A stretch of 64,000 bases of DNA from Haliotis asinina (taxonomy: Eukaryota; Mollusca; Gastropoda; Lepetellida; Haliotidae): positions 620,001-684,000 of the forward strand of contig NW_027133892.1 of assembly GCF_037392515.1 (NCBI RefSeq), in the 5' to 3' direction. A program made the translations under genes and the position numbers. This document shows, one piece after another, positions 1-64,000 of the stretch; position 1 is the first letter of the stretch; the number at the start of each line of letters is the position of its first letter. The notes below the pieces were generated by a model that saw only the letters and a list, made by a program, of their open reading frames with translations, was not told the origin of the DNA and made no database searches.

Positions 1-196
1 GGCAAAACAGACTATACGACCACGATTCATGACTTCCTCAAACTCGACTTCCAGTGTATATTTAAAAAATAGGATAAAATACTCCACTGATGCTCCAATA
101 TTACGTTTCTTTTGTCCTTCAGTATATATCGGTTCTCTAATGTGCGGTAGGGTATCCGTCAAATGCCGTTACTGACACTAATACTTACTTACCTAC
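1..196. other. AT-rich edge sequence, nothing recognised
   Basis: I see no coding segment, repeat family or RNA gene here. It may belong to an intron of the gene whose exons begin at 707. Confidence 0.4.
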
Positions 197-403
197 TTAG
201 GCCCGATACCCCTCGTGGGACATAGGCCGTATTCTCCAGATCTCCCCGTCCTGGGCTTTCCACTCTGTCTGGTGCCAGATGAATCCTGTTTTATTTTTAT
301 CACCATCGAGGTCGCGTCGTAGGTATTTTTCGACCTGCTCCCCCTTTTCCCCCTGAGTATACCATGTTAGTGTTAATACTGTTAACTCATGATCTAATAC
401 CAC
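197..403 (-). pseudogene. Possible LINE reverse transcriptase C-terminal tail fragment
   Basis: A 68-residue open segment on the minus strand contains the pattern YLRRDLDG...GFIWHQTEWKAQDGEIWR. This resembles the very C-terminal tail of RTE/jockey-type LINE ORF2 proteins, where a W-x-x-x-E-x-x-A-x-D-R-x-x-W arrangement is common. No RT catalytic motif lies nearby, so at most it is a short 5'-truncated relic. The match rests on a handful of residues, and a chance open frame is possible. Confidence 0.3.
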
Positions 404-706
404 CTGTCCCCAGTGAAACCTGGTTTATCCAAATTCTGACTCTTGCGTCTGACGCTTGTATACTCAACATAAAAAGTTCAGGACTTGAATATTGAATTGG
501 AGACTTTGATTTTACGCTGCTTTTGGCAATATACCAGTTAAACATGACGGGGGACACCAGAAATGGGCTCATCTACCTTTCACAAACCAAATGGGTTTGC
601 TCACTGCCGTGCACCGCCTACTTCTCGTAAACGTGTTCTCTGCGCCGGTCCCACTTATTCTTGTTTGCAGTAATATAAGACATTCACACACGCACTTTTC
701 CTACAG

Positions 707-785
707 ACTCCTTCTCTTCTACTACATGGCGCGGTCCTCGTCTTATAAAGAGGTTGGCAAGCAGCTCAGGAAACAGCTGACTATG
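707..785 (+). CDS. Putative internal exon of a membrane-protein gene (TMC-like C-terminal region)
   Basis: The exon is bounded by a strong acceptor (pyrimidine-rich tract ending CTACAG at 701-706) and a canonical donor GTAAGT at 786. It encodes LLLFYYM followed by ARSSSYKEVGKQLRKQLTM, that is, the end of a hydrophobic segment and then a basic amphipathic stretch. It enters in phase 2 and leaves in phase 0, and joins in frame to the exon at 1873. The order last transmembrane helix, then a K/R-rich helix of the type L-R-x-Q-L, then E-x-x-x-K-K-x-F-L resembles the C-terminus of transmembrane channel-like (TMC) proteins. That family call is tentative; upstream exons lie outside the window. Seen: splice sites and open phase. 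Inferred: identity. Confidence 0.5.
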
Positions 786-1073
786 GTAAGTACATGCCAC
801 TTCAGGATTATGTCGTCATCCACCCTTTGTGTTATAGCGAGAGGTCTGGGTCACAATTGTTTTCCATTGTTGACTGTGATGATAGCAGTAAAATTCTAAT
901 TGCAAATAAAGTATCTGTGTAGGGTGACACTAGAAATTCTTGAATGATAAGTCTTGGACTTAAGGGGTGAATCTCCCAACAATATTCAGTTCCAGCATCC
1001 GCATGCTTTGTCGAGTCTTCTAAAGAGCTATGTTTCTCTGCAAATTCAAAAGAAATGTATCATAACATCCAGT

Positions 1074-1655
1074 CTAAGTAAACTTTGACTCAGTTGTATT
1101 CGTTACACTCCACCACTGAGTCCAACAAACCCGACTAGAAGGTCGTGTCAGGTAACCTTTGAGCGACCTGTGACCGTCCAATCAAACGCGAGACGGTTAA
1201 TTAGATTTAAGCAATCAGACAACAGCTACTATTTAGGGATCGGAGGGGCTTTCAAAATATTCAGGTCACTGACACAGATCTCTCCACAAACAAAAATCTG
1301 CATATAACCGTTATTTGACCTGCAGTATATACGCTTTGGGGTTTCTGTTGACATGGTTACCATTAGCTAATATTTCCGAAAGCTAAACACTATTTTCAGC
1401 GACTGTTTACTCACCGTTGTCATCGTTGTACGTACGCCGTGTAAATCACCCGGAATCCAGCGTATGCTAATTAGCATTCGGAATCGTTTGGGTGCGAACC
1501 CTTTCGAGATAAAAGTTCAAAAGATATGTGCGAATGTCCACTTTCGCGATTTGGTAAGCTGCGTTCTTATAGGTCAATCTCAAGGGTTACCTGACGCGAC
1601 CTCCCGTAAGGTTTTGTTGGACTCAGTGGTGGAGTGTAACGAAACGTCGAGATTT
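1074..1655. mobile_element. MITE-like element with long imperfect terminal inverted repeats
   Basis: The left end (about 1074-1205) contains GTTACACTCCACCACTGAGT and CAGGTAACCT. The right end (about 1540-1655) contains the inverse, ACTCAGTGGTGGAGTGTAAC with GGGTTACCTGAC, so the ends form imperfect inverted repeats of roughly 100 bp. The interior has no transposase. Single ends of the same family recur at about 37,495-37,560 and 53,436-53,560. The element lies wholly inside the intron between the exons at 707 and 1873, consistent with a tolerated non-autonomous DNA transposon. Confidence 0.65.
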
Positions 1656-1872
1656 CAAACAGACCACATATTTGTATATTATGACACTAGATCCTAAAAA
1701 ATAGAATTTCTTGTGACATAATTTTGACACCTTCGGATAATGAACTGTCTAGATTAATATGTGCGCAGTTCAGTTCAGATGAAGTCCTGTTGTAGAAAAT
1801 GGCGTCGACGCACTCACTTTGTCGGGCGTGATTCTAAACCATTGTGTTTCATGAGAAACATCTGGTTTGCAG

Positions 1873-1924
1873 GAAAGAACGGTGGAGAAAAAGAGGATCT
1901 TTCTAAAAGCAAGGGCTCTTCAAG
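1873..1924 (+). CDS. Putative internal exon of the same gene (TMC-like)
   Basis: The acceptor is TGGTTTGCAG ending at 1872; the donor is GTAAAT at 1925. The 52-bp exon reads ERTVEKKRIFLKARALQ in phase 0 and exits in phase 1. Spliced to 707-785 it extends the basic region to ...KQLTM-ERTVEKKRIFLKA without a stop. In TMC proteins a similar E-x-x-x-K-K-x-F-L segment follows the last transmembrane helix. Two adjacent exons with consensus borders and matching phase are good evidence for a real gene even if the family is wrong. Confidence 0.5.
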
Positions 1925-2077
1925 GTAAATGGTAAACAAGAATCGTGCATCATGGTAAACTGTCAATGGTGCAGGGTTATGTAGTCCCACGTAACTTCCA
2001 TACTTCCATACTTAAGAAAAAAACAAAAAACAAAAAACAGAGGTCGTTTTCGCAGGGGCCGGTGGCCTAATATTACT

Positions 2078-2230
2078 CCAGTATTGCAAGTTTTTCAGGG
2101 ACCGGAACCCTACTAATTTGCCAGTATTGCAAGTATTTCAGGGACCGGAACCCGACTGTTGTGCCAGTATTGCAAGTTTTTCAGGGACCGGAACCCTACC
2201 AATGTGTCAGTATTGCAAGTTTTTTTTATC
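2078..2230. repeat. 43-bp tandem repeat, about 3.5 copies
   Basis: CCAGTATTGCAAG starts at 2078, 2121 and 2164, and TCAGTATTGCAAG at 2207, giving an exact 43-bp period. Units share TTTCAGGGACCGGAACCC. The array lies in the second intron of the upstream gene and is non-coding as far as I can see. Confidence 0.9.
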
Positions 2231-2340
2231 AACTGAATGTTGCTGAACGCCGCAACCCGCAATAGTATTCCCCACAACATTCCCATGGCACGTGACAATA
2301 CAGACCATATCAAAGACCCGTAAAGATCCTCATTAGAATT

Positions 2341-2490
2341 GGTCTTCGCGACTAACGCGACTGTGATGAGAGGCGACTGACGCGTTCGAGTTTACAGGTT
2401 GAAACTTGGGATCATGATCATGCTAATCACTGGATTGTCTGGTCCGGACTCAATTATATACAGACCACCGCCATAGACCTGTAACATTTT
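2341..2490 (+). mobile_element. SINE family A, degraded copy
   Basis: It reads ACTGGATTGTCTGGTCCGGACTC...ATACAGACCACCGCCATA in the sense orientation of the family whose 3' tail is ACTCACTCAC. Both the head and tail are eroded, leaving the central module. Confidence 0.7.
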
Positions 2491-2574
2491 GTTAAACAAA
2501 CAAAATAAAACATCAGCCAGTGAGTGAAAACACGTCCGCCGCCATTGGGGCTAGATGGTCGCCATCTAAATATA

Positions 2575-2800
2575 AGTGTGTGTGAGTTTAGTCAGCGGGC
2601 CTGACCACCCGATCCTGCAAGTCGCCTCCCATGACAAGCATAGTCACCTTTTGTGGCATGCATGGGATGCTGAGGACGTAATCTACCCCGGATCTTCATG
2701 GGTCCATCTAACAAAAACACTCGCTGACCTTGTTCACACACGTCATCGAAACTCAATGATCGATGCTCATGCTGTTAATGACCGGATTGTCTTATGCTTC
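2575..2800. mobile_element. SINE family A, rearranged into two facing pieces
   Basis: Positions 2575-2710 read the antisense orientation, jumping from the GTGAGTTTAG end directly to the GGCCTGACCACCCGATCC...CCGGATCTTCATGGGTCC head, so the middle is missing. Positions 2720-2800 read the missing middle module in the opposite orientation. Internal inversion, or two insertions plus deletion, would explain it. Confidence 0.6.
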
Positions 2801-3603
2801 CTTATTTACTAACCAACGTCTTGCATGTTGATCAAACCTCTTGCCTCTCACATAAAACTTGCAACTTTTATAAAACTGCAGTCTGCAGATTGACGAACGA
2901 AAAATGCACACACTTCTGACAAACATGATACGATAAATAACCAATGTACAAGATACTGGTGTATGGTATTGCATGACGCTCACTCAAGCATACAACTATC
3001 CATCTGGACAACTTCAAGCGGTGCCTTTAAAAACCTTATAAAGGTTTCAAGTACATCTAACAACATTTTATGAATCCCAAATATAACATGTTTCATTTGA
3101 CCATTTTATACGAGACATTGTGCATTCACGGCTTTCTGCCTTTGGAACCGTGCCAATTTACACTTATCATGGAGGTACACAAACTCCGCAGTTGTCCGAC
3201 TTCAGATTTACGTGAGACTGGAACATAGCAAAACCAATTTGCTTGGGCAGGGTCGTAGTCTGACTTTTCTTGATGGGCGGTGGACAGTTCCTACGTTAAT
3301 AGAGCGTTATGTCAACACTTTGAAGCAGAATAAGTAATCTGTAAGAAAATGCTAAGGAAGCAGTTGCCCTGCTGCCCCCCTGGTCTACCTGCCCTGTTGA
3401 TGTTGACAGATAATTTGCATAATAATAAAACATAAAAACAGCTGCATTTGTATCATTTTCTGGCTGAGGCCGACTACCTTTTGGGTCGACCCTCGCATGC
3501 TGTTTATGATTACGTAAGTGCATATAACATCTCACCTAATGACAGTTAAGCCTGATACATGTCTCTTAATCTAATGATACACATTGTGCTGTTTTCTTCA
3601 CAG
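2801..3603. other. Intronic sequence, nothing else recognised
   Basis: This is the remainder of the intron between the exons at 1873 and 3604. It ends with a strong acceptor, CTGTTTTCTTCACAG. Confidence 0.4.
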
Positions 3604-3671
3604 GCCGTTCCCTATCAAGACCGTCAGATGCTGCAAGCGTTTCGAGCGTGTTTACTGACACAACCCCATAA
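3604..3671 (+). CDS. Putative terminal coding exon of the upstream gene
   Basis: The acceptor TTTTCTTCACAG ends at 3603. In the phase left by the previous exon it reads GRSLSRPSDAASVSSVFTDTTP and then TAA at 3669-3671. A Ser/Thr-rich 22-residue tail is plausible for a cytosolic C-terminus. A donor-like CCT/GTGAGTG at 3678 could instead belong to a different splice form in which another frame is used; that frame is also open. Three exons in a row with consistent phase (2 to 0, 0 to 1, 1 to stop) support a gene 3' end. Confidence 0.45.
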
Positions 3672-3851
3672 TTCACCTGTGAGTGAACTTAAATTAATGC
3701 CCAGTAGACGTGTCTGGTCGGAAAGCGAGTTGGGTATTTGAAAATCATGGCGAATCAGGTCACAGGATTGTTGCACGACTAAGGGAGGTAACTCGTCTGT
3801 GTGATAATGATAAAACAGAAGACAACAAAGGAAAGCCAAAGTGAACTACGA

Positions 3852-3985
3852 TGAGTGAGTGAGTGAGTTTTTCGCTTTCAGCAATATTCCAGCAATGTCA
3901 CGGCGGGGGACACCAGGATCGGGCTTCACACATTGTGCCCATGTGGGAATCGAACTCGGGTCTTCGGCGTTACGATGGAAATGAT
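3852..3985 (-). mobile_element. tRNA-derived SINE (family T), truncated
   Basis: The window strand starts with GAGTGAGTGAGTGAGTTTTT and CAGCAATATTCCAGCAATG, then CACGGCGGGGGACACC and GGGAATCGAACTCGGG. The last contains the reverse complement of a B-box-like GGTTCGAATTCC. The tRNA-like head is lost beyond it. Confidence 0.7.
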
Positions 3986-4188
3986 GTGAAATTTCTTCTA
4001 TATGATCCAGGACAGTGACCACGTGATTACTTCAGAATAAACCAAGGTTTGTTTTTAATGCGATCAGAATTGAAATTACATTGTAACCCGGAACTTCACG
4101 GGTCAAGCGATGGTGTAAATTATGATAACTGAACGACACAAGTAAATGAATACATATGCTGATGTATGACATTTCATGTTCAGAATAA

Positions 4189-4769
4189 ACAGGGCTTACT
4201 ATGTGATTCAGAATAAACAGGGCTTACTATGTGATTCAGAATAAACAGGGCTTACGAAGTGATTCAGAATAAACAGGGCGTACTAAGCGATTCAGAATAA
4301 ACAGGGCTTACTATGTGATTCAGAATAAACAGGGTTTACGAAGTGATTTTGAAACAAGCAAGGAGTACTAGGTGATTCAGAATAAACAGGGCGTACTAAG
4401 TGATTTAGAATAAACAGGGCGTACTAAGTGATTCAGAACAAACAGGGCTTACGAAGTGATTCAGAATAAACAGGGCTTACGAAGTGATTTTGAAACTAAC
4501 AAGGAGTACTAGGTGATTCAGAACAAACAGGGCGTACTAAGTGATTCAGAATAAACAGAGCGTACTAAGTGATTCAGAATAACCAGAGCATACTAAGTGA
4601 TTCAGAATAAACAGGGCTTACGAAGTGATTCAGAACAAACAGGGCTTACTAAGTGATTCAGAATAAACAGGGCTTACGAAGTGATTTTGAAACTAACAAG
4701 GAGTACTAGGTGATTCAGAATAAACAGGGCGTACTAAGTGATTCAGAACAAACAGGGCTTACTAAGTGA
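4189..4769. repeat. 28-bp tandem array rich in AATAAA
   Basis: About 21 units of GTGATTCAGAATAAACAGGG followed by CTTACTAA/GCGTACTAA. A diverged unit type (GATTTTGAAAC..ACAAGGAGTACTAGG) recurs at about 4344, 4487 and 4682, pointing to expansion of multi-unit blocks. I count about 13 intact AATAAA hexamers on the plus strand; several other units carry AACAAA. The array lies about 0.5 kb downstream of the putative stop at 3671, in the same orientation. Confidence 0.9.
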
Positions 4770-4812
4770 CGGAAGGGGATTACCCACATGACGTCAAACG
4801 ATGATAGAGAGG

Positions 4813-5048
4813 TGAGTGTGGTTAGGTTTACGCCGCACTCAGCAATGTTCCAGCTATATGGCGACGGCCTTTAAATAATCGAGTCTGCACCAGACAATCT
4901 AGTGATCAACAGCATGAGCATCGACCTACGCAATTGGGATACGATGTCAGCAAGGTCAGCAGGCTTGACCACTCGATCCCGTTAATCGCCTGTTACGACA
5001 AGCATGGGTTAGGGAAGATCATGTCTAGCCCTCATCTTCACGGGTGTG
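4813..5048 (-). mobile_element. SINE family A, near full length
   Basis: On the window strand it runs from GTGAGTGTGGTTAGGTTTAC through CCAGACAATCTAGTGATCAA and GATCCCGTTAATCGCC to CATCTTCACGGGTGTG. All modules are present in order. Confidence 0.85.
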
Positions 5049-6780
5049 ATAGGAATGGGGTAGTTCTAGTTACCCATTAATGAAATAAATGCAAAACCAC
5101 CATTACGATATCGGACATTCAAACAGGCCGTATAGACACAAAATAGGCCTAAAACGACAAGCCCCCACTAGCTAAATGTTAAAACAATTACTATTTTAAA
5201 ACGAATGGGAATTTGTTTCTGCACACCAAATACCAATTTTACCTCCAAGCTTGTCCCTCAGAGCTAGTATCATTTTAAGACAGTGTTGAGCTTTTCACCG
5301 CTGTTGTCAGATACCACCAAAAACACGAGATTTGTGAAAAACACGTGCACGCCGGAAAACGACAGGCGTATTTATTCGAGTTGACCCAATGCGAACCATG
5401 AACAACTGTTTCATCCTGGTCAGGAGAACCTCTCTGTGCTCAACAGAATGAATTTGCTGTGGATTAGCTCAATGTATTTTCGTGATTTCCGTTCCAGAGG
5501 AACCAAAAGTTTCCAGAACAAAGAACAGTCTTGTAACAGAACACAGATCTATACTGCCTAAAAATAACACACCTGCACTGCTAATACATAGGAGACACCA
5601 TTTTGACATCAGTTGTTCTTATTTCGCATTAGCTAAAATGTCACCAGCCACAATATCCGGACAGTTGTCATTCCCCGCGGAAATGAAGTTCATGTGTCTG
5701 TGGAAAATCATTTTCTAAACCGGTGATATAATTGCATAATCCAAACGAGCAAGGTAGTCTTCAACCTGCTGTATAGTGTTACGGGGGTTTTCCCCGCACT
5801 GGAGACAATGGAACAAGCATATGTACAAGAAATCACGAGGAACCTAACAGTTTACATTGTGGAAACATACAGATGTCTACAGCATGAAAATATCTTATAC
5901 CACCCGTCAAAGGTTTAGCCTCATCTAAAGCATTCACTATATATTATGCGTGTGTGTGTGTGTGTGCATCAAATTGCTGAAAAAATGTGGAAATATTATG
6001 CACGTGAGAGAAGATGAATTTCTCCACTGATTTGTTTGAACCTTATGCAGATATACCGCACGAGGATCATGCGTCAAATTGCTGAAAAAACCTGCAAATA
6101 TTATGCATGTGAGAGAGGGTTTTGGTGTAGTTTTGTTAAGGATAGCCAAATCTCACAGAGTTTATCACGTATTGAACTCATGACAACAGTCTTTTCAACC
6201 TTGCACATTTCTTTTACAATATATCAGTCCATTGGTATAGTACCTTTAAACAGAATGGAACATTTCGCAAAATCTAGTTTTGAGCAACTGACTGAAGTAC
6301 ATTTACACTGGTGAGTCTTAAACGTTTGATGGGTAGTATAGTATATTTTGTCATATACAGTTTATGGTTCGCCCTACATGAATGCAACAAAAACAACTTC
6401 AAATGCAAAACATGGAAAACATTTTTTAATACCATGTTAAAAGGTAAGAAAATAAACCTTTGCATATGTTCCCTTCGGAAAGTATTACTCATGACTTGGT
6501 ATGAAGAAACAGATAAAAACATGGATAAGGTAGCGATGGTGCTAAGGTTATAATCAGTGCGATTCTGACATTTAAAATATACCATTATATAAAGTAGGGG
6601 ATATTCCATTTTGCGAGCATACCACTAGCCAAAGCTATAAGAGAAAAAGTAACATATGTCCGTGCATATGAAAGATTTCATACACCTAAATACACGTTTA
6701 TTATAAATGGAGTCGTGTTTTCGTAGACGACGTCTTGTTTTATGAAATTTCTTACGAGCTCTATAACATTCTGCTCCGAC
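5049..6780. other. Non-coding AT-rich stretch
   Basis: There is a short (TG)n run at about 5947-5966 and an internally repeated phrase, CAAATTGCTGAAAAAA..TG.AAATATTATGCA, at about 5969 and 6073. No convincing gene was seen. Confidence 0.4.
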
Positions 6781-6955
6781 AGAAGTTTACATGTTCGTTC
6801 CTTCTTCGAGGATCCTCTGTGTGTTCGTGATCCGAAAGTTTTTCGTGCAGCGTCCGTGAGCATGTGCGCGATCTCGTTAGCGATGTCATTGACAGTTACT
6901 GGGTCGGCTTGATCGAGTCTTGCAGTGTGTTTTCTCAGTGAGGTCTTTCAAGTGA
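6781..6955 (-). pseudogene. Possible LINE ORF2 linker fragment
   Basis: The minus strand reads ARLDQADPVTVNDIANEIAH followed by MLTDAARKTFGSR. It resembles the linker between endonuclease and RT of CR1/jockey-like LINEs, where an acidic stretch and A-A-x-x-x-F-G-x are typical. It is very short, with no catalytic domain beside it. Confidence 0.3.
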
Positions 6956-7599
6956 GTTAAAGTTTTCTCTTGTAAATCCAGTATCCCCTACTAGTTGTAA
7001 TGGTATATGGTGGCTTAAACGATGGTTCGTCATGCTATGAACCACTCGTTTGCTAACAGTCGTGATAAAACCTGAATATTGCCGACTGTTAACATAAAGA
7101 AGTATTGTTAAAGTGTTCAAAGGTGCATCGGCACCACTGGGTCTAGCTTCATGTTCACAGGAGAGATATTTCTCTCTCATTACACATAACCAACAAACTT
7201 TTTCAGTACATTGAACCATGTTCAACAAGGAAAATGGCAAAAGGACAGACAGACTGGCTCAAACGCATCACCAATCTGAGATCTCGGTACAAAATAAAAC
7301 TACTTAAGTCCCACAATGGTTTTCACTCTTTGCGTTAAACTATTTAATCCCGGAGATTATTGGGAACAGCACCGATTTGACAAATACGTGATCTGAGTAC
7401 ATTATAACTGTCACCAAACGAAATTCGTAACGAAGTGACAGAGGAGATTCAATGAAAGATGAATGAGAATCACTTACTGGTCCGACTTTCAGTAGGTATC
7501 CTACACACGAGCAGAATGCCAAATATACATACCACATACTTCACAATGTGAACTAATCCTGTAAGAGAGTAAAAACAATGTTCTCCATTACAGTTACTT
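6956..7599. other. Non-coding stretch
   Basis: I recognise no feature between the linker fragment and the tandem array at 7.6 kb. Confidence 0.4.
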
Positions 7600-7609
7600 G
7601 AAGAGCATC

Positions 7610-7985
7610 ACAGTTACATGGTCACCTGACCGCACTTGTCTATACCTTGTAGTGGGACAGTTACATGGTCAGCTAACCACACGTGTCTATCGTGTAGTGG
7701 AACAGTTACATGGTCAGCTAACCACACGTGTCTATACCTTGTAGTGGAACAGTTACATGGTCAGCTGACCACACGTGTCTATCGTGTAGTGGAACAGTTA
7801 CATGGTCAGCTGACCACACGTGTCTATCTTGAAGTGAAAGTGACATAATTAGCTGACCACACGTATCTATATCTTCTAGTGGATCAGTTACAATGGTCAG
7901 CTGACCACATGTGTCCGTATTTTGTATTTGAACGAATCTTTGTAACAATACACATCCGCAGGTCGTGCTGACCACACGTGACTAT
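7610..7985. repeat. 45-47-bp tandem array with palindromic motif
   Basis: About eight units of TGGTCAGCTGACCACACGTG plus TCTATCGTGTAGTGGAACAGTTACA. Units of about 45 and 47 bp alternate (TATCGTGTAG versus TATACCTTGTAG). Most units hold GGTCAGCTGACC or GGTCAGCTAACC and an E-box-like CACGTG. The array lies 0.2 kb past the stop codon of the fucosyltransferase gene and degenerates toward 7985. Confidence 0.9.
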
Positions 7986-8189
7986 ACGTTGTAGTTGAGC
8001 GTGTCTCCGTAACAATACATATCGTTGCATGATGAGACGATTCAGTATAACGTGCACAGTTTGCAGATGATCCAGTCTTTGTAGTCTTGGAAAATCTTCA
8101 ACTGTGAAATCTCAGTTGTCAAATGATCTCAAATGAATACATGGTGAACGTTAAGGCGTCCATGGTGAGCAGGTCAGTCCATCTTCACT

Positions 8190-9446
8190 TCAGAAATCCG
8201 TGGCACTGTAGCAGCTGTCAGTATTCCACCATTTATTCACATCATGGTATGTGTTTCCGAATCTCTCCAAGTCATGAATTTTCACACAAATATCGCACAA
8301 CGATGAATCTAAGGTTGACTTCGGATCTGTGATACCATACTGTGATTTCCGTCTCAGTATTTCAGCATATGCCGTATGATTTGAATCTAAATATTTCAAA
8401 TGATCGGCAAGTTTTTCTGGCGATGAAAAATCGGCTGTGTCGATGTATGTGCCCTTTGGAAGAAGGTTTGCATAGCTCGCCCCACCCCTCACCACGGGGA
8501 TGACATCCAAACTGTAACTCCGAAACACCTTTTCTGTCAGGTATCCTCGACATAGTGAATTCTCAAACGCCAGATAAAACTTGTATGTCGTTTGTTGAAG
8601 ATTATTACAACTGTTTGGTCCGGAGTTTTCACACTTGTGGGGTCCACATCCACCATAGATATCAACGCTGATGTACTGCTGAAGTTTTTTCACGTAGTCG
8701 TCGCGTTTCGACCGGGCATTGCAGTGACTTACCAACCACATGACGGGTTTAGTTTTCCTCTCAGTGATAGCCCGGAAATCTCGAACATCCGCTGCAGGTT
8801 TAGGCAGGAGCACGAAATACGGACAGACAATATCCGAGTCATATCTGAAAGTCATCGTCCAATTAAACCTATCATTCCATCGATTGAAGTCCCATGGAGC
8901 CTCGTGTGCAAAAAATATCCACATCTGATTGGCTGGTTTTGGTGGCGGTTTATCATCAGTAATCGACAGGACATAAAAGACGACTGCATCGGCTTGAGGA
9001 AGAAGTTTATGGTCACCAGATAATCTACAGTTTTGCAATCGGCAGTTGTTCAGACTATCCTTGTACCTTGTTTCAAACGTATGCCATGAAGGCATGTTGT
9101 ATATGATGATAAGTTTCTCTTCTGTCTTGTTTTGTGTGAAAATGTTTTCAACGCCCGTGAGATTATACCGCGACTTCTGGCGAAAATTGTCATTTGGGAA
9201 CTGCAAAACCGGGGACAGGAAATACGGGTGGTTGCTCTCACCGTTTGGCCATACAAGAAGAGATGACTTGTTATTTTCGAACCTTGAAATAGAAGAAACC
9301 ATCCTTGAATCAGAGGCAAGTCGTCGTGGGGGCTTGACGTTTACTCGGAAGACATTTGTGAGCGTGCTCCATATAAAAAGCACAAACAAGACCGCGGATG
9401 TACAGAACAATAGACGCTTGTTTCTTCGGCACACCATCTGAAACAT
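8190..9446 (-). CDS. Alpha-(1,3)-fucosyltransferase, GT10 family
   Basis: Predicted 418-residue type II Golgi enzyme that transfers fucose from GDP-fucose to GlcNAc on glycoproteins or glycolipids. Seen: a short basic cytosolic tail (RRNKR, about 7-11), one membrane anchor (about 12-29), a variable stem, then a GT10 catalytic region with FAHEAPWDF (179-187), TFRYDSDIVCPY (199-210), WLVSHCNARSKR (237-248) and the hallmark FYLAFENSLCRGYLTEK (290-306), followed by IPVVRGGASY. A Cys-containing C-terminal LCDIC and five N-glycosylation sequons (N59, N95, N106, N195, N356) fit a lumenal enzyme. Length is normal for metazoan FUTs and the coding region is one uninterrupted exon. An in-frame TAA lies just upstream, so ATG at 9446 is the first possible start. 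ATG at 9437 is also possible because TTTCTTTGTCGCTATGTTTCAG right before it looks like a 3' splice site for a 5'UTR intron. Acceptor specificity cannot be read from sequence. Confidence 0.93.
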   Translation of the reverse strand: MFQMVCRRNKRLLFCTSAVLFVLFIWSTLTNVFRVNVKPPRRLASDSRMVSSISRFENNKSSLLVWPNGESNHPYFLSPVLQFPNDNFRQKSRYNLTGVENIFTQNKTEEKLIIIYNMPSWHTFETRYKDSLNNCRLQNCRLSGDHKLLPQADAVVFYVLSITDDKPPPKPANQMWIFFAHEAPWDFNRWNDRFNWTMTFRYDSDIVCPYFVLLPKPAADVRDFRAITERKTKPVMWLVSHCNARSKRDDYVKKLQQYISVDIYGGCGPHKCENSGPNSCNNLQQTTYKFYLAFENSLCRGYLTEKVFRSYSLDVIPVVRGGASYANLLPKGTYIDTADFSSPEKLADHLKYLDSNHTAYAEILRRKSQYGITDPKSTLDSSLCDICVKIHDLERFGNTYHDVNKWWNTDSCYSATDF

Positions 9447-9469
9447 AGCGACAAAGAAATTCACTTAAT

Positions 9470-9746
9470 TATATCCAGTGAGTGAGTTTAGTTTTACGCC
9501 GCACTCAGCAATATTCCAGCTACATGGAGGCGGTCTGTAAATAATCGAGCCTGGACCAGACAATCCAGTGATCAACAACATGAGCATGGATCTGCGGACT
9601 TGGGAACTGATGACATGAGTCAACCAAGTCAGCGAGCCCGATCGCGTTAGTCGCCTCTTACGGCGAGCATAGTCGCCTTTTATGGCAAGCATGGGTTGCT
9701 GAAGGTCTATCTACACCGGGACCTTCACGGGTCTATATCCAGTGAG
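9470..9746 (-). mobile_element. SINE family A, full length with 13-bp target duplication
   Basis: TATATCCAGTGAG occurs at 9470-9482 and again, identical, at 9734-9746. Between them is a complete element from TGAGTTTAGTTTTACGCCGC to GACCTTCACGGGTC. It sits immediately 5' of the fucosyltransferase start, in its upstream region or 5'UTR intron. Confidence 0.88.
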
Positions 9747-10119
9747 CTGTGATAGCTCCAACATCGGAGAAACTTGATAATGACAATGGGTAGTAGTGTG
9801 GGTTATATCCTGTTTTTTTCCATCTCAGGCTCACTTGCTTGAATCACAGACCATATAATAGATAGTCTCTGCTTGAATAAACCCAAGGAACTCACTGCTC
9901 TCTCTTTTCTTATTTCACGGTTCGCTCCCAATACCTGATTCCCGAAAACGAGGCCTGACAGCCCCCTTAGTATATTTAGCTCTGAGGGTTTTCTTAACGG
10001 ACACCAAGGAGCTGCCTTAACTACAAAACCCAACCCAACCAAACAAACAAACAAAAAAAAACACCAAAAAAACCCAAACAGCCTAAAACAATCTGCGAAA
10101 TTAAATTTCAATTGTTCTT

Positions 10120-10275
10120 AGAAATATGGTAGCCTACTGGTTACAGCGTTAAGCGTTGGCTCGTCATGCTGAAGGCCCGGGTTGGATTCCCCTCGTGTGA
10201 AGCGCTTTTCTCGTGTCCGCCGCCGTGATATTGCTGGAATATTACTACAGGCGACGGTGGTCAGGGGTCAGGGAG
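10120..10275 (+). mobile_element. tRNA-derived SINE (family T)
   Basis: A-box-like TGGTAGCCTACTGGTTACAG and B-box-like GGGTTGGATTCC, then GTCCGCCGCCGTGATATTGC and TGGAATATTACTACAGGCG. The order head, body, tail matches the other family T copies. The 5' acceptor-stem part is lost. Confidence 0.7.
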
Positions 10276-11878
10276 TTCGAACCTCCTTAACCCCACTTGC
10301 TCCGCCAACGCAAAAAACAACAATCTTGTGGTCATAAGTCATTTCAAAAGGAGCATCCGCAAAAATAATCTACATGGGCGTTCTTGTGGGTAGTTCTACG
10401 CTGAGCTCGTTACCATGGTTACAGCAGAGACCATCTATTATACGGCCTCTGGTTACAGGCTTGCCTGTCCGTTTGCTGACAACTCCCCTGCCGTCGACAA
10501 GAGTGTGTATAATGTTACGAGTTTTATGGCTCCATTCACAGGTCGTATTGCTTGTTTGATACCACATCCCGCCCTAATCCGGCAGTTGTGGAAAACCCAT
10601 TCTTATCCCGGCAAATAGTCCACAGTCATCTAACCCTACAACACATATGGTCTTTGATTGAACTAAACGGCACTCGGCATGTCGAAGCCGTATCTAAGAA
10701 GACCAACGCTCGCGACCTCGCTTCCTCCAACGAGAAAGGTTGCACCGCGCCAGTTTCACGGGACCCACGACTGTGACGTGATAACGCTTAACTCTGGTGT
10801 TCCTTACCTGACACCGACACTCGTGCACCGACCCAGGCAGCTTCGGCAAACATGTCATCGCAGTGCTGTTGACATACGTGGTCTTGATGAATAATGTCCG
10901 TATTAGCAAGGTTTTGCAATATGAGAGCACGGTGCCTGTGGTGCAATCCCCAACGTCTAGGATTAAACAACATAAACACTAAGGAATTTATTTCGGAGCA
11001 GGCGGAGAAAGATATGTTATACATGATCTGGGCCATCAATGCTTGTGGCGTAATGCGTTGTCAGGGCACGTGCGATATGTAAAATCTCGTCCGGAGTAAA
11101 TAAGGAGAACTGAAGAGTTTTCAATAGTGTTTGCACCGTGCCATGGGCATCTGTAAGTCCATACTACCGTGGCTACCGAGACATATGTGCGATACGGACA
11201 TCAACAATCACTTCCATATGTAATGCCGAAATTGATCTATACCTGAATTTGACGGTAAGAGTGAATTATCGACTGAAAGTACCTGCGTCATGTTGTGCAT
11301 GAGCAATCGTGTGACCAGATTGTCCGTTTGCAGGCTGCCGGCTCATTACAGCCCAGGATCAGGTATTAGTTTAGAAACACACATTTACTCTGCACATAGA
11401 ACTAGGGGTAATGAAACTGAAAGTCGAAGACCCGTGCTCAATTTTCACACATGGGTAAAATGTGTGAAACCCATTTCTAGTTTCACCTGTATTTGTTTCC
11501 CTGTTCCAACTACTGCGCTTACTCTGAAAGTTGCTAACAAAATCAACGACTACAAGATGCGCATTATCTGTGTTCTGTTGTAAACAGGCTACAGCTGAGA
11601 TGAACTAGGAACACCGAAACTTGTATTCATAGGTCATTGGTCGTGATTTATTTGTGAAGGATACGACAGGATCAAAGGGCAGTCGTTGTTACAGCTTACA
11701 AACAAAGCACAAGTGTTTCCATGGCTTCAGTTCAGGACTAATTCTAGTTGCATTGTTCGAACAATTACGTATTGTTGTTAAACGCATTTTACCGATTGAC
11801 TGATAATACAGCTTGTTCAGCTCGATCTGAGCTATACATATGCATGACCCGCGAGGCCACAAGGCACAAACGGAATGT
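10276..11878. other. Non-coding stretch without recognisable genes
   Basis: Short open frames overlap on both strands at 10.4-11.1 and 11.3-11.6 kb, but none shows a domain, splice structure or codon pattern I can defend. Confidence 0.4.
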
Positions 11879-12045
11879 CCAGTAAGCATTAAATAGGGGA
11901 GCAGAGGTTGCTTCTCGTTGCCTACAAGCTCGTGTTGGAACATAAAACGGTCTGTGGCTACGTTTTCAAACAAAGTTAGGACATTGCTGACGATTTCTCG
12001 ACACTGAGGTGTCAAACGTCGACCTTGTCGCGGTTGTTCAGACAT
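11879..12045 (-). pseudogene. Possible N-terminal HTH fragment of a transposase
   Basis: From an ATG at 12045 the minus strand reads MSEQPRQGRRLTPQCREIVS followed by NVLTLFENVATD. A basic K/R-G-R-x-L-T-x-x-x-R-E-I-V-x-N-V start followed by a helix is common at the N-terminus of DDE transposase-like proteins of invertebrates. No catalytic domain follows. Weak call. Confidence 0.25.
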
Positions 12046-12423
12046 GTTGGTGCACCCCCTCACAATAATAGACCATACCAGTTGTGACACGATCATGCAA
12101 TGCATTGGTACTCACTTGATCAGGTCAAGCGGGACACCGACTTGTGATATAGCAGAGAACACTTTCTAACTGTTACCTTAACTGGCTAATGATAGAATGG
12201 GCGGGACCTGAGGTGCACATAGTACTGAGCAGTATTTGACACTACGTTGTTTTTGTTTGTTTGTTTTGTTAAAGTGATTAATGTTGGCTCTTTTTTTTTC
12301 AGAGAATTCACTTAGATGGGAAGGTGTAGTGCTATCTGTGTGACGTAATGTCATGTGACTCGGGTAACGGTATTGTGGCTGGATGCCCGGTTCTTGTGTT
12401 TACGACTGGAAAATCGTGCTGTT

Positions 12424-12560
12424 TTAGTGAGTGAGTGAGTGAGTGACTTACGTTTAACGCCGCTTGTAGCAATATTCCAGCAATGCCACGGCGGGGGACA
12501 CCTGAAGTGGGCTTCACACACGTTGTACCCATGTGGTGAATCGAGCTCTTCAACCATTAG
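12424..12560 (-). mobile_element. tRNA-derived SINE (family T), head-truncated
   Basis: GTGAGTGAGTGAGTGACTTA is followed by AGCAATATTCCAGCAATGCC, CGGCGGGGGACACC and a remnant GTGAATCGAGCTC of the B box, which is the antisense reading of family T. Confidence 0.75.
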
Positions 12561-12790
12561 AGTTACATAATGGAGTTTTGGAAGATGTTCGACGCATTAA
12601 CACCTAAGACATCCTTATTCTTGCAAGACAAAAGCTATCGCAAAATATAACAACTTTCATACTTGAAACTATTAAGGATGTAGCTACCATATAATCTCAC
12701 TATCACTATAGAGAGAAAGAGGTAGGAGCGGTCGTCTCAAAAGCAAAACCTGGACGGGTGAAGCAGACAATTGTTGGGGTCGGACTGGGG

Positions 12791-13265
12791 GTATATAATC
12801 AAGTCTGAACCAGCGCTCGAAATAATCGCCGGCCCGGAGGCCCAGCGCCAGTTGTTATCGTAAGGGGCCGACAGTTTCAAATATCTGCAGGCCCTTGTGG
12901 CCTTCAGTAATTATCCGTCTTTATATCAGCTGGAATCCTTCCTGTACGACCCATCATGTTACAATAACATACAGGTTCATTTCCTGGTATTTCAGACCTT
13001 TGCGCATAGGAATGACAAATTCTCTCTAGCTGTCATAGGTTTCGCTAACTGATTTTGTAGAAACAGTGTGCAATTGTCACAATAGCTACTGTAGTCTATT
13101 TTAATTTTATCGGTTTTTATCGACGTTGGTGGACAACGGCCAAATTAAAGCATTGCACACACTGGTCTGAACCAGACAATCCAGTGGTCAACACCATGAG
13201 CATCCTTGTACGTAATTAGGATACGGAGGAAAGTGTCAACCAACTCAGCGAGCCCGAGGAGCACC
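12791..13265 (-). mobile_element. SINE family A copy split by a nested insertion
   Basis: TATATAATCAAGTCTGAACC at 12791-12812 continues logically at 13165 with GTCTGAACCAGACAATCCAG and on through CAACCAACTCAGCGAGCCCG. The two halves flank the insertion described next. Both outer ends of the SINE are lost. Confidence 0.75.
12814..13164. mobile_element. 351-bp inserted element with 11-bp target duplication
   Basis: GTCTGAACCAG is present exactly at 12803-12813 and 13165-13175, directly flanking 351 bp that starts CGCTCGAAATAATCGCCGGC and ends AAAGCATTGCACACACTG. I do not recognise the family. There is no poly(A) tail, tRNA box pair or obvious terminal inverted repeat. The 11-bp duplication points to a transposition event into a pre-existing SINE. 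Confidence 0.75.
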
Positions 13266-13291
13266 CTCACAGGAACGCTATCACCACATAA

Positions 13292-13440
13292 CCCCCCCCC
13301 CCCCCCCAATGTTACCTCCACAATCACATTGGATACGGTGCACCACCCTTTAAACGCCCCTCCCTAACCCCCATCCTAACCCCCTTTCCCCATTCCCCCA
13401 ACACACACACACACTCTCTCTCTCTCTTTCTCTCTCCCTC
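13292..13440. repeat. Simple repeats: C16 run, (AC)n, (TC)n
   Basis: A 16-bp C run at 13292-13307, then ACACACACACAC and TCTCTCTCTCTC tracts around 13,402-13,440. Confidence 0.9.
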
Positions 13441-14204
13441 TCTCCTTTTGTTGTATCTTCCTACGCTAGGAGAAAGAAATATTTTTCTAATTCGAATCTC
13501 ACAAGAAAAATATTATACATATCACCCGCTGTGTAATGCAGCTCAATAATTCACTCACTCACATCTGCATACATAATTGTACCATTGGTGGTGCACTGAT
13601 CCAAACGCTCATTAAATCGACATTAATTGTACAGTTGACTGAAAACATAACACTGTGACAGCTGTCAAGGTAGTAACTGTGAAACAGGTATATCATTAAT
13701 AAAGATACAAGTGATGAGGTATCCTAGCAACAGTATCACGAGATAACAACAGGTGAGCGGTTGTAACATGTCCTAACAGCAATAACATCGGTAACAGTGA
13801 CAAGACTGGAAATTGGATTTAAAACAGTTTGTATCAATACGTCATAGAATCATGTCACGTGTGCTGAACAATACAGCAATATGTCTGTTTCCATTTACAT
13901 CTCAGTTGAAACACAGTTTTAAGAACGATGCTCGTAAATTGTCCACATTATTTGCTATATTACACAAGAGATTCACTGAGTAGTGATTAACATTGGATAG
14001 GCCTGGGAGATATTTTAATTTTGATTTAAACATATCTTTTCAAGAAAATGGATTGGTTACAAGCTATTCCAACTTTGAGACACCCGCTCCTATTTACAGT
14101 GCTTACATGCAAAAGAGAAGCAAAGTGTATGTACAGGGATAGAAAGGTATATACAATAATACATTCAAATGAAAGTAATACGTTGAATGCACGAATTATT
14201 TAGA
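13441..14204. other. Non-coding AT-rich stretch
   Basis: No gene or repeat family recognised. It lies downstream of the LINE 3' end on the minus strand. Confidence 0.4.
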
Positions 14205-15156
14205 TCATAAACATATCAAAGTTGATGAACCGTTTGGAGTTTGATATATATCTTTGAACTTCTTTAAAAATCTGTTTATTGTCATTGTACATAAGATCTG
14301 CACTGCCAGTACCTCTAGGTTTATTTGTGCTCTAATGCTACAAATTTTGCCAACATTTTGAAACATTTCCCGTCTGATATTACAATACAAAGAACATTCC
14401 ATGAAATAATGAGAATTTTCACAGGTAAACTTCCAAGTACATTCTGTGTTCTCAATGAGATCGATCCTACACAGATCACCATTTAATCTACTATTTGAAT
14501 ATCTTAGCTGGGTATGAATTACATTGAGTTTTCTATTACCACACGAGAAATATTCTGTTGCTTCTGGCTTACGCGAGCTTACAGGCGATGTCAAACTTTT
14601 AAGGGAATCTGATTCTCTAACATATAAGGGGAGATAATTCCACAGTTGTGAAGATGAAGGGAAGAACGATTGGGTGTAGAGACTTGTGCAGGAATAGGAC
14701 AGGGAAATATCACATATGTTTCTATATTTTGTCCTGGATTCACAGTGTGGGGTATGAGATCACAAAGGTAGGATGGAGCAGTTTTGTTGTAGATATTACA
14801 GAATAAAGTTTAAGATATCTTCTTCTCTCTTTTAACTACTGCTAACCTGTTTCATTAATTACAGTATCTCTGGAAGCATGTTTTGGTAAACCAGTAACCA
14901 TCCTGGCGGCCTCAAACTGAACTTTTTCAATTTTATCGGTTAAATCTATCAAACAACCATCCCACAATTCACAGGCATATTCATGATTTGGTCTTATGAA
15001 TACAATACAGATCTTATCTTGGCTGTCTCTGTTCAACATGAACTTTCTCATTGTTGAAACCATCAAGGACGTTCTTCTTACGATGTCATCAATATGGGTA
15101 TTCCATTTACAATCAGGAGGAAATGTTACTCCAAGATGTTTATGAAATATTTCCAA
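14205..15156 (-). pseudogene. LINE ORF2 3' portion (RT end and C-terminal domain)
   Basis: From 15156 the minus strand reads HKHLGVTFPPDCKWNTHIDD, IRPNHEYACELWDG and IEKVQFEAARMVTG, the typical segment after the RT palm in CR1/jockey-like LINEs. Around 14,600-14,750 a broken stretch fits the usual serine-rich, LWN-containing connector. From 14594 it continues with YFSCGNRKLNVIHTQLRYSN and HYFMECSLYCNIRREMF, the H-x-x-x-x-C end domain. Frame changes between segments show it is dead. Confidence 0.8.
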
Positions 15157-15184
15157 CCTGTGTAATTTAGTGAAATCCCTAATA

Positions 15185-15275
15185 TGGAAGTCGCGGTGGC
15201 TGAGTGGGCTAGGCGGCTGACTTTGTGTGCTGGCGTTTACGTGCTTGACTCTGAGGGTGCGGGTTCGAATTGTAG
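15185..15275 (+). mobile_element. Truncated tRNA-like SINE head
   Basis: GTCGCGGTGGCTGAGTGGGC gives an A box and GTGCGGGTTCGAATT a B box, about 70 bases apart with a variable-arm-like insert, as in Leu/Ser tRNAs. The 3' acceptor half is missing and is replaced by a GTAGAATT triplication, so this is not a functional tRNA gene. It interrupts the minus-strand LINE between its RT catalytic box and the segment at 15156. Confidence 0.6.
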
Positions 15276-15289
15276 AATTGTAGAATTGT

Positions 15290-15545
15290 ATTTTTATTCT
15301 TAAGACTGAAAAGTACAGCCTCTGTTTTGTGGGGATTGTATGTCACAAGCCTACGATTTCCCCAGCACCACAGTAAGTTCTTATTAAGTGTATCTGGGCC
15401 TGTGATTTATGGATGAAAATCCCATTGATGTATCATCTGTGCACAAGCGTGCAGCACAATCTAGTTCATCGGCAATTTCATTAACATATACCTTTGGGAA
15501 TGACAGCATGTAGATTTTGTTCCTCCCTTTATTACTGAATTTCCC
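15290..15545 (-). pseudogene. LINE RT palm fragment
   Basis: The minus strand reads SFPKVYVNEIADELDCAARL followed by CTDDTS, where an F/Y-A-D-D box is expected. The first residues of the catalytic box are altered and stops follow. It belongs with the fragments at 14205-15156 and 16364-18480 as pieces of one minus-strand LINE. Confidence 0.65.
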
Positions 15546-15609
15546 CACAGGTTAAATGCAATTATGAACGAGGGTGGCACGGCAGTATCGCCAATAGCCA
15601 TAAATACTA

Positions 15610-16060
15610 CAAGTATATTCTCTGTTTAAGACAGGTTTCCAAACCCCAAACTGAATTTTACCTCTCTGTTATAACCATAAATAAATTCAGAACTGCTCTT
15701 GCACATTTCTGATGCAGGTCACATAAACTAGCCATTGAAACTGGCAGATATTCTGATATCGCAAGGCATGAAAGACTAAGTAATGTCTGTAACACTGGAT
15801 ACGTCGACAGTGAATATCACTTCCTGCTGACTTGTGCAACTTACGATGACCTCCGCCAAAGATACATCATACCCCTTAAATATTCTGAATTCCCAACTAT
15901 GGCAAAGTCCAAAATAGTCATGTCCTCCCAACATGAATCGGGTATTAGAAACTTGGCCTGCTACAGTTTCCATGCCTCAAACCTTCGTAAAAAGAGTGAT
16001 TTAGTATATCCTCCATGCTGCACAGGTAACAGCTGATATGGTCTGTTACCCCGTACCTAC
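15610..16060 (+). pseudogene. Second LINE C-terminal fragment in the opposite orientation
   Basis: Plus-strand reading: FRTALAHF, a TGA stop, then SHKLAIETGRYSDIARHERL, followed by a C..(9)..H-F-L-L-T-C zinc-knuckle-like end and YDDLRQRYI. This is the C-terminal domain of another LINE ORF2. It sits inside the minus-strand LINE where the N-terminal half of the RT should be, so insertion or rearrangement removed that part. Confidence 0.75.
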
Positions 16061-16363
16061 CTCGTTGTGTAAAACTATGCATCATTGATCACGGAATGGT
16101 ATATATATATATATCCCATGCCTGGACAACATCTGTATAAATATTCTATGAATGTCGATTTTATGCATTTATCGTACTTGCAGTCTGCCAAAGGCCTTAG
16201 AAACACCATAAAACACCATACAATAGTCTTCACGTCTATCTAGAGCTGAGCAAATATTGTTATATATTGTTATATATATTGTTATACGTTGTTTTGTATA
16301 TACCTGTACTTTAGGTCGTAATGGCGGAATAGAGTTGATAGATCCTGATTCTTTGATTAGCCC

Positions 16364-17300
16364 TCACAGAACTTTCCAAAATGAAGGTTTTCTGTCTCTG
16401 CTCATCTCAGATATAAACTCATCAAGGTACGAAAAATAATGTTCCTTTGCATAACACTTCATGTTATGAACTTCATTTCGTTGTTTACGGTATGCCAATT
16501 TATCCTCATATCTGTTAGTTAATTTTGCCCTTTTTCTTAACTTAACGTTTTCTTGTTCACGTCGTATTTCCGAATTGTACCAAGGTTTGTCACTGGGTCT
16601 AATCATTACATTTCTAGATGGAATACATTCCTTAATATACCTTCCTAGGTGATTATAAAATACATATATTGTCTCATCAATACCAGTAGTGTTTGCTATC
16701 ACATGGTTCCAACCAGTATTGGTTATATATTTAGTCAGTAACTCATGGTCGCCATTACACGATGCATTTCTGCTATAACATACAGACAGAGAAATAGCTG
16801 TGTTAATGGCGACAAATGTGCTCCTGTGATCACTTATGTAGTTATGTCACTACTGAAATCGATCACGCCACTGTCAAACACGTCAACATCGTTACTAATT
16901 AATACGGGACGTAATAAAGTTCGGCTTATTCTACTAACACGTGTAGGGTCCTTACTAACATTATGAAATGCCTTTCTGTTAATAATTTCTCTTAAATGTG
17001 AAATTTTACCTGACAAGGGGTCCTCATTCAGATCACCGTTAAGCATGTTTTTAATGTAAGGTCTAATGAATTTTCTATTGACCCTTCTAGTCGCTCCCAA
17101 AAAGTCGCGTTTATGCCGGGGGTCTGTAAGCTGCACAAAGCATGATCGATTTCTGACCTAAATATATTTCTCACCAGATTGCTTTATCGATAGTGTTTTC
17201 CAAATCAAAGCGTCCTTTAAAACTCAAAACATTTTTCACATGGATCATGACACCTCCACCGAAAGCATTTCTATCTTTACGTAAAAACTTCGTGAAAACT
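16364..17300 (-). pseudogene. LINE endonuclease (APE-type) and linker portion
   Basis: Reading 17300 downward on the minus strand: FLRKDRNAFGGGVMIHVKN (the usual R-x-D-R-x-x-x-G-G-G-V-x-I element of APE endonucleases), the D-S-G-V-I-D-F-S-S-D motif, and from 16702 the linker PWYNSEIRREQENVKLRKRA. Frames shift between these blocks. The endonuclease N-terminus is separated from this part by the 41-bp minisatellite. Confidence 0.8.
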
Positions 17301-18407
17301 ATTCCATGTTACATTTGTGCTCCTGATACAGTTCAGTAACCATTCCACATTACATTTGTGCTGCCGATACAGTTAAGTAACCATTCCACATTACATTTGT
17401 GCTGCCGATAAAGTTAAGTAACCATTCCACGTTACATTTGTGCGACTGATACAGTTAAGTAACCATTCCATGTTACATTTGTGCAACTGATACAGTTAAG
17501 TAACCATTCCACGTTACATTTGTGCTGCCGATACAGTTCAGTAACCATTCTACGTTACATTTGTGCTGCTGATACAGTTCAGTAACCATTCCATGTTACA
17601 TGTGTGCTACTGATACAGTTAAGGAACCATTCCATGTTACATTTGTGCTACTGATACAGTTAAGGAACCATTCCATGTTACATTTGTGCTACTGATACAG
17701 TTAAGGAACCATTCCATGTTACATTTGTGCTGCTGATACAGTTAAGTAACCATTCCAAGTTACATTTGTGCTACTGATACAGTTAAGTAACCATTCCACG
17801 TTACATTTGTGCTACTGATACAGTTAAGCAACCATTCCATGTTACATTTGTGCTGCTGATACAGTTCAGTAACCATTCTACGTTACATTTGTGCTGCTGA
17901 TACAGTTCAGTAACCATTCCATGTTACATGTGTGCAACTGATACAGTTAAGGAACCATTCCATGTTACATTTGTGCTACTGATACAGTTAAGGAACCATT
18001 CCATGTTACATTTGTGCTACTGATACAGTTAAGGAACCATTCCATGTTACATTTGTGCTGCTGATACAGTTCAGTAACCATTCCATGTTACATTTGTGCT
18101 GCTGATACAGTTCAGTAACCATTCTACGTTACATTTGTGCTGCTGATACAGTTCAGTAACCATTCCATGTTACATGTGTGCTACTGATACAGTTAAGGAA
18201 CCATTCCATGTTACATTTGTGCTACTGATACAGTTAAGTAACCATTCCGTGTTACATTTGTGCTACTGATACAGTTCAGTAACCATTCCACGTTACATTT
18301 GTGCTGCTGATACAGTTCAGTAACCATTCCACGTTACATTTGTACTGCTGATACAGTTCAGTAACCATTCTACGTTACATTTGTGCTGCTGATACAGTTA
18401 AATAAGA
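17301..18407. repeat. 41-bp minisatellite, 27 units, inside the LINE endonuclease region
   Basis: Units start with ATTCCATGTTACATTTGTGC and continue TGCTGATACAGTTCAGTAACC. The first unit starts at 17301 and the 27th at 18367, exactly 26 x 41 bp apart, so there is no net indel in the whole array. Variant units starting ATTCTACGTT fall at units 7, 15, 21 and 27. On the minus strand one unit encodes NCISSTNVTWNG, which is just the coding segment expected between the LINE motifs flanking the array. Confidence 0.95.
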
Positions 18408-18490
18408 GCGTCTCAGTGCCACAAATAATTTGGCTTTCAGATAAGCATTCATTGAAGTAAGCTAGCTTGTGCCTCACACTTCTCGTTTTG
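18408..18490 (-). pseudogene. LINE endonuclease N-terminal motif
   Basis: The minus strand reads LQILHLKTRSVRHKLAYFNE followed by SQIICGTET. H-L-N-T-R-S-x-R-N-K and I-I-x-x-T-E-T are the first conserved blocks of APE endonucleases in CR1/jockey-like LINEs. It directly abuts the minisatellite. Confidence 0.8.
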
Positions 18491-19215
18491 AGGTGAAGAA
18501 TTTGTAAAGTTTTGTCTAATGATTGGGTTACAGCATTATAGGGCCAAGTCTGTATCACCGGAGAGCAAAGTAATATAAATATATAACTATATATAATCAG
18601 CACGTTGGTGTTACCTAACACAGAGGATGGCACACATAATACAATCCACGCCTTACACTCCAATCTGGATATTGACAATGATCAGTTGAAAAGTCTCAGA
18701 AAATAACCTAATAGATCCATATGTGATCGTTGAACGTTTGAGCTTGCTCGATGTGTGGTTCCATGAAATCTCCTGATAGCAATTCTATATTTTAATCTCA
18801 GGTCGTGATACTTTTCACAATTTAAACAGGACGTGGACCTCGTCCTCCATAACACTGAGATCACATTGCGAACAGAGTGGTTTATATATTTGTTCATTTA
18901 CGTTTTTACGTAAGTTAACATTGAAATCATGACGAGATATTCTTCAAGTACATAAGACTCTAAACAAAGACCTATCCGAGAGAAACATGATATAGTTTTC
19001 CTGTAACAAGGACTTTATACTACTGTGATTACATAGATAGTGCAGAGATAATATATAACTCTGCCGTTGTTTGGAAATAGTTGTAAACATGATAGAATCA
19101 CCAACATTTTGGGAAAACCAAACGTGCGTAAAACCTGTGTAAAATAACAAATTTCTGAGACTTGACACTCAGTTTTGCTTTCCAGCATCATCTAATGTTT
19201 TTTCACATTATATAG
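18491..19215. other. Unresolved stretch upstream of the LINE
   Basis: The minus-strand segment 18682-18897 (NLKYRI..., C-x-x-C-x(3)-H-like residues) could be more LINE-derived debris. I cannot assign it. Confidence 0.3.
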
Positions 19216-19602
19216 CAACCAAGAGCGGTCTTGCACCTTGTTAAGGACAACCAAAGGCGGTTTCGCGCCTTGTAAAGGACAACCAAGAGCGGTCTTGCAC
19301 CTTGTTAAGGACAACCAAAGGCGGTTTCGCGCCTTGTAAAGGACAACCAAGAGCGGTCTTGCACCTTGTAAAGGACAACCAAAGGCGGTTTCGCGCCTTG
19401 TAAAGGACAACCAAGAGCGATCTCGCATCTTGTTCGGGAAAAACAAAGGGCGTTCTTGCACCTTGTTAAGGACAGCCAAGAGCGGCCGTGCACCTTTTCA
19501 ATGACAGCCAAGAGTGGCCATGCACCTTTTTAAGGACAGCCAAGAGCGGCCGTGCACCTTTTCAATGACAGCCAAGAGTGGCCATGCACCTTTTTAAGGA
19601 CA
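19216..19602. repeat. 32-bp tandem array with 64-bp higher-order unit
   Basis: AACCAAGAGCGGTCTTGCACCTTG and AACCAAAGGCGGTTTCGCGCCTTG types alternate at 32-bp steps through about 19,430; later units change to GGACAGCCAAGAGCGGCCGTG and AGTGGCCATGCACC types. There are about 12 units. It is open in more than one minus-strand frame, which follows from repetition and is not evidence for a protein. Confidence 0.9.
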
Positions 19603-20330
19603 AATTATCTCATTGGACGAGCAGTAAGATGACACGAGGTTTGTCAAACACCCTGTGAATAATTTGTTTTGAGTGTTTAGACATGTGATAGGGCGGTAGT
19701 TTTTGGGGATCAGTCAAGTCTCCTTTTTTGGGAAGGAGTATTGTGCGACCTTTGCAGAACCATGGAGGAACATCACCTGTGTCCACACGAGAATTAAAAC
19801 AATGGAGTAATGGTGTTTGGACACATGGGAGGCCGTTTGTCATGCTCACCAACTCCACTTGTTTTAAGTTGCCTATAGAATTGCTTTTCATTATTTCTGA
19901 ACATTTCATTTTGTTTGATAAGTTTATATCCCCTTTCCCATTTTTTCTTTCTTTCAGTCCAAACTTTTATTTTTGCCTTCAGGGAATCGACAATTTGGAC
20001 AAGGACCTTTTCTTTTGTTGTCTTGTACAGTGATTTTAATTTTCTCCAAATTGCCTTTTGACGTTTAGACGTGGGATTCCCTGATGATCTTAATTTCAGG
20101 CACAGCTCTAACCAGGAAATATGTTTCTAGTTTCTGTTAATTTTACTTGAAACCGGTTTCTCATTTGGTTACTGTTCTTAGTATTAGAAGACTTTTCTTT
20201 GATAACCGTGTGAACCATAGACACAACAATTTACTTCATGTAATGATCAGTCCGAAGAAAGTTTTAAAGAGATAATTTCAATAAGTAAATCAATTTCATT
20301 TATAGGAAAAGACACGTTTAGTTGTTTAAT
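19603..20330 (-). pseudogene. LINE RT fingers fragment of a different element
   Basis: The minus strand carries FNSRVDTGDVPPWFCKGRTI followed by LLPKKGDLTDPQKLPPYH. G-R-T-x-L-x-x-K-x-G with a following R-P-I-T-C-like segment marks the fingers of LINE reverse transcriptases with the G-R-T-I-L motif (R2/NeSL-like). Upstream to about 20,330 lies a broken K-rich region that fits its N-terminal side. No palm motif follows, so it is a separate fragment from the LINE at 14.2-18.5 kb. Confidence 0.55.
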
Positions 20331-21283
20331 TGGCCTCCGTTTCATTAAAGGTTAATCACAAATTTCTTCATAAATAGAAGTAAACAAAATGTAAACAGGA
20401 TTTCCGGAAAAGTCTGCAACCGAAGAAGAGGAAGAGTGAGGGTCCAAAATTTCGGGGCCAATTGGCTCTTTCACGGAAGAGTTTCCTTCAGAAAGAGGAA
20501 AGAGGTTGACTCGGTTTGGGGTCAGCTGCCACTTGAGCATTCTGCTCTTGCAAAAGGTTCCTGACGGGCACTAGTTGTTTGTCAACACTCAAGTAGTGTG
20601 GATTTGAGATGTTTTGACCAAGATATTAGGGGTCAGCCCTAACTGGGTGATGTATGTTTGGTTCAGGGAATAAAATTCCCCTATCTAGGCCCACCACAAA
20701 GAGGCGTACATCATCAGGCCCTTATTATTATTATCATTAATGGTGGTAGTAGTAGTAGTGGTGGTGGTGTTGATTTTTATGACTTTGCATATATTTTATC
20801 TGAGTGATACGAGTTTGTGTGATTCTGGGGTTTGTCGGGGTTTCTTTGTTGGGATCACTTGTTTCAATGTAGCGAGTATTTTATGTTGTAGGGAATTTAG
20901 CAGAATGATTACGTCTGTTCTCATAGAGTTGGGGTAGAGTTTCTGTATTGTTCGAGGTGCAGTGTCGGATATTTGGGCTTGGGGTGGCAGTACGTTATAA
21001 ACTGATGTAGCGAGTCTTTTCTGTTGTAGCGAGGCAGGGTGATTATAACATCTGTGCTTACAGTACGGGGTTAATGGTTGTGCTTTTATCTGTCATAAGC
21101 ATGGTCGTCTTATACATGATTTGATTTCTTTAACTTTATTGCTGTAGTTTGTTCCACGTGGCTTTAGAATAATTATTATTGCTTTCCGTTGTGTTTAGAG
21201 TGTTGGAGAATTTTCCCTTTGTTAATTTTAGTGTTTAGCATATGTGAACTGTGGCGAAGTTGTTTTACGTCAGGAAGTTCTGT
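20331..21283. other. Non-coding stretch with a GTA/GTG-rich simple tract
   Basis: There is an ATT/GGT trinucleotide tract at about 20,725-20,775. A 62-residue minus-strand open segment at 20352-20540 was not recognised. Confidence 0.35.
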
Positions 21284-21306
21284 GGGGGGGGGGGGGGGGG
21301 GGGGGG
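21284..21306 (+). repeat. Homopolymer G23
   Basis: An uninterrupted run of 23 G, followed by a short SINE family A tail fragment (ACAGACCGCCGCCAGAG...GGAATATTGCTGAGTG, 21316-21375). Confidence 0.9.
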
Positions 21307-21375
21307 TTGGCGATTTATTCTTATACAGACCGCCGCCAGAGAGTTGGAATATTGCTGAGTGTGACGTTTAACGAC

Positions 21376-22039
21376 AACCAAACCAAGCTCCCCCGAGTTA
21401 GTGTACATGGCGCTATTGGCGTTGTTGTCATTACCATAGCGAGTATGAGCCTAACTGTAAAGGTTTTCGAGTACATGAAGGTACAGTGGGTGGGGCCTGT
21501 AATGGAGGTTAGATATATTACATGACGATTGTTGTCGGTATGCCATTGGGTACAATACTGCCTTCCTTGTTTCGGGATCCTTTGGATATTGTGAGGGGCA
21601 TTTGCCTCCAAGGGCTGTTGCTGAGGCTAACTTATTCAGCTGAGTCGGTTGGGCATTGTGGGTAGCCATGGTAGGTGATTTTAGAGGAGCGACTGCTTAG
21701 ATCAAGTGGTTAAAACTGGGAGCTGTCATGGGCTTTAAGATGGATTATGAGTGAGAAAGAGGGAGATCTGGTGAACGCAGGAGAGAGAAGAATACAGGTT
21801 TTTTTTATCGTCCTGCTAACCAAGAGCTGATGCCGAGACCGATCTTTGGGGTGGGGACCAATACAGAAAATTCTCAGCAATGCCTCTGCTATTTCTGTAG
21901 GAGACGTACAGAAACTGTAAGGGGACGTACAGAAACTGTAGACATCAAATGTTTATCTGTCACATATGATTTAATGTGTGTTTATTATATAATCAATGTT
22001 TATGTTTTAGTTACTATGGTTTAGTATCTCCTTTTGTCA
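21376..22039. other. Non-coding stretch
   Basis: A near-perfect doublet GACGTACAGAAACTGTA occurs at 21,903 and 21,924. Nothing else was recognised. Confidence 0.4.
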
Positions 22040-22175
22040 CTGTTTATTATTTAATGCCGCATTTAGCGGTATTCGAGCCATATGGCTATGGTCTGTAAAT
22101 AATCAGACCAGACAATGCAGTGATCAACAGCATGAGCATCTATATACGCAGTTTGGATACATTGAAGGGTATTAA
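22040..22175 (-). mobile_element. SINE family A, head-truncated
   Basis: TTTAATGCCGCATTTAGCGG, then TGGTCTGTAAATAATCAGAC and CAGACAATGCAGTGATCAAC; it breaks off after GCAGTTTGGATAC. Confidence 0.75.
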
Positions 22176-23780
22176 GGTACTTATAAAGTCGGCAGGGAGA
22201 TACAGTCAATACAATTATTTCGTCTCGGGACATGAATATTACAAACACTGTGACATGGCTGTGGAACACAAACTTCTCTATTCACAATGAACCTCATCCA
22301 TTGTTGTTGCACCATTGTTGTGATGGCAGGAATGGTGCTATGTTGTACACGCTGAATAGCTGTCGCTATTAAAATACTGAAGAAGGGACGAGTTACGTCT
22401 TGCAACAGCCCATAAAACTGTAAAAAAGAAACTGCACGTATTTATTGCATGATAACATTATTGTGACAATAGTAACTGTGTATCGCCTGCCCTGAGACAA
22501 ACATGTCCAATAAAGCCCATGCAATTCTAGAATATACAAGTCTAGATAACCACAATGAATAAAAAAAAGTCTCTTCACTCCTTTTCCTGACATTTCATGA
22601 GTATTATATTTTTAAAATATATTTATTTATGTTAAAAATGTTCATTAGATACTAGACTGCTAAAACCAATTTTATACACAATATTCAACAATCGATGCAA
22701 CAATAAAAGCCGGTGACATGAGATTTACGGGTGCTTTCCACAAGCCACAAATTAACCCCCAAAGTGAACAAATTGCACTATAGCTTTATGGATTTCCGTT
22801 CAACGAACGCTTCAGCCCAATGTAGTCGCTGTGACAGAGCACCAAACTCTCTTGGATAGTCTATTCCGGCAATATAGGACACTGCAAGCCAATAAACAAA
22901 ACTGCATGACTTAAATTTCTGAATGTTCACCGAGAAGCGAAGTTGAGACTTTCATCTTTGACAGGGGCGTGGGTCATGACATTGTTATTCATAGACACGA
23001 TCTGACGTGGGAAATGTTCGTTGGACACGTGTCCTTTCTGTACAGGGTTATCTGAGAAGCTAGTTTCATGTGTTTTGGAAATATATAAAACTTCAAGAGC
23101 ATGAAGCTAACACCGCCCTCCATGTCGACCCACATCACACCGCGGGTCGTGAGGGGTGACTGATTTGGATAACCCGATTGTCGTCTGTTCTCTTTTTCTG
23201 CACCATCTTAAATATGGTGACAAGATACTTACTGATACCAGTGACATTTACCAAACTTTTGGCGTGACAGACGCCAAAAACTCTTCATCTAGATATGAGT
23301 CGTTTTACAAATATGCCAAGATTTGGTTCTCGTGAAATGATTGAAAAGTTACATTTTCATTTTTCAAATAGCATCATACGCTATTGTTCCTTCTAAACAT
23401 AACACAACTCAGCCTTAATTGCAGTTATTTTCTCAAATCACCAAATTTACATTTCTTTCCCATAACAACACTTTAGATGATGAAACATTTTACAAAAAAT
23501 AATATTTCTAGCAATATTGTGTGACAGACATGAAGATGAGCTTAGATTGTATGTATTTTCACATAAATGTTTGAATTTGCATGGATTTCTTTGCTCAAGT
23601 AAGTTTGTGTGTAAACTTTCTAAAAAATCAAGCACAGAACTAAGTTTCCATATTTGATTTTTCAACAAAACCTCACCCAAGAAAACATTTTGTTACATTC
23701 ATGGTAATGAAAACATTTATACTTACTCCTAAATACCGTATTTTTAAATCAAAATCATTATTTCAAACCTTGAAAAAATA
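22176..23780. other. Non-coding AT-rich stretch
   Basis: No exon pair, domain or repeat family recognised on either strand. Confidence 0.4.
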
Positions 23781-24770
23781 CAGAAAGTACTGTTACGGGA
23801 AAGATATGCCTGTTACAGGAAAGACAAAAAATGTTGCCTTACAATCTGTTTATCACATTATACAAACACGAATATATTGAACCAAAAAGTGTGAGTTTAC
23901 ACAGGCTTACTCCAAAGAATATATCAAGACATATACATATAGTATTAAAAAATCCTCTGAACTGCTGTTTTTTCTCTACCGTAACATACACGTCGATTAC
24001 AGAAACAGAATAAATTCTTTACTGTAACGGTTGCATTTCAAAGTAGTTAAATCAGTATGTATATCCAGCAAATGCTGTTAATTGCATACACATACGGTAG
24101 AGAATAATATTCGTGTAATGATTACTCCTACATGGGGGAAGATATTAGTAAAACCTTGAACATGATAATCACAGTGACAGATATATTCTTTCCCGTAACA
24201 ATGACCATTCTCTGCTGAAACCGCCTAAGGACAAAAATATCACCTGTTTTTCACACTGTATAAACATATTAATACATTGAACCAAAAGTGTGACAGGTTC
24301 ACACCTAATACTATATTAAGATACAAGTATAAATTATACATAGTTCCTGTTTGAACATCTGATATTTTTTCCCTGTTATAATTTTTAGCGTTACAGGAAA
24401 GAATGTTACAGGAAAGAGGTACATGAACACAAATTACATTGAGAAAAGTAATGCCCCCTCATAAAAATTGGACTTTCCAAGTTTCAAATGTTTTACAGTT
24501 CAGATGCAATCATGGAAACAGAATTTTGCAATATTGTACATGCCAGTGCAGAGTATTGTTACAGGAAGGACGTTTAATAAATACATGCTCCAAGTCCTAA
24601 TATTTCAAGTTCTTTCCCCGCAATTCTCAGTCAACAGAACATCTGGAGCTCTTGTCATCATGAGACCACAGGAAGTGCCAAAGAGCATGCAGAAGTGTGG
24701 GTATCTTGGCATCGGGGATCGTACATTATTTCAGATTTGAGGCTGTCGTTACGGGAAAGAACAATGTCTG
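23781..24770. repeat. Degenerate ~400-bp repeat pair with recurring GTTACRGGAAAGA
   Basis: The block beginning ACAATCTGTTTATCACATTA (about 23,840) reappears as CACCTGTTTTTCACACTGTA (about 24,241); both run through ATTGAACCAAAA.GTGTGA. Within and around the two blocks GTTACGGGAAAGA or GTTACAGGAAAGA recurs at about 23,792, 23,812, 24,392, 24,406, 24,554 and 24,748, with one reverse copy at about 24,188. Confidence 0.6.
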
Positions 24771-26660
24771 AGGGACAGCTACAAAACGTGTCTTATTTTT
24801 AAAAGAATATGAAGTCAAACATATTTCAATCCTTATGTATGTGAACTAAACAGTTAATACACAGGAAACAAGCCCCGAAAGTTAACCAGATTAGTGATTT
24901 TGTATCAACAAAGATGAAAAACGAAAACCCTGACTGAGGAACATTGAAAACTGCTCAATTTTCGCTCTTTTAAGGACTGTAATAAAAAAATGTAAATACA
25001 TTTGTCCACAATTAAACATGGATATACAAATATAATGTCTTAATTTTCTTCTTGGGCTGAAAAATTGCAATACATTTAAAGAAATATTTATGTAATTGAG
25101 CAGGGATAAGAATTCCTGAATTTTTTGAAAACGACTCATATATTTCTGAGAAAAAAACATCTACCAACAAACAAAAAACACCCAGTAAATTTGGATATTG
25201 ATGATGCAGAAGACTGTGGTAAAGTGTTTTCCCTCTAGGAGTTACATATGACTCTAAGCACGGAGTGCTATAACCAGTTAACATAACACACTCTACCAGC
25301 GTATGAAGCACTTGAGACCTTAGAAAAATATGATAAAACGTTAGATTGGTGCTTCAGTGTGAGTTCAGGAACCACTGACCCGAGCTCCCAAACTTTAACA
25401 AATAAATGTCCGTAGCGCTGAGATCGCTTTGTATCAGTGAAGCCATAAGTCTGTAAATATACTTTGTTTCGAGACTATCATAGATGTATTCTACCTTGTA
25501 CCATTTGGGATACAACTTGTAAATCAACATATCTAGTCATGATACTGGTACAAATATGTCATAGAGCCAAAAAATATGATCATACAAAATACTGAATAGC
25601 AATATAATCCTATTCAAGTCGAATGACCCCGATTCTATCCGTGAACTTGTGTTCAATGGAAAAAAATGGTTATGCTAAAATCAATACACACGACAGAGCG
25701 GGTCGGTTCTTACCAGTGTAATTCAAGTCCAGCATCTATTATGGCAAGCATGGGTTGCTGAAGGCCTATTCTCGTTTGGTGCAAATAAAATGTGCGTTAC
25801 AGGGCTTATTAGGGCCTTCACTAATTAATGATGCACCGTTTGATTAATGGTAGTATGTCTGCAGGTTAGTGGTATCACACAAATCTTGTGTCCAGCCCCT
25901 CTCTCAAAACCACCGTACACCCACTGGCCTTTGACCACCTGACATAGTATTTTCACTAACCAAACCTTTCCCAACAATGATACCTGGCCCTCCTATCCTG
26001 TCCATAGGAGTGACTCCACAAAAATTGTACCCGTCATAAGTTGTTCCAAATCAATTTGAGAAACCACACTCAGTCTGGGCGTCCATTGACGGACGATTCC
26101 GACTCCTCTGATAAATCGTTTTCAGTTTCTGTCAGTTTCAATCACGCCATCATGCCAATATTGCCATTAGCAAACCAACTGCCTCCTCGCAAGTATCACT
26201 CTAAATTTTGAAGTTATATTCTATCAAGGTCTGTGTAACTCAATTGGTCGAGAGCGAGACTCTGAGTAAAAGGGTCTATACTTGTGAAAATAATATGCGA
26301 TGTCAAATCATGGTTACTTCCGTCCAAATCCTTAAAATGAAATTATATTCCAAACTATACATCAATACATATGCAAATCTAAACGATTCCAGTAGCCTAT
26401 TCTTTACACATCTTTTGTATCATAACATTTCCCTCTCTTAGTCTTCAATCTTGCTCTGTTTCTAATAATTTCTTGTGATGTAATATGTTATTGTAAATAT
26501 CTTTGGAGAGTATTTTAAGTGGAAAGTACTTATCCTCAATCCTTTTCTCATTGTGAATAAAATATGTGTAAACACAAGAAACTTTGTGACTATCACTGTA
26601 CTTTGGGTTTAGCCCTTACTCTATTTCAGTTTTGTATGTCTACCTTCATTAGGCCTTGCC
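24771..26660. other. Non-coding AT-rich stretch
   Basis: It contains only a 40-bp SINE family A fragment at 25,736-25,775 (TTATGGCAAGCATGGGTTGC). No gene recognised. Confidence 0.4.
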
Positions 26661-26661
26661 A

Positions 26662-26830
26662 CATGGAGTGAGTATGGTTTTACGGCACTTTTACCAATAT
26701 TCCAGCCATAGATAAAAGAGGGGGATATTCAGAAACGGACTTCACACTTTGTACTCGTGTCCAGAATCGAACCTGGATCCTCGTCGTGACGACCGACCGT
26801 TTTAACCGCTAAGCTACTCCATCGGCCCCA
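26662..26830 (-). mobile_element. tRNA-derived SINE (family T), essentially complete
   Basis: Minus-strand sense: GATGGAGTAGCTTAGCGGTT (A box region), then CCAGGTTCGATTCTGG (B box with its stem), then a body, and the tail GGCTGGAATATTGGTAAAAG through ACCATACTCACTCC. The tail is the one also carried by SINE family A, while the head differs. Confidence 0.85.
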
Positions 26831-28010
26831 ACGTCAGTTAGAGGCAAGGGAGATGGACAGACAGACAGACATGGGGACTGCGGCGTGTCTTAACTGGTGC
26901 TTGGATGCACTGGGTGATAAGTAATGCTGGAGAGGCGTCCTGTTGGTCAAAACTGTTTCCCACTAAATATGAGTTTATAGTGGCCATGTAACTCACTGTG
27001 CAGTTCTCATCATTAAGCAGTTTCACTGTATCACTGGTAGTTAGTGGTACCATCAATGATCTATACATCATGCAGCCTCAATATTTTGACGCCAAAACCT
27101 GGAATCTTTTAGAAGAGCCATAGTCTTCAGTTAACATGATTATCACATAGTTTGTAATACTTTTTCATAGGAAGTTAAGATAGCTAAGACTTAATGATAC
27201 GAGATATAAATTGGCAAGAAATCGCTTGCAACGGCCACCATTGTGGTAAGTGGAGTTGTGTCACAGTATGGTGGCTGTGTGGAACTCGGCTCATGGGGTT
27301 TGAATCTGGTACAGGCACACCATTATCTAGTGGTGTAAAGTTTCCCTGATTCTAAGATACAGTCCAGATTACTGAAATGTACTAAGGTATCAGCTGACAA
27401 TATAGCATCGTGATAGCTGGCCACTCACAAATCCGTTTTAGAACAAACATTCATATTGTGCTGCAATCCATATTATGAATAACCCTTATAATTATTCTGT
27501 AACATGAAACCTCTCACATTGTATGAGGGATTAAAAAAGATAATTTTTTGCGATCACCAGTTACTGCCCTGTATCAAGCAAACAAGACGAAATACTCAGT
27601 GGGAATGAAACTTCAATATATTCCGGCTGTCAAATCTATTTATAGGCCTCTCCAACAGATACACCTGCCAGCCGGCTGGACGTCAGGTAAACACGTGCAT
27701 GTCGATTTCAGGGACATCAACTATCAGAAAATCAGAGCGAGTAGCAACAATGTTTGCCAAGTCGTGATAACATGTCTGACAGCCAGACTATCGGATACAT
27801 ACTTCTTTTCTTTTCTTTAATATCAAATATTTTTAGTCCGTGTTTCTGAAATTGATGAGGCACCCGTGGGAGTGACTGAGAAATGAACAAACAAGTAAAC
27901 TATTCTGAAACAATATCAGACAGACTATGGAAATCAGTACATTCATTAAGTTTATGTGCTGTTTCCTAAACAAAAATACTGTTACGTGTTAGGAAGGACA
28001 TGACGATTTT
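26831..28010. other. Non-coding stretch
   Basis: No gene recognised. The short open segment 27548-27820 shows no known domain. Confidence 0.35.
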
Positions 28011-28012
28011 GT

Positions 28013-28105
28013 ATTGGTTTTCAACTCTGCACTCGTCAATATTCCAGCGAAATCACGGCCGTCTGTAATTATCTTGAGTGGACCAGACAATCCAATGATC
28101 AGTTG
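28013..28105 (-). mobile_element. SINE family A fragment
   Basis: CACTCGTCAATATTCCAGCG, GGCCGTCTGTAATTATC and GTGGACCAGACAATCCAATG are present; the rest is lost. Confidence 0.7.
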
Positions 28106-30270
28106 TCTGCAACAATATCAAGAACCACCCACTTTCTATGTAACTTGACACGTTCGCGTTTACTGTGTACGATATAATCTTCTCAATTACATATCTACAG
28201 TTAAGTGTGAAAAGTGAATGAAGCTAAGGGCTTTAGTCAACTCTACAACTACATTCTCAAAAGATGCAGCTTTTTCAGGTTTCAGCATTCGAACTTCAAT
28301 ATAACAGTCAAATTTTATCAGTATGTTAAAAATCTGATTTCTCCTTCTTTAGCAAAATCTAATCTATCTTGGGAATTTTTTACGACAAAGAAAATGGCCA
28401 AATATTTTATTCCTTTTTGTAACAAAGGATATGCATCTTGTCATGCATACGGGTGCAGAAACCTAACATCGGGTGTATTTTGTGCACGAAATTTCATTTA
28501 AGAAAATATTGCTTCTTGAGTAGTTGAAAAGAATAGATCTTTTCCCATTCCTGGCAGATATTTGTGATTTTTAAGCTGAATTTTGAAGTAAAACACAATC
28601 TTTTCCTCTTGTATATCAGACAAATGTCTTTCCTGTAACAGTTCCATAAAAGTATGAAATAATCAGTGATCTGTCATCTTGTGGAACTCCCTATCATGCT
28701 CATTAACAACTTTTGGTTCAGAGTGATAAACATGTGGCGTTAAGTCCAAGAAAATCAAGTAGAAAAGGTAAACATTTGCAAGCACTTTGTATGGATGTCT
28801 TTTAAGTAACATCAATTAACAAAAGAAACAAACAATTTTCCAAAAATATGTGTTTCTCTTTCCATTTGGAACGATAATTACAACACAAGGATGTTGTCTG
28901 AAATGGGAAAGTGAATCGTCATAATTTTTTTCTGAAAATACTTTTACAATTTGTCTCTTTTCTTGAACAGCTATTTTGTTTATTGGAAAGAACATCGGTG
29001 TTACTTCAAAGAAAAAATATCTTGATTAGTCACATATGTAAATAAAGTTAATTGGTGATGATCTAAAAGAAAAAATCAGTGAAACATTCATTTCTGTATG
29101 TCTTTCATAACTGGCAAAATGGGTATGACAAATACAGAGATTAATTTTGTTCACTTATTTGTGACTTTGACAGCTTGAGGCAGATGATCAAAATTTGGAT
29201 TCTTGTGTTAGTTGTAAACCTTTTTGATACATTTGTTACTTGTAAACCTGTCTGACAGTTTCATAAATTCATGACAAATACTGTCAAACGTGTCATTAAA
29301 TATTTTTTTCTGAGTTCCTAAAAGAAACTAATTTCAAGATGGTAACTGCTACGTTCATTGTTGTTTATTTAAAGCACGAAGTCTATAGTTTTGTAATTCT
29401 TCTTTGTCTTCCACTTGTTCTGAAATGTCTTTAGGGTAACAAATAGGCAAAGTTCTAAAATATAGACTATATATTTTGGTCTACAAGTATGGTAAAAACA
29501 ATACTTGTAGAAACTGATTGATATAAACATAGCCAATGCCACTGATGTATTATTATCCTAACAAAATATACAATTGAATTGTCTTCTTTGTAACAAACAT
29601 GTCATTGTTAGTCACCTATTTTGGAGATAACATGTAACTTTTACTACACTTCTGAGGTAAACACGCAAAGAACTTTTTCTTTCATCACAGATCGATCAAA
29701 GATTTTTTTACAATTAAATAGTTCTTCAAATTTGTTTCACATATTTTCTTTCCAATAACATAGAGTGTCTTTGGCATAATGATATTGTGTTTCATATAAC
29801 AGGACTTGAAAGTAAATGTTTTAATATCTAAACAGTAAGACATTGTCAGAAATCAATCAGAAGTATCAAAATATTCTCTTCAAATCGCCTCCAGTGCAAT
29901 ATTTTTTATGAGACAGTTGAGGGGATATCAAGAACATTGAAAAGTACCAGCAGATTTCACGTTTTCATCTGACACAGTGTAGATCAGGTTTGTCTCATAA
30001 ACATGCAATGATAGAACTGAATTTTTAAGTCTGTGTTTCAAAATGGCAGAGGCATTTTGAAGTCCCTGAGAAATTGACTCTTTGAAAGTATTCCAAATAA
30101 GTATGGTTTCTAAACTGTCACATTATGCTTCCAAACCATTACTAAACATATCTGAATTAAAAATAAAATAAAAACTTTCATTTTTTTCATGAACAATTAG
30201 GTAAAGTGCATTCTGTTCACAGCCATGTGCTTTGGTCAGTTTAGTAAGTCATCATTAAATAATAACATTA
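28106..30270. other. AT-rich gene-poor stretch
   Basis: A 95-residue open frame (28214-28501, C-terminal GYASCHAYGCRNLTSGVFC) has no recognised domain or splice support. The remainder lacks features. Confidence 0.35.
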
Positions 30271-30279
30271 TATTAACTG

Positions 30280-31165
30280 AGATTTTCCAGACCATTACTC
30301 TCCAGACTGTTACCAGTTAGGAAGGTAACGGTGAGGAAAGAAAAGTATTGGTTTGGAGTTTTTCTCCATTTAATGAACAATAATTGATGTTGTACTTGAA
30401 AAAAATCACCTTAAGGTTTCATGTATTTCAGATATTTATATGTTATCCTTAATTTTAAAATTTTACCCAAAGAAAACAAACTGCACCCCGAAAAATAACA
30501 AAAATGATATTTAGGGTAAATGTCCAGAAACAAAATGGTGACGGTGTGGATGAAATTTATTTAAAGCAAAAATTTTGATTTAAATAAATATAGATACTGA
30601 AAAAAAGTTATCGTTTTGTCTATTGAATTTAGCTTGAAATCAGGAATGTTTTCAAGTTTGATTCTCTTATCTTTAAACGAAGAGCAAAATTAGTGTTGTA
30701 AGTAATGGCCCAGAAACTAGCTGGTAACGGTCTGTCAGGGTTTTCATTTAATTATGCCTTAAATAAATGTGTTCACTGAAAAAGTATAATCACTATATCT
30801 ATTGAATTTTCCAGAAAATTAGGAAAGTCTTGGGGAACATTTTTTAAAAAAAGTTTGATTCTCTTTACTTTAAACCAAGAGCTAAAAAAATATTTTGGTA
30901 GCGGCCTAGAAATAAAATGGTAATGGTCTGGAAGGATTTTCATTTATTTATGACTTTAACAAATGTGTTCACTGATAAAACTGTTATTACTGTATTGAAT
31001 TGACATTAACCTAGAAGCATTTTCCATAATTTTTTAAAGGTTGGTTCTCTCTTCTTTAAACAAACAGATAAAAACCTTTCGGTAGTGGTCTAGAAACATA
31101 TGGTAATGGTTTGGAAGAATTTTCAGTTAATTATGCTTGAAACAAATGTGTTCACTGGAATAAAA
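30280..31165. repeat. Degenerate ~180-210-bp tandem repeat, about five copies
   Basis: GGTAACGGTGAGG (30,326), GGTGACGGTGTGG (30,537), GGTAACGGTCTG (30,723), GGTAATGGTCTGG (30,920) and GGTAATGGTTTGG (31,100) mark successive copies. Between them recur GTTTGATTCTCTT...CTTTAAAC and AAATGTGTTCACTG.AAAA. The reverse phrase CCAGACCGTTAC appears twice more at about 31,548 and 31,567. Confidence 0.7.
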
Positions 31166-31964
31166 ACCCTGCAAAAAAGGAAGTGAGACATTGCATTTTT
31201 ATTGAACAGTGGGTAAATGAAGGGAATTTAGCATTTAATCTACATTGAACTAAATATGCCCTTTCCTGATGGATTGAAAGTATTTCAATAGTACTGTCAT
31301 GACTTTGTTTTATCTGACCAACCCTCAATCTGGGAAGTCGGAGGAAAAATGTGATCAATTTTCATTTTGTTTTTCAGTTTAATAAGAAGACTGTCAGCGG
31401 GTCCGTAATACATGAAATATTAAAATTGATTTACCTCAAAACAGTATGCAGGAGTTCAGCAAATCATAAATCATGACGAATGTTCATTTAAATCACAAAA
31501 CAAAACAAACAATTGGTAATATTTAAATAATTTTGAGACCATGTTTCCAGACCGTTACTGACTGTCCAGACCGTTACCTTATATTAGTCTACTTTTGAAA
31601 CAATAACTTACGAAACATAAACCAGTTGAAAGAATAAAGGAAATTTTTTAACACTTGTACATTATGAACAATAATACTTGTGATCAGTATAAAAATATTA
31701 ATGAATGTTACTGACTCTAGTTTGAGAAAACAAAATAACTTTATGTTTTATAAGAAAAAATGCATTCTTGGATTAACTGTTTACAGTGACTAAAGAATAT
31801 GAGAGTGTACTATCCTAAAGCCAGGTTTTTCAGGAAAGTAAGACTTAAATATCAATCTTTCATTAGTGAAGTTTTTATAATAAGTTGGTTATTTATTGGA
31901 CTGATATGAAAGGGTAACGGGCTGTAACTGTCTTGGTTTCCCTAATTATAATAACGGTAATATC
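31166..31964. other. AT-rich stretch following the tandem repeat
   Basis: It contains the two reverse-oriented CCAGACCGTTAC motifs at about 31,548 and 31,567. No gene recognised. Confidence 0.4.
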
Positions 31965-32165
31965 TGCTGCCATAAAAGCGAAATTGCTTGTCGTAAGAGG
32001 CAGGCTCGACTTGGTTGACACGTCATTGGTTCCCACTTGCGCAGATCGATGCTCATGCTGTTGATCACTGAATTGTTTGGTCCAGACTATATTATTTACA
32101 GACTGCCGCCATATAGCTGGAATACTGGTGATTGCGGTGCAGAACTAAAATCACTCACTCACTCG
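31965..32165 (+). mobile_element. SINE family A with full tail
   Basis: Sense orientation: GTCGTAAGAGGCAGGCTCGA, GGTTGACACGTCATTGGTTC, GATCGATGCTCATGCTGTTG, CAGACTGCCGCCATATAGCT and the tail TCACTCACTCACTCG. The 5' head is truncated. Confidence 0.85.
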
Positions 32166-32479
32166 CTGAACACGCTTTACTCTGAAAATGTTGCTTAAAA
32201 TTTAACTTCATCTTGTCAGAATGTGCTGTCTCAATTACATCTTCAACGGAAAATAAATTTCTATTTCAAAATTTGAACTAAATCCATCTCAGTAAAGTAT
32301 TATACCATGGTTTTAGTGCTTTTCTTTCTTTCATGTCAGCAAGGACTCCTTTAAATAAAAAAAAGTAAAAAATACCTAAACAAGAGAATTGCGATGAAGT
32401 TGGACAAAAGATGGCAGCCTAGCGACGTTCAACTTTGCTTGATAGCTCTCCGTATCTTGGATAAACCCACAATAATGGA

Positions 32480-32575
32480 GGGCGGTGGGAGTAGCCTAAT
32501 GGTTAAAACGCTCGCTCGTCATGTTGGAAATCCAGGTTTGTGAATCCCTGCTGGGGTACCATGTGGAAGATTGCT
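32480..32575 (+). mobile_element. tRNA-like SINE head (family T)
   Basis: GTGGGAGTAGCCTAATGGTT (A box region) and CCAGGTTTGTGAATCC (a B box with an extra base). The tail is absent. Confidence 0.65.
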
Positions 32576-33960
32576 GTGATACATGCAGCCTAAAATCATA
32601 GTCAACCCAAATATATATTGGACAAAAATTACCATAAAGTTCAAAAGTGTTGGGAACTGATAATTTAGTTGTTTCCATCTGAAAGAACAAAGTCACGCGT
32701 CATGGAAACACCTCCCTCATGCCGTTTGGAACAGAAAATTGCCCATTTGTCAACTGTAATGTACTTCTTATAATAAATAGGTTTCAGGTTTAATTTTCAA
32801 GTAGAGGCAAGTAGGGTGTCACACCTTTATCAGTCTCTGTACATGACAGAGTGGAAAACCGTTTCTCAAAACGGGAAGATTCTGTCATTGAAGGAAGGAG
32901 GTGAAGCACAAATGTTTCCACGTTGTTGCATTTTCAGTGCTGAATAGCTTTCTCATTCAAGATAATGACATAAAAACAGAGATGGAAATTCGAAACAATA
33001 ACAAAAATTTTAGGTAGACTTTGTGACATACTTCAAGTAAGGAGTTTCAGAAAAGGGATGTTTTCCATTGCAGTTACATATGTTCACTATAGAGAATGGA
33101 GACAGCCAATACACTTTCCTCTTTATTAGAAATCGTTACTATACCATGAGTATTTGTTTGAATGAGGCCATACGTATCTCTACAAATGCCTTTGGTCAGC
33201 AAGCCTGGGCGTCTGAACAGAAGACACCCCGCACCGATTAACTGATCCATGGGTCATTCGGTGCAGCGTCAGTGAGCGCGAGAGACTCTATCAGTGACTG
33301 TCCCTCGCTGTGTTGCGTCCAGTCCACGCCTCGTCTTGAGCGAGTACTAGTGTACCTCTGTTCAGAACTCGTGTGTGGCTGTGTTCTCAACTGACATTTT
33401 ATCGACCAAACATCACTTGTTTATTCACTTGACTGGATTAGATACAATTTCTTTCAGTAGGCCCATAAAATACACCCTGTTTACTGTCAGTTACGTTCGT
33501 GCATACACATGTATCGGGGTTTGTGCATGAGATGGTGTCATTGCCACCGCTTGTACAAACTTCTAATGTCTCTATGCATGTACACCGAGTCTCTATACAT
33601 TGTAATTAAGACGTGAAGCAGTGACCCGAGATTTAAACGTTATACATGTACACTGAAATGTCAGCGGGACCTTCGAAGCAGAATATTCACGTGTTTTCAT
33701 TTATGTTCTATTTAGTGGAAAAAAATACCGCAATTTAGTGAGAAAAATACCTCAAAATTGCGTGGATATCCAGGAGTATTAATCTCACTCTATCCATTTG
33801 GGGTAATGTTTACGACTAAGAGAGAATTGTTTTCTCTCAGGACAGTTAAATTCACATACCTTAAGACAATTTAGAAGCCCCTCAGTTACATTGCAACAGG
33901 TATTTTGAATATGTTTTTAAATAATAATAATATTTCAAATCATGTTTTAAAGTTTTCTGT
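32576..33960. other. Non-coding stretch downstream of the SET gene
   Basis: A locally GC-richer patch lies at 33,190-33,400. No gene recognised. No AATAAA-type signal was needed for the SET gene given its 3' stem-loops. Confidence 0.35.
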
Positions 33961-33974
33961 TTGAATATATGGAT

Positions 33975-33990
33975 AGCCCTAAAAAGGGCC
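33975..33990 (-). terminator. Second histone-type 3' stem-loop
   Basis: Minus-strand GGCCCTTTTTAGGGCT: a 6-bp stem (the base pair is G-U) with a TTTT loop. It is followed by ATCCA, very close to the ACCCA cleavage flank of histone mRNAs, and by a purine-rich AAACAGAAAAC about 12 nt further, where a U7-pairing downstream element would lie. Confidence 0.75.
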
Positions 33991-33992
33991 AT

Positions 33993-34008
33993 GGTCCTGA
34001 AAAGGACC
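33993..34008 (-). terminator. Canonical histone mRNA 3' stem-loop
   Basis: Minus-strand GGTCCTTTTCAGGACC: a perfect 6-bp stem with a TTTC loop, preceded by CCCAAC and followed by A. This fits the metazoan histone stem-loop consensus bound by SLBP (GGYYYU-UHUH-ARRRCC with a CAAC-type 5' flank in invertebrates). It starts 14 nt after the TGA of the SET gene. The orientation is specific: on the plus strand the loop would be GAAA. Confidence 0.9.
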
Positions 34009-34022
34009 GTTGGGGGAACTTG

Positions 34023-34898
34023 TCAGGAGTCTCTGATGAAGGCTTCGAGTCCGTGCCGGTAGTCACCGTAGTTCCATGTAAGCTCAGCACCAGCACTTAC
34101 GTCCGTGATGGTGCACATCATGAACCTCCAACGCAGTGTCCCAGAACCCCCCAACTTATCCCATCTAATCTTACAATTTGGAGATTTCCAGCTGTGGTTC
34201 ATGGTCCCCCCCAAATTTTGATCAGGATGAATAACATCACCCTGAGAATTTCTATGGACGTCCAAAACTAAATCCTTCCTACCATGACCACCAACCATGT
34301 TAACGAACCGAAAAGACAAATGTTGCCTATCATACTCTCGCAACCTGTCTTCTACCTCCCCTATGGATATGACCTGGCCAATGTATTCACATACATCCTC
34401 CCCCGCCCGGTAATCTCGAGAAGCAAAAACCCCTTTCCCAATTTCGGTGCTGACAGGTGCTATGAACGGACCGGAATCAGTAACCCCCCTCCCTTCCCTC
34501 TCCTGTACTGACCTGCGAGTAGCGTACCCCCTCAAGGAATACCCCAATGGTTCTGCCAAAATGTCCCCTCCTTCACCCCCAAAGTTTCGACCAAACCTAA
34601 CCTGCATGATACGATACCCACGGCGTGGAGATTGAACGTAGGTGAAACCTGCGTTGATGGCAACCGTCTTGAACTGGCTGGTGAAGGCTTGGAACCGGGA
34701 GGCGAGCTTGTGAAGATTGGTGTCCGTCGTCCAGGCCTTGACTTTTGCGATATACTCTGCATGCAGATCTTGCGAAGGAATGACGTTCTCTTCGTTGATG
34801 GTGTAGAGTCTTGCAAACCTGGACAAGAACGGACAAAGGCAGGCACTTTCCTTTGGCTGGACAGAGAGACCCCGACGAAGTTCCCTTGCTCGTGGCAT
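34023..34898 (-). CDS. Intronless SET-domain protein lysine methyltransferase with histone-type gene ends
   Basis: A 291-residue protein starting at ATG 34898 (context CAAAATGC, A at -3). The SET domain spans about 150-282: G-K-G-V-F-A (154-159), E-Y-I-G (171-174), an insert of about 50 residues, L-D-V (212-214), M-N-H-S-W-K-S-P-N-C (233-242; the usual N-H-S-C-x-P-N with W in place of C) and E-L-T-W-N-Y-G-D-Y (272-280) with the catalytic-type tyrosine. There is no pre-SET or Cys-rich post-SET. Residues about 22-102 form a separate basic, helix-rich region ending RRGYRIMQVRFGR that looks like a winged-helix fold; that is inference. The family uses S-adenosylmethionine to methylate lysines, often on histones; the substrate here is unknown. 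The gene has one exon, a 45-nt predicted 5'UTR, a 14-nt spacer to a histone stem-loop, and a CCAAT/TATA/Inr promoter. It could be a host paralogue group or a captured gene. Confidence 0.88.
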   Translation of the reverse strand: MPRARELRRGLSVQPKESACLCPFLSRFARLYTINEENVIPSQDLHAEYIAKVKAWTTDTNLHKLASRFQAFTSQFKTVAINAGFTYVQSPRRGYRIMQVRFGRNFGGEGGDILAEPLGYSLRGYATRRSVQEREGRGVTDSGPFIAPVSTEIGKGVFASRDYRAGEDVCEYIGQVISIGEVEDRLREYDRQHLSFRFVNMVGGHGRKDLVLDVHRNSQGDVIHPDQNLGGTMNHSWKSPNCKIRWDKLGGSGTLRWRFMMCTITDVSAGAELTWNYGDYRHGLEAFIRDS

Positions 34899-34939
34899 TT
34901 TGACAGTTCACGTTGTTGTCACAGTCAAGTGAGAGAGCG

Positions 34940-35028
34940 GAATGAAGTGCGGTCTGACAGTCTCAGTCTTATATAGTCGCGCCCAAACCGGAATGACTGA
35001 CATCCATGATGTGGCGTCATCAGATTGG
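34940..35028 (-). promoter_or_regulatory. CCAAT / CRE-like / TATA / Inr core promoter of the SET gene
   Basis: On the minus strand: CCAAT at 35028-35024, TGACGCCA (CRE/ATF-like) at 35019-35012, TATATAAG at 34975-34968, and TCATTC, a match to the TCAKTY initiator, at 34945-34940. The first T of the TATA box is 32 bp from the A of the initiator (34943), the standard spacing. The predicted 5'UTR is 45 nt. The same arrangement is common in replication-dependent histone genes. Confidence 0.78.
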
Positions 35029-35029
35029 C

Positions 35030-35699
35030 CGGTGACAGAAAAATACGTTTCAGCACCACGCTCGAGGTTCCAGAAACAATGTTTCGAGAAATACCGGTTA
35101 ATTCATGTTTTCATTTTATTGTACAGTAAATATGATGTGATCTCAATGACCAAAATAGAGAATATGATACCGTCTACAGATACTCTAAATTTAGGAATAG
35201 AAAGAACGTAACTTTCGACAGTTAGGTGGTTTTGGGTAAAACAATATTCAGTCAGTCAGCCATGTCTTCATAATTACAGGCGATCCAGGTTAGCAGTTCT
35301 CAGTTCTCAAAGGAGACATAATAAAATGGTAACAGTTGATAACAATACTATCGCAACTGCAACAGTTCCAAGTAAAGACCTAAATAGGAATTGCTCTCAA
35401 TCACATACCAGCAAACTAACTCACTGAGGGATGTACCCCACGATATATACATATATAGGTGGATAGATGGATAGTACAATAAATATAAGCACAACACTCA
35501 GACTGACACACACACACCCAACTCTCTCTCTTCTGTCATCCATGGTGCCCGTGTCCACTCGTCCCCTCAAACGAATCTGTCAAGTACAACGCGTTGAACA
35601 GTATTTCAGGTGTGGCACGGTGTGTCAGTGGGCTGTCAGGCAGGTTATAGTGGGTTACAGCTTGTCTGAAACCGAGGAACGCGAGTTTGGTTGCTTTAA
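35030..35699. other. Upstream region of the SET gene
   Basis: No coding segment recognised; short (CA)n at about 35,508. Confidence 0.4.
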
Positions 35700-35801
35700 A
35701 CCTGGGTCTAGATTTTCGAAGCTCTCCTAGCGCTAAGATTTTCGTAAGTGCCATACATTAACTTGCGACTATCTAAGAGAGCTTAAAAATCTAGGCCCAG
35801 G
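35700..35801. mobile_element. Palindromic MITE-like hairpin
   Basis: CCTGGGTCTAGATTTTCGAA with GCTCTCCTAGCGCTAAG on the left faces GAGAGCTTAAAAATCTAGGC CCAGG on the right, with TTCGTAAGT/ACTTGCGA at the centre. The whole about 100-bp unit is an imperfect palindrome. Confidence 0.65.
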
Positions 35802-35959
35802 CCACAAATTAGATGATCGCTGGTAATGGTGCCCAGTGACGTTTTCGCGTGGATTGGAAATGTGCCTGTCTCCTGTGTCCCTCCCTCAGACAGAAGGGAC
35901 GAGGGTACCCACATCCCTTCAACCAACTAATGGAGTGACATGTCCATGTGGATCCTTAC

Positions 35960-36048
35960 CCCTCCCTCACAGCTATATTCCATGTGTATGGCGGCGATCT
36001 ATAAATAATTATAAACGAGAGTGGATCAGACAATCCGGTGATAATTGC
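35960..36048 (-). mobile_element. SINE family A fragment
   Basis: GCTATATTCCATGTGTATGG, CGGCGATCTATAAATAATT and GGATCAGACAATCCGGTGAT are recognisable; the head and tail are gone. Confidence 0.65.
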
Positions 36049-39000
36049 AAAGCTGATTATGCTGTCCCGTGTCACTCTAAAACCATGTGATCAATCTTTC
36101 CATGGTGTGTTAACGCAACAAACAGAAATAAATAGCGCAATGTGTATTGATTTGAAAGTAAATTGCTCTATAAATACCATACAGTCCTAGCACATGTGCA
36201 GCAGGAATGGTCTTTTCAAGTTTGATGCCTTAGCATGCATGTTACTGATACACAATATTTTTTGAGCTACTCTGTTGTTAAACACCATGTGCACCGAAAT
36301 TCCAGAAATATGGCGGTGTTATGCGAGTTATGGAGTCTATACATCGCCTCTTGATATGCCATCAAAGCATACGTAATTCAAGGTAAATAAAATTAAGATT
36401 TTCAGCGTTAAAAATGTAACGTTTCTGTTTGTTTGGGCTTTGTTTGCTTTTATATTGTAATTCATTTTCTTAACATACATACAGTACCGTTGTGATAGTG
36501 TTCATTGATAAAACAATCTAAATGTAATTTAATGATGAAGGCAAACGAAACATAGAGTTGATTTTAACTGCTGCAAAACGTGCAGACTGAACCAACGTCG
36601 CCTCTCTCTTATTAAGTCTTTGCCCACAGGAAGTACCGCATGCGCAAAGCGAGAAACGGGAGATACGTGCATTTCATGTTTTCGATCACGTCACCGGAGG
36701 TTCCGTTTGGGCAATGCTGTAATAAGGATACTGAGCAATCACGCATGCACCAGTCTAAAATATACAATTCGTGATCTTGATTTTTTCCTCACAGGTAGTG
36801 ATTACTTCAGTTTTCAAGATTATACATTAATTCATTAATTCATTAATACATTATCTTATGATAAGTTTACTTATTCATATTACGACAGTGAGTACTTACT
36901 AAATTTATTTCAGTACCCCAAGAAGATGTCATAAGATCTGTTGACAAACATATCATTACTTTTTAGATCTAACGTAATTTCCAGCATTCAGACAAGAAAT
37001 ATAGCAAATATTTACGACCGAAGTACATACCACTTGTTCCACATTTAAATTACAATGATTGAAAAATTATAGACCCATTTCCATGAAACACGGTGATAGA
37101 GGCTATTGTTACAATGTTCCGGGGGGGAGGGGGGAGGTAACTAAAAAACACAGCACGACAAACCATGACATCCTGGGGTTATTTTATAGTTGAGTTGAGT
37201 TTTAACATCACATCGGCATTATTACAGCCCTATAATGTCGAGATTCACGTTTGCATTTATTACCGTTCTAGGTCAAAAACAGTTTGGTTCATAAACATAA
37301 ATGTCCATTTCACTACCATTTAAAACAGAGAAAATGCCATAGCACTAAATACAAATGCAAGCAAGTCGTTTTTCTATAAATAGTGGCAAACGATATAAAT
37401 AGGTATAATTTATAGATGTAAATAGGACGTGGTGAACATTGGGACTTGTACATCGTATTATGTGGGGGAACAAACAGTAAACTTAGTCTCAGTGTGTTTC
37501 GTTACACTTCACCACCAGTAGTGTTTTTTCACCAGTAGTGGAAAGTAACGAAAAGTACTGAGGATAAGTTTACTTGTACTGATTTTGATATATATCAGTT
37601 GACAGACTGTAATTGGCGAGTAAAATGAGTTACATGCTGATGAAAACTGGTCTCGGCCAGCGGCTGCGTGTAGGAGGCGTATTTTCTTTCGAAATGATTA
37701 ATCATTCTGGCAATTGTCGTCCGTCTAAGATACTAGCAGAAACTAGTGAAACTGAAGTATTTTGTTTACGTTTTCCCTCTAAATTCCCATCGTAACTTTA
37801 TGACAACCGTGAACACAACCACATACTCAAGTTACAGATCATTTCGAGATCTAGAAATAGATTGTCAACACTGCGCGAGGAGCCTTCAGTTTTATCCGAT
37901 GTTCAAGTTTAGTTCAGGTCATTAATGTGAAATTATGGGTTTATGTCTTTGATTAACAAAGCAGGAAAATATTTACATACTAGTAGATGCATCTGGACAC
38001 ACCCAGCAGCTAATCTTAGCAAATCTCCGTAATACTCTTCAAATTACTACACCATCCTAAAATGACACTTAACATACGGAAATACATTTTTTTTAATCAT
38101 CCTCTTGAATTTATTTTTCTGTGTGTACATTGTTGTGGAATCCTAATTTACAAACTTCCACAATACTGGACGTCATGAACTGCCAGCGTTTGCGTTCAGG
38201 TATGCAACACCACCATAACACAAAGAAGATCCAAGATACACACTGTATCTGTACACTGACCCATCTTCCAGAAACAATAAAGTCTCTGAACAGAGGACCC
38301 ACAGTTACCAAAACAACGAACTAGGTTTCTTCAGAGATAATTACTAATGGACATAAGGTGCAAAGAATTATATGTTAAAGTTCAATAATATTACACATGG
38401 GCATCGTTGCTTCTTCAACAATGATACTAGCAATATTTGTTTGATTATATCTATCCCTAGAGGACATAGCACGAAATCTGATCTATTTCCTCTTCTGGAA
38501 TACTTTGTAATGTCAGCGAAAACATGTTAAAGTTGTTTCAATATGTGGTAAAAGTCATAACAAAACTTTAGTAAATTGCCATACAGCATTCGCACCCTGC
38601 AAACCAGGGTGTAATTTAATATGAAGCTGATTTTCCAAATAACCATGTGTCAACAAACCATTCATCTTAATAAACAAGACTTTGGCTCAGTCATTAGCAA
38701 CCTCAAAAGCGGGGGATTTCTAGGAAGCATTACATCAAATCTAGGTTAAATGTATGTTTCAATATTCATTCCAGTTACATGAATAGTCAACTGAGATTTT
38801 GTAAGTCATTCTGTTCCAAGACTGACTAATGTCAGGCCAAGGTGTGGCCAAAACGTAACATTTGCTGTTGTCTTTTTTTCAAACTCTCTGGATGTTGAAA
38901 TATAAAAAAAGTTGAGTTACAATACGAGTAACTACTTCCAGACTAATCTTATTACTTTTTTAAAAAACATCTTAAATAAGGAGCCATGGAACTAAATTAG

Positions 39001-40285
39001 TGCCAAGTTATTGCTCTGCCATGACATGTCTGTAGTGTTGTGTAAGTATGCCTGGTTCTGCTTTCAAACCACATGAATCTGATATGTCAATCAGTTAGGT
39101 ATAATTATTTCTAACTGTTTATATAATCTTACTATGTTTACTAAAGGATGCAAGATTCTTAAAAGATATCTTGCTATCAATTTTAATGACTGTAATATTC
39201 CTAAAGTATACCAATGTACCTTACCTGCATGAACAAATTTATGTTTTGCAAAAGTTAAAAACAAATACAATTTCCTCCAATATTCCACGTAGTCACTATT
39301 CTTCTCGCGTGGTTTTTACATCGATCAACATCTCTTTATGGAAATTCCAAAATATTTAAGGCGTGGTTACACACTGTCCTTTCAATACAAAATATTACTC
39401 GTAAAATATTTTGAGCTATTAACAGATAGTGTACTGCTGAGTAGCCCTTCAGATTGGGCTTTTGAAACTTGACAACATCATAAAATATGTGACAAATTTA
39501 AGAATATGTAAGATCGAAGGCAACCATATACATCTCATTGTTCTTTAATGTAACACGTTTTGCCATGTTGGTCGTCCCTAACCGAAATCACATCGCTGTC
39601 AGATTTGTTTACATTGTGTCACGGCCTTCTCGCCTGTCTCGTCTCAGCTTTGTGATCTACAGCATCAATGCCCGGAACGTTAAGCAAAAACAAGTTTGTA
39701 GCTGTCCTTGTTTATAACACTTGCAAAGCCTTAAAATTCTAGCTGTTGTCATCTAATTGGTAATTTTTTTTTACTCATATGCAAAAGTGTGGAAATTCAT
39801 GCAAATTCTCAACTTCGAGCAGGCGTAGGTTTCGAGGACGATGGTGCTGATTGACTGATCATGAGGCCTATCGCATTCCTTGATCCACCTCAAGTTTTTT
39901 TGGTCTTCACCCAAGTGAACTTTTTTTTAAATTATGTAGACAAAAAAAACAATATGACAATATTCTGCGGAGTTAGGGTGTTTCTCCGATTATTTGATTT
40001 TGAGTTAGAGTGCGATCAATTCATTGGGGAGATTTTCACTCGAACGGACTGTAACGACTGTAGCTTGCCCTGCGTCACATTTTCATAGGGTTCATAAAAA
40101 TGTCGCATCTTAGCGAGAATGTAATGAATTTCAATTTGCAAGATATCAAACTGTAGTCAATTGGATGTGAAACAGTTTTGCTGCATTTTATATATATGTG
40201 TACATGAATAATTACCTCACTATTACAACACATTACAAGAGTATCCCAGCAGCGCCAAATTAGGGCTACAACATTTCACAGTAAC
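36049..40285. other. Long gene-poor AT-rich stretch
   Basis: The only family member seen is a MITE end at about 37,495-37,560 (GTTTCGTTACACTTCACCAC ... GTAACGAAAAGTACTGAGGA). No exon chain or domain was found on either strand. Confidence 0.4.
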
Positions 40286-40287
40286 CA

Positions 40288-40492
40288 GTGAGTTAGGTTT
40301 CACGCCGCACTCAGCAATAGTTCAGTAATATGGGAGCGGTCTGTAAATAACCAAGTCTGGACCAGACAATCCAGTGATCTACAGCAGGAGCATTGATCTG
40401 CGCAATTGGGAACCGATGGCATGTGTCAACCAAGTCAGCGAGCCTGACCCGATCATGTTAGTCGCCTCTTACTACAAGCATATGTGTTGCTT
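40288..40492 (-). mobile_element. SINE family A, missing the head end
   Basis: GTGAGTTAGGTTTCACGCCG through CCAGACAATCCAGTGATCTA and CAACCAAGTCAGCGAGCCTG to GTCGCCTCTTACTACAAGCA; it ends before the TTCACGGGTC end. Confidence 0.85.
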
Positions 40493-40536
40493 CACAGTAA
40501 CAAACTTACTGACTTTCTAAGTAATCCTATCACAAA

Positions 40537-42004
40537 CACACTGTAATGGACGCTTCAGTTGGTGTCTTTTCTTAACAGTATAAGAAAAGGTAGCCACGGG
40601 GACTCTCCGTGAAGTCGAAGACCGTCAGTATTGCTCATGAGCCAATTATTATTGTCATTTTCATAATCATTTGTCCTTCGCCGTCAATATTAGTCTCCTC
40701 AATCAGGAATACATGATTGTCTTACTGTGTCTGAACAACTGCGGGGTGGGCCGTGGGACAGCCTAGTGGTTAAAACATTAGCGCGTCATCGACGAAAACC
40801 GAAGTTCGAATCCCCATCTCTGGTGTCCCTTTGTTCTACAGGCGTTGAAAAACCAGCGACTGACTGATAAATATTGGATACTGGATAAAATACTGGAATA
40901 TTGGGACATGTATAAGCCTACACATGTAGCGTGAAACCCACCACAAAATATGCAATTAAACTACACTGAAATATAAAAAAGGTGAGCGACCTCTTTTCCC
41001 TCCTTTCAGTTACATGGGCCTCCATATCACACTGTCGTTAGTTAATTAAACGAAATTAAAACATAGCCGCTCACTCTTTCAAGAAATGTTCTTGCTCAAG
41101 AAAGTATTGAAGCAAGAGTGACATTAAAATTCCAAACATTAAAAACGCAAAATAGTCTATAATATTTCAACACTTTCAGAAGTTGTGAGACATCAACACT
41201 ATATTTGTAGACATGGCACGTGTCCGGAATGTTATTTTCAAACAGGGCGAAAATTAATTAGATGTGTTCTCAACTGACATTTTTTTAACGTTGTAATAAC
41301 ATTTTACTCACATTTTGCGCATTTGTGACATATATGAAATTCTGCGAAAACCTTTTCCGTAATACTTAAAATTCTGCGAAAACCTTTTCCTTAATATTTA
41401 ACAAAGACTATTTTACAACCTTACGAAAATATTTGGAAAATTGGATTTTTGTGACATTCACTGGGAGGAGTAGTTTAGACAGTGATGAGTTTTAAAACAG
41501 TGATTACTGGTAAATAAATATGTTGAATTTATAACAAATAGCAATATTTGGGACGCTGCGAGAGACCAAACTTACAATATTAGACATAGACACGGCCTCA
41601 TCACTGCACCAGAATAAATAAGTACGAGCCCTCAGTCGATCAGAACCCCGTGACGTCAGAACAGGCGATGCTGACGTCATGGCATTTGTACTTGAACTCT
41701 GACCTTGGTGCGGTGGCCGGTTAGAGAGTCACTTGATGTGACCACATTTCAGAGGACTTTTGCCAGAAAACTTGTAAACTTTAGACGTTATTTTCTACCC
41801 AGTGAGTCAGTCTATGTTATACAATTTGTAGTGTAACAACTGCCATACTTTTTCTCCTATTTTCTGAGTATTAATGTAGACATGGGGTGATCTTTAAAAG
41901 GAGCTAGATACTTAAAAAGAGTTATATAACGCTGAACGTTCGATCTATCAAGTCACGTGACCAGCGCCATAGTTGAGAACCGACGAGGGGTCCACAGTCA
42001 GGTG
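40537..42004 (+). repeat. Composite repeat, copy 1
   Basis: Direct repeat of 61,777-63,293. It starts CACACTGTAATGGACGCTTC and ends CACAGTCAGGTGA in both copies. It contains a tRNA-like SINE head (40,745-40,835: GACAGCCTAGTGGTTAAAAC, AAGTTCGAATCC), two TGACGTCA sites 21 bp apart (41,651 and 41,672), TTATATAA (about 41,922), and GTCACGTGAC (41,952-41,961). No protein-coding segment recognised. Confidence 0.85.
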
Positions 42005-42199
42005 ATAACAAGTTCGACCACAAGACACGTCTCATATGGATAGGATGGAAAAAGAGATCGAAAATGACATTACTCTAAACTACAGTCTGTAAATAAGTAA
42101 ACTAATTAATTAAGAGTTTAATCTAAACTGGGACCGGAGGACTTCATCCTTCATGGAAATGCTTTTTCTCTAGATTTAGATGACATGGTAGATATAAAT

Positions 42200-43290
42200 T
42201 ATGAAGTTAAATAATGTATTTAGTGTTCTTCCTAACCCAGATTCGGAAGTTATAACTTCCAGGACAAATGCTACAAATTTAAATGGTACCATAAACCTGA
42301 CAAAATTAAGAGAGGCCTAGCTGCCAAATTGGTGTCACCTCTTCATGTATAATCTCCCAAAGCTTAGTGCTGGCAATGTTTTTCATTATAATTGTCAATA
42401 TTTGAAAGAGGACTGCCTCCCTCTGATTGACAATAGATGTTATAGAGAAGTTTTTAGTGCATGGTGGCATTTTATATCTGAAAGCCATTCTAACCATGAC
42501 ATAGATGATATACTTTCAGAAAGTCTATGGTACATCAAAAACAATTATGTTGGAGGTAAACCAATGGCTTGACAAAGGGGTGCGATGTAAAACGACCTAT
42601 TTCATTCTAGCATCAAAATACACCCTTCTGAAAACTTTGTAAGACTTTTCAAGCTGAAAACTGACTTTGTTAATGTGTGAGTCTTATTTTATCAATAAAA
42701 ATATTTGAAATCACTCAATATACCTTTTGAAAACCTGTTTAAAATACCATTTCCAACTCTACCAACAAGTAATAAACACCTCCCTAAAGATGTACAGGGG
42801 GCACAACGCTCTTACAAAATATTTTTGACTGACGCTACTTACAGAAAATGGACATTGCCAAAATGGGAACAAAATGTTTTTAACTAATGAAGGGCTATCC
42901 CATGACTGGAAAAACCATAATAAGATTCCTTTCAGATGTACAAATGACGCTAAATTGCAGCGGTTCTAATCTGCAATAATACATCACATCTTGCCAACAA
43001 ATGCACTGCTGTCTAACTTTGGATATGAAGACAACTCAAAATGCAGCTTCTGTCAACACAAAAGTGTGTTACATGATCACATTTTCCGCTCTTGTAACAT
43101 CACACATCTGGCAAAAACTTGAAATCTGGCTTAAATGTAAAGCACATATCAATATTAAAATACCACAAAGAGGTACTTCTTGGTACTCCCGATAAAAATA
43201 ATGATCCTCTAAACATTATTATCAGTATCTTCAAGAACATCATTTTTGGAAGCAGATTTTCTTCATTTCACAATTCATTTCACATTTATA
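42200..43290 (+). pseudogene. LINE (L1/Tx1-like) ORF2 C-terminal remnant
   Basis: Plus-strand blocks in order, in shifting frames: YNLPKLSAGNVFHYNCQYLK with YIKNNYVGGKPM; KIFLTDATYRKWTLPKWEQN; RCTNDAKLQRF; HILPTNALLSNFGYEDNSKC followed by SFCQH; and HIWQKLEIWLKC. This is the post-RT region with the zf-RVT type C-x-x-C segment seen in L1/Tx1-like LINEs. Several stops and frameshifts make it a dead 5'-truncated copy. Its last about 20 bp (ACAATTCATTTCACATTT) also occur at 63,309-63,326, right after composite repeat copy 2. Confidence 0.75.
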
Positions 43291-43292
43291 AC

Positions 43293-43556
43293 ACTGGTGA
43301 GTGAGTGAATTTAGCTTTGTACCACACCCAGCGACATTCCGGCCATATGGCAATTGACTGTAAATACTTAAGTGAGTGTGGGCCAGACAATCCAGTGATC
43401 AACAGCAAGATCTTTGATCTACGTATGTGAACCAATGCCACGTGTCAACAAAGTCAGCGAGCCGTACCAACCGTTCCCGTTAATCTCCTATTACGACAAG
43501 CAGGGGTTACTCAAGATGAATATTCTAACCCGAACCTTCACGGGTCTAAAACTAGA
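43293..43556 (-). mobile_element. SINE family A, near full length, after composite copy 1
   Basis: GTGAGTGAGTGAATTTAGCT to CGAACCTTCACGGGTCT. It shares subfamily features with the copy at 63,332 (GAGCCGTACCAACCGTTCCC / GAGCCGTGCCAACCGATCCC and CAAGCAGGGGTTACT), supporting a joint duplication of composite plus SINE. Confidence 0.88.
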
Positions 43557-43810
43557 AACTAGTAAATATATGTTATTTTTGTTTTTGTTGCCATGAGCTG
43601 TAGCTGAGAAAGGTGGTCAAAAGAGCATGCATAACGGTTCTGTTCCGCCTTGTGTTCTCTGCAGTCTTGGGTCCGAGTTCCCTGAAACGGACGAGTTCTA
43701 CAGGTTAAGTGTTCTGACCACCATGACTGCAATATAAACCCAAAACATAACACATTTATCGATTGGTTCAAAAGGTGACTCTCGTTTGGGTGTTTAGCAC
43801 TGAAATGTAC

Positions 43811-43975
43811 CTTGTGATGATCGCTACCCCGCACACTTTCATACCAGTCGATAAAATCTAATAACGTCACAGTGCTTACACGAGTGGAACCAAGACGAGG
43901 AAGAGAAGTGTCTTGCCGCACAGCTCTCTTCGATGCAAAGTGTTCGATGTAATCAGGGATAACGATGAATTCCAT
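43811..43975 (-). CDS. Orphan candidate first coding exon
   Basis: ATG at 43975 in a strong context (AAGATGG) opens 55 codons, MEFIVIPDYIEHFASKRAVR ... DFIDWYESVRGSDHHK, ending exactly at a consensus-like donor AAG/GTACAT (phase 0). The composition looks protein-like, but I do not recognise it and found no partner exon downstream on the minus strand. It may be a lone relic or a chance frame. Confidence 0.25.
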
Positions 43976-44714
43976 CTTGTAAAAGAGAACGTTTATGGCT
44001 TAATGGTCTCAGTGTACTTTTTATTGTTTCTGACTTTGAACTGTGTTAATGTAACATGACTGTTTTACCCGTACTGGATACTTTTCGCAGACTTCCCAGT
44101 GTTCGACCGTCTAAAAGTAAATTCATTCCAAAGAAATTCAGTTCAGTGTAAAGAAAAAAATGGAAACATTCAAAATTAGAAATATGAATAATAAAAATTA
44201 TCTTTTAAATCAACAAAACAGTTACTTCCAGTTACAGTTGTTTTGTTTCACATGGTTCTGTGGGCAGATTGTGTGTTGGGGGAAAGGTTATCCAGTCATG
44301 TATTGATCGTTCCAATCTACTAGTATTATTCTTTCCTGCATCTTGTTGCATTGGTACAACCCTTCACAAAGGCAATTGACAACAAGAGAGAAATTCAAAG
44401 AAAGGACACTATAAACATTTCTTGATTTCTACCTCCAGCAGTATACATTTTGTTTGTTTACCTTTGTTTTGATATTTTTCAGACAAAACTTTTCAGAAAA
44501 TAATTTGACGTTTAAAACAGAGGCAGATTTTGTTGCTTTTTTTCAAGTTGTAATCATCGAGCAATGCCTGTTGTGACTGTAGACTGTCTAGTTCCTCATC
44601 AACATCCTTGTTGCATGACATCATAATAGAAGCACCTTTTAATATCCATTAGCAATCTATGTTACAAGCAGGGTCGACTGTACAGTTTTGATTTTATTAT
44701 AGGCATAAGTTTCC

Positions 44715-44792
44715 CCGCAGTATTACAGCTAGCTGTACGATATGATCTGAAGAATCGAGTCTGGACCAGACAATACAGTGATTGTCACCATG
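44715..44792 (-). mobile_element. SINE family A fragment
   Basis: CCGCAGTATTACAGCTAGCT and AATCGAGTCTGGACCAGACA followed by ATACAGTGATT; the rest is missing. Confidence 0.7.
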
Positions 44793-46507
44793 CGAGGTCA
44801 GAGCATGTGTTTAGGAATCTCTATTAAAAGACAGACTAATAAAGGTCTATATGTGGTGCTTGGCACGCTCAGGTACTGTGAAACAAACGCGATTTTGAAC
44901 GTGGTAGGGACATTAAATATCTTCACATTTTCGAAATTGGTTTTGCCACATACTTTCGTAATTTTGACTTGTTGGAATGCTGTAATAATGCCAAACATGA
45001 CATTCTGAATGTCTTAAAATATCCGTTAGCGAAATAACACATTCTGCTACATAGTCAAAACCTTTTACAAGCTGGGTGATGGCTTCAATCAGCGGTACAG
45101 CCTACTAATCGTGGATACCACGAAATATAACAACTGTCTACCTTGAATCTTACCAACTATAGGTTCTAAAGTTTGCGCATGTTTGGAATGTGTACATAAC
45201 AGGGCATTAATTTTTTTTTTTTTTTTTTTTCTTTTTCATATTTTTTTAAAGATTATTTTGTTACTCACTGATCATTCTGTGCAAGTAGTCCTGGAGTTAC
45301 TAAGAATTCTGCCAAATGCTTCCAAATGTACGCCAAGAGGAATCAGGGCCATACTGTTGGTGGGTTTTTTTTATTTGAAAATCACCTATTTTTAAATAAC
45401 GTTTTTAATCAGTAGTGATTTATATAGACTTGAAAGGTGTTTTGAAACATGCTTATTATTTTATGTAACTGTGTCAGAAACACTTTACATTTTTCTTGAG
45501 CCTACACCAAGCTGTGCAGAGGTGTCCAGCAAAGACAGAAAGAGTGACTGAGTTGCTGTTTCACTGATAGAGCCCAAAGTAAATTCAGTTAGAAGAATAT
45601 GTTGCTTTCTACGTGGCAGTATTTTTAGATTTCTACAAACGTTCCAGGATAGGTGAAACATTTTGAGGAATTAAACTGATGTTGATCCAACATTGGGCCA
45701 AGGTTTCTTTGCCGATGCTGGGCCAACGTTGACCGGCAGCTATGAGAACCTACAGACCTTAGCAGCTGCTGGCCCTGATTAAACTCTCCCAGAACTCAAT
45801 AAAATACAACAACGGAACCAACTGTTTAAAACATGATTCATTACGGAAAATACAACACTACAAATTTACTGCAAAACAAAAGGACTCCTACAAGCTTGAA
45901 ACTGCAAGTCCAACATGAAATGGATTTACCACGACCAGCCGGCAACAAATTCAAGGTGGTGAAGATGATCAAGTGACGTATGTTATCATCTGACTCAATA
46001 CAAACACATGAATGGAACCAGAAAATTCAGCCATGAGTCCACTTGTGTATAAAGTATTGACTGACTTGGCCATAAATCATTTTCTTTATCATACTTGTAC
46101 AGTGGTAAACATACATCTAGGACACATACATTTTATATCAATGTTATGATTAGGAAATCCAAGTACAAATGTAATTTCAGTTATTTTGTTTGTATTTACA
46201 TCCATGTTCATGTGGAATTTAACTTAACCTTAACACTGTGGGAAAATAGTATTCAGCAGGCAGGAAACAACAATCTTCACATATTTTGGTCTGACGCGGT
46301 CGGAGGTTGACGCTCTATATAACCATTAGACCATGGAGGCGGTTTACATGAAAGAAGAAAGGTAGCTACTGATACCTGGTTTGATCTTACAATACACACA
46401 GTCTTGTTGTTCATAGAGAAAAAACGCTCACTCATTTTATCAACCACTGGATTGTTTTAACAAGATTCTGTTAAACATTTCTAAATCCTATCATGAATCT
46501 AGCCATC

Positions 46508-46549
<42 letters not shown>

Positions 46550-47576
46550 AATTGTCTTGTCCTTTTAAACAAAAGGATTAACGAAATTATCCTTAGCCTT
46601 TATAAACCTGAATAAATTTCTCAGCATAAGGCGTTGTAAAGAGGGTGGATGATTTCAAACAGTTGGTGTGCCATTTAAAAACGTGACAAAGGAACCAATA
46701 TTTTCAACATTAATTATAGATAGAAAAATAAACCTATCATTGATTATAGATAATAGTACCAAGGAGAAAATTGCACAATATTTTGAATTATATTATGCCC
46801 CACACAAGTATCATTTTCATACTGAGTGGCATGGCGACCCAAGGTGACACATGTGCGCGTAAGAAGCGAAATGTGTTTGAACGGATTTCTAGACATGCAG
46901 GTATAATATGATACCACATTTGAAAAAAATAAATATGATGGCCTAATATGTCTCAAAAAATTTATGTCTTATATAAAATTATAAAATTAAAGTAAAAATT
47001 ACAGAATAAATATACCAACTGAGGGACCGTTCATTATTGCTGTGGGGAGATAATGATACACATGGAGGAGCGTGAACCACGTGACTGCCCCGATCCTATG
47101 ATTTACATGCCAAATAAGTGACACTCCTGACCCAATTCCCAAATTTTTTAAACATAACTGTAGGCTCTAAATGTACAAAGATTGATTGCGTCTGTATCCC
47201 TAGTACATGTGCACACAACTGATGACCTTTCTTCCTCCCCAGTACAAATCAGTAAGGCTCGAATGGCAAATCCTCTGAAGATGGTAAGAATGGAAAAATC
47301 TCAACTCTGACAATAACGTCAAAATAGAAAGAGGAAAGTGCTCCCTTAAACGCTTGTCCGACGTACTAAATTGGTACAGAGTTTGTTGGCAGGAACAACA
47401 AAAGGGTTTTACTGGGAAAAGTGGTGGCATCCAGTTATGATGAAGTTTGCCATTCTGATTCACAGTCAAAGCCCATCCGCATATCGCTCTCCCAGGGAAC
47501 CTGGAGTGCTGTAATTACCTGCAGTCTACTTTGAGAGACTATACAAACTATGTTCACCCCCAAATCTGGTTTTCAG
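44793..47576. other. Non-coding stretch with simple repeats
   Basis: T20 at 45,211-45,230 and (AT)n at 46,510-46,548. A segment at about 45,690-45,765 with CATTGGGCCAAGG and GCTGGGCCAACGTTGACC resembles a palindromic repeat common in molluscs. No gene recognised. Confidence 0.45.
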
Positions 47577-47900
47577 ATGGAAGTATTTGAGGAACTCAAG
47601 AGGATCGCAGCCCAGTTTGATGACAATCAGCGAGGGTTTGCTTACTGCCTGACTAAATTGTGATTAAATCAGGAGAGCGTGTTGGTTTCATAGATGAAGC
47701 TCAGAGAAGTAGCAAGTCTGCACAAGAAGACCATTTGGCCACCCATGCACTTGTGTTCATTGTTGTAGGTATATCAAGATGAGCATAGGCTACTTTCCAA
47801 CAAGAACTGCAACAGCAGATGAGATTTTTCCACTCTTGTGGTCAGCAGTTGGACTTCTGGAGTGTGTCAGCAACGTGAAATTTCCTCTATATCGTGTTGT
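47577..47900 (+). pseudogene. P-element/THAP9-like transposase exon (broken)
   Basis: It follows the acceptor GGTTTTCAG. It reads MEVFEELKRIAAQFDDNQRG, then after a frame slip GERVGFIDEAQRSS ... DHLATHALVFIVVGIS, then after another slip YFPTRTATADEIFPLLWSAV GLLE. These match the P-element catalytic core order: G-F-x-D, A-L-V-F-M-V-V-G-I, and Y-F-x-x-x-x-x-x-x-x-x-L-x-x-A-V-x-x-L-E. At least two frameshifts show it is inactive. Confidence 0.65.
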
Positions 47901-48223
47901 GTTATCATTTCTATAAAAAAAAAAATTGCACTAGTACTTAATCATGAATATAAACCATTGTGGGTTGCACGGTCATGAGCATTTGAATGACATGAAAAAC
48001 TAGTATTTGGGTACATGAAAGGAGACAATTGCCTCTAAAACTACAAGCAGGGCTCCAGATAAGGGCCATATAACAAACATAAGGTTTATAAACAGCAAAA
48101 CAAGTGTCACATGCTACAATTAACAACTTCGCAAAGCCATTGTGAAATATTCAGTCAGACAATGGGGTTGGAGATGTCTTCATGAATACTGTGTTACATG
48201 TTATATCTTTTTTATATTTTTAG

Positions 48224-48418
48224 GTCATTGCATCTACCAGTGATAAGGCCAGTCCAAACCAGAGGTTGACTTGACTTCATGACAGCATATTTAAGGCACA
48301 GAACTTGTTTGCTCCTGACAGGTGTCTGTATTTCTTCTGAGGTGCCCATCATTTGGTGAAGACTGTAAGGAATAATCTTGCATCATCTGGCTGGAGTAAA
48401 AATTCCAAACGTATGTGG
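48224..48418 (+). pseudogene. P-element/THAP9-like transposase second exon (broken)
   Basis: Acceptor TTTTATATTTTTAG; donor TGG/GTATGT. It reads VIASTSDKASPNQRLT, a stop, LHDSIFKAQNLFAPDRCLYF, a second TGA, then GAHHLVKTVRNNLASSGW. S-D-x-A-S-P-N and A-P-D-R-x-x-Y-F-F with H-L-x-K-T-x-R-N are P-element transposase hallmarks around a catalytic Asp. Two in-frame stops confirm a pseudogene. Confidence 0.7.
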
Positions 48419-48795
48419 GTATGTCATGTTATTATTAAGACATATTTATGTAGGACTCCATATTTATTTTAGAAGTCATATTAATCATAAAAAATATTTG
48501 ACTTTAATTGTAACTACATGACATGTAACTACAAGACAGGTAGAATTATATTTTCACAAATTGTGCAGCCACTATTGTTTTTGTAATTTCTACTTTACAA
48601 GATGAGCTGTACAAGGTATATCATAAGGAAATGTGAAGGTTCTATTAATTTATGAAATAGCACGAAATTTCATCATGTTATTTCACCTGTATTAACTTGA
48701 CAAGGACACATTTCACCTTGAAAAGTGTTAAATTCCGAAATTATTAAACATGCAACTGGAAATCACTGAATATTGCAATTTGTTATCTCAATCAG

Positions 48796-48858
48796 AATGA
48801 AGGCTCTGAGCTGCTGTGGGAGCACATATCCCGATTGTATGATGACGACTGTCCCAGA
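48796..48858 (+). pseudogene. P-element/THAP9-like transposase third exon fragment
   Basis: The acceptor TTTGTTATCTCAATCAG precedes NEGSELLWEHISRLYDDDC, matching the I-x-W-x-H-I-x-x-L-Y block that follows the previous exon in the family. The reading ends at TAG inside a palindromic repeat (48,855-48,965). Confidence 0.6.
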
Positions 48859-48965
48859 TAGCACGTCGGTGGTGGGCCACCTATGGCGTGTCCAGCTGAT
48901 CTTCGATGGCCCAGTGGTGTCACCGTCGGCGAAGCAGTGACCCACTGGTGGCAAGCCGCTACATT

Positions 48966-49840
48966 AACGGAGAGTTTGTGTGTTTTGTATCCGGATTAAG
49001 GACATGATAAAATTATTATATCAGGCGCAAACCTTTAAATACAAATACATTTTTATTTACTGAATTTTGAGACATGCAGTTTTCACATCTATGATGAAAA
49101 TAATTTTCATTTCTTTGCGAAGTATGTGTTACTGCAGCTGAAAACTCACTGACTCACTCCCTGAAGGAAATTTCAGTAATTAAATGGATAGATTTCAGGA
49201 AATTATCACATTCAATGAGTAATTACTGAAGTCTTTGCAGTGATACTGTCACTTCAGGACCGGTTCTTATGACATATATAAAAGTGGCCACCAATTTACA
49301 TAATCATTTTGGTTATGGATTAAGCATAAAATTTGCATTAATTCCTGTTCTTGACAATGTATTTCTGATTGAGTAGGCCTGTCCGTAATTTAATTTTACA
49401 AAGTTTCATATAAATGTCAATATGATGTTAATGAAAGAGATGGTTAACAAAGGTAATGATTAATTAAGGATATTTGTATTTAATTTAGGGTTACTAACTT
49501 ACTAATACATGAATTATGTATAAAAGTAACCTCTTGCTGTATAGATTGTATAACAGACTGCAGTTCTAGGTGTCACAAGATATTCAACGTCATGATCTTA
49601 ATTTATCATAAATTTATTTGCGTACAACTTGAAGTATATCATATATATTTCAGTGATTTCGTCAAGTTAAAGATATTAATATCAGTAGTTTTCCTCTCTT
49701 ATTTTAATTATGTTCAAAACTCCAACTGGCCTTCATTAAAATATATTCGTGATTTATAACAATCATTCATGAATTTGGAAAGTAATTAACCCATGGTAAA
49801 TTGTGAGTATGTGTAATTAGTACTCATCCCAGTCTCAAGC
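48966..49840. other. AT-rich non-coding stretch
   Basis: No further P-element exon or other gene recognised. Confidence 0.4.
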
Positions 49841-49842
49841 AG

Positions 49843-49990
49843 GTGGGGGGTGGGGGGTCTCATAGTTGTAAACTGTTCGCTCATCACGCCGAAGACTCGG
49901 GTTCGATTTCCTGCATGTTACAGGTTCTGATGTTTCCCGTCGTGATATTGCTGGAATGTTGCTTAACCAAAACCACACGCATTCGTTCAT
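49843..49990 (+). mobile_element. tRNA-derived SINE (family T)
   Basis: B box region ACTCGGGTTCGATTTCC, then GATGTTTCCCGTCGTGATAT and TGCTGGAATGTTGCTTAACC with a decayed tail (CGCATTCGTTCATT). The A box region GTCTCATAGTTGTAAACTG is weak. Confidence 0.65.
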
Positions 49991-51660
49991 TAAAAATCAA
50001 AAAACGGAAATAATGTATGGACACTGATTGTTTATTCTGATATATTTATTAATATTTTATATGGAAAGATCATAGATATCAATTTCCAATTTTGAGTGGG
50101 TTCCTGTGTACACTGCGACTGCCTTGTCTGTCCAATTAAAACGCAAATCAGTATTTTAAAGTACTGCACCTGAAACAATAGGAAATCATATTTACATTAA
50201 ATGTTAGGGAGTCCGAAGGTTTATACCATATTTTATTAACAGCTAAAAGGAATGTGTTATCACTTAATTATTTTTTTAATCTTCTCAATGAAGAATGTAT
50301 TTTTGTCAGGGTGACATTTTCGAAAGCAGTTCAACGAATTGAAAAACACTAGTAGAACACTTCCTCTCATATACGGTAGGAAAACATCACAGAAGCAAAA
50401 CAACAGCAACAACGACGCCGTTTTAAATAAATAAATAAATCAGAAGATATATATAATTCCAACGTTGGGACAATGAATGCGACGTACCAGTTATATTCGG
50501 ACAATTGGCGTCAGGCCCGTTGACTTACATGTTAGGTCGGTGTTGTATGCATACTTTTCATGAATTGAGTTGGGGACAGATGTTTTCTAAAATTTGACAG
50601 GAAATTGTGAAGTTATATATGCACTGCACGCACAATTTCAGGTTTTATTATAAAACTTTTGTATTGTTCCACAATGGACAATCACAAAGGCAGTCATGTT
50701 AATTAGTTCACGGTACTGTGTATGTTTGTTAAATTGTTGCCTTTCGATAAATAAACAACGGAAAATTAAGTAGAATTTTGTGACTGAAGTGGAGATGATT
50801 CCTCACAAAAATGTGCAAAATCTGACTTAATTGGATCTTTAAATTATTAATTAAATTAGTAAAAGAAATATTTATGCTACACCAAAGTAACACGTAAGCT
50901 TTTAAAAATTACAAGTATGCGAATATCACTGGCATGGATCGGTCGATCCAGTTCTTTCAAAAACAGAGGTCATGAGGCAGAACTGTTAACGATTCATCAC
51001 CTTCAATTTTTTCGGCAATCGAATTATCTCTTAAATTTCTTGTAAATGAATGTGTTAGGGTCGCTAATTATATTCTCGCCTATCCACAACTTCGTTTTAC
51101 CGTAAACAACGTGTTTCATTACGCAAATATATGTAACAACGTTGCATACCTTTATAGCAACATTGTTACAGCATACAAGCCACTGACGGACCGATGAAGT
51201 CGTGTTATCTGGGGTTGGCAGCAACTGAGGTGCACCCGCCTGACAGCGGAATATGTCCATATCACACCACAGTCAGTGATGCGAGTGTACCTTGCAGCCC
51301 GGGTAGGAACTTACTCATTGTGTGAGTGTTAGGAATCCAAATTAATGTTATTATATAAATTTCTGTACAAAATATACATTATTATAAGAAATAAAGTTAT
51401 GTTTACTTCAGGTATTCAGTAATTCTGTTGGAAGAGTCTTGCAAGTGTTTGGGGGACCTGAAAGTCAAGAAACAGCCAAATTTGTCCTTTTTGATGGATA
51501 ATTGTTTCTGATTGCCTTCATGTAAGCTCTGTCAAAGAATGAGACTGGGAAAGTGTTGGGAATCGGTTGAAATGTCATATTAGATGCTTGCTTCATTGCC
51601 AAAGAACTATCCGTGAAAAAATGTTGCTCAGCATTCCAATCCAGCTTCTTGTTGCAGATA
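49991..51660. other. AT-rich non-coding stretch
   Basis: No gene recognised on either strand. Confidence 0.4.
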
Positions 51661-51664
51661 TTTA

Positions 51665-51760
51665 TACCATGATGCAGCTTGCTATTTGTACCACGATGCA
51701 GCTTTCTATTTGTACCATGATGCAGCTTGCTATTTACACCACGATGCAGTTTGCTATGAT
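51665..51760. repeat. 24-bp tandem repeat, four copies
   Basis: CACGATGCAGCTTGCTATTTGTAC and variants repeat every 24 bp. Being a multiple of three, it leaves an open minus-strand frame (SKLHHGTN units) with no further support for a gene. Confidence 0.85.
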
Positions 51761-54105
51761 AAGGTGATGAGTAATAAATCAAGAGCATAAACTTCCTTGA
51801 GTCTTCAAGAAATATTCATCCATGACGTTTCAGTTTGTGCATTAAAATTTCTAAGAAACACACGTTTTCAGGCCCTGACAATTTCAAAGATATGCTCCAT
51901 CATGTGTTTCAAACTATGAAACAGTAGTTTGAAAATCGTTTGTATTCTATTATGACAGATGTGATCGATTGCTTGGACGTTTAGCCACTGAAACCAATCT
52001 TCGATTATTTTCAATTTTTTTTGTGAACACCACCACTGATAACCACATCAACTTAATTCATTTGATTTTTTGCTCATCTGGACAGAAGGTCCAATGGGTT
52101 TGTATTATGTACTGCTAGTTTGTCATGAGCATCTGTAAACATCTTTTCCACCAGAAACTAGAACAGTTACGAAACTGAAACTAGGCAGACATGTTCCCAT
52201 CATAAGGTTTTTCATAGGCATACTGACCTGTGTTCCATTTCACCACATTTGTGTAAGTGTAAGATCTTGTAACTTTCCTTGCAGCATTCGTACCTCCCAT
52301 GTCGTGGTTTTGGGGGTAAATGCTACGAGAAGAGTAACGAGATCTTAGGTTTACGAGGGCTTTGTGACATGGGTGAGCAACTTTTGTTATGTGTCAATTT
52401 ATCCAGAAATCATTCCCTTTTTCATTGACATATCAGGTAGGTATTGGAACCAAACAGTATTAATCGTCCCTGCTGATTTTGATAGTTATTTCGTTTTCAT
52501 TATTTTATGTGTCCCAGCTGAGCTACTGCCACTATTTTCCTGAATTAATATATTAAATTACTGTTTCAGATCAGTGACTTACGGAGTAACTAAGCTTGCG
52601 CATATCTACTTCCTTTCAGAAGATGTGATGATGATCGCTTCTGTGTGAGTTTTTGTTTTACTTTTGGTTGACCTTCAGAAGAATGCTTTATTCAGCTTCA
52701 TTTTCATTTCAGTTTCTAGCTGAAGTTTTCCTGGGTTATATTGAAAAGTGGCAAGCATCTGTCATGACACAAAGTCAGAAAAGAATAACATGTTCCTGAC
52801 TCATCAAACCTACGAGGGCCTCAAAACAACAGGTTAAAATTTTACACGAAAGTCATTTCTTCAAAATATAACTTAATACATGAAACGATTATAAAATTCA
52901 AAATTAATGTATAACATAAATTATTGGTTCAGTCAACTCTAACTAACAAATTCTGTCAGCTTTTCATTTTGGAAGACATTGGTGCATGGGAATACGGGCT
53001 GAGAATTCAACCCTTTGGAGATTTGGGTGCGTTACAAAATGTCATTCCAGACCTGTTTCATACTGATGTTTATTTAATACTTCAGACCTGTTAGAAAGGT
53101 GTTTACTCTATCAAATGACTCCAGCATTAATATGGTAACCTTTGCCCAATTATTAAGCCATTTTTGTGTCAAAAAATGTTGCCATAGTATTATATGAGGG
53201 AAATTTTCTTTCTAATTCAGCTATCAAGAAAATAAACTTTGGACGCATCAAAACCTTGCCCTTGCCATTCAGCCACGAGGAAATGTTCGCCACCAGAAGA
53301 GGACACATGATGCTGAAGTCGATGATGCTCCCTTGTCCAAAATAAAGAGGAATCATAAACTTCTGGGTGATAACACGACATGAGTCATTCATATGAGTTT
53401 ATTTATTGAGCAACAAACAAAGGTATGTGCAAAGGCCCACTTTCGCGATTTGGTAAGCTGTGTTATGATTGGTCGATCTCACAGGTTACCTTACCATCAG
53501 GTTTTGTTAGACTCATTAGTGGAGTGTAACGAAAAGTACTGAGGATAAGTTTACTTACACTACATTGCTTGCCAAAAGAAAGCAATATTTGACAATATTT
53601 GATAAAAATCTACTAACCTATGCATAAAATCAATTGTAAGTTAAATATGACATTATCACTGATGTCACCAGTGCTAGTGTTTGATCCTGATTTCAGTGCT
53701 GTACAAAACAATGGCAATTAGACTTTCCACTAGCTTCACACTGATTATACTTCAACTCAACTGTCAAATGTCTGAATTACTTTGATAGCTTAGCTCGCAA
53801 TGATCTGTCCTTGCTTGATGCCCTTGTCTTAGCGCGGACTCCATACAGAATGATTTTACATCTATGATGGACACGGGTTTTGAAATACATGTGTATTGTT
53901 TCAGTAAACACGTTTTCCTTTTTTGCATCATCAGTCAGAATTATATGTTATGTTATAGAAACAGGATTGAATGATCTGGTTTTTCAGACATGCTGAATAA
54001 TAATCCATTTCATTTGTGGATTTTGAGGTCAAGTCTGGGAAACTATCTCTAAACACTTGTTCCATTTCTTCAAACATCTTTCAGTGGCTTCAGCGTTAAT
54101 GTTGG
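51761..54105. other. Non-coding stretch with one MITE end
   Basis: A MITE end of the 1074-1655 family lies at about 53,436-53,560 (CCACTTTCGCGATTTGGTAA ... GAGTGTAACGAAAAGTACTG). The plus strand after TTCTAATTCAG at 53,220 is open for some way, but I recognise nothing in it. Confidence 0.4.
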
Positions 54106-54106
54106 G

Positions 54107-54374
54107 ACCCGTGAAGGTCCCGGGCTAGAATAGGCCTTCAGCAACCCATGCTTGCCATAAAAGGTGACTAGGCTTGTCGTAAGAGGCGACTAACGGGATC
54201 GGGTGGTCTGACTAGCTGACTTGGTTGACACATGTCATCGGTTCCCCATTGCACAGATCGATGCTCATGTTGTTGATCACTGGATTGTCTGGTTCAGACT
54301 CGATTATTTACAGACCGTCGCCATATAGCTGGAATATTGCTAAATGCGACGTAAAACTAAACTCACTCACTCAG
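54107..54374 (+). mobile_element. SINE family A, full length
   Basis: Complete in sense orientation: GGGACCCGTGAAGGTCCCGG head, GGCGACTAACGGGATCGGGT, CACATGTCATCGGTTCCC, GATCGATGCTCATGTTGTTG, CCGTCGCCATATAGCTGGAA and the tail ACTAAACTCACTCACTCAG. It is the best reference copy in the window. Confidence 0.92.
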
Positions 54375-54427
54375 TTTATCCCTAGATTTAGCAAGTAGTA
54401 ATGTGATTGGCTCTGGGGAAGATGTGT

Positions 54428-54636
54428 CTATAAATGTTGATAGAATGTCACTGTTAAATGTTGTTTTTTCTTAATGACGCAACCACCAATGTAAGTCTCC
54501 TCTTCTGTGATGGGACTGATATTCTTTGTCTGACAATGACTTGAATGTTGATCGACAAACTGCCTGAAGGTTTGAAGTGCCAGCCACTGGGTGAGCTTGT
54601 GGCCTTGAGTGATAGCCTTGACTTCAAGTAATCCAC
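54428..54636 (-). CDS. Putative exon 3 of an unidentified minus-strand gene
   Basis: The acceptor TTTTTGCCTCTAG precedes 54636. Entering in phase 1 (as left by the exon at 56,368) it reads GLLEVKAITQGHKLTQWLAL then TFRQFVDQHSSHCQTKNISP ITEEETYIGGCVIKK before a stop at 54428. The Y-I-G-G-C-V-I-K-K ending resembles the Y-I-A-G-W/Y-V-x-R-K-L block near the C-terminus of several transposase-derived proteins, so this may be a domesticated transposon gene or a relic. Function unknown. Confidence 0.45.
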
Positions 54637-55034
54637 CTAGAGGCAAAAAATGTTGTCATGCAAATTTCAGGAAATATTAATATATGATTGATATAAAAAA
54701 TGTGGGTTTTCCTTATACCTTTTTATTTTTCTTTCTTCAGTGCACTCATTTCTCAATTTTAGAATCTGAGAAAAACACTGATGTCTTGGGTATACATTTC
54801 ATAGAGTTTTTAACATGAATTACCATTTCATCTGTATTAACCCATGTAATGATGTTATGTTGTATGGATTATGCCCCCAAAAATGGTTTGGTTGAACATA
54901 GAGGTGGTCTGTCAGCCTGTACTCATTGCTGGTCGTCACAGTATCTCAGAAGCTATACATGCTGGCTTTACAAAATGCATATGCATGGCAACATGAACCC
55001 ATAGATGTCTGACCTGTGCAGGTTGTAATTGATG

Positions 55035-55240
55035 TTCAGGATTCCATGCTTGTCGTAAAAAGGTGACTAATGGGATTAGGGTGGTCAGGCTTGCTGATTG
55101 GTTGACACGTCATTGTATACCACTTGCATAGATTGATGCTAGTGGGGTTGATCACTGGATTGTATGGTCTACATGCGTTTATTTACAGACTTCCACCTTA
55201 TATATGCAATATTTAAGAATGAGGCGAAAACTGAACTGAC
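55035..55240 (+). mobile_element. SINE family A, diverged
   Basis: CCATGCTTGTCGTAAAAAGG, GACTAATGGGATTAGGGTGG, GGTTGACACGTCATTG and GTTGATCACTGGATTGTATG are present. It lies in the intron between the exons at 54,636 and 56,368. Confidence 0.8.
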
Positions 55241-56367
55241 TGTATGTGCCTTTTGGGGAATGGAATTAAATATGAATTCTATTTTTTGCAATATCCATGG
55301 AAACTTGTTTCCACTACGAATTTGAGGGTGTCATTTTTTCTTCACTTCTTCCTTGAAATTATGTATGATTGCTTGACCAAACCTCTTACACATGCCAATC
55401 ATGATCCCTAGATGCATTGTGTTGCAGTCAGATCTGCATAATAATTTTATGTTGTGTGGTTTCCATGGAAACATGAGTGAAAGTAATATCTGGAGGGTGG
55501 CCATCTTGTTCCCTGCATCTATAACTATCTTTATGAACATTTTGGGGTAGAGGGCATTTGTCATTACATGCTGACTCTTCCATAAAAATGGGAAGGGTAG
55601 TGTTTATTGCTTTAATTTTCAACAGAATAAAATAATTGACATTTTCAAAATTATTTTGAGCAAATAGACAATAATAGAGCTAGGGAAGGGAAATAGACCG
55701 GGGCAAGCACTGGTATAACCACTTATTTTGCCATGTATATGTACAGATAAATGCCTTACCAGTTGGATATTTTGCTCTAGAAGAAGGCTAGTAAGGTTAG
55801 CATATCTTTGGAGTCACTGTGTTATTTTTTAACTTTCCACTATCATTAAGTTGTTCCAGTAATTCAACAGTTTTAAATAATGCAATATGCGTTTTCGTCT
55901 CTTTCCTTTATGGAATTAAGTCACATTGTAAAATTTTGTTTTCATTGTACATTCACACTTTGAGTTAGAGAATTAGCATTCTCAACTGGCAAGGGAACTC
56001 TTGAAATTCTTTCGCACTCTGTGGATATGTGAGATACATAAACTGTGAGAAACTCATACCAAATGCCACTTTGTAGTAGTTTGCTATTGTCCTTTCTCTG
56101 TTAACGCCACTGATTTTTTAATCCCAGGAGAGGCACTTTTCAAAATCGTTCAGCCATGGGTTGCTGACTTTGGATACTGAAAGTTATGTTTTTAAGTAAT
56201 GAAATTTAATTTCAGTGGATTTAACAATACTGATGATGTAATGAAACATGAGATTCGTAGTGACTGACAGTTTTTTCTTACGCATGTGGCTCCTAGTTTA
56301 ACTGGTACTTGCAGACACTGGAACCTTTTGCTGTGATAATTTCTGACAAGTAATAGATACATTTTAC

Positions 56368-56470
56368 CATTCTCACAGTTGTTTTCTAGTGCCTTTGCTG
56401 CTTTGTAGAAGGAAAATGCTGGGGTTACATTGTTAAGTTCAGACTGAAACCACTCCGTCACAGTTGATAC
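56368..56470 (-). CDS. Putative exon 2 of the unidentified minus-strand gene
   Basis: Acceptor TTAAAATACTTTAG before 56470; donor AATG/GTAAAAT. It reads VSTVTEWFQSELNNVTPAFS FYKAAKALENNCENG in phase 0 and exits in phase 1, matching the next exon at 54,636. No domain recognised; it is predicted to be largely helical. Confidence 0.45.
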
Positions 56471-56671
56471 CTAAAGTATTTTAAGAGTACACAAATAACT
56501 TCTCAATCTTTTAATTAATGGTACATAATGAACAAATAATTGTTGTTCTGCATCACTAAACACCTTAAAATAATAAAGAAAATCGTGGCCTGAAAAATTC
56601 TTTTCTCTGTACGTTCATTTCTGTTTTATCAAATACTTATTTTACTCAGTTTCATTACTCGGAAGCCTCAC

Positions 56672-56788
56672 CTGAATTGATGTATCAGCATCTATCTCTA
56701 TACTCTCCTGAGATTCATCCATCATTGTGTTTAAAATTTCACCCATTTCTGGCTGTTCATTTGAAATGAAGACACATTTAGATATCTG
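56672..56788 (-). CDS. Putative exon 1 (first recognised) of the unidentified minus-strand gene
   Basis: Acceptor GATTATTACAG before 56788; donor CAG/GTGAGG. It is 117 bp, phase 0 to 0, reading QISKCVFISNEQPEMGEILN followed by MMDESQESIEIDADTSIQ, an acidic linker-like segment. It joins in frame to 56,470. A further donor AAAC/GTAAGT at about 56,956, preceded by an ATG-led MSNYFALTSIK, may be an earlier exon, but its phase does not fit directly. Confidence 0.45.
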
Positions 56789-57740
56789 CTGTAATAATCA
56801 TGTCATGTCAGGAAGTAGTGAGTAAAAATGGCCAGTAATCTTTGGTAGATCAGCGAGTCTCCACTATGATATATTACATGATAAGTATTAATTCTCTTCA
56901 TCGATTTATCTAAATGTTAGTGACCCTGTGAAGTAAACCAGAGAAAAGAAACTTACGTTTAATACTGGTCAAGGCGAAATAATTACTCATCTGATTCAGA
57001 GCGATTTAAATAGGCTGTATATTTTAAAGATTGCCAGCTTAACAACCATGAAAGTTAGATCTACAGTAGATCTAGTAATTGGACATAAGTGTTCGTCACT
57101 TGGCGTAATTTCCATAGATGCATATGTACATTATTTAACGTCCCATAAATGCTTGTGAATTCTCACGTGATTTGGGAGTGAACTACGCTTCAAACACAAA
57201 GTTTCGGGTTATATTTTGCTTGAAAATACAGATAGCCAAAAGCCGCGGTGCGGTCCTATATACGCATCGCGGCTCTCGGCTCTGCTTCACCCTTCGGATT
57301 GGTACATGGAAGATATAGACTAACTGACAGAAAATTTTGATTGAAATTATGTACTTCATGCCGAAATGATTTCAAATGGACCTGCATGGGTGAACGACGT
57401 TCAAACAAAAACTCAACTGATATCGTAATATAATTTATGCAATACGTGAAATATCACGAAGTCAGGAAATCACGTCAAGTGTTAACTGTCATTCCTTATC
57501 AAGGCATACATCCGACCGTTAGTGCTGATCTTTATTTCAGTAATTTTTCTGACAGTTTTAAATCATTTACAATAGATATTGATCTTATTTATTCTTTAGC
57601 TTATCCATGACATTAGAAGACTCTGCCATTGCCGCACCAGTCAACCGGAAGGTTAAGAACCCAAACTCTGTGAAGTATCACGTACGGAACCTCTTTGTAT
57701 TGATGTCACGCAAATCTCGCGAGTGTTGGCATTCCTGTCT
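56789..57740. other. Non-coding stretch with a strong hairpin
   Basis: 57,241-57,274 folds as AGCCGCGGTGCG ... CGCATCGCGGCT (12-bp stem, one mismatch, 10-nt loop). No gene recognised. Confidence 0.45.
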
Positions 57741-57744
57741 TTCT

Positions 57745-58190
57745 CCAGTTCTATGGACAAACCCATATCCCTACATGTATAGAAATGAAAGCCCGCATTT
57801 CAGAGGTGTCAACCGGTTTCCAATTCTTAGCACGTGAATGTACTTTCAACGTGTCCATATTTTCAGCTATACATTGAGCTGCATACCTGTTCGTTCCAGT
57901 GACAAGCAAGTCAAACAATTCATCACTGAAAAAGAGTGAAAAAGCATCATACTCTCTTAAATTTTCACCTGTATTTCTTGGCCCAAGATGGATCGACAAA
58001 ATCTTGTAGCAATGGCGTTTCACTCACTCCGACTGAGGGGTCCTACAAAAATTCTCCTTCATCGTCCCCAAGGTCCAAATTTTCAACTTCTTCTAAATAT
58101 ATGTCCTCGATCCCGAAAAAGTCTTCCTCACCTTCACTATCCGAGTTTCCGGAAAGTTCGCGGAAGCCATTATGCAAATGTAAATCCTAG
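57745..58190 (-). pseudogene. piggyBac-like transposase N-terminal remnant
   Basis: The minus strand begins with an acidic region, SGNSDSEGEEDFFGIEDIYL, has a stop and frame change, then reads YDAFSLFFSDELFDLLVTGT NRYA and SRAKNWKPVDTSEMRAFISI HVGIWVCP. F-F-x-x-E-L-x-x-x-x-x-x-x-T-N-R-Y-A and W-x-P-x-x-x-x-E-M-x-A-F are the opening blocks of the DDE_Tnp_1_7 (PGBD) domain. The catalytic aspartates that should follow are absent, so this is a truncated relic. Confidence 0.7.
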
Positions 58191-59410
58191 ATCTATTTCG
58201 GGTCACAAAAATACAGAAAATATTATAAAGACTAAGGGAGATTTCTATGAACCCAGGTCATTGAAGAGTAAACAAGTGAGGCTGTTTAAAATTGCTAATT
58301 ACGTAATTTCCTAATTATTTGGCAGGAAAAAACTGCATTATCATTTAGGTATATGTAACATTTGGTCATTGCAACCTTTGGCCCTTATTGCGTTGCATGT
58401 ATCTTTTAGATTTTATCAAACGTTTTTAATTTTATTAGCTAGGACATGTGGTTATGTGTGAACGTGATTCAACAACAAATTAGCGAGTTAGCCACGCCCA
58501 CACGTGTCATTCACGCATGTCACCAGCTGGCCATTGCCGATGTGTTCACGAATTGTGTCCATAAATCCAATTGTGAATATTAGGCTTTTACTATGAAGAT
58601 AACTGATAAATATGTCTCTGAAATCGGGAAAACGAAACTAAAAATTCTAAAATGGCGAAAAACGGATTTTCAAAACATGTTGATGTGTTTGTTTACCACC
58701 GTTGCCATGACCGTTTCCATGTCAGCCAGTCGATGATGTAACAACCGTTCTCGTGTTTGCGATTAATATCTTCACATGAAGTGGTTACTTGTTGAAAATA
58801 AATTTTGTTTCTGATTTCGTAGTATAGAAAATAACAGATTTTGGTCAATTAAAAATATGACTGTATGTAGCTGAACTTGAAGCGCCCCACATAAACAATG
58901 GCCGTTGCGGGAGCGTTTTGCCGATAAAATTAGCTAATACATTTTTTCACTCGTGGGAGTTTCGTTTTGAGGTACAAAAACTTCTTAAACTTGATATATT
59001 TAGCAAGCTGAGACTTTGTTCATTCCATACGTAATTCAAGCCACACGTAAATCGTGTTTGGTAAATAGTTGCAAGTTATGTTTAGGGATGTCATTAGGCT
59101 ACTGTTCTGTCGAATGGGTTCGACGGCAGCGTTGAGAGGATTAAGGATCAAAGAGATATGAGACTATCATGATGAACTGAATATTAAGTAGGCACATCAG
59201 CTGACCTCCTAGCCGGCTCTGGGAACAGACATTTTGTGAATTTTGTAAACATGCTAACTCCATAATGGGAAACAGGTGAATGTATTGGAGATTCACAGAC
59301 AATGCTGACTCTAATCAGTACATGAACACATGGGAAAACTAAGCTGAATCTGCTCAGTACATTAGCTAACAAATAACTAGCCTTCAGCTTGTTTAGACAG
59401 GATAAAACTG
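58191..59410. other. Non-coding stretch
   Basis: No exon or repeat family recognised between the piggyBac relic and the DIRS remnant. Confidence 0.4.
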
Positions 59411-59412
59411 TT

Positions 59413-60480
59413 CTATCCAAAGAACAATGGGGTAAGACCGGTTTTGCTTAAAACGTTGCAAAAACACATGTTGAGGACCTTCCCAGTGGCATCCATAATC
59501 TGATGGATTGGTAAACCCCGACCTGAGGCTGCACTAGTTGATGCAGACCGGGTGCTGTGTACAGGGAAGGGGGTAACATCTATATCAGAGTCTCGCATCG
59601 CAGTCTTTAGCCACCTGGCGATAGTCTCTGTACCTACAGCTTTGTGTCGCTTGGAAAAACTGACCAACAACTGAGGAGTAGACCCAAGGTCAACGGTTCT
59701 TTCTAAATACTCTAACAAACACTTGACTACACATACATTCTCTACTTCTAAATTAGTCAATACAATGGGTTACAAGTGAAACCTTGGTCTGGACTGTTTT
59801 AGGAGATCAGTCACTCTAAAAATGACTTTGTCAGCACTAACAGTCATGTTGTCCAGTTTAAGGCACTGTAAGGTTTGGGATCTCTGACCAGTAATCAGTG
59901 CTAATAACATGGCGAATTTCAATTTTAAATCTTTCAGGGATAACGGGCTGTTCAAACCCTTCTGATCTAGAAATGTCAGTATTAAATTCTCATCCCAGGT
60001 TTCCTGGTATCTGGGTAAAGATGGTCTCGAGTTGAAAGCTCCTCTCAAAAATCTTTTTACAAGAACATGTCCTATTGGTATGCCTGAACGTAACGACAAA
60101 ACAGCAGATAATGCACTCCCGGCTGTATTAATAACACTGTACCCACAACCTTTTTCATACAACTCTGTGAGAAAGGAAATAACTAATATTAGATCTGGAT
60201 CAAGCGCATTTCTCCCTAATGCACTACAGAACTGCTCCCGCTGAGTCAGATATGTTTGATACTGTTTACAGGTTCCACTCCGCCAAGAATTCATTATAAT
60301 GGAAATGGATCTAGTGGATAGGCCAAGTTTCTGAAGACCCTCCCCGGCAAGTGGCACACAAGTAGTTCTCTTGTTGTGGAGTGGATGCAACATCTGTGGC
60401 TTGTAAGTCAACCCTAGAGTTTTCTTTCCTTTGGGAAGGATCCTGGGTGTTGTGACACACATTTTCATTGCTGCCGAGTA
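59413..60480 (-). pseudogene. DIRS-type tyrosine recombinase, inactive
   Basis: Minus-strand order: an N-terminal core-binding region (SISIIMNSWRSGTCKQYQTY, VISFLTELYEKGCGYSVINT, RFLRGAFNSRPSLPRYQETW), then the catalytic domain with Arg in TGQRSQTL and H-S-T-R-S-A-S-T in the H-x-x-R box. A frame break falls near 59,765. In the frame where the final nucleophile segment would be read (about 59,440-59,460), the tyrosine position is occupied by TAA. The recombinase therefore lacks its nucleophile and cannot integrate the element. Confidence 0.8.
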
Positions 60481-61200
60481 CCAACTCAAGGTTGGCCAAT
60501 TCGGTAAAATCACCAGCCCTTCTGCCTTGTACACCTTGATCTTGTGGATTACAAGCTCCAGGACATTGAAGGGAGGAAAGGCATAAAATTCACAATTTGA
60601 ATGCGTCAACTAAAAGTGCATCCGGATCAGGACGCCAAGCCATGTAACGAGGTACCTCAGCATTTAGACGGGAGGCTTGAAAGATCTATGGATTCCACAA
60701 AGGAAACCTGAGTAATTCTGGCAAATATAGTTTCACACAGCATCCATTCTGTCTCATCCTGGAAATTCCTGCTTTCTCTATCGGCCTCTACATTTTTATA
60801 ACCAGGTACGGGAGTAGCTGATAACCAAATGCTGTTTGCCATGGCAAACGTCCAGATTTCCTTGGCCATCATATGACAAGCTTGAGATTTAGTGCCTTAA
60901 AAGTGATCGACACATGCGACTGCTGTTGAGTTGTCAGTTTTCTAACGCACATGGTTTTCCTTCAAGACTGACACAAACGACTGAAGTCCAAACAAAGCAG
61001 CCCTATGTTGTAGGTAATTGATATGATCTGAGCACACACAATCATCATCTGACCAAGCACCACCATTTTTCACTTTGCCAGTGAATAACACTGCATCCCA
61101 ACCTCTGGATAATGCATCAATAGTTAATACTTGGGTCGGTAATCCTCTTGAAATAGGGGCTGAATTATTTACAATATTATCGTTCCACTACCTGAGATCC
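60481..61200 (-). pseudogene. DIRS-type RNase H region
   Basis: Reading downward from 61,200: LTIDALSRGWDAVLFTGKVK NGGAW, HINYLQHRAALFGLQSFVSV and DNSTAVACVDHF, then PVPGYKNVEADRESRNFQDE TEW and, near 60,600, NCEFYAFPPFNVLELVIHKI. These are the metazoan DIRS RNase H blocks in correct order, with some in-frame stops. It is continuous with the RT piece upstream and the recombinase downstream. Confidence 0.75.
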
Positions 61201-61600
61201 TGTGTACTGACTTCAGATATGTACATTGTTGCCTCAAAATTGACCTATGCAGACCGGAGGGCAAGATTCTTGTTTATTTCAAGCTGTGTTGTAAACAGCA
61301 AATCAAACGGAACTGCAATTGCATAACTAATCATTATCCCTATGAGTTCTGCAACTTTGCGAACTGACACAACACCTTCTGCAGCAATGCTCTTGTATTT
61401 CTTTTGAAAATTTTCAACCTTCTCTCTTTTGAGGTAAATCGTCATGTTAACTGAATTTAACACAAAATCCAGAAACACTTTGGATTGGCAAGGTTCCCGA
61501 ACAGACTTTTCATGGTTTATCATAAATTCTATGGTAGCCCGTAAATCAGACTTGATACACTTGGAATATAACATATATCCTATTAATATGTGTAATTACA
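61201..61600 (-). pseudogene. DIRS-type reverse transcriptase C-terminal part
   Basis: ATIEFMINHEKSVREPCQSK VFLDFVLNSVNMTIYL and VRKVAELIGIMISYAIAV match the segment after the RT active site in DIRS elements (G-F-x-I-N-x-x-K-S...P-x-Q-x-x-x-F-L-G-x...). The catalytic Y-x-D-D box lies beyond the break at about 61,600 and is missing; the element is 5'-truncated, and composite repeat copy 2 begins 180 bp further. Confidence 0.75.
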
Positions 61601-61776
61601 TGAACTATCAGATCACTGTCTTATAGCAATTTATCATATAATGGAGAGTGTTATCGTGCAATAAACCCATCTAATGAACTTGGTATCCAAATCTAATAAA
61701 TATGCAAATTAGGTAAAAAACGAGAACTACTTTCACAAAACTCCATACATTGTCATGCGAATACACAACCCCACAC

Positions 61777-63293
61777 ACACTGTAATGGACGCTTCAGTTG
61801 GTGTCCAGAGAAACAGTATAAGAAAAGAGAACCGTGTGGGAAGTCGGAAGGCCGTTAGTACATGTATTGCCAGGAGCCAATTATTATTAGCATTTTCATT
61901 ATTATTTGTCCTTCGCCGTCAATATTCCCCTCTGTGTATTTCTGATTGTTGCTTTGTGCGGGAAGCTGGTGAGGTGTGAGGGTTGAGGAGTGATGCTCTT
62001 AATCAGGAATATAAGATTGTCTAACTGTGTCTCAACAATTGCGAGGTGGGCTGTGGTACAACCTAGTGGTTAAACATTCGCGCGTCATCGTCGAAAACCC
62101 AGGTTCGAATCCCCATCTCTGGTGTCCCCTTGTTCGAATATCCCTACAGGCGTTGAAAACCAGCGACTGACTGATGAACTCTGCAGCAGATGAGTTTACA
62201 TAATACAGCAAGGAATATTGGGATATGTATAAGCCTACACATGTAGTGTGAAACCCACCACAAAATATGCAAAAAACTGAAAGACCTCTTTTTCTCCCCT
62301 TCCAGTTACATGGGCCTCCATACAAAACTGTTTTTGGTTGCTAAGAACTTTGTTCACAATGATTAAACTTAATGAAAAAAATAGCTGTTCACTCTTTCAA
62401 GAAATGGTTTTGCTCATGAAATTATTGATGCAAGAGTGACATTAAAAATTCCGCACATTTAAAACGCAAAATAGTCTATAATTTCAACACTTTCAGAAGT
62501 TGTGAGACATCCACACTATATTTGTATGACATGTATTTTCAAACAGGACCAAATTTAATTAGATGTGTTCTCACCTGACATTTCTTGAACGTTTTTAGTA
62601 ACATTTTAATCACATTTTGAACGGTTGTGAAAATATATATGTAACTCTACGAAAACGAAAAATATATTTTACACAACCTATTTTGCAACCATAGGAAAAT
62701 ATGTAGAAAATGGGATTTTTATCGCATGAATGGGAGGAGTACTTCAGAAAGTGATGAGGTTTAATTAAACCAGTGATTAATTGTAAATAAATATGTTGAA
62801 TTTACAACAATAGCAATATCTGGGACGCAACGAGAGAGCAAACTTACAATATTAGACATAGGCACGGCCTCATCACTGCACCAGAATGATCAATATGAAC
62901 CCTCAGCCGATCAGAACCCCGTGACGTCAGAACAGGCGATGGTGACGTCATGACATTTGTATTTGACCTCTGACCTTGGTGCGGTGGCCGGTTAGAGTGT
63001 CACTTGATGTGACCACATTTCAGAGGACTTTTGCCAGATATCTTGTAAATTTTTTATGGAGTTTTCTACCCAGTGTGTCTGTGTATGTTATACAATTTGT
63101 AGTGGAAGAACTGCCATAATTTTTCTCCTTTTTTTCGAGTATTAATGTTGGCACTGGGTGATCTTTAAAGGGAGCCAGATACTAAAAACGAGTTATATAA
63201 CGCTGAACGTTCGATCTACCAAGTCACGTGACCAGCGCCATAATTGAGAAGTGGGGGGGGGGGGGGGGGGGGGGGGTGGCACAGTCAGGTGAC
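61777..63293 (+). repeat. Composite repeat, copy 2
   Basis: Direct repeat of 40,537-42,004. It has an extra segment at about 61,922-62,005. It also carries the tRNA-like head (62,045-62,130: GGTACAACCTAGTGGTTAAA, AGGTTCGAATCC), TGACGTCA at 62,922 and 62,943, TTATATAA (about 63,193), GTCACGTGAC at 63,223-63,232, and a G24 run (63,253-63,276) absent from copy 1. Confidence 0.85.
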
Positions 63294-63330
63294 CCCTGGC
63301 ATGTTTGACAATTCATTTCACATTTCTAAC
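63294..63330 (+). pseudogene. Stub of the LINE tail after composite copy 2
   Basis: ACAATTCATTTCACATTTCTAACAC corresponds to the last bases of the LINE remnant at 43,265-43,292. The remainder of that LINE is missing here, indicating deletion between the composite repeat and this stub. Confidence 0.7.
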
Positions 63331-63331
63331 A

Positions 63332-63597
63332 CGAGTGAGTGAGTGAGTTTTGTTTTATGCCACACTCCGCAAACATTCCAGCTATGTTCCAACAGTCTGT
63401 AAATACTTGTCTGAGTCTGGACCAGACAAATCCAGTGATCAACGGCAGGAGCATCGATCAGCGCAATTGTGAACCAAACACATGTCAACAACTGTCAAAG
63501 TAAGCGAGCCGTGCCAACCGATCCCGTTAATCGCCTATTACGACAAGCAGGGGTTACTGAACATCAATATTTTAACTCGGACCTTCACGGGTCTCAA
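63332..63597 (-). mobile_element. SINE family A, full length, after composite copy 2
   Basis: GTGAGTGAGTGAGTTTTGTT to CGGACCTTCACGGGTCT, closely related to the SINE at 43,293-43,556 and in the same relative position. Confidence 0.88.
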
Positions 63598-64000
63598 CCT
63601 ATGTATTACTAGATATATATTTTCTTTGTTAATCTGACAACTCAACAGCAGTCGCATATGTCAATCACTTTTAATCGTGTTCCTGTGTAATATAAGTGCT
63701 ACGATATTTTTTTGTTTACAAACAAAAGAGCATGTAACTACTGGGAAGTGAAAAAATACATGAACACATTAAAAGTTTCTGTGCTACAGAAACTGCACAG
63801 TCGACTGTTACTTGTTTGAAAATGTCACATCGGTATTCATAACGCAACGTTAAATTATGAAAAACAAAGGACAGTAACAACAGCAAGTATATATCGCCCA
63901 TATTAATGTAAAACAAGTATGGCAATATTTAAAAAAAACTATTGAATACCATGAAAACATACTCCAACAGATGAACTTGGATCACCATAAAGGACCATGG
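63598..64000. other. AT-rich edge sequence
   Basis: The first 25 bp (ACTAGATATATATTTTCTTTG) still resemble the flank after the SINE at 43,556. Nothing else recognised. Confidence 0.4.

Follow-up and report, generated by a model that had tools for sequence, protein, structure and literature searches.

A SET-domain gene family of Haliotis asinina with a histone-like 3' end

The SLBP/U7 pathway is known for producing histone mRNAs that are confined to S phase and lack poly(A) tails. The window analysed here, a stretch of 64,000 nucleotides from Haliotis asinina, raises the question of whether a gene for a SET-domain protein could be expressed in the same manner. The original prediction for this stretch was that such a gene ends like a replication-dependent histone gene, and this reading is now strongly supported: the 3' end is histone-like, and a similar one also follows many diverged paralogues. 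In the literature, most subscription papers being outside the scope of our search, we found no histone-type 3' end reported on a SET gene, a MULE, a Polinton or a mollusc non-histone gene. The genome searched comprised 1.14 Gb in 159 contigs; L-numbers below denote loci and C-numbers contigs of this same genome, and L001 is the window's own SET copy.

The SET-domain gene and its protein

The gene proved to be intact as claimed, its frame containing zero internal stops (Table 1). Residues 154-278 of the product match the Pfam SET profile over positions 1-105 of 105, with an E-value of 2.5e-13 and 50.8 bits against a cut-off of 22.4. Like NSD2, KMT5A (SET8) and SETD2, the protein has a SET domain recognizable by sequence (PF00856) and the motifs NHS..NC and GxEL..Y, which are conserved across five aligned members of the family; unlike them, the window protein has no Pfam domain besides SET, its first 150 residues included, and NCBIfam gave zero matches for three proteins. 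With a profile of the family (positions about 144-289), the best E-values were 1.9e-11 for NSD2, 7.3e-11 for KMT5A and 2.3e-10 for SETD2. Histone methylation by the enzyme is plausible and, with these three relatives near-equal in score, we infer histones as its substrate only weakly. Searches of 5.8 billion proteins returned no relatives of the SET protein, either with the single sequence (573 candidates) or with the family alignment (3787 candidates) as the query, and among viral contigs 22 stretches fitted the pattern, 0 of which were confirmed. The AlphaFold model has a mean pLDDT of 44.9 and is thus too poor for use.

Table 1. Positions of the SET gene and of its promoter and 3' end elements in the window
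Feature	Position	Strand	Basis or remark
CCAAT box (GGCCAATC; ACCAATCAG in L006, L008 and the H3 promoter)	35024..35028	(-)	sequence reading
E2F-like TTTGGGCGCG (TTTTGGCGCG in L003 and L006)	34978..34987	(-)	sequence reading
TATA box TATATAAG	34968..34975	(-)	sequence reading
Initiator-like TCATTC; A 32 nt past the start of the TATA box	34940..34945	(-)	sequence reading
SET-domain gene, one open frame, 291 codons and stop	34023..34898	(-)	ORF list, PF00856, dN/dS
First histone-type stem-loop GGTCCTTTTCAGGACC	33993..34008	(-)	16 of 16 letters as in the H2A, H2B, H3 and H4 hairpin of L079
Second stem-loop GGCCCTTTTTAGGGCT, 18-nt tandem duplicate	33975..33990	(-)	RF00032, 31.1 bits; histone spacing to downstream element
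ATCCA, presumed cleavage site region	33970..33974	(-)	also ATCCA in this genome's H1, at the corresponding position
Histone-downstream-element-like AAACAGAAAACTT, presumed U7 site	33950..33962	(-)	H1 has CAAAAGAAAACTT at the same place

Eight full-length open copies of the gene were found (L001-L006, L008 and L039), some of which may be assembly duplicates, and all have the one open frame of L001, intronless as read in genomic DNA. The dN/dS ratio is 0.094 between L001 and L003, 0.238 between L001 and L006 and 0.231 between L001 and L008; the value of 0.609 for L008 and L039 comes from a near-identical pair with very few changes. Judged by such ratios, the intact SET proteins are under purifying selection.

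The ATG of the gene, at 34898, lies downstream of the CCAAT, E2F-like, TATA and TCATTC elements, of which we take TTTGGGCGCG to be a putative E2F-like motif and TCATTC a putative initiator. Judged by eye, L003, L006, L008 and L051 again contain CCAATC, GACTATAWAA and CATTC.

Elsewhere in the window, a fucosyltransferase gene occupies 8190-9446 (-) in one open frame (PF00852, E 6.3e-52), and a 232-aa frame at 59770-60468 (-), for which Pfam gave no match, presumably resembles a mobile-element tyrosine recombinase. In this genome, six egg lysin matches (PF01303) are clustered on C14 (best E 2.9e-12), and two of these exons match solved lysins (best E 1.5e-11 and 4.2e-8). Abalones and certain top shells are the animals known to have lysins, and the exons point to a vetigastropod, probably an abalone.

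The hairpins and the genome's own histones

The first hairpin begins 14 nt past the SET stop codon and has CCCAAC as its 5' flank; a second stem-loop follows in tandem, and beyond it come ATCCA and a downstream element rich in A, the whole series having the orientation of the gene, as had been described. The two hairpins, separated by AT, look like an 18-nt tandem duplication, with the proximal one as the duplicate. It is the distal hairpin, not the proximal, whose spacing to the downstream element is that of histones: the distance from the second stem to the A-rich element is 13 nt, equal to that in H1, with a few letters different. The distal hairpin is followed by ATCCA rather than ACCCA, as is the H1 hairpin here. 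The strict pattern GGYYCTTTYNAGRRCY has 2 matches on both strands of the 64 kb, which are these hairpins only, and a mean of 0.00 in 100 shuffles; when 2 mismatches are allowed, the 5 matches are not special against the 3.16 expected.

The genome's histone genes provide the natural standard for these elements. PF00125 has 87 matches in the genome, mostly in arrays on C27, C103, C11 and C40, and in the array unit L079 the H2A, H2B, H3 and H4 genes each end in GGTCCTTTTCAGGACC, with which L080 and L087 agree. These core histone ends have ..AAC on the 5' side of the hairpin, a flank that the first hairpin of the window has in common with them, and ACCAA and AAAAGAA..CTTG on the 3' side. Recognized as H1 from its sequence, the gene in L020 has GGCCCTTTTCAGGGCC-ATCCAAATACCCCAAAAGAAAACTTG at its end; the SET copy L006 has a first hairpin identical to this one, and its second hairpin lies 13 nt from AAAAGAAAACTT, as in H1. 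The hairpin, flank, spacing and downstream element of the window gene all resemble those of the genome's own histones. The downstream element deviates from the histone one in the window copy, and more so in L003-L005 (30.7 bits with the histone-only model R1 described below).

It had been proposed that a covariance search with RF00032 would recognize this 3' end. RF00032 is indeed the window's best Rfam match by E-value (33950-33995 (-), 31.1 bits, E 5.7e-5), but it falls below the gathering score of 34 bits, and nothing in the window reaches an Rfam gathering score. The histone ends of this genome score 39.9 (H1), 38.9, 37.8, 37.4 and 33.3 (H3) with the same model; since H3 scores 33.3, the cut-off of 34 itself loses a histone here. 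A covariance model built from five histone 3' ends only (R1: H2A, H2B, H3 and H4 from L079, and H1 from L020) gave 37.0 bits in the window at 34000-33942 (-) when run unfiltered, and the second-best of the 21 matches listed had 13.1. A whole-genome RF00032 search scored 75 of 157806 candidates, with the core histone arrays and the window unlisted, and its counts were set aside. Only the sub-threshold Rfam score speaks for hairpins placed by chance beside an ordinary gene. We regard this as extremely improbable, given that 0.00 strict matches are expected in the window, that the element follows 25 of the 48 SET-family loci, and that reversing the pattern of hairpin and downstream element brings its 269 genome-wide matches down to 0.

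As to the machinery, the SLBP RNA-binding domain has two matches on C15 (best E 2.8e-11). A search for U7 snRNA with RF00066 gave no match anywhere in the genome, the controls likewise remaining unmatched, and a U7 pattern combining the anti-element with an Sm site gave 4 matches versus 3 for its reversed control. L097, the one of these matches that was read, was dropped as a U7 candidate, its folding being no better than that of shuffles (z 0.19). The H1 gene lies in a tandem array at C6:42261096-42524455 with units of about 3.25 kb, and the unit read (L020) holds H1 together with 5S rRNA (RF00001, 109.7 bits).

Taken against the metazoan replication-dependent histone 3' end (RF00032, SLBP, U7 snRNP), the window gene is alike in its 6-bp stem, 4-nt T-rich loop and AAC-type 5' flank, in the ATCCA or ACCAA past the stem, in an A-rich element at equal distance, in its one open frame and in its compact promoter. 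It is unlike it in that a SET protein is encoded, the hairpin is doubled in the clade of the window copy, and the Rfam gathering score is missed.

The 3' end in SET paralogues and on apparently mobile DNA

Absence of the stem-loop from every paralogue had been named as grounds for rejecting the idea, and this is not what we found. The analysis covered 48 SET-family loci, L001 included, drawn from 93 match rows; 22 further places among these rows, many of them equal in score to those covered, lie outside it. The 25 loci matched by R1 at E <= 0.01 (23.1-53.4 bits) all have the element past the gene and in its orientation. Five more of the 48 (L043, L044, L048, L055 and L056) reach 17.1 bits at E 0.24, and in these the 5' half of the hairpin is deleted, as read in the sequences of L043, L048 and L055. 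The remaining 18 loci have no R1 match: six are copies without the C-terminal part (L042, L046, L049, L050, L054 and L076), three are fragments (L062, L063 and L069) and nine form a diverged clade on C13 at about 30-40% identity (L064-L066, L070-L074 and L077), in which 0 of 9 match. In all nine members of the C13 clade AATAAA or ATTAAA occurs 114-121 nt past the projected gene end, against a first occurrence at 600 nt in the window copy. The contrast between hairpin and poly(A) signal is unclean, because L057, L006 and L075 carry a hairpin and also a possible signal at 62, 165 and 173 nt, respectively. The C13 clade, which has a possible poly(A) signal and no hairpin, indicates that the histone-type 3' end was either acquired or lost in the course of this family's history. 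Some SET fragments recur every 240-345 kb or so (C4:13057720, 13299209, 13557046 and 13805550; C4:44672412, 45015429, 45345858 and 45676643), a pattern that very long tandem repeat units in the assembly would give.

The stem itself appears to be maintained. In an alignment of 14 3' ends (13 SET and H1), the rows of which are related, 95.2% of stem cells pair, and 2 of the 6 pairs are changed on both sides, in 6 cells. Covariation was 0.205 versus 0.113 after shuffling, with 0 of 500 shuffles as high, and three of five measures (covariation, cells paired and cells changed) beat all 500 shuffles; the number of pairs with changes on both sides (2) was equalled in 203 of 500 shuffles and that of further pair types (2) in 500 of 500. 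The mismatches are one C.A in L008, L039 and L041, another C.A in L060, L061, L067 and L068, and a T.C in L053. In blastn, L006 and L008, whose proteins are 61% identical, share a coding stretch and, besides that, only 25 nt over the hairpin, with no match in the promoter.

Such conservation bears on the possibility that the hairpins are inherited relics that no longer set the 3' end, the transcripts being mostly polyadenylated further downstream. Genes of histone variants whose 3' ends are of two kinds, H2A.X for example (PMC7807067), resemble the SET gene in carrying a histone-type 3' end outside the strict core set, and differ in that they encode histones whereas the SET gene is enzyme-like. 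Possible poly(A) signals do occur, the nearest being 520-876 nt away in L001-L005 and L007 and at 165 nt in L006, and the downstream element is slightly degraded in L001 and L003. Compensatory stem changes and a kept spacing between copies at dS of about 0.6 are hard to reconcile with a relic, as are the 37.0 bits that the window still obtains from a model of histones only, and we consider polyadenylation as the main mode quite unlikely.

The original prediction had also started from the view that this 3' end is essentially confined to histone mRNAs. At the DNA level this seems not to hold here, the same end being present on MULE-like transposase genes and on a Polinton-like gene pair. Of the 269 genome-wide matches 100 are listed, and with the H1 array set aside 45 of these fall on C1-C6; 0 of the 45 are at a PF00125 match. 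(One of these dispersed sites, C3:75283814, resembles the H2B end in its downstream sequence and could be the remnant of a histone gene.) MULE-like transposase genes account for 14 of the 45, the site lying 27-29 nt past their C-terminal piece. In L092 two pieces fit neighbouring segments of PF10551 with E 0.0087 and 1.5e-5, neither reaching the cut-off. In L091 and L092 the hairpin and downstream element of these genes are near-identical to the core histone ones, and R1 gives 73.8 bits for L091 (1164-1203) and 65.9 bits for L092 (1157-1197). The MULE-like comparison used 27 of 107 matching rows, and 13 of the 27 have no hairpin site, seven of them at 33-56% identity and six at 78-95%.

The second kind is a divergent pair of small frames with a hairpin at both ends, as in L010, where R1 gives 47.9 and 38.6 bits. 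Strict hairpins stand on both strands in 10 of the 11 loci L009-L019, and L012 has one strict hairpin and a second one by R1 (33.7 bits). The element is multicopy (L009-L019, L093 and L094), its frames having been read in L010, L093 and L094. Beside the pair in L010 lies a protease frame that is weakly adenain-like (PF00770, E 0.044, below the cut-off), and it is this weak match that suggests the label Polinton-like. Non-histone use of the histone-type 3' end thus seems to be widespread in the DNA of this genome.

Since two other apparently mobile gene kinds share the 3' end, and the SET family itself is present as numerous copies and degraded fragments, a good number of which are on C4 and C13, the SET gene might travel as cargo with a selfish element or once have belonged to one, with mobile DNA here using the histone-type 3' end for S-phase expression and the SET family spreading likewise. 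We judge this unlikely. Of the 11 inverted-repeat pairs in 9 kb around the window gene (20-40 nt long and 70-82% alike), none is convincing as terminal repeats, and there is no other ATG frame of at least 120 codons between 12106 and 43558 in the window. The blastn alignment of L001 with L006 is confined to the stretch between 104 nt upstream of the ATG and 122 nt past the last codon, with the TATA box inside it and the CCAAT box just outside, and the intact SET copies show the purifying selection noted above.

Proposed expression and its significance

We favor the reading that the intact SET copy, as a member of a multicopy family, is a replication-dependent histone-like gene whose mRNA is processed by SLBP and U7, and on the present sequences we consider this probable. 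The compact promoter with its CCAAT, E2F-like, TATA and TCATTC elements would give rise to a short transcript, which would be cut about 5 nt past a histone-type stem-loop, with SLBP bound to the hairpin and the U7 snRNP to the downstream purines. The simplest reading would place the cut behind the second hairpin, and the proximal hairpin could bind a second SLBP. The product would be a non-polyadenylated mRNA, stable in S phase only, and the enzyme would be made while new histones are being deposited. An S-phase SET mRNA lacking poly(A) is to be expected because of the known biology of SLBP and U7, from which we infer its cleavage, its lack of poly(A), its S-phase expression and its pairing with U7. 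A putative lysine methyltransferase would in this way be coupled to histone supply.

A broader proposal can be put forward, tentatively, as one that may or may not prove correct with nearly equal likelihood. A host SET family maintained by purifying selection would share the histone-type 3' end with two or more unrelated kinds of mobile DNA, MULE-like and Polinton-like, and each would thereby gain S-phase expression independent of poly(A). New histones would be the substrate of the SET enzyme, which might also work on behalf of the mobile elements expressed at that time, or against them.

If true, a SET family with a histone 3' end would break the rule that this end belongs to histones only, and a chromatin writer would be coupled to histone supply through common 3' processing. 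Transcriptomes selected for poly(A) would then miss such genes. The presence of the histone-type 3' end on transposase genes suggests that S-phase 3' processing is usable by selfish DNA. These observations suggest that a 3' end device of the cell cycle may have a wider use than thought.
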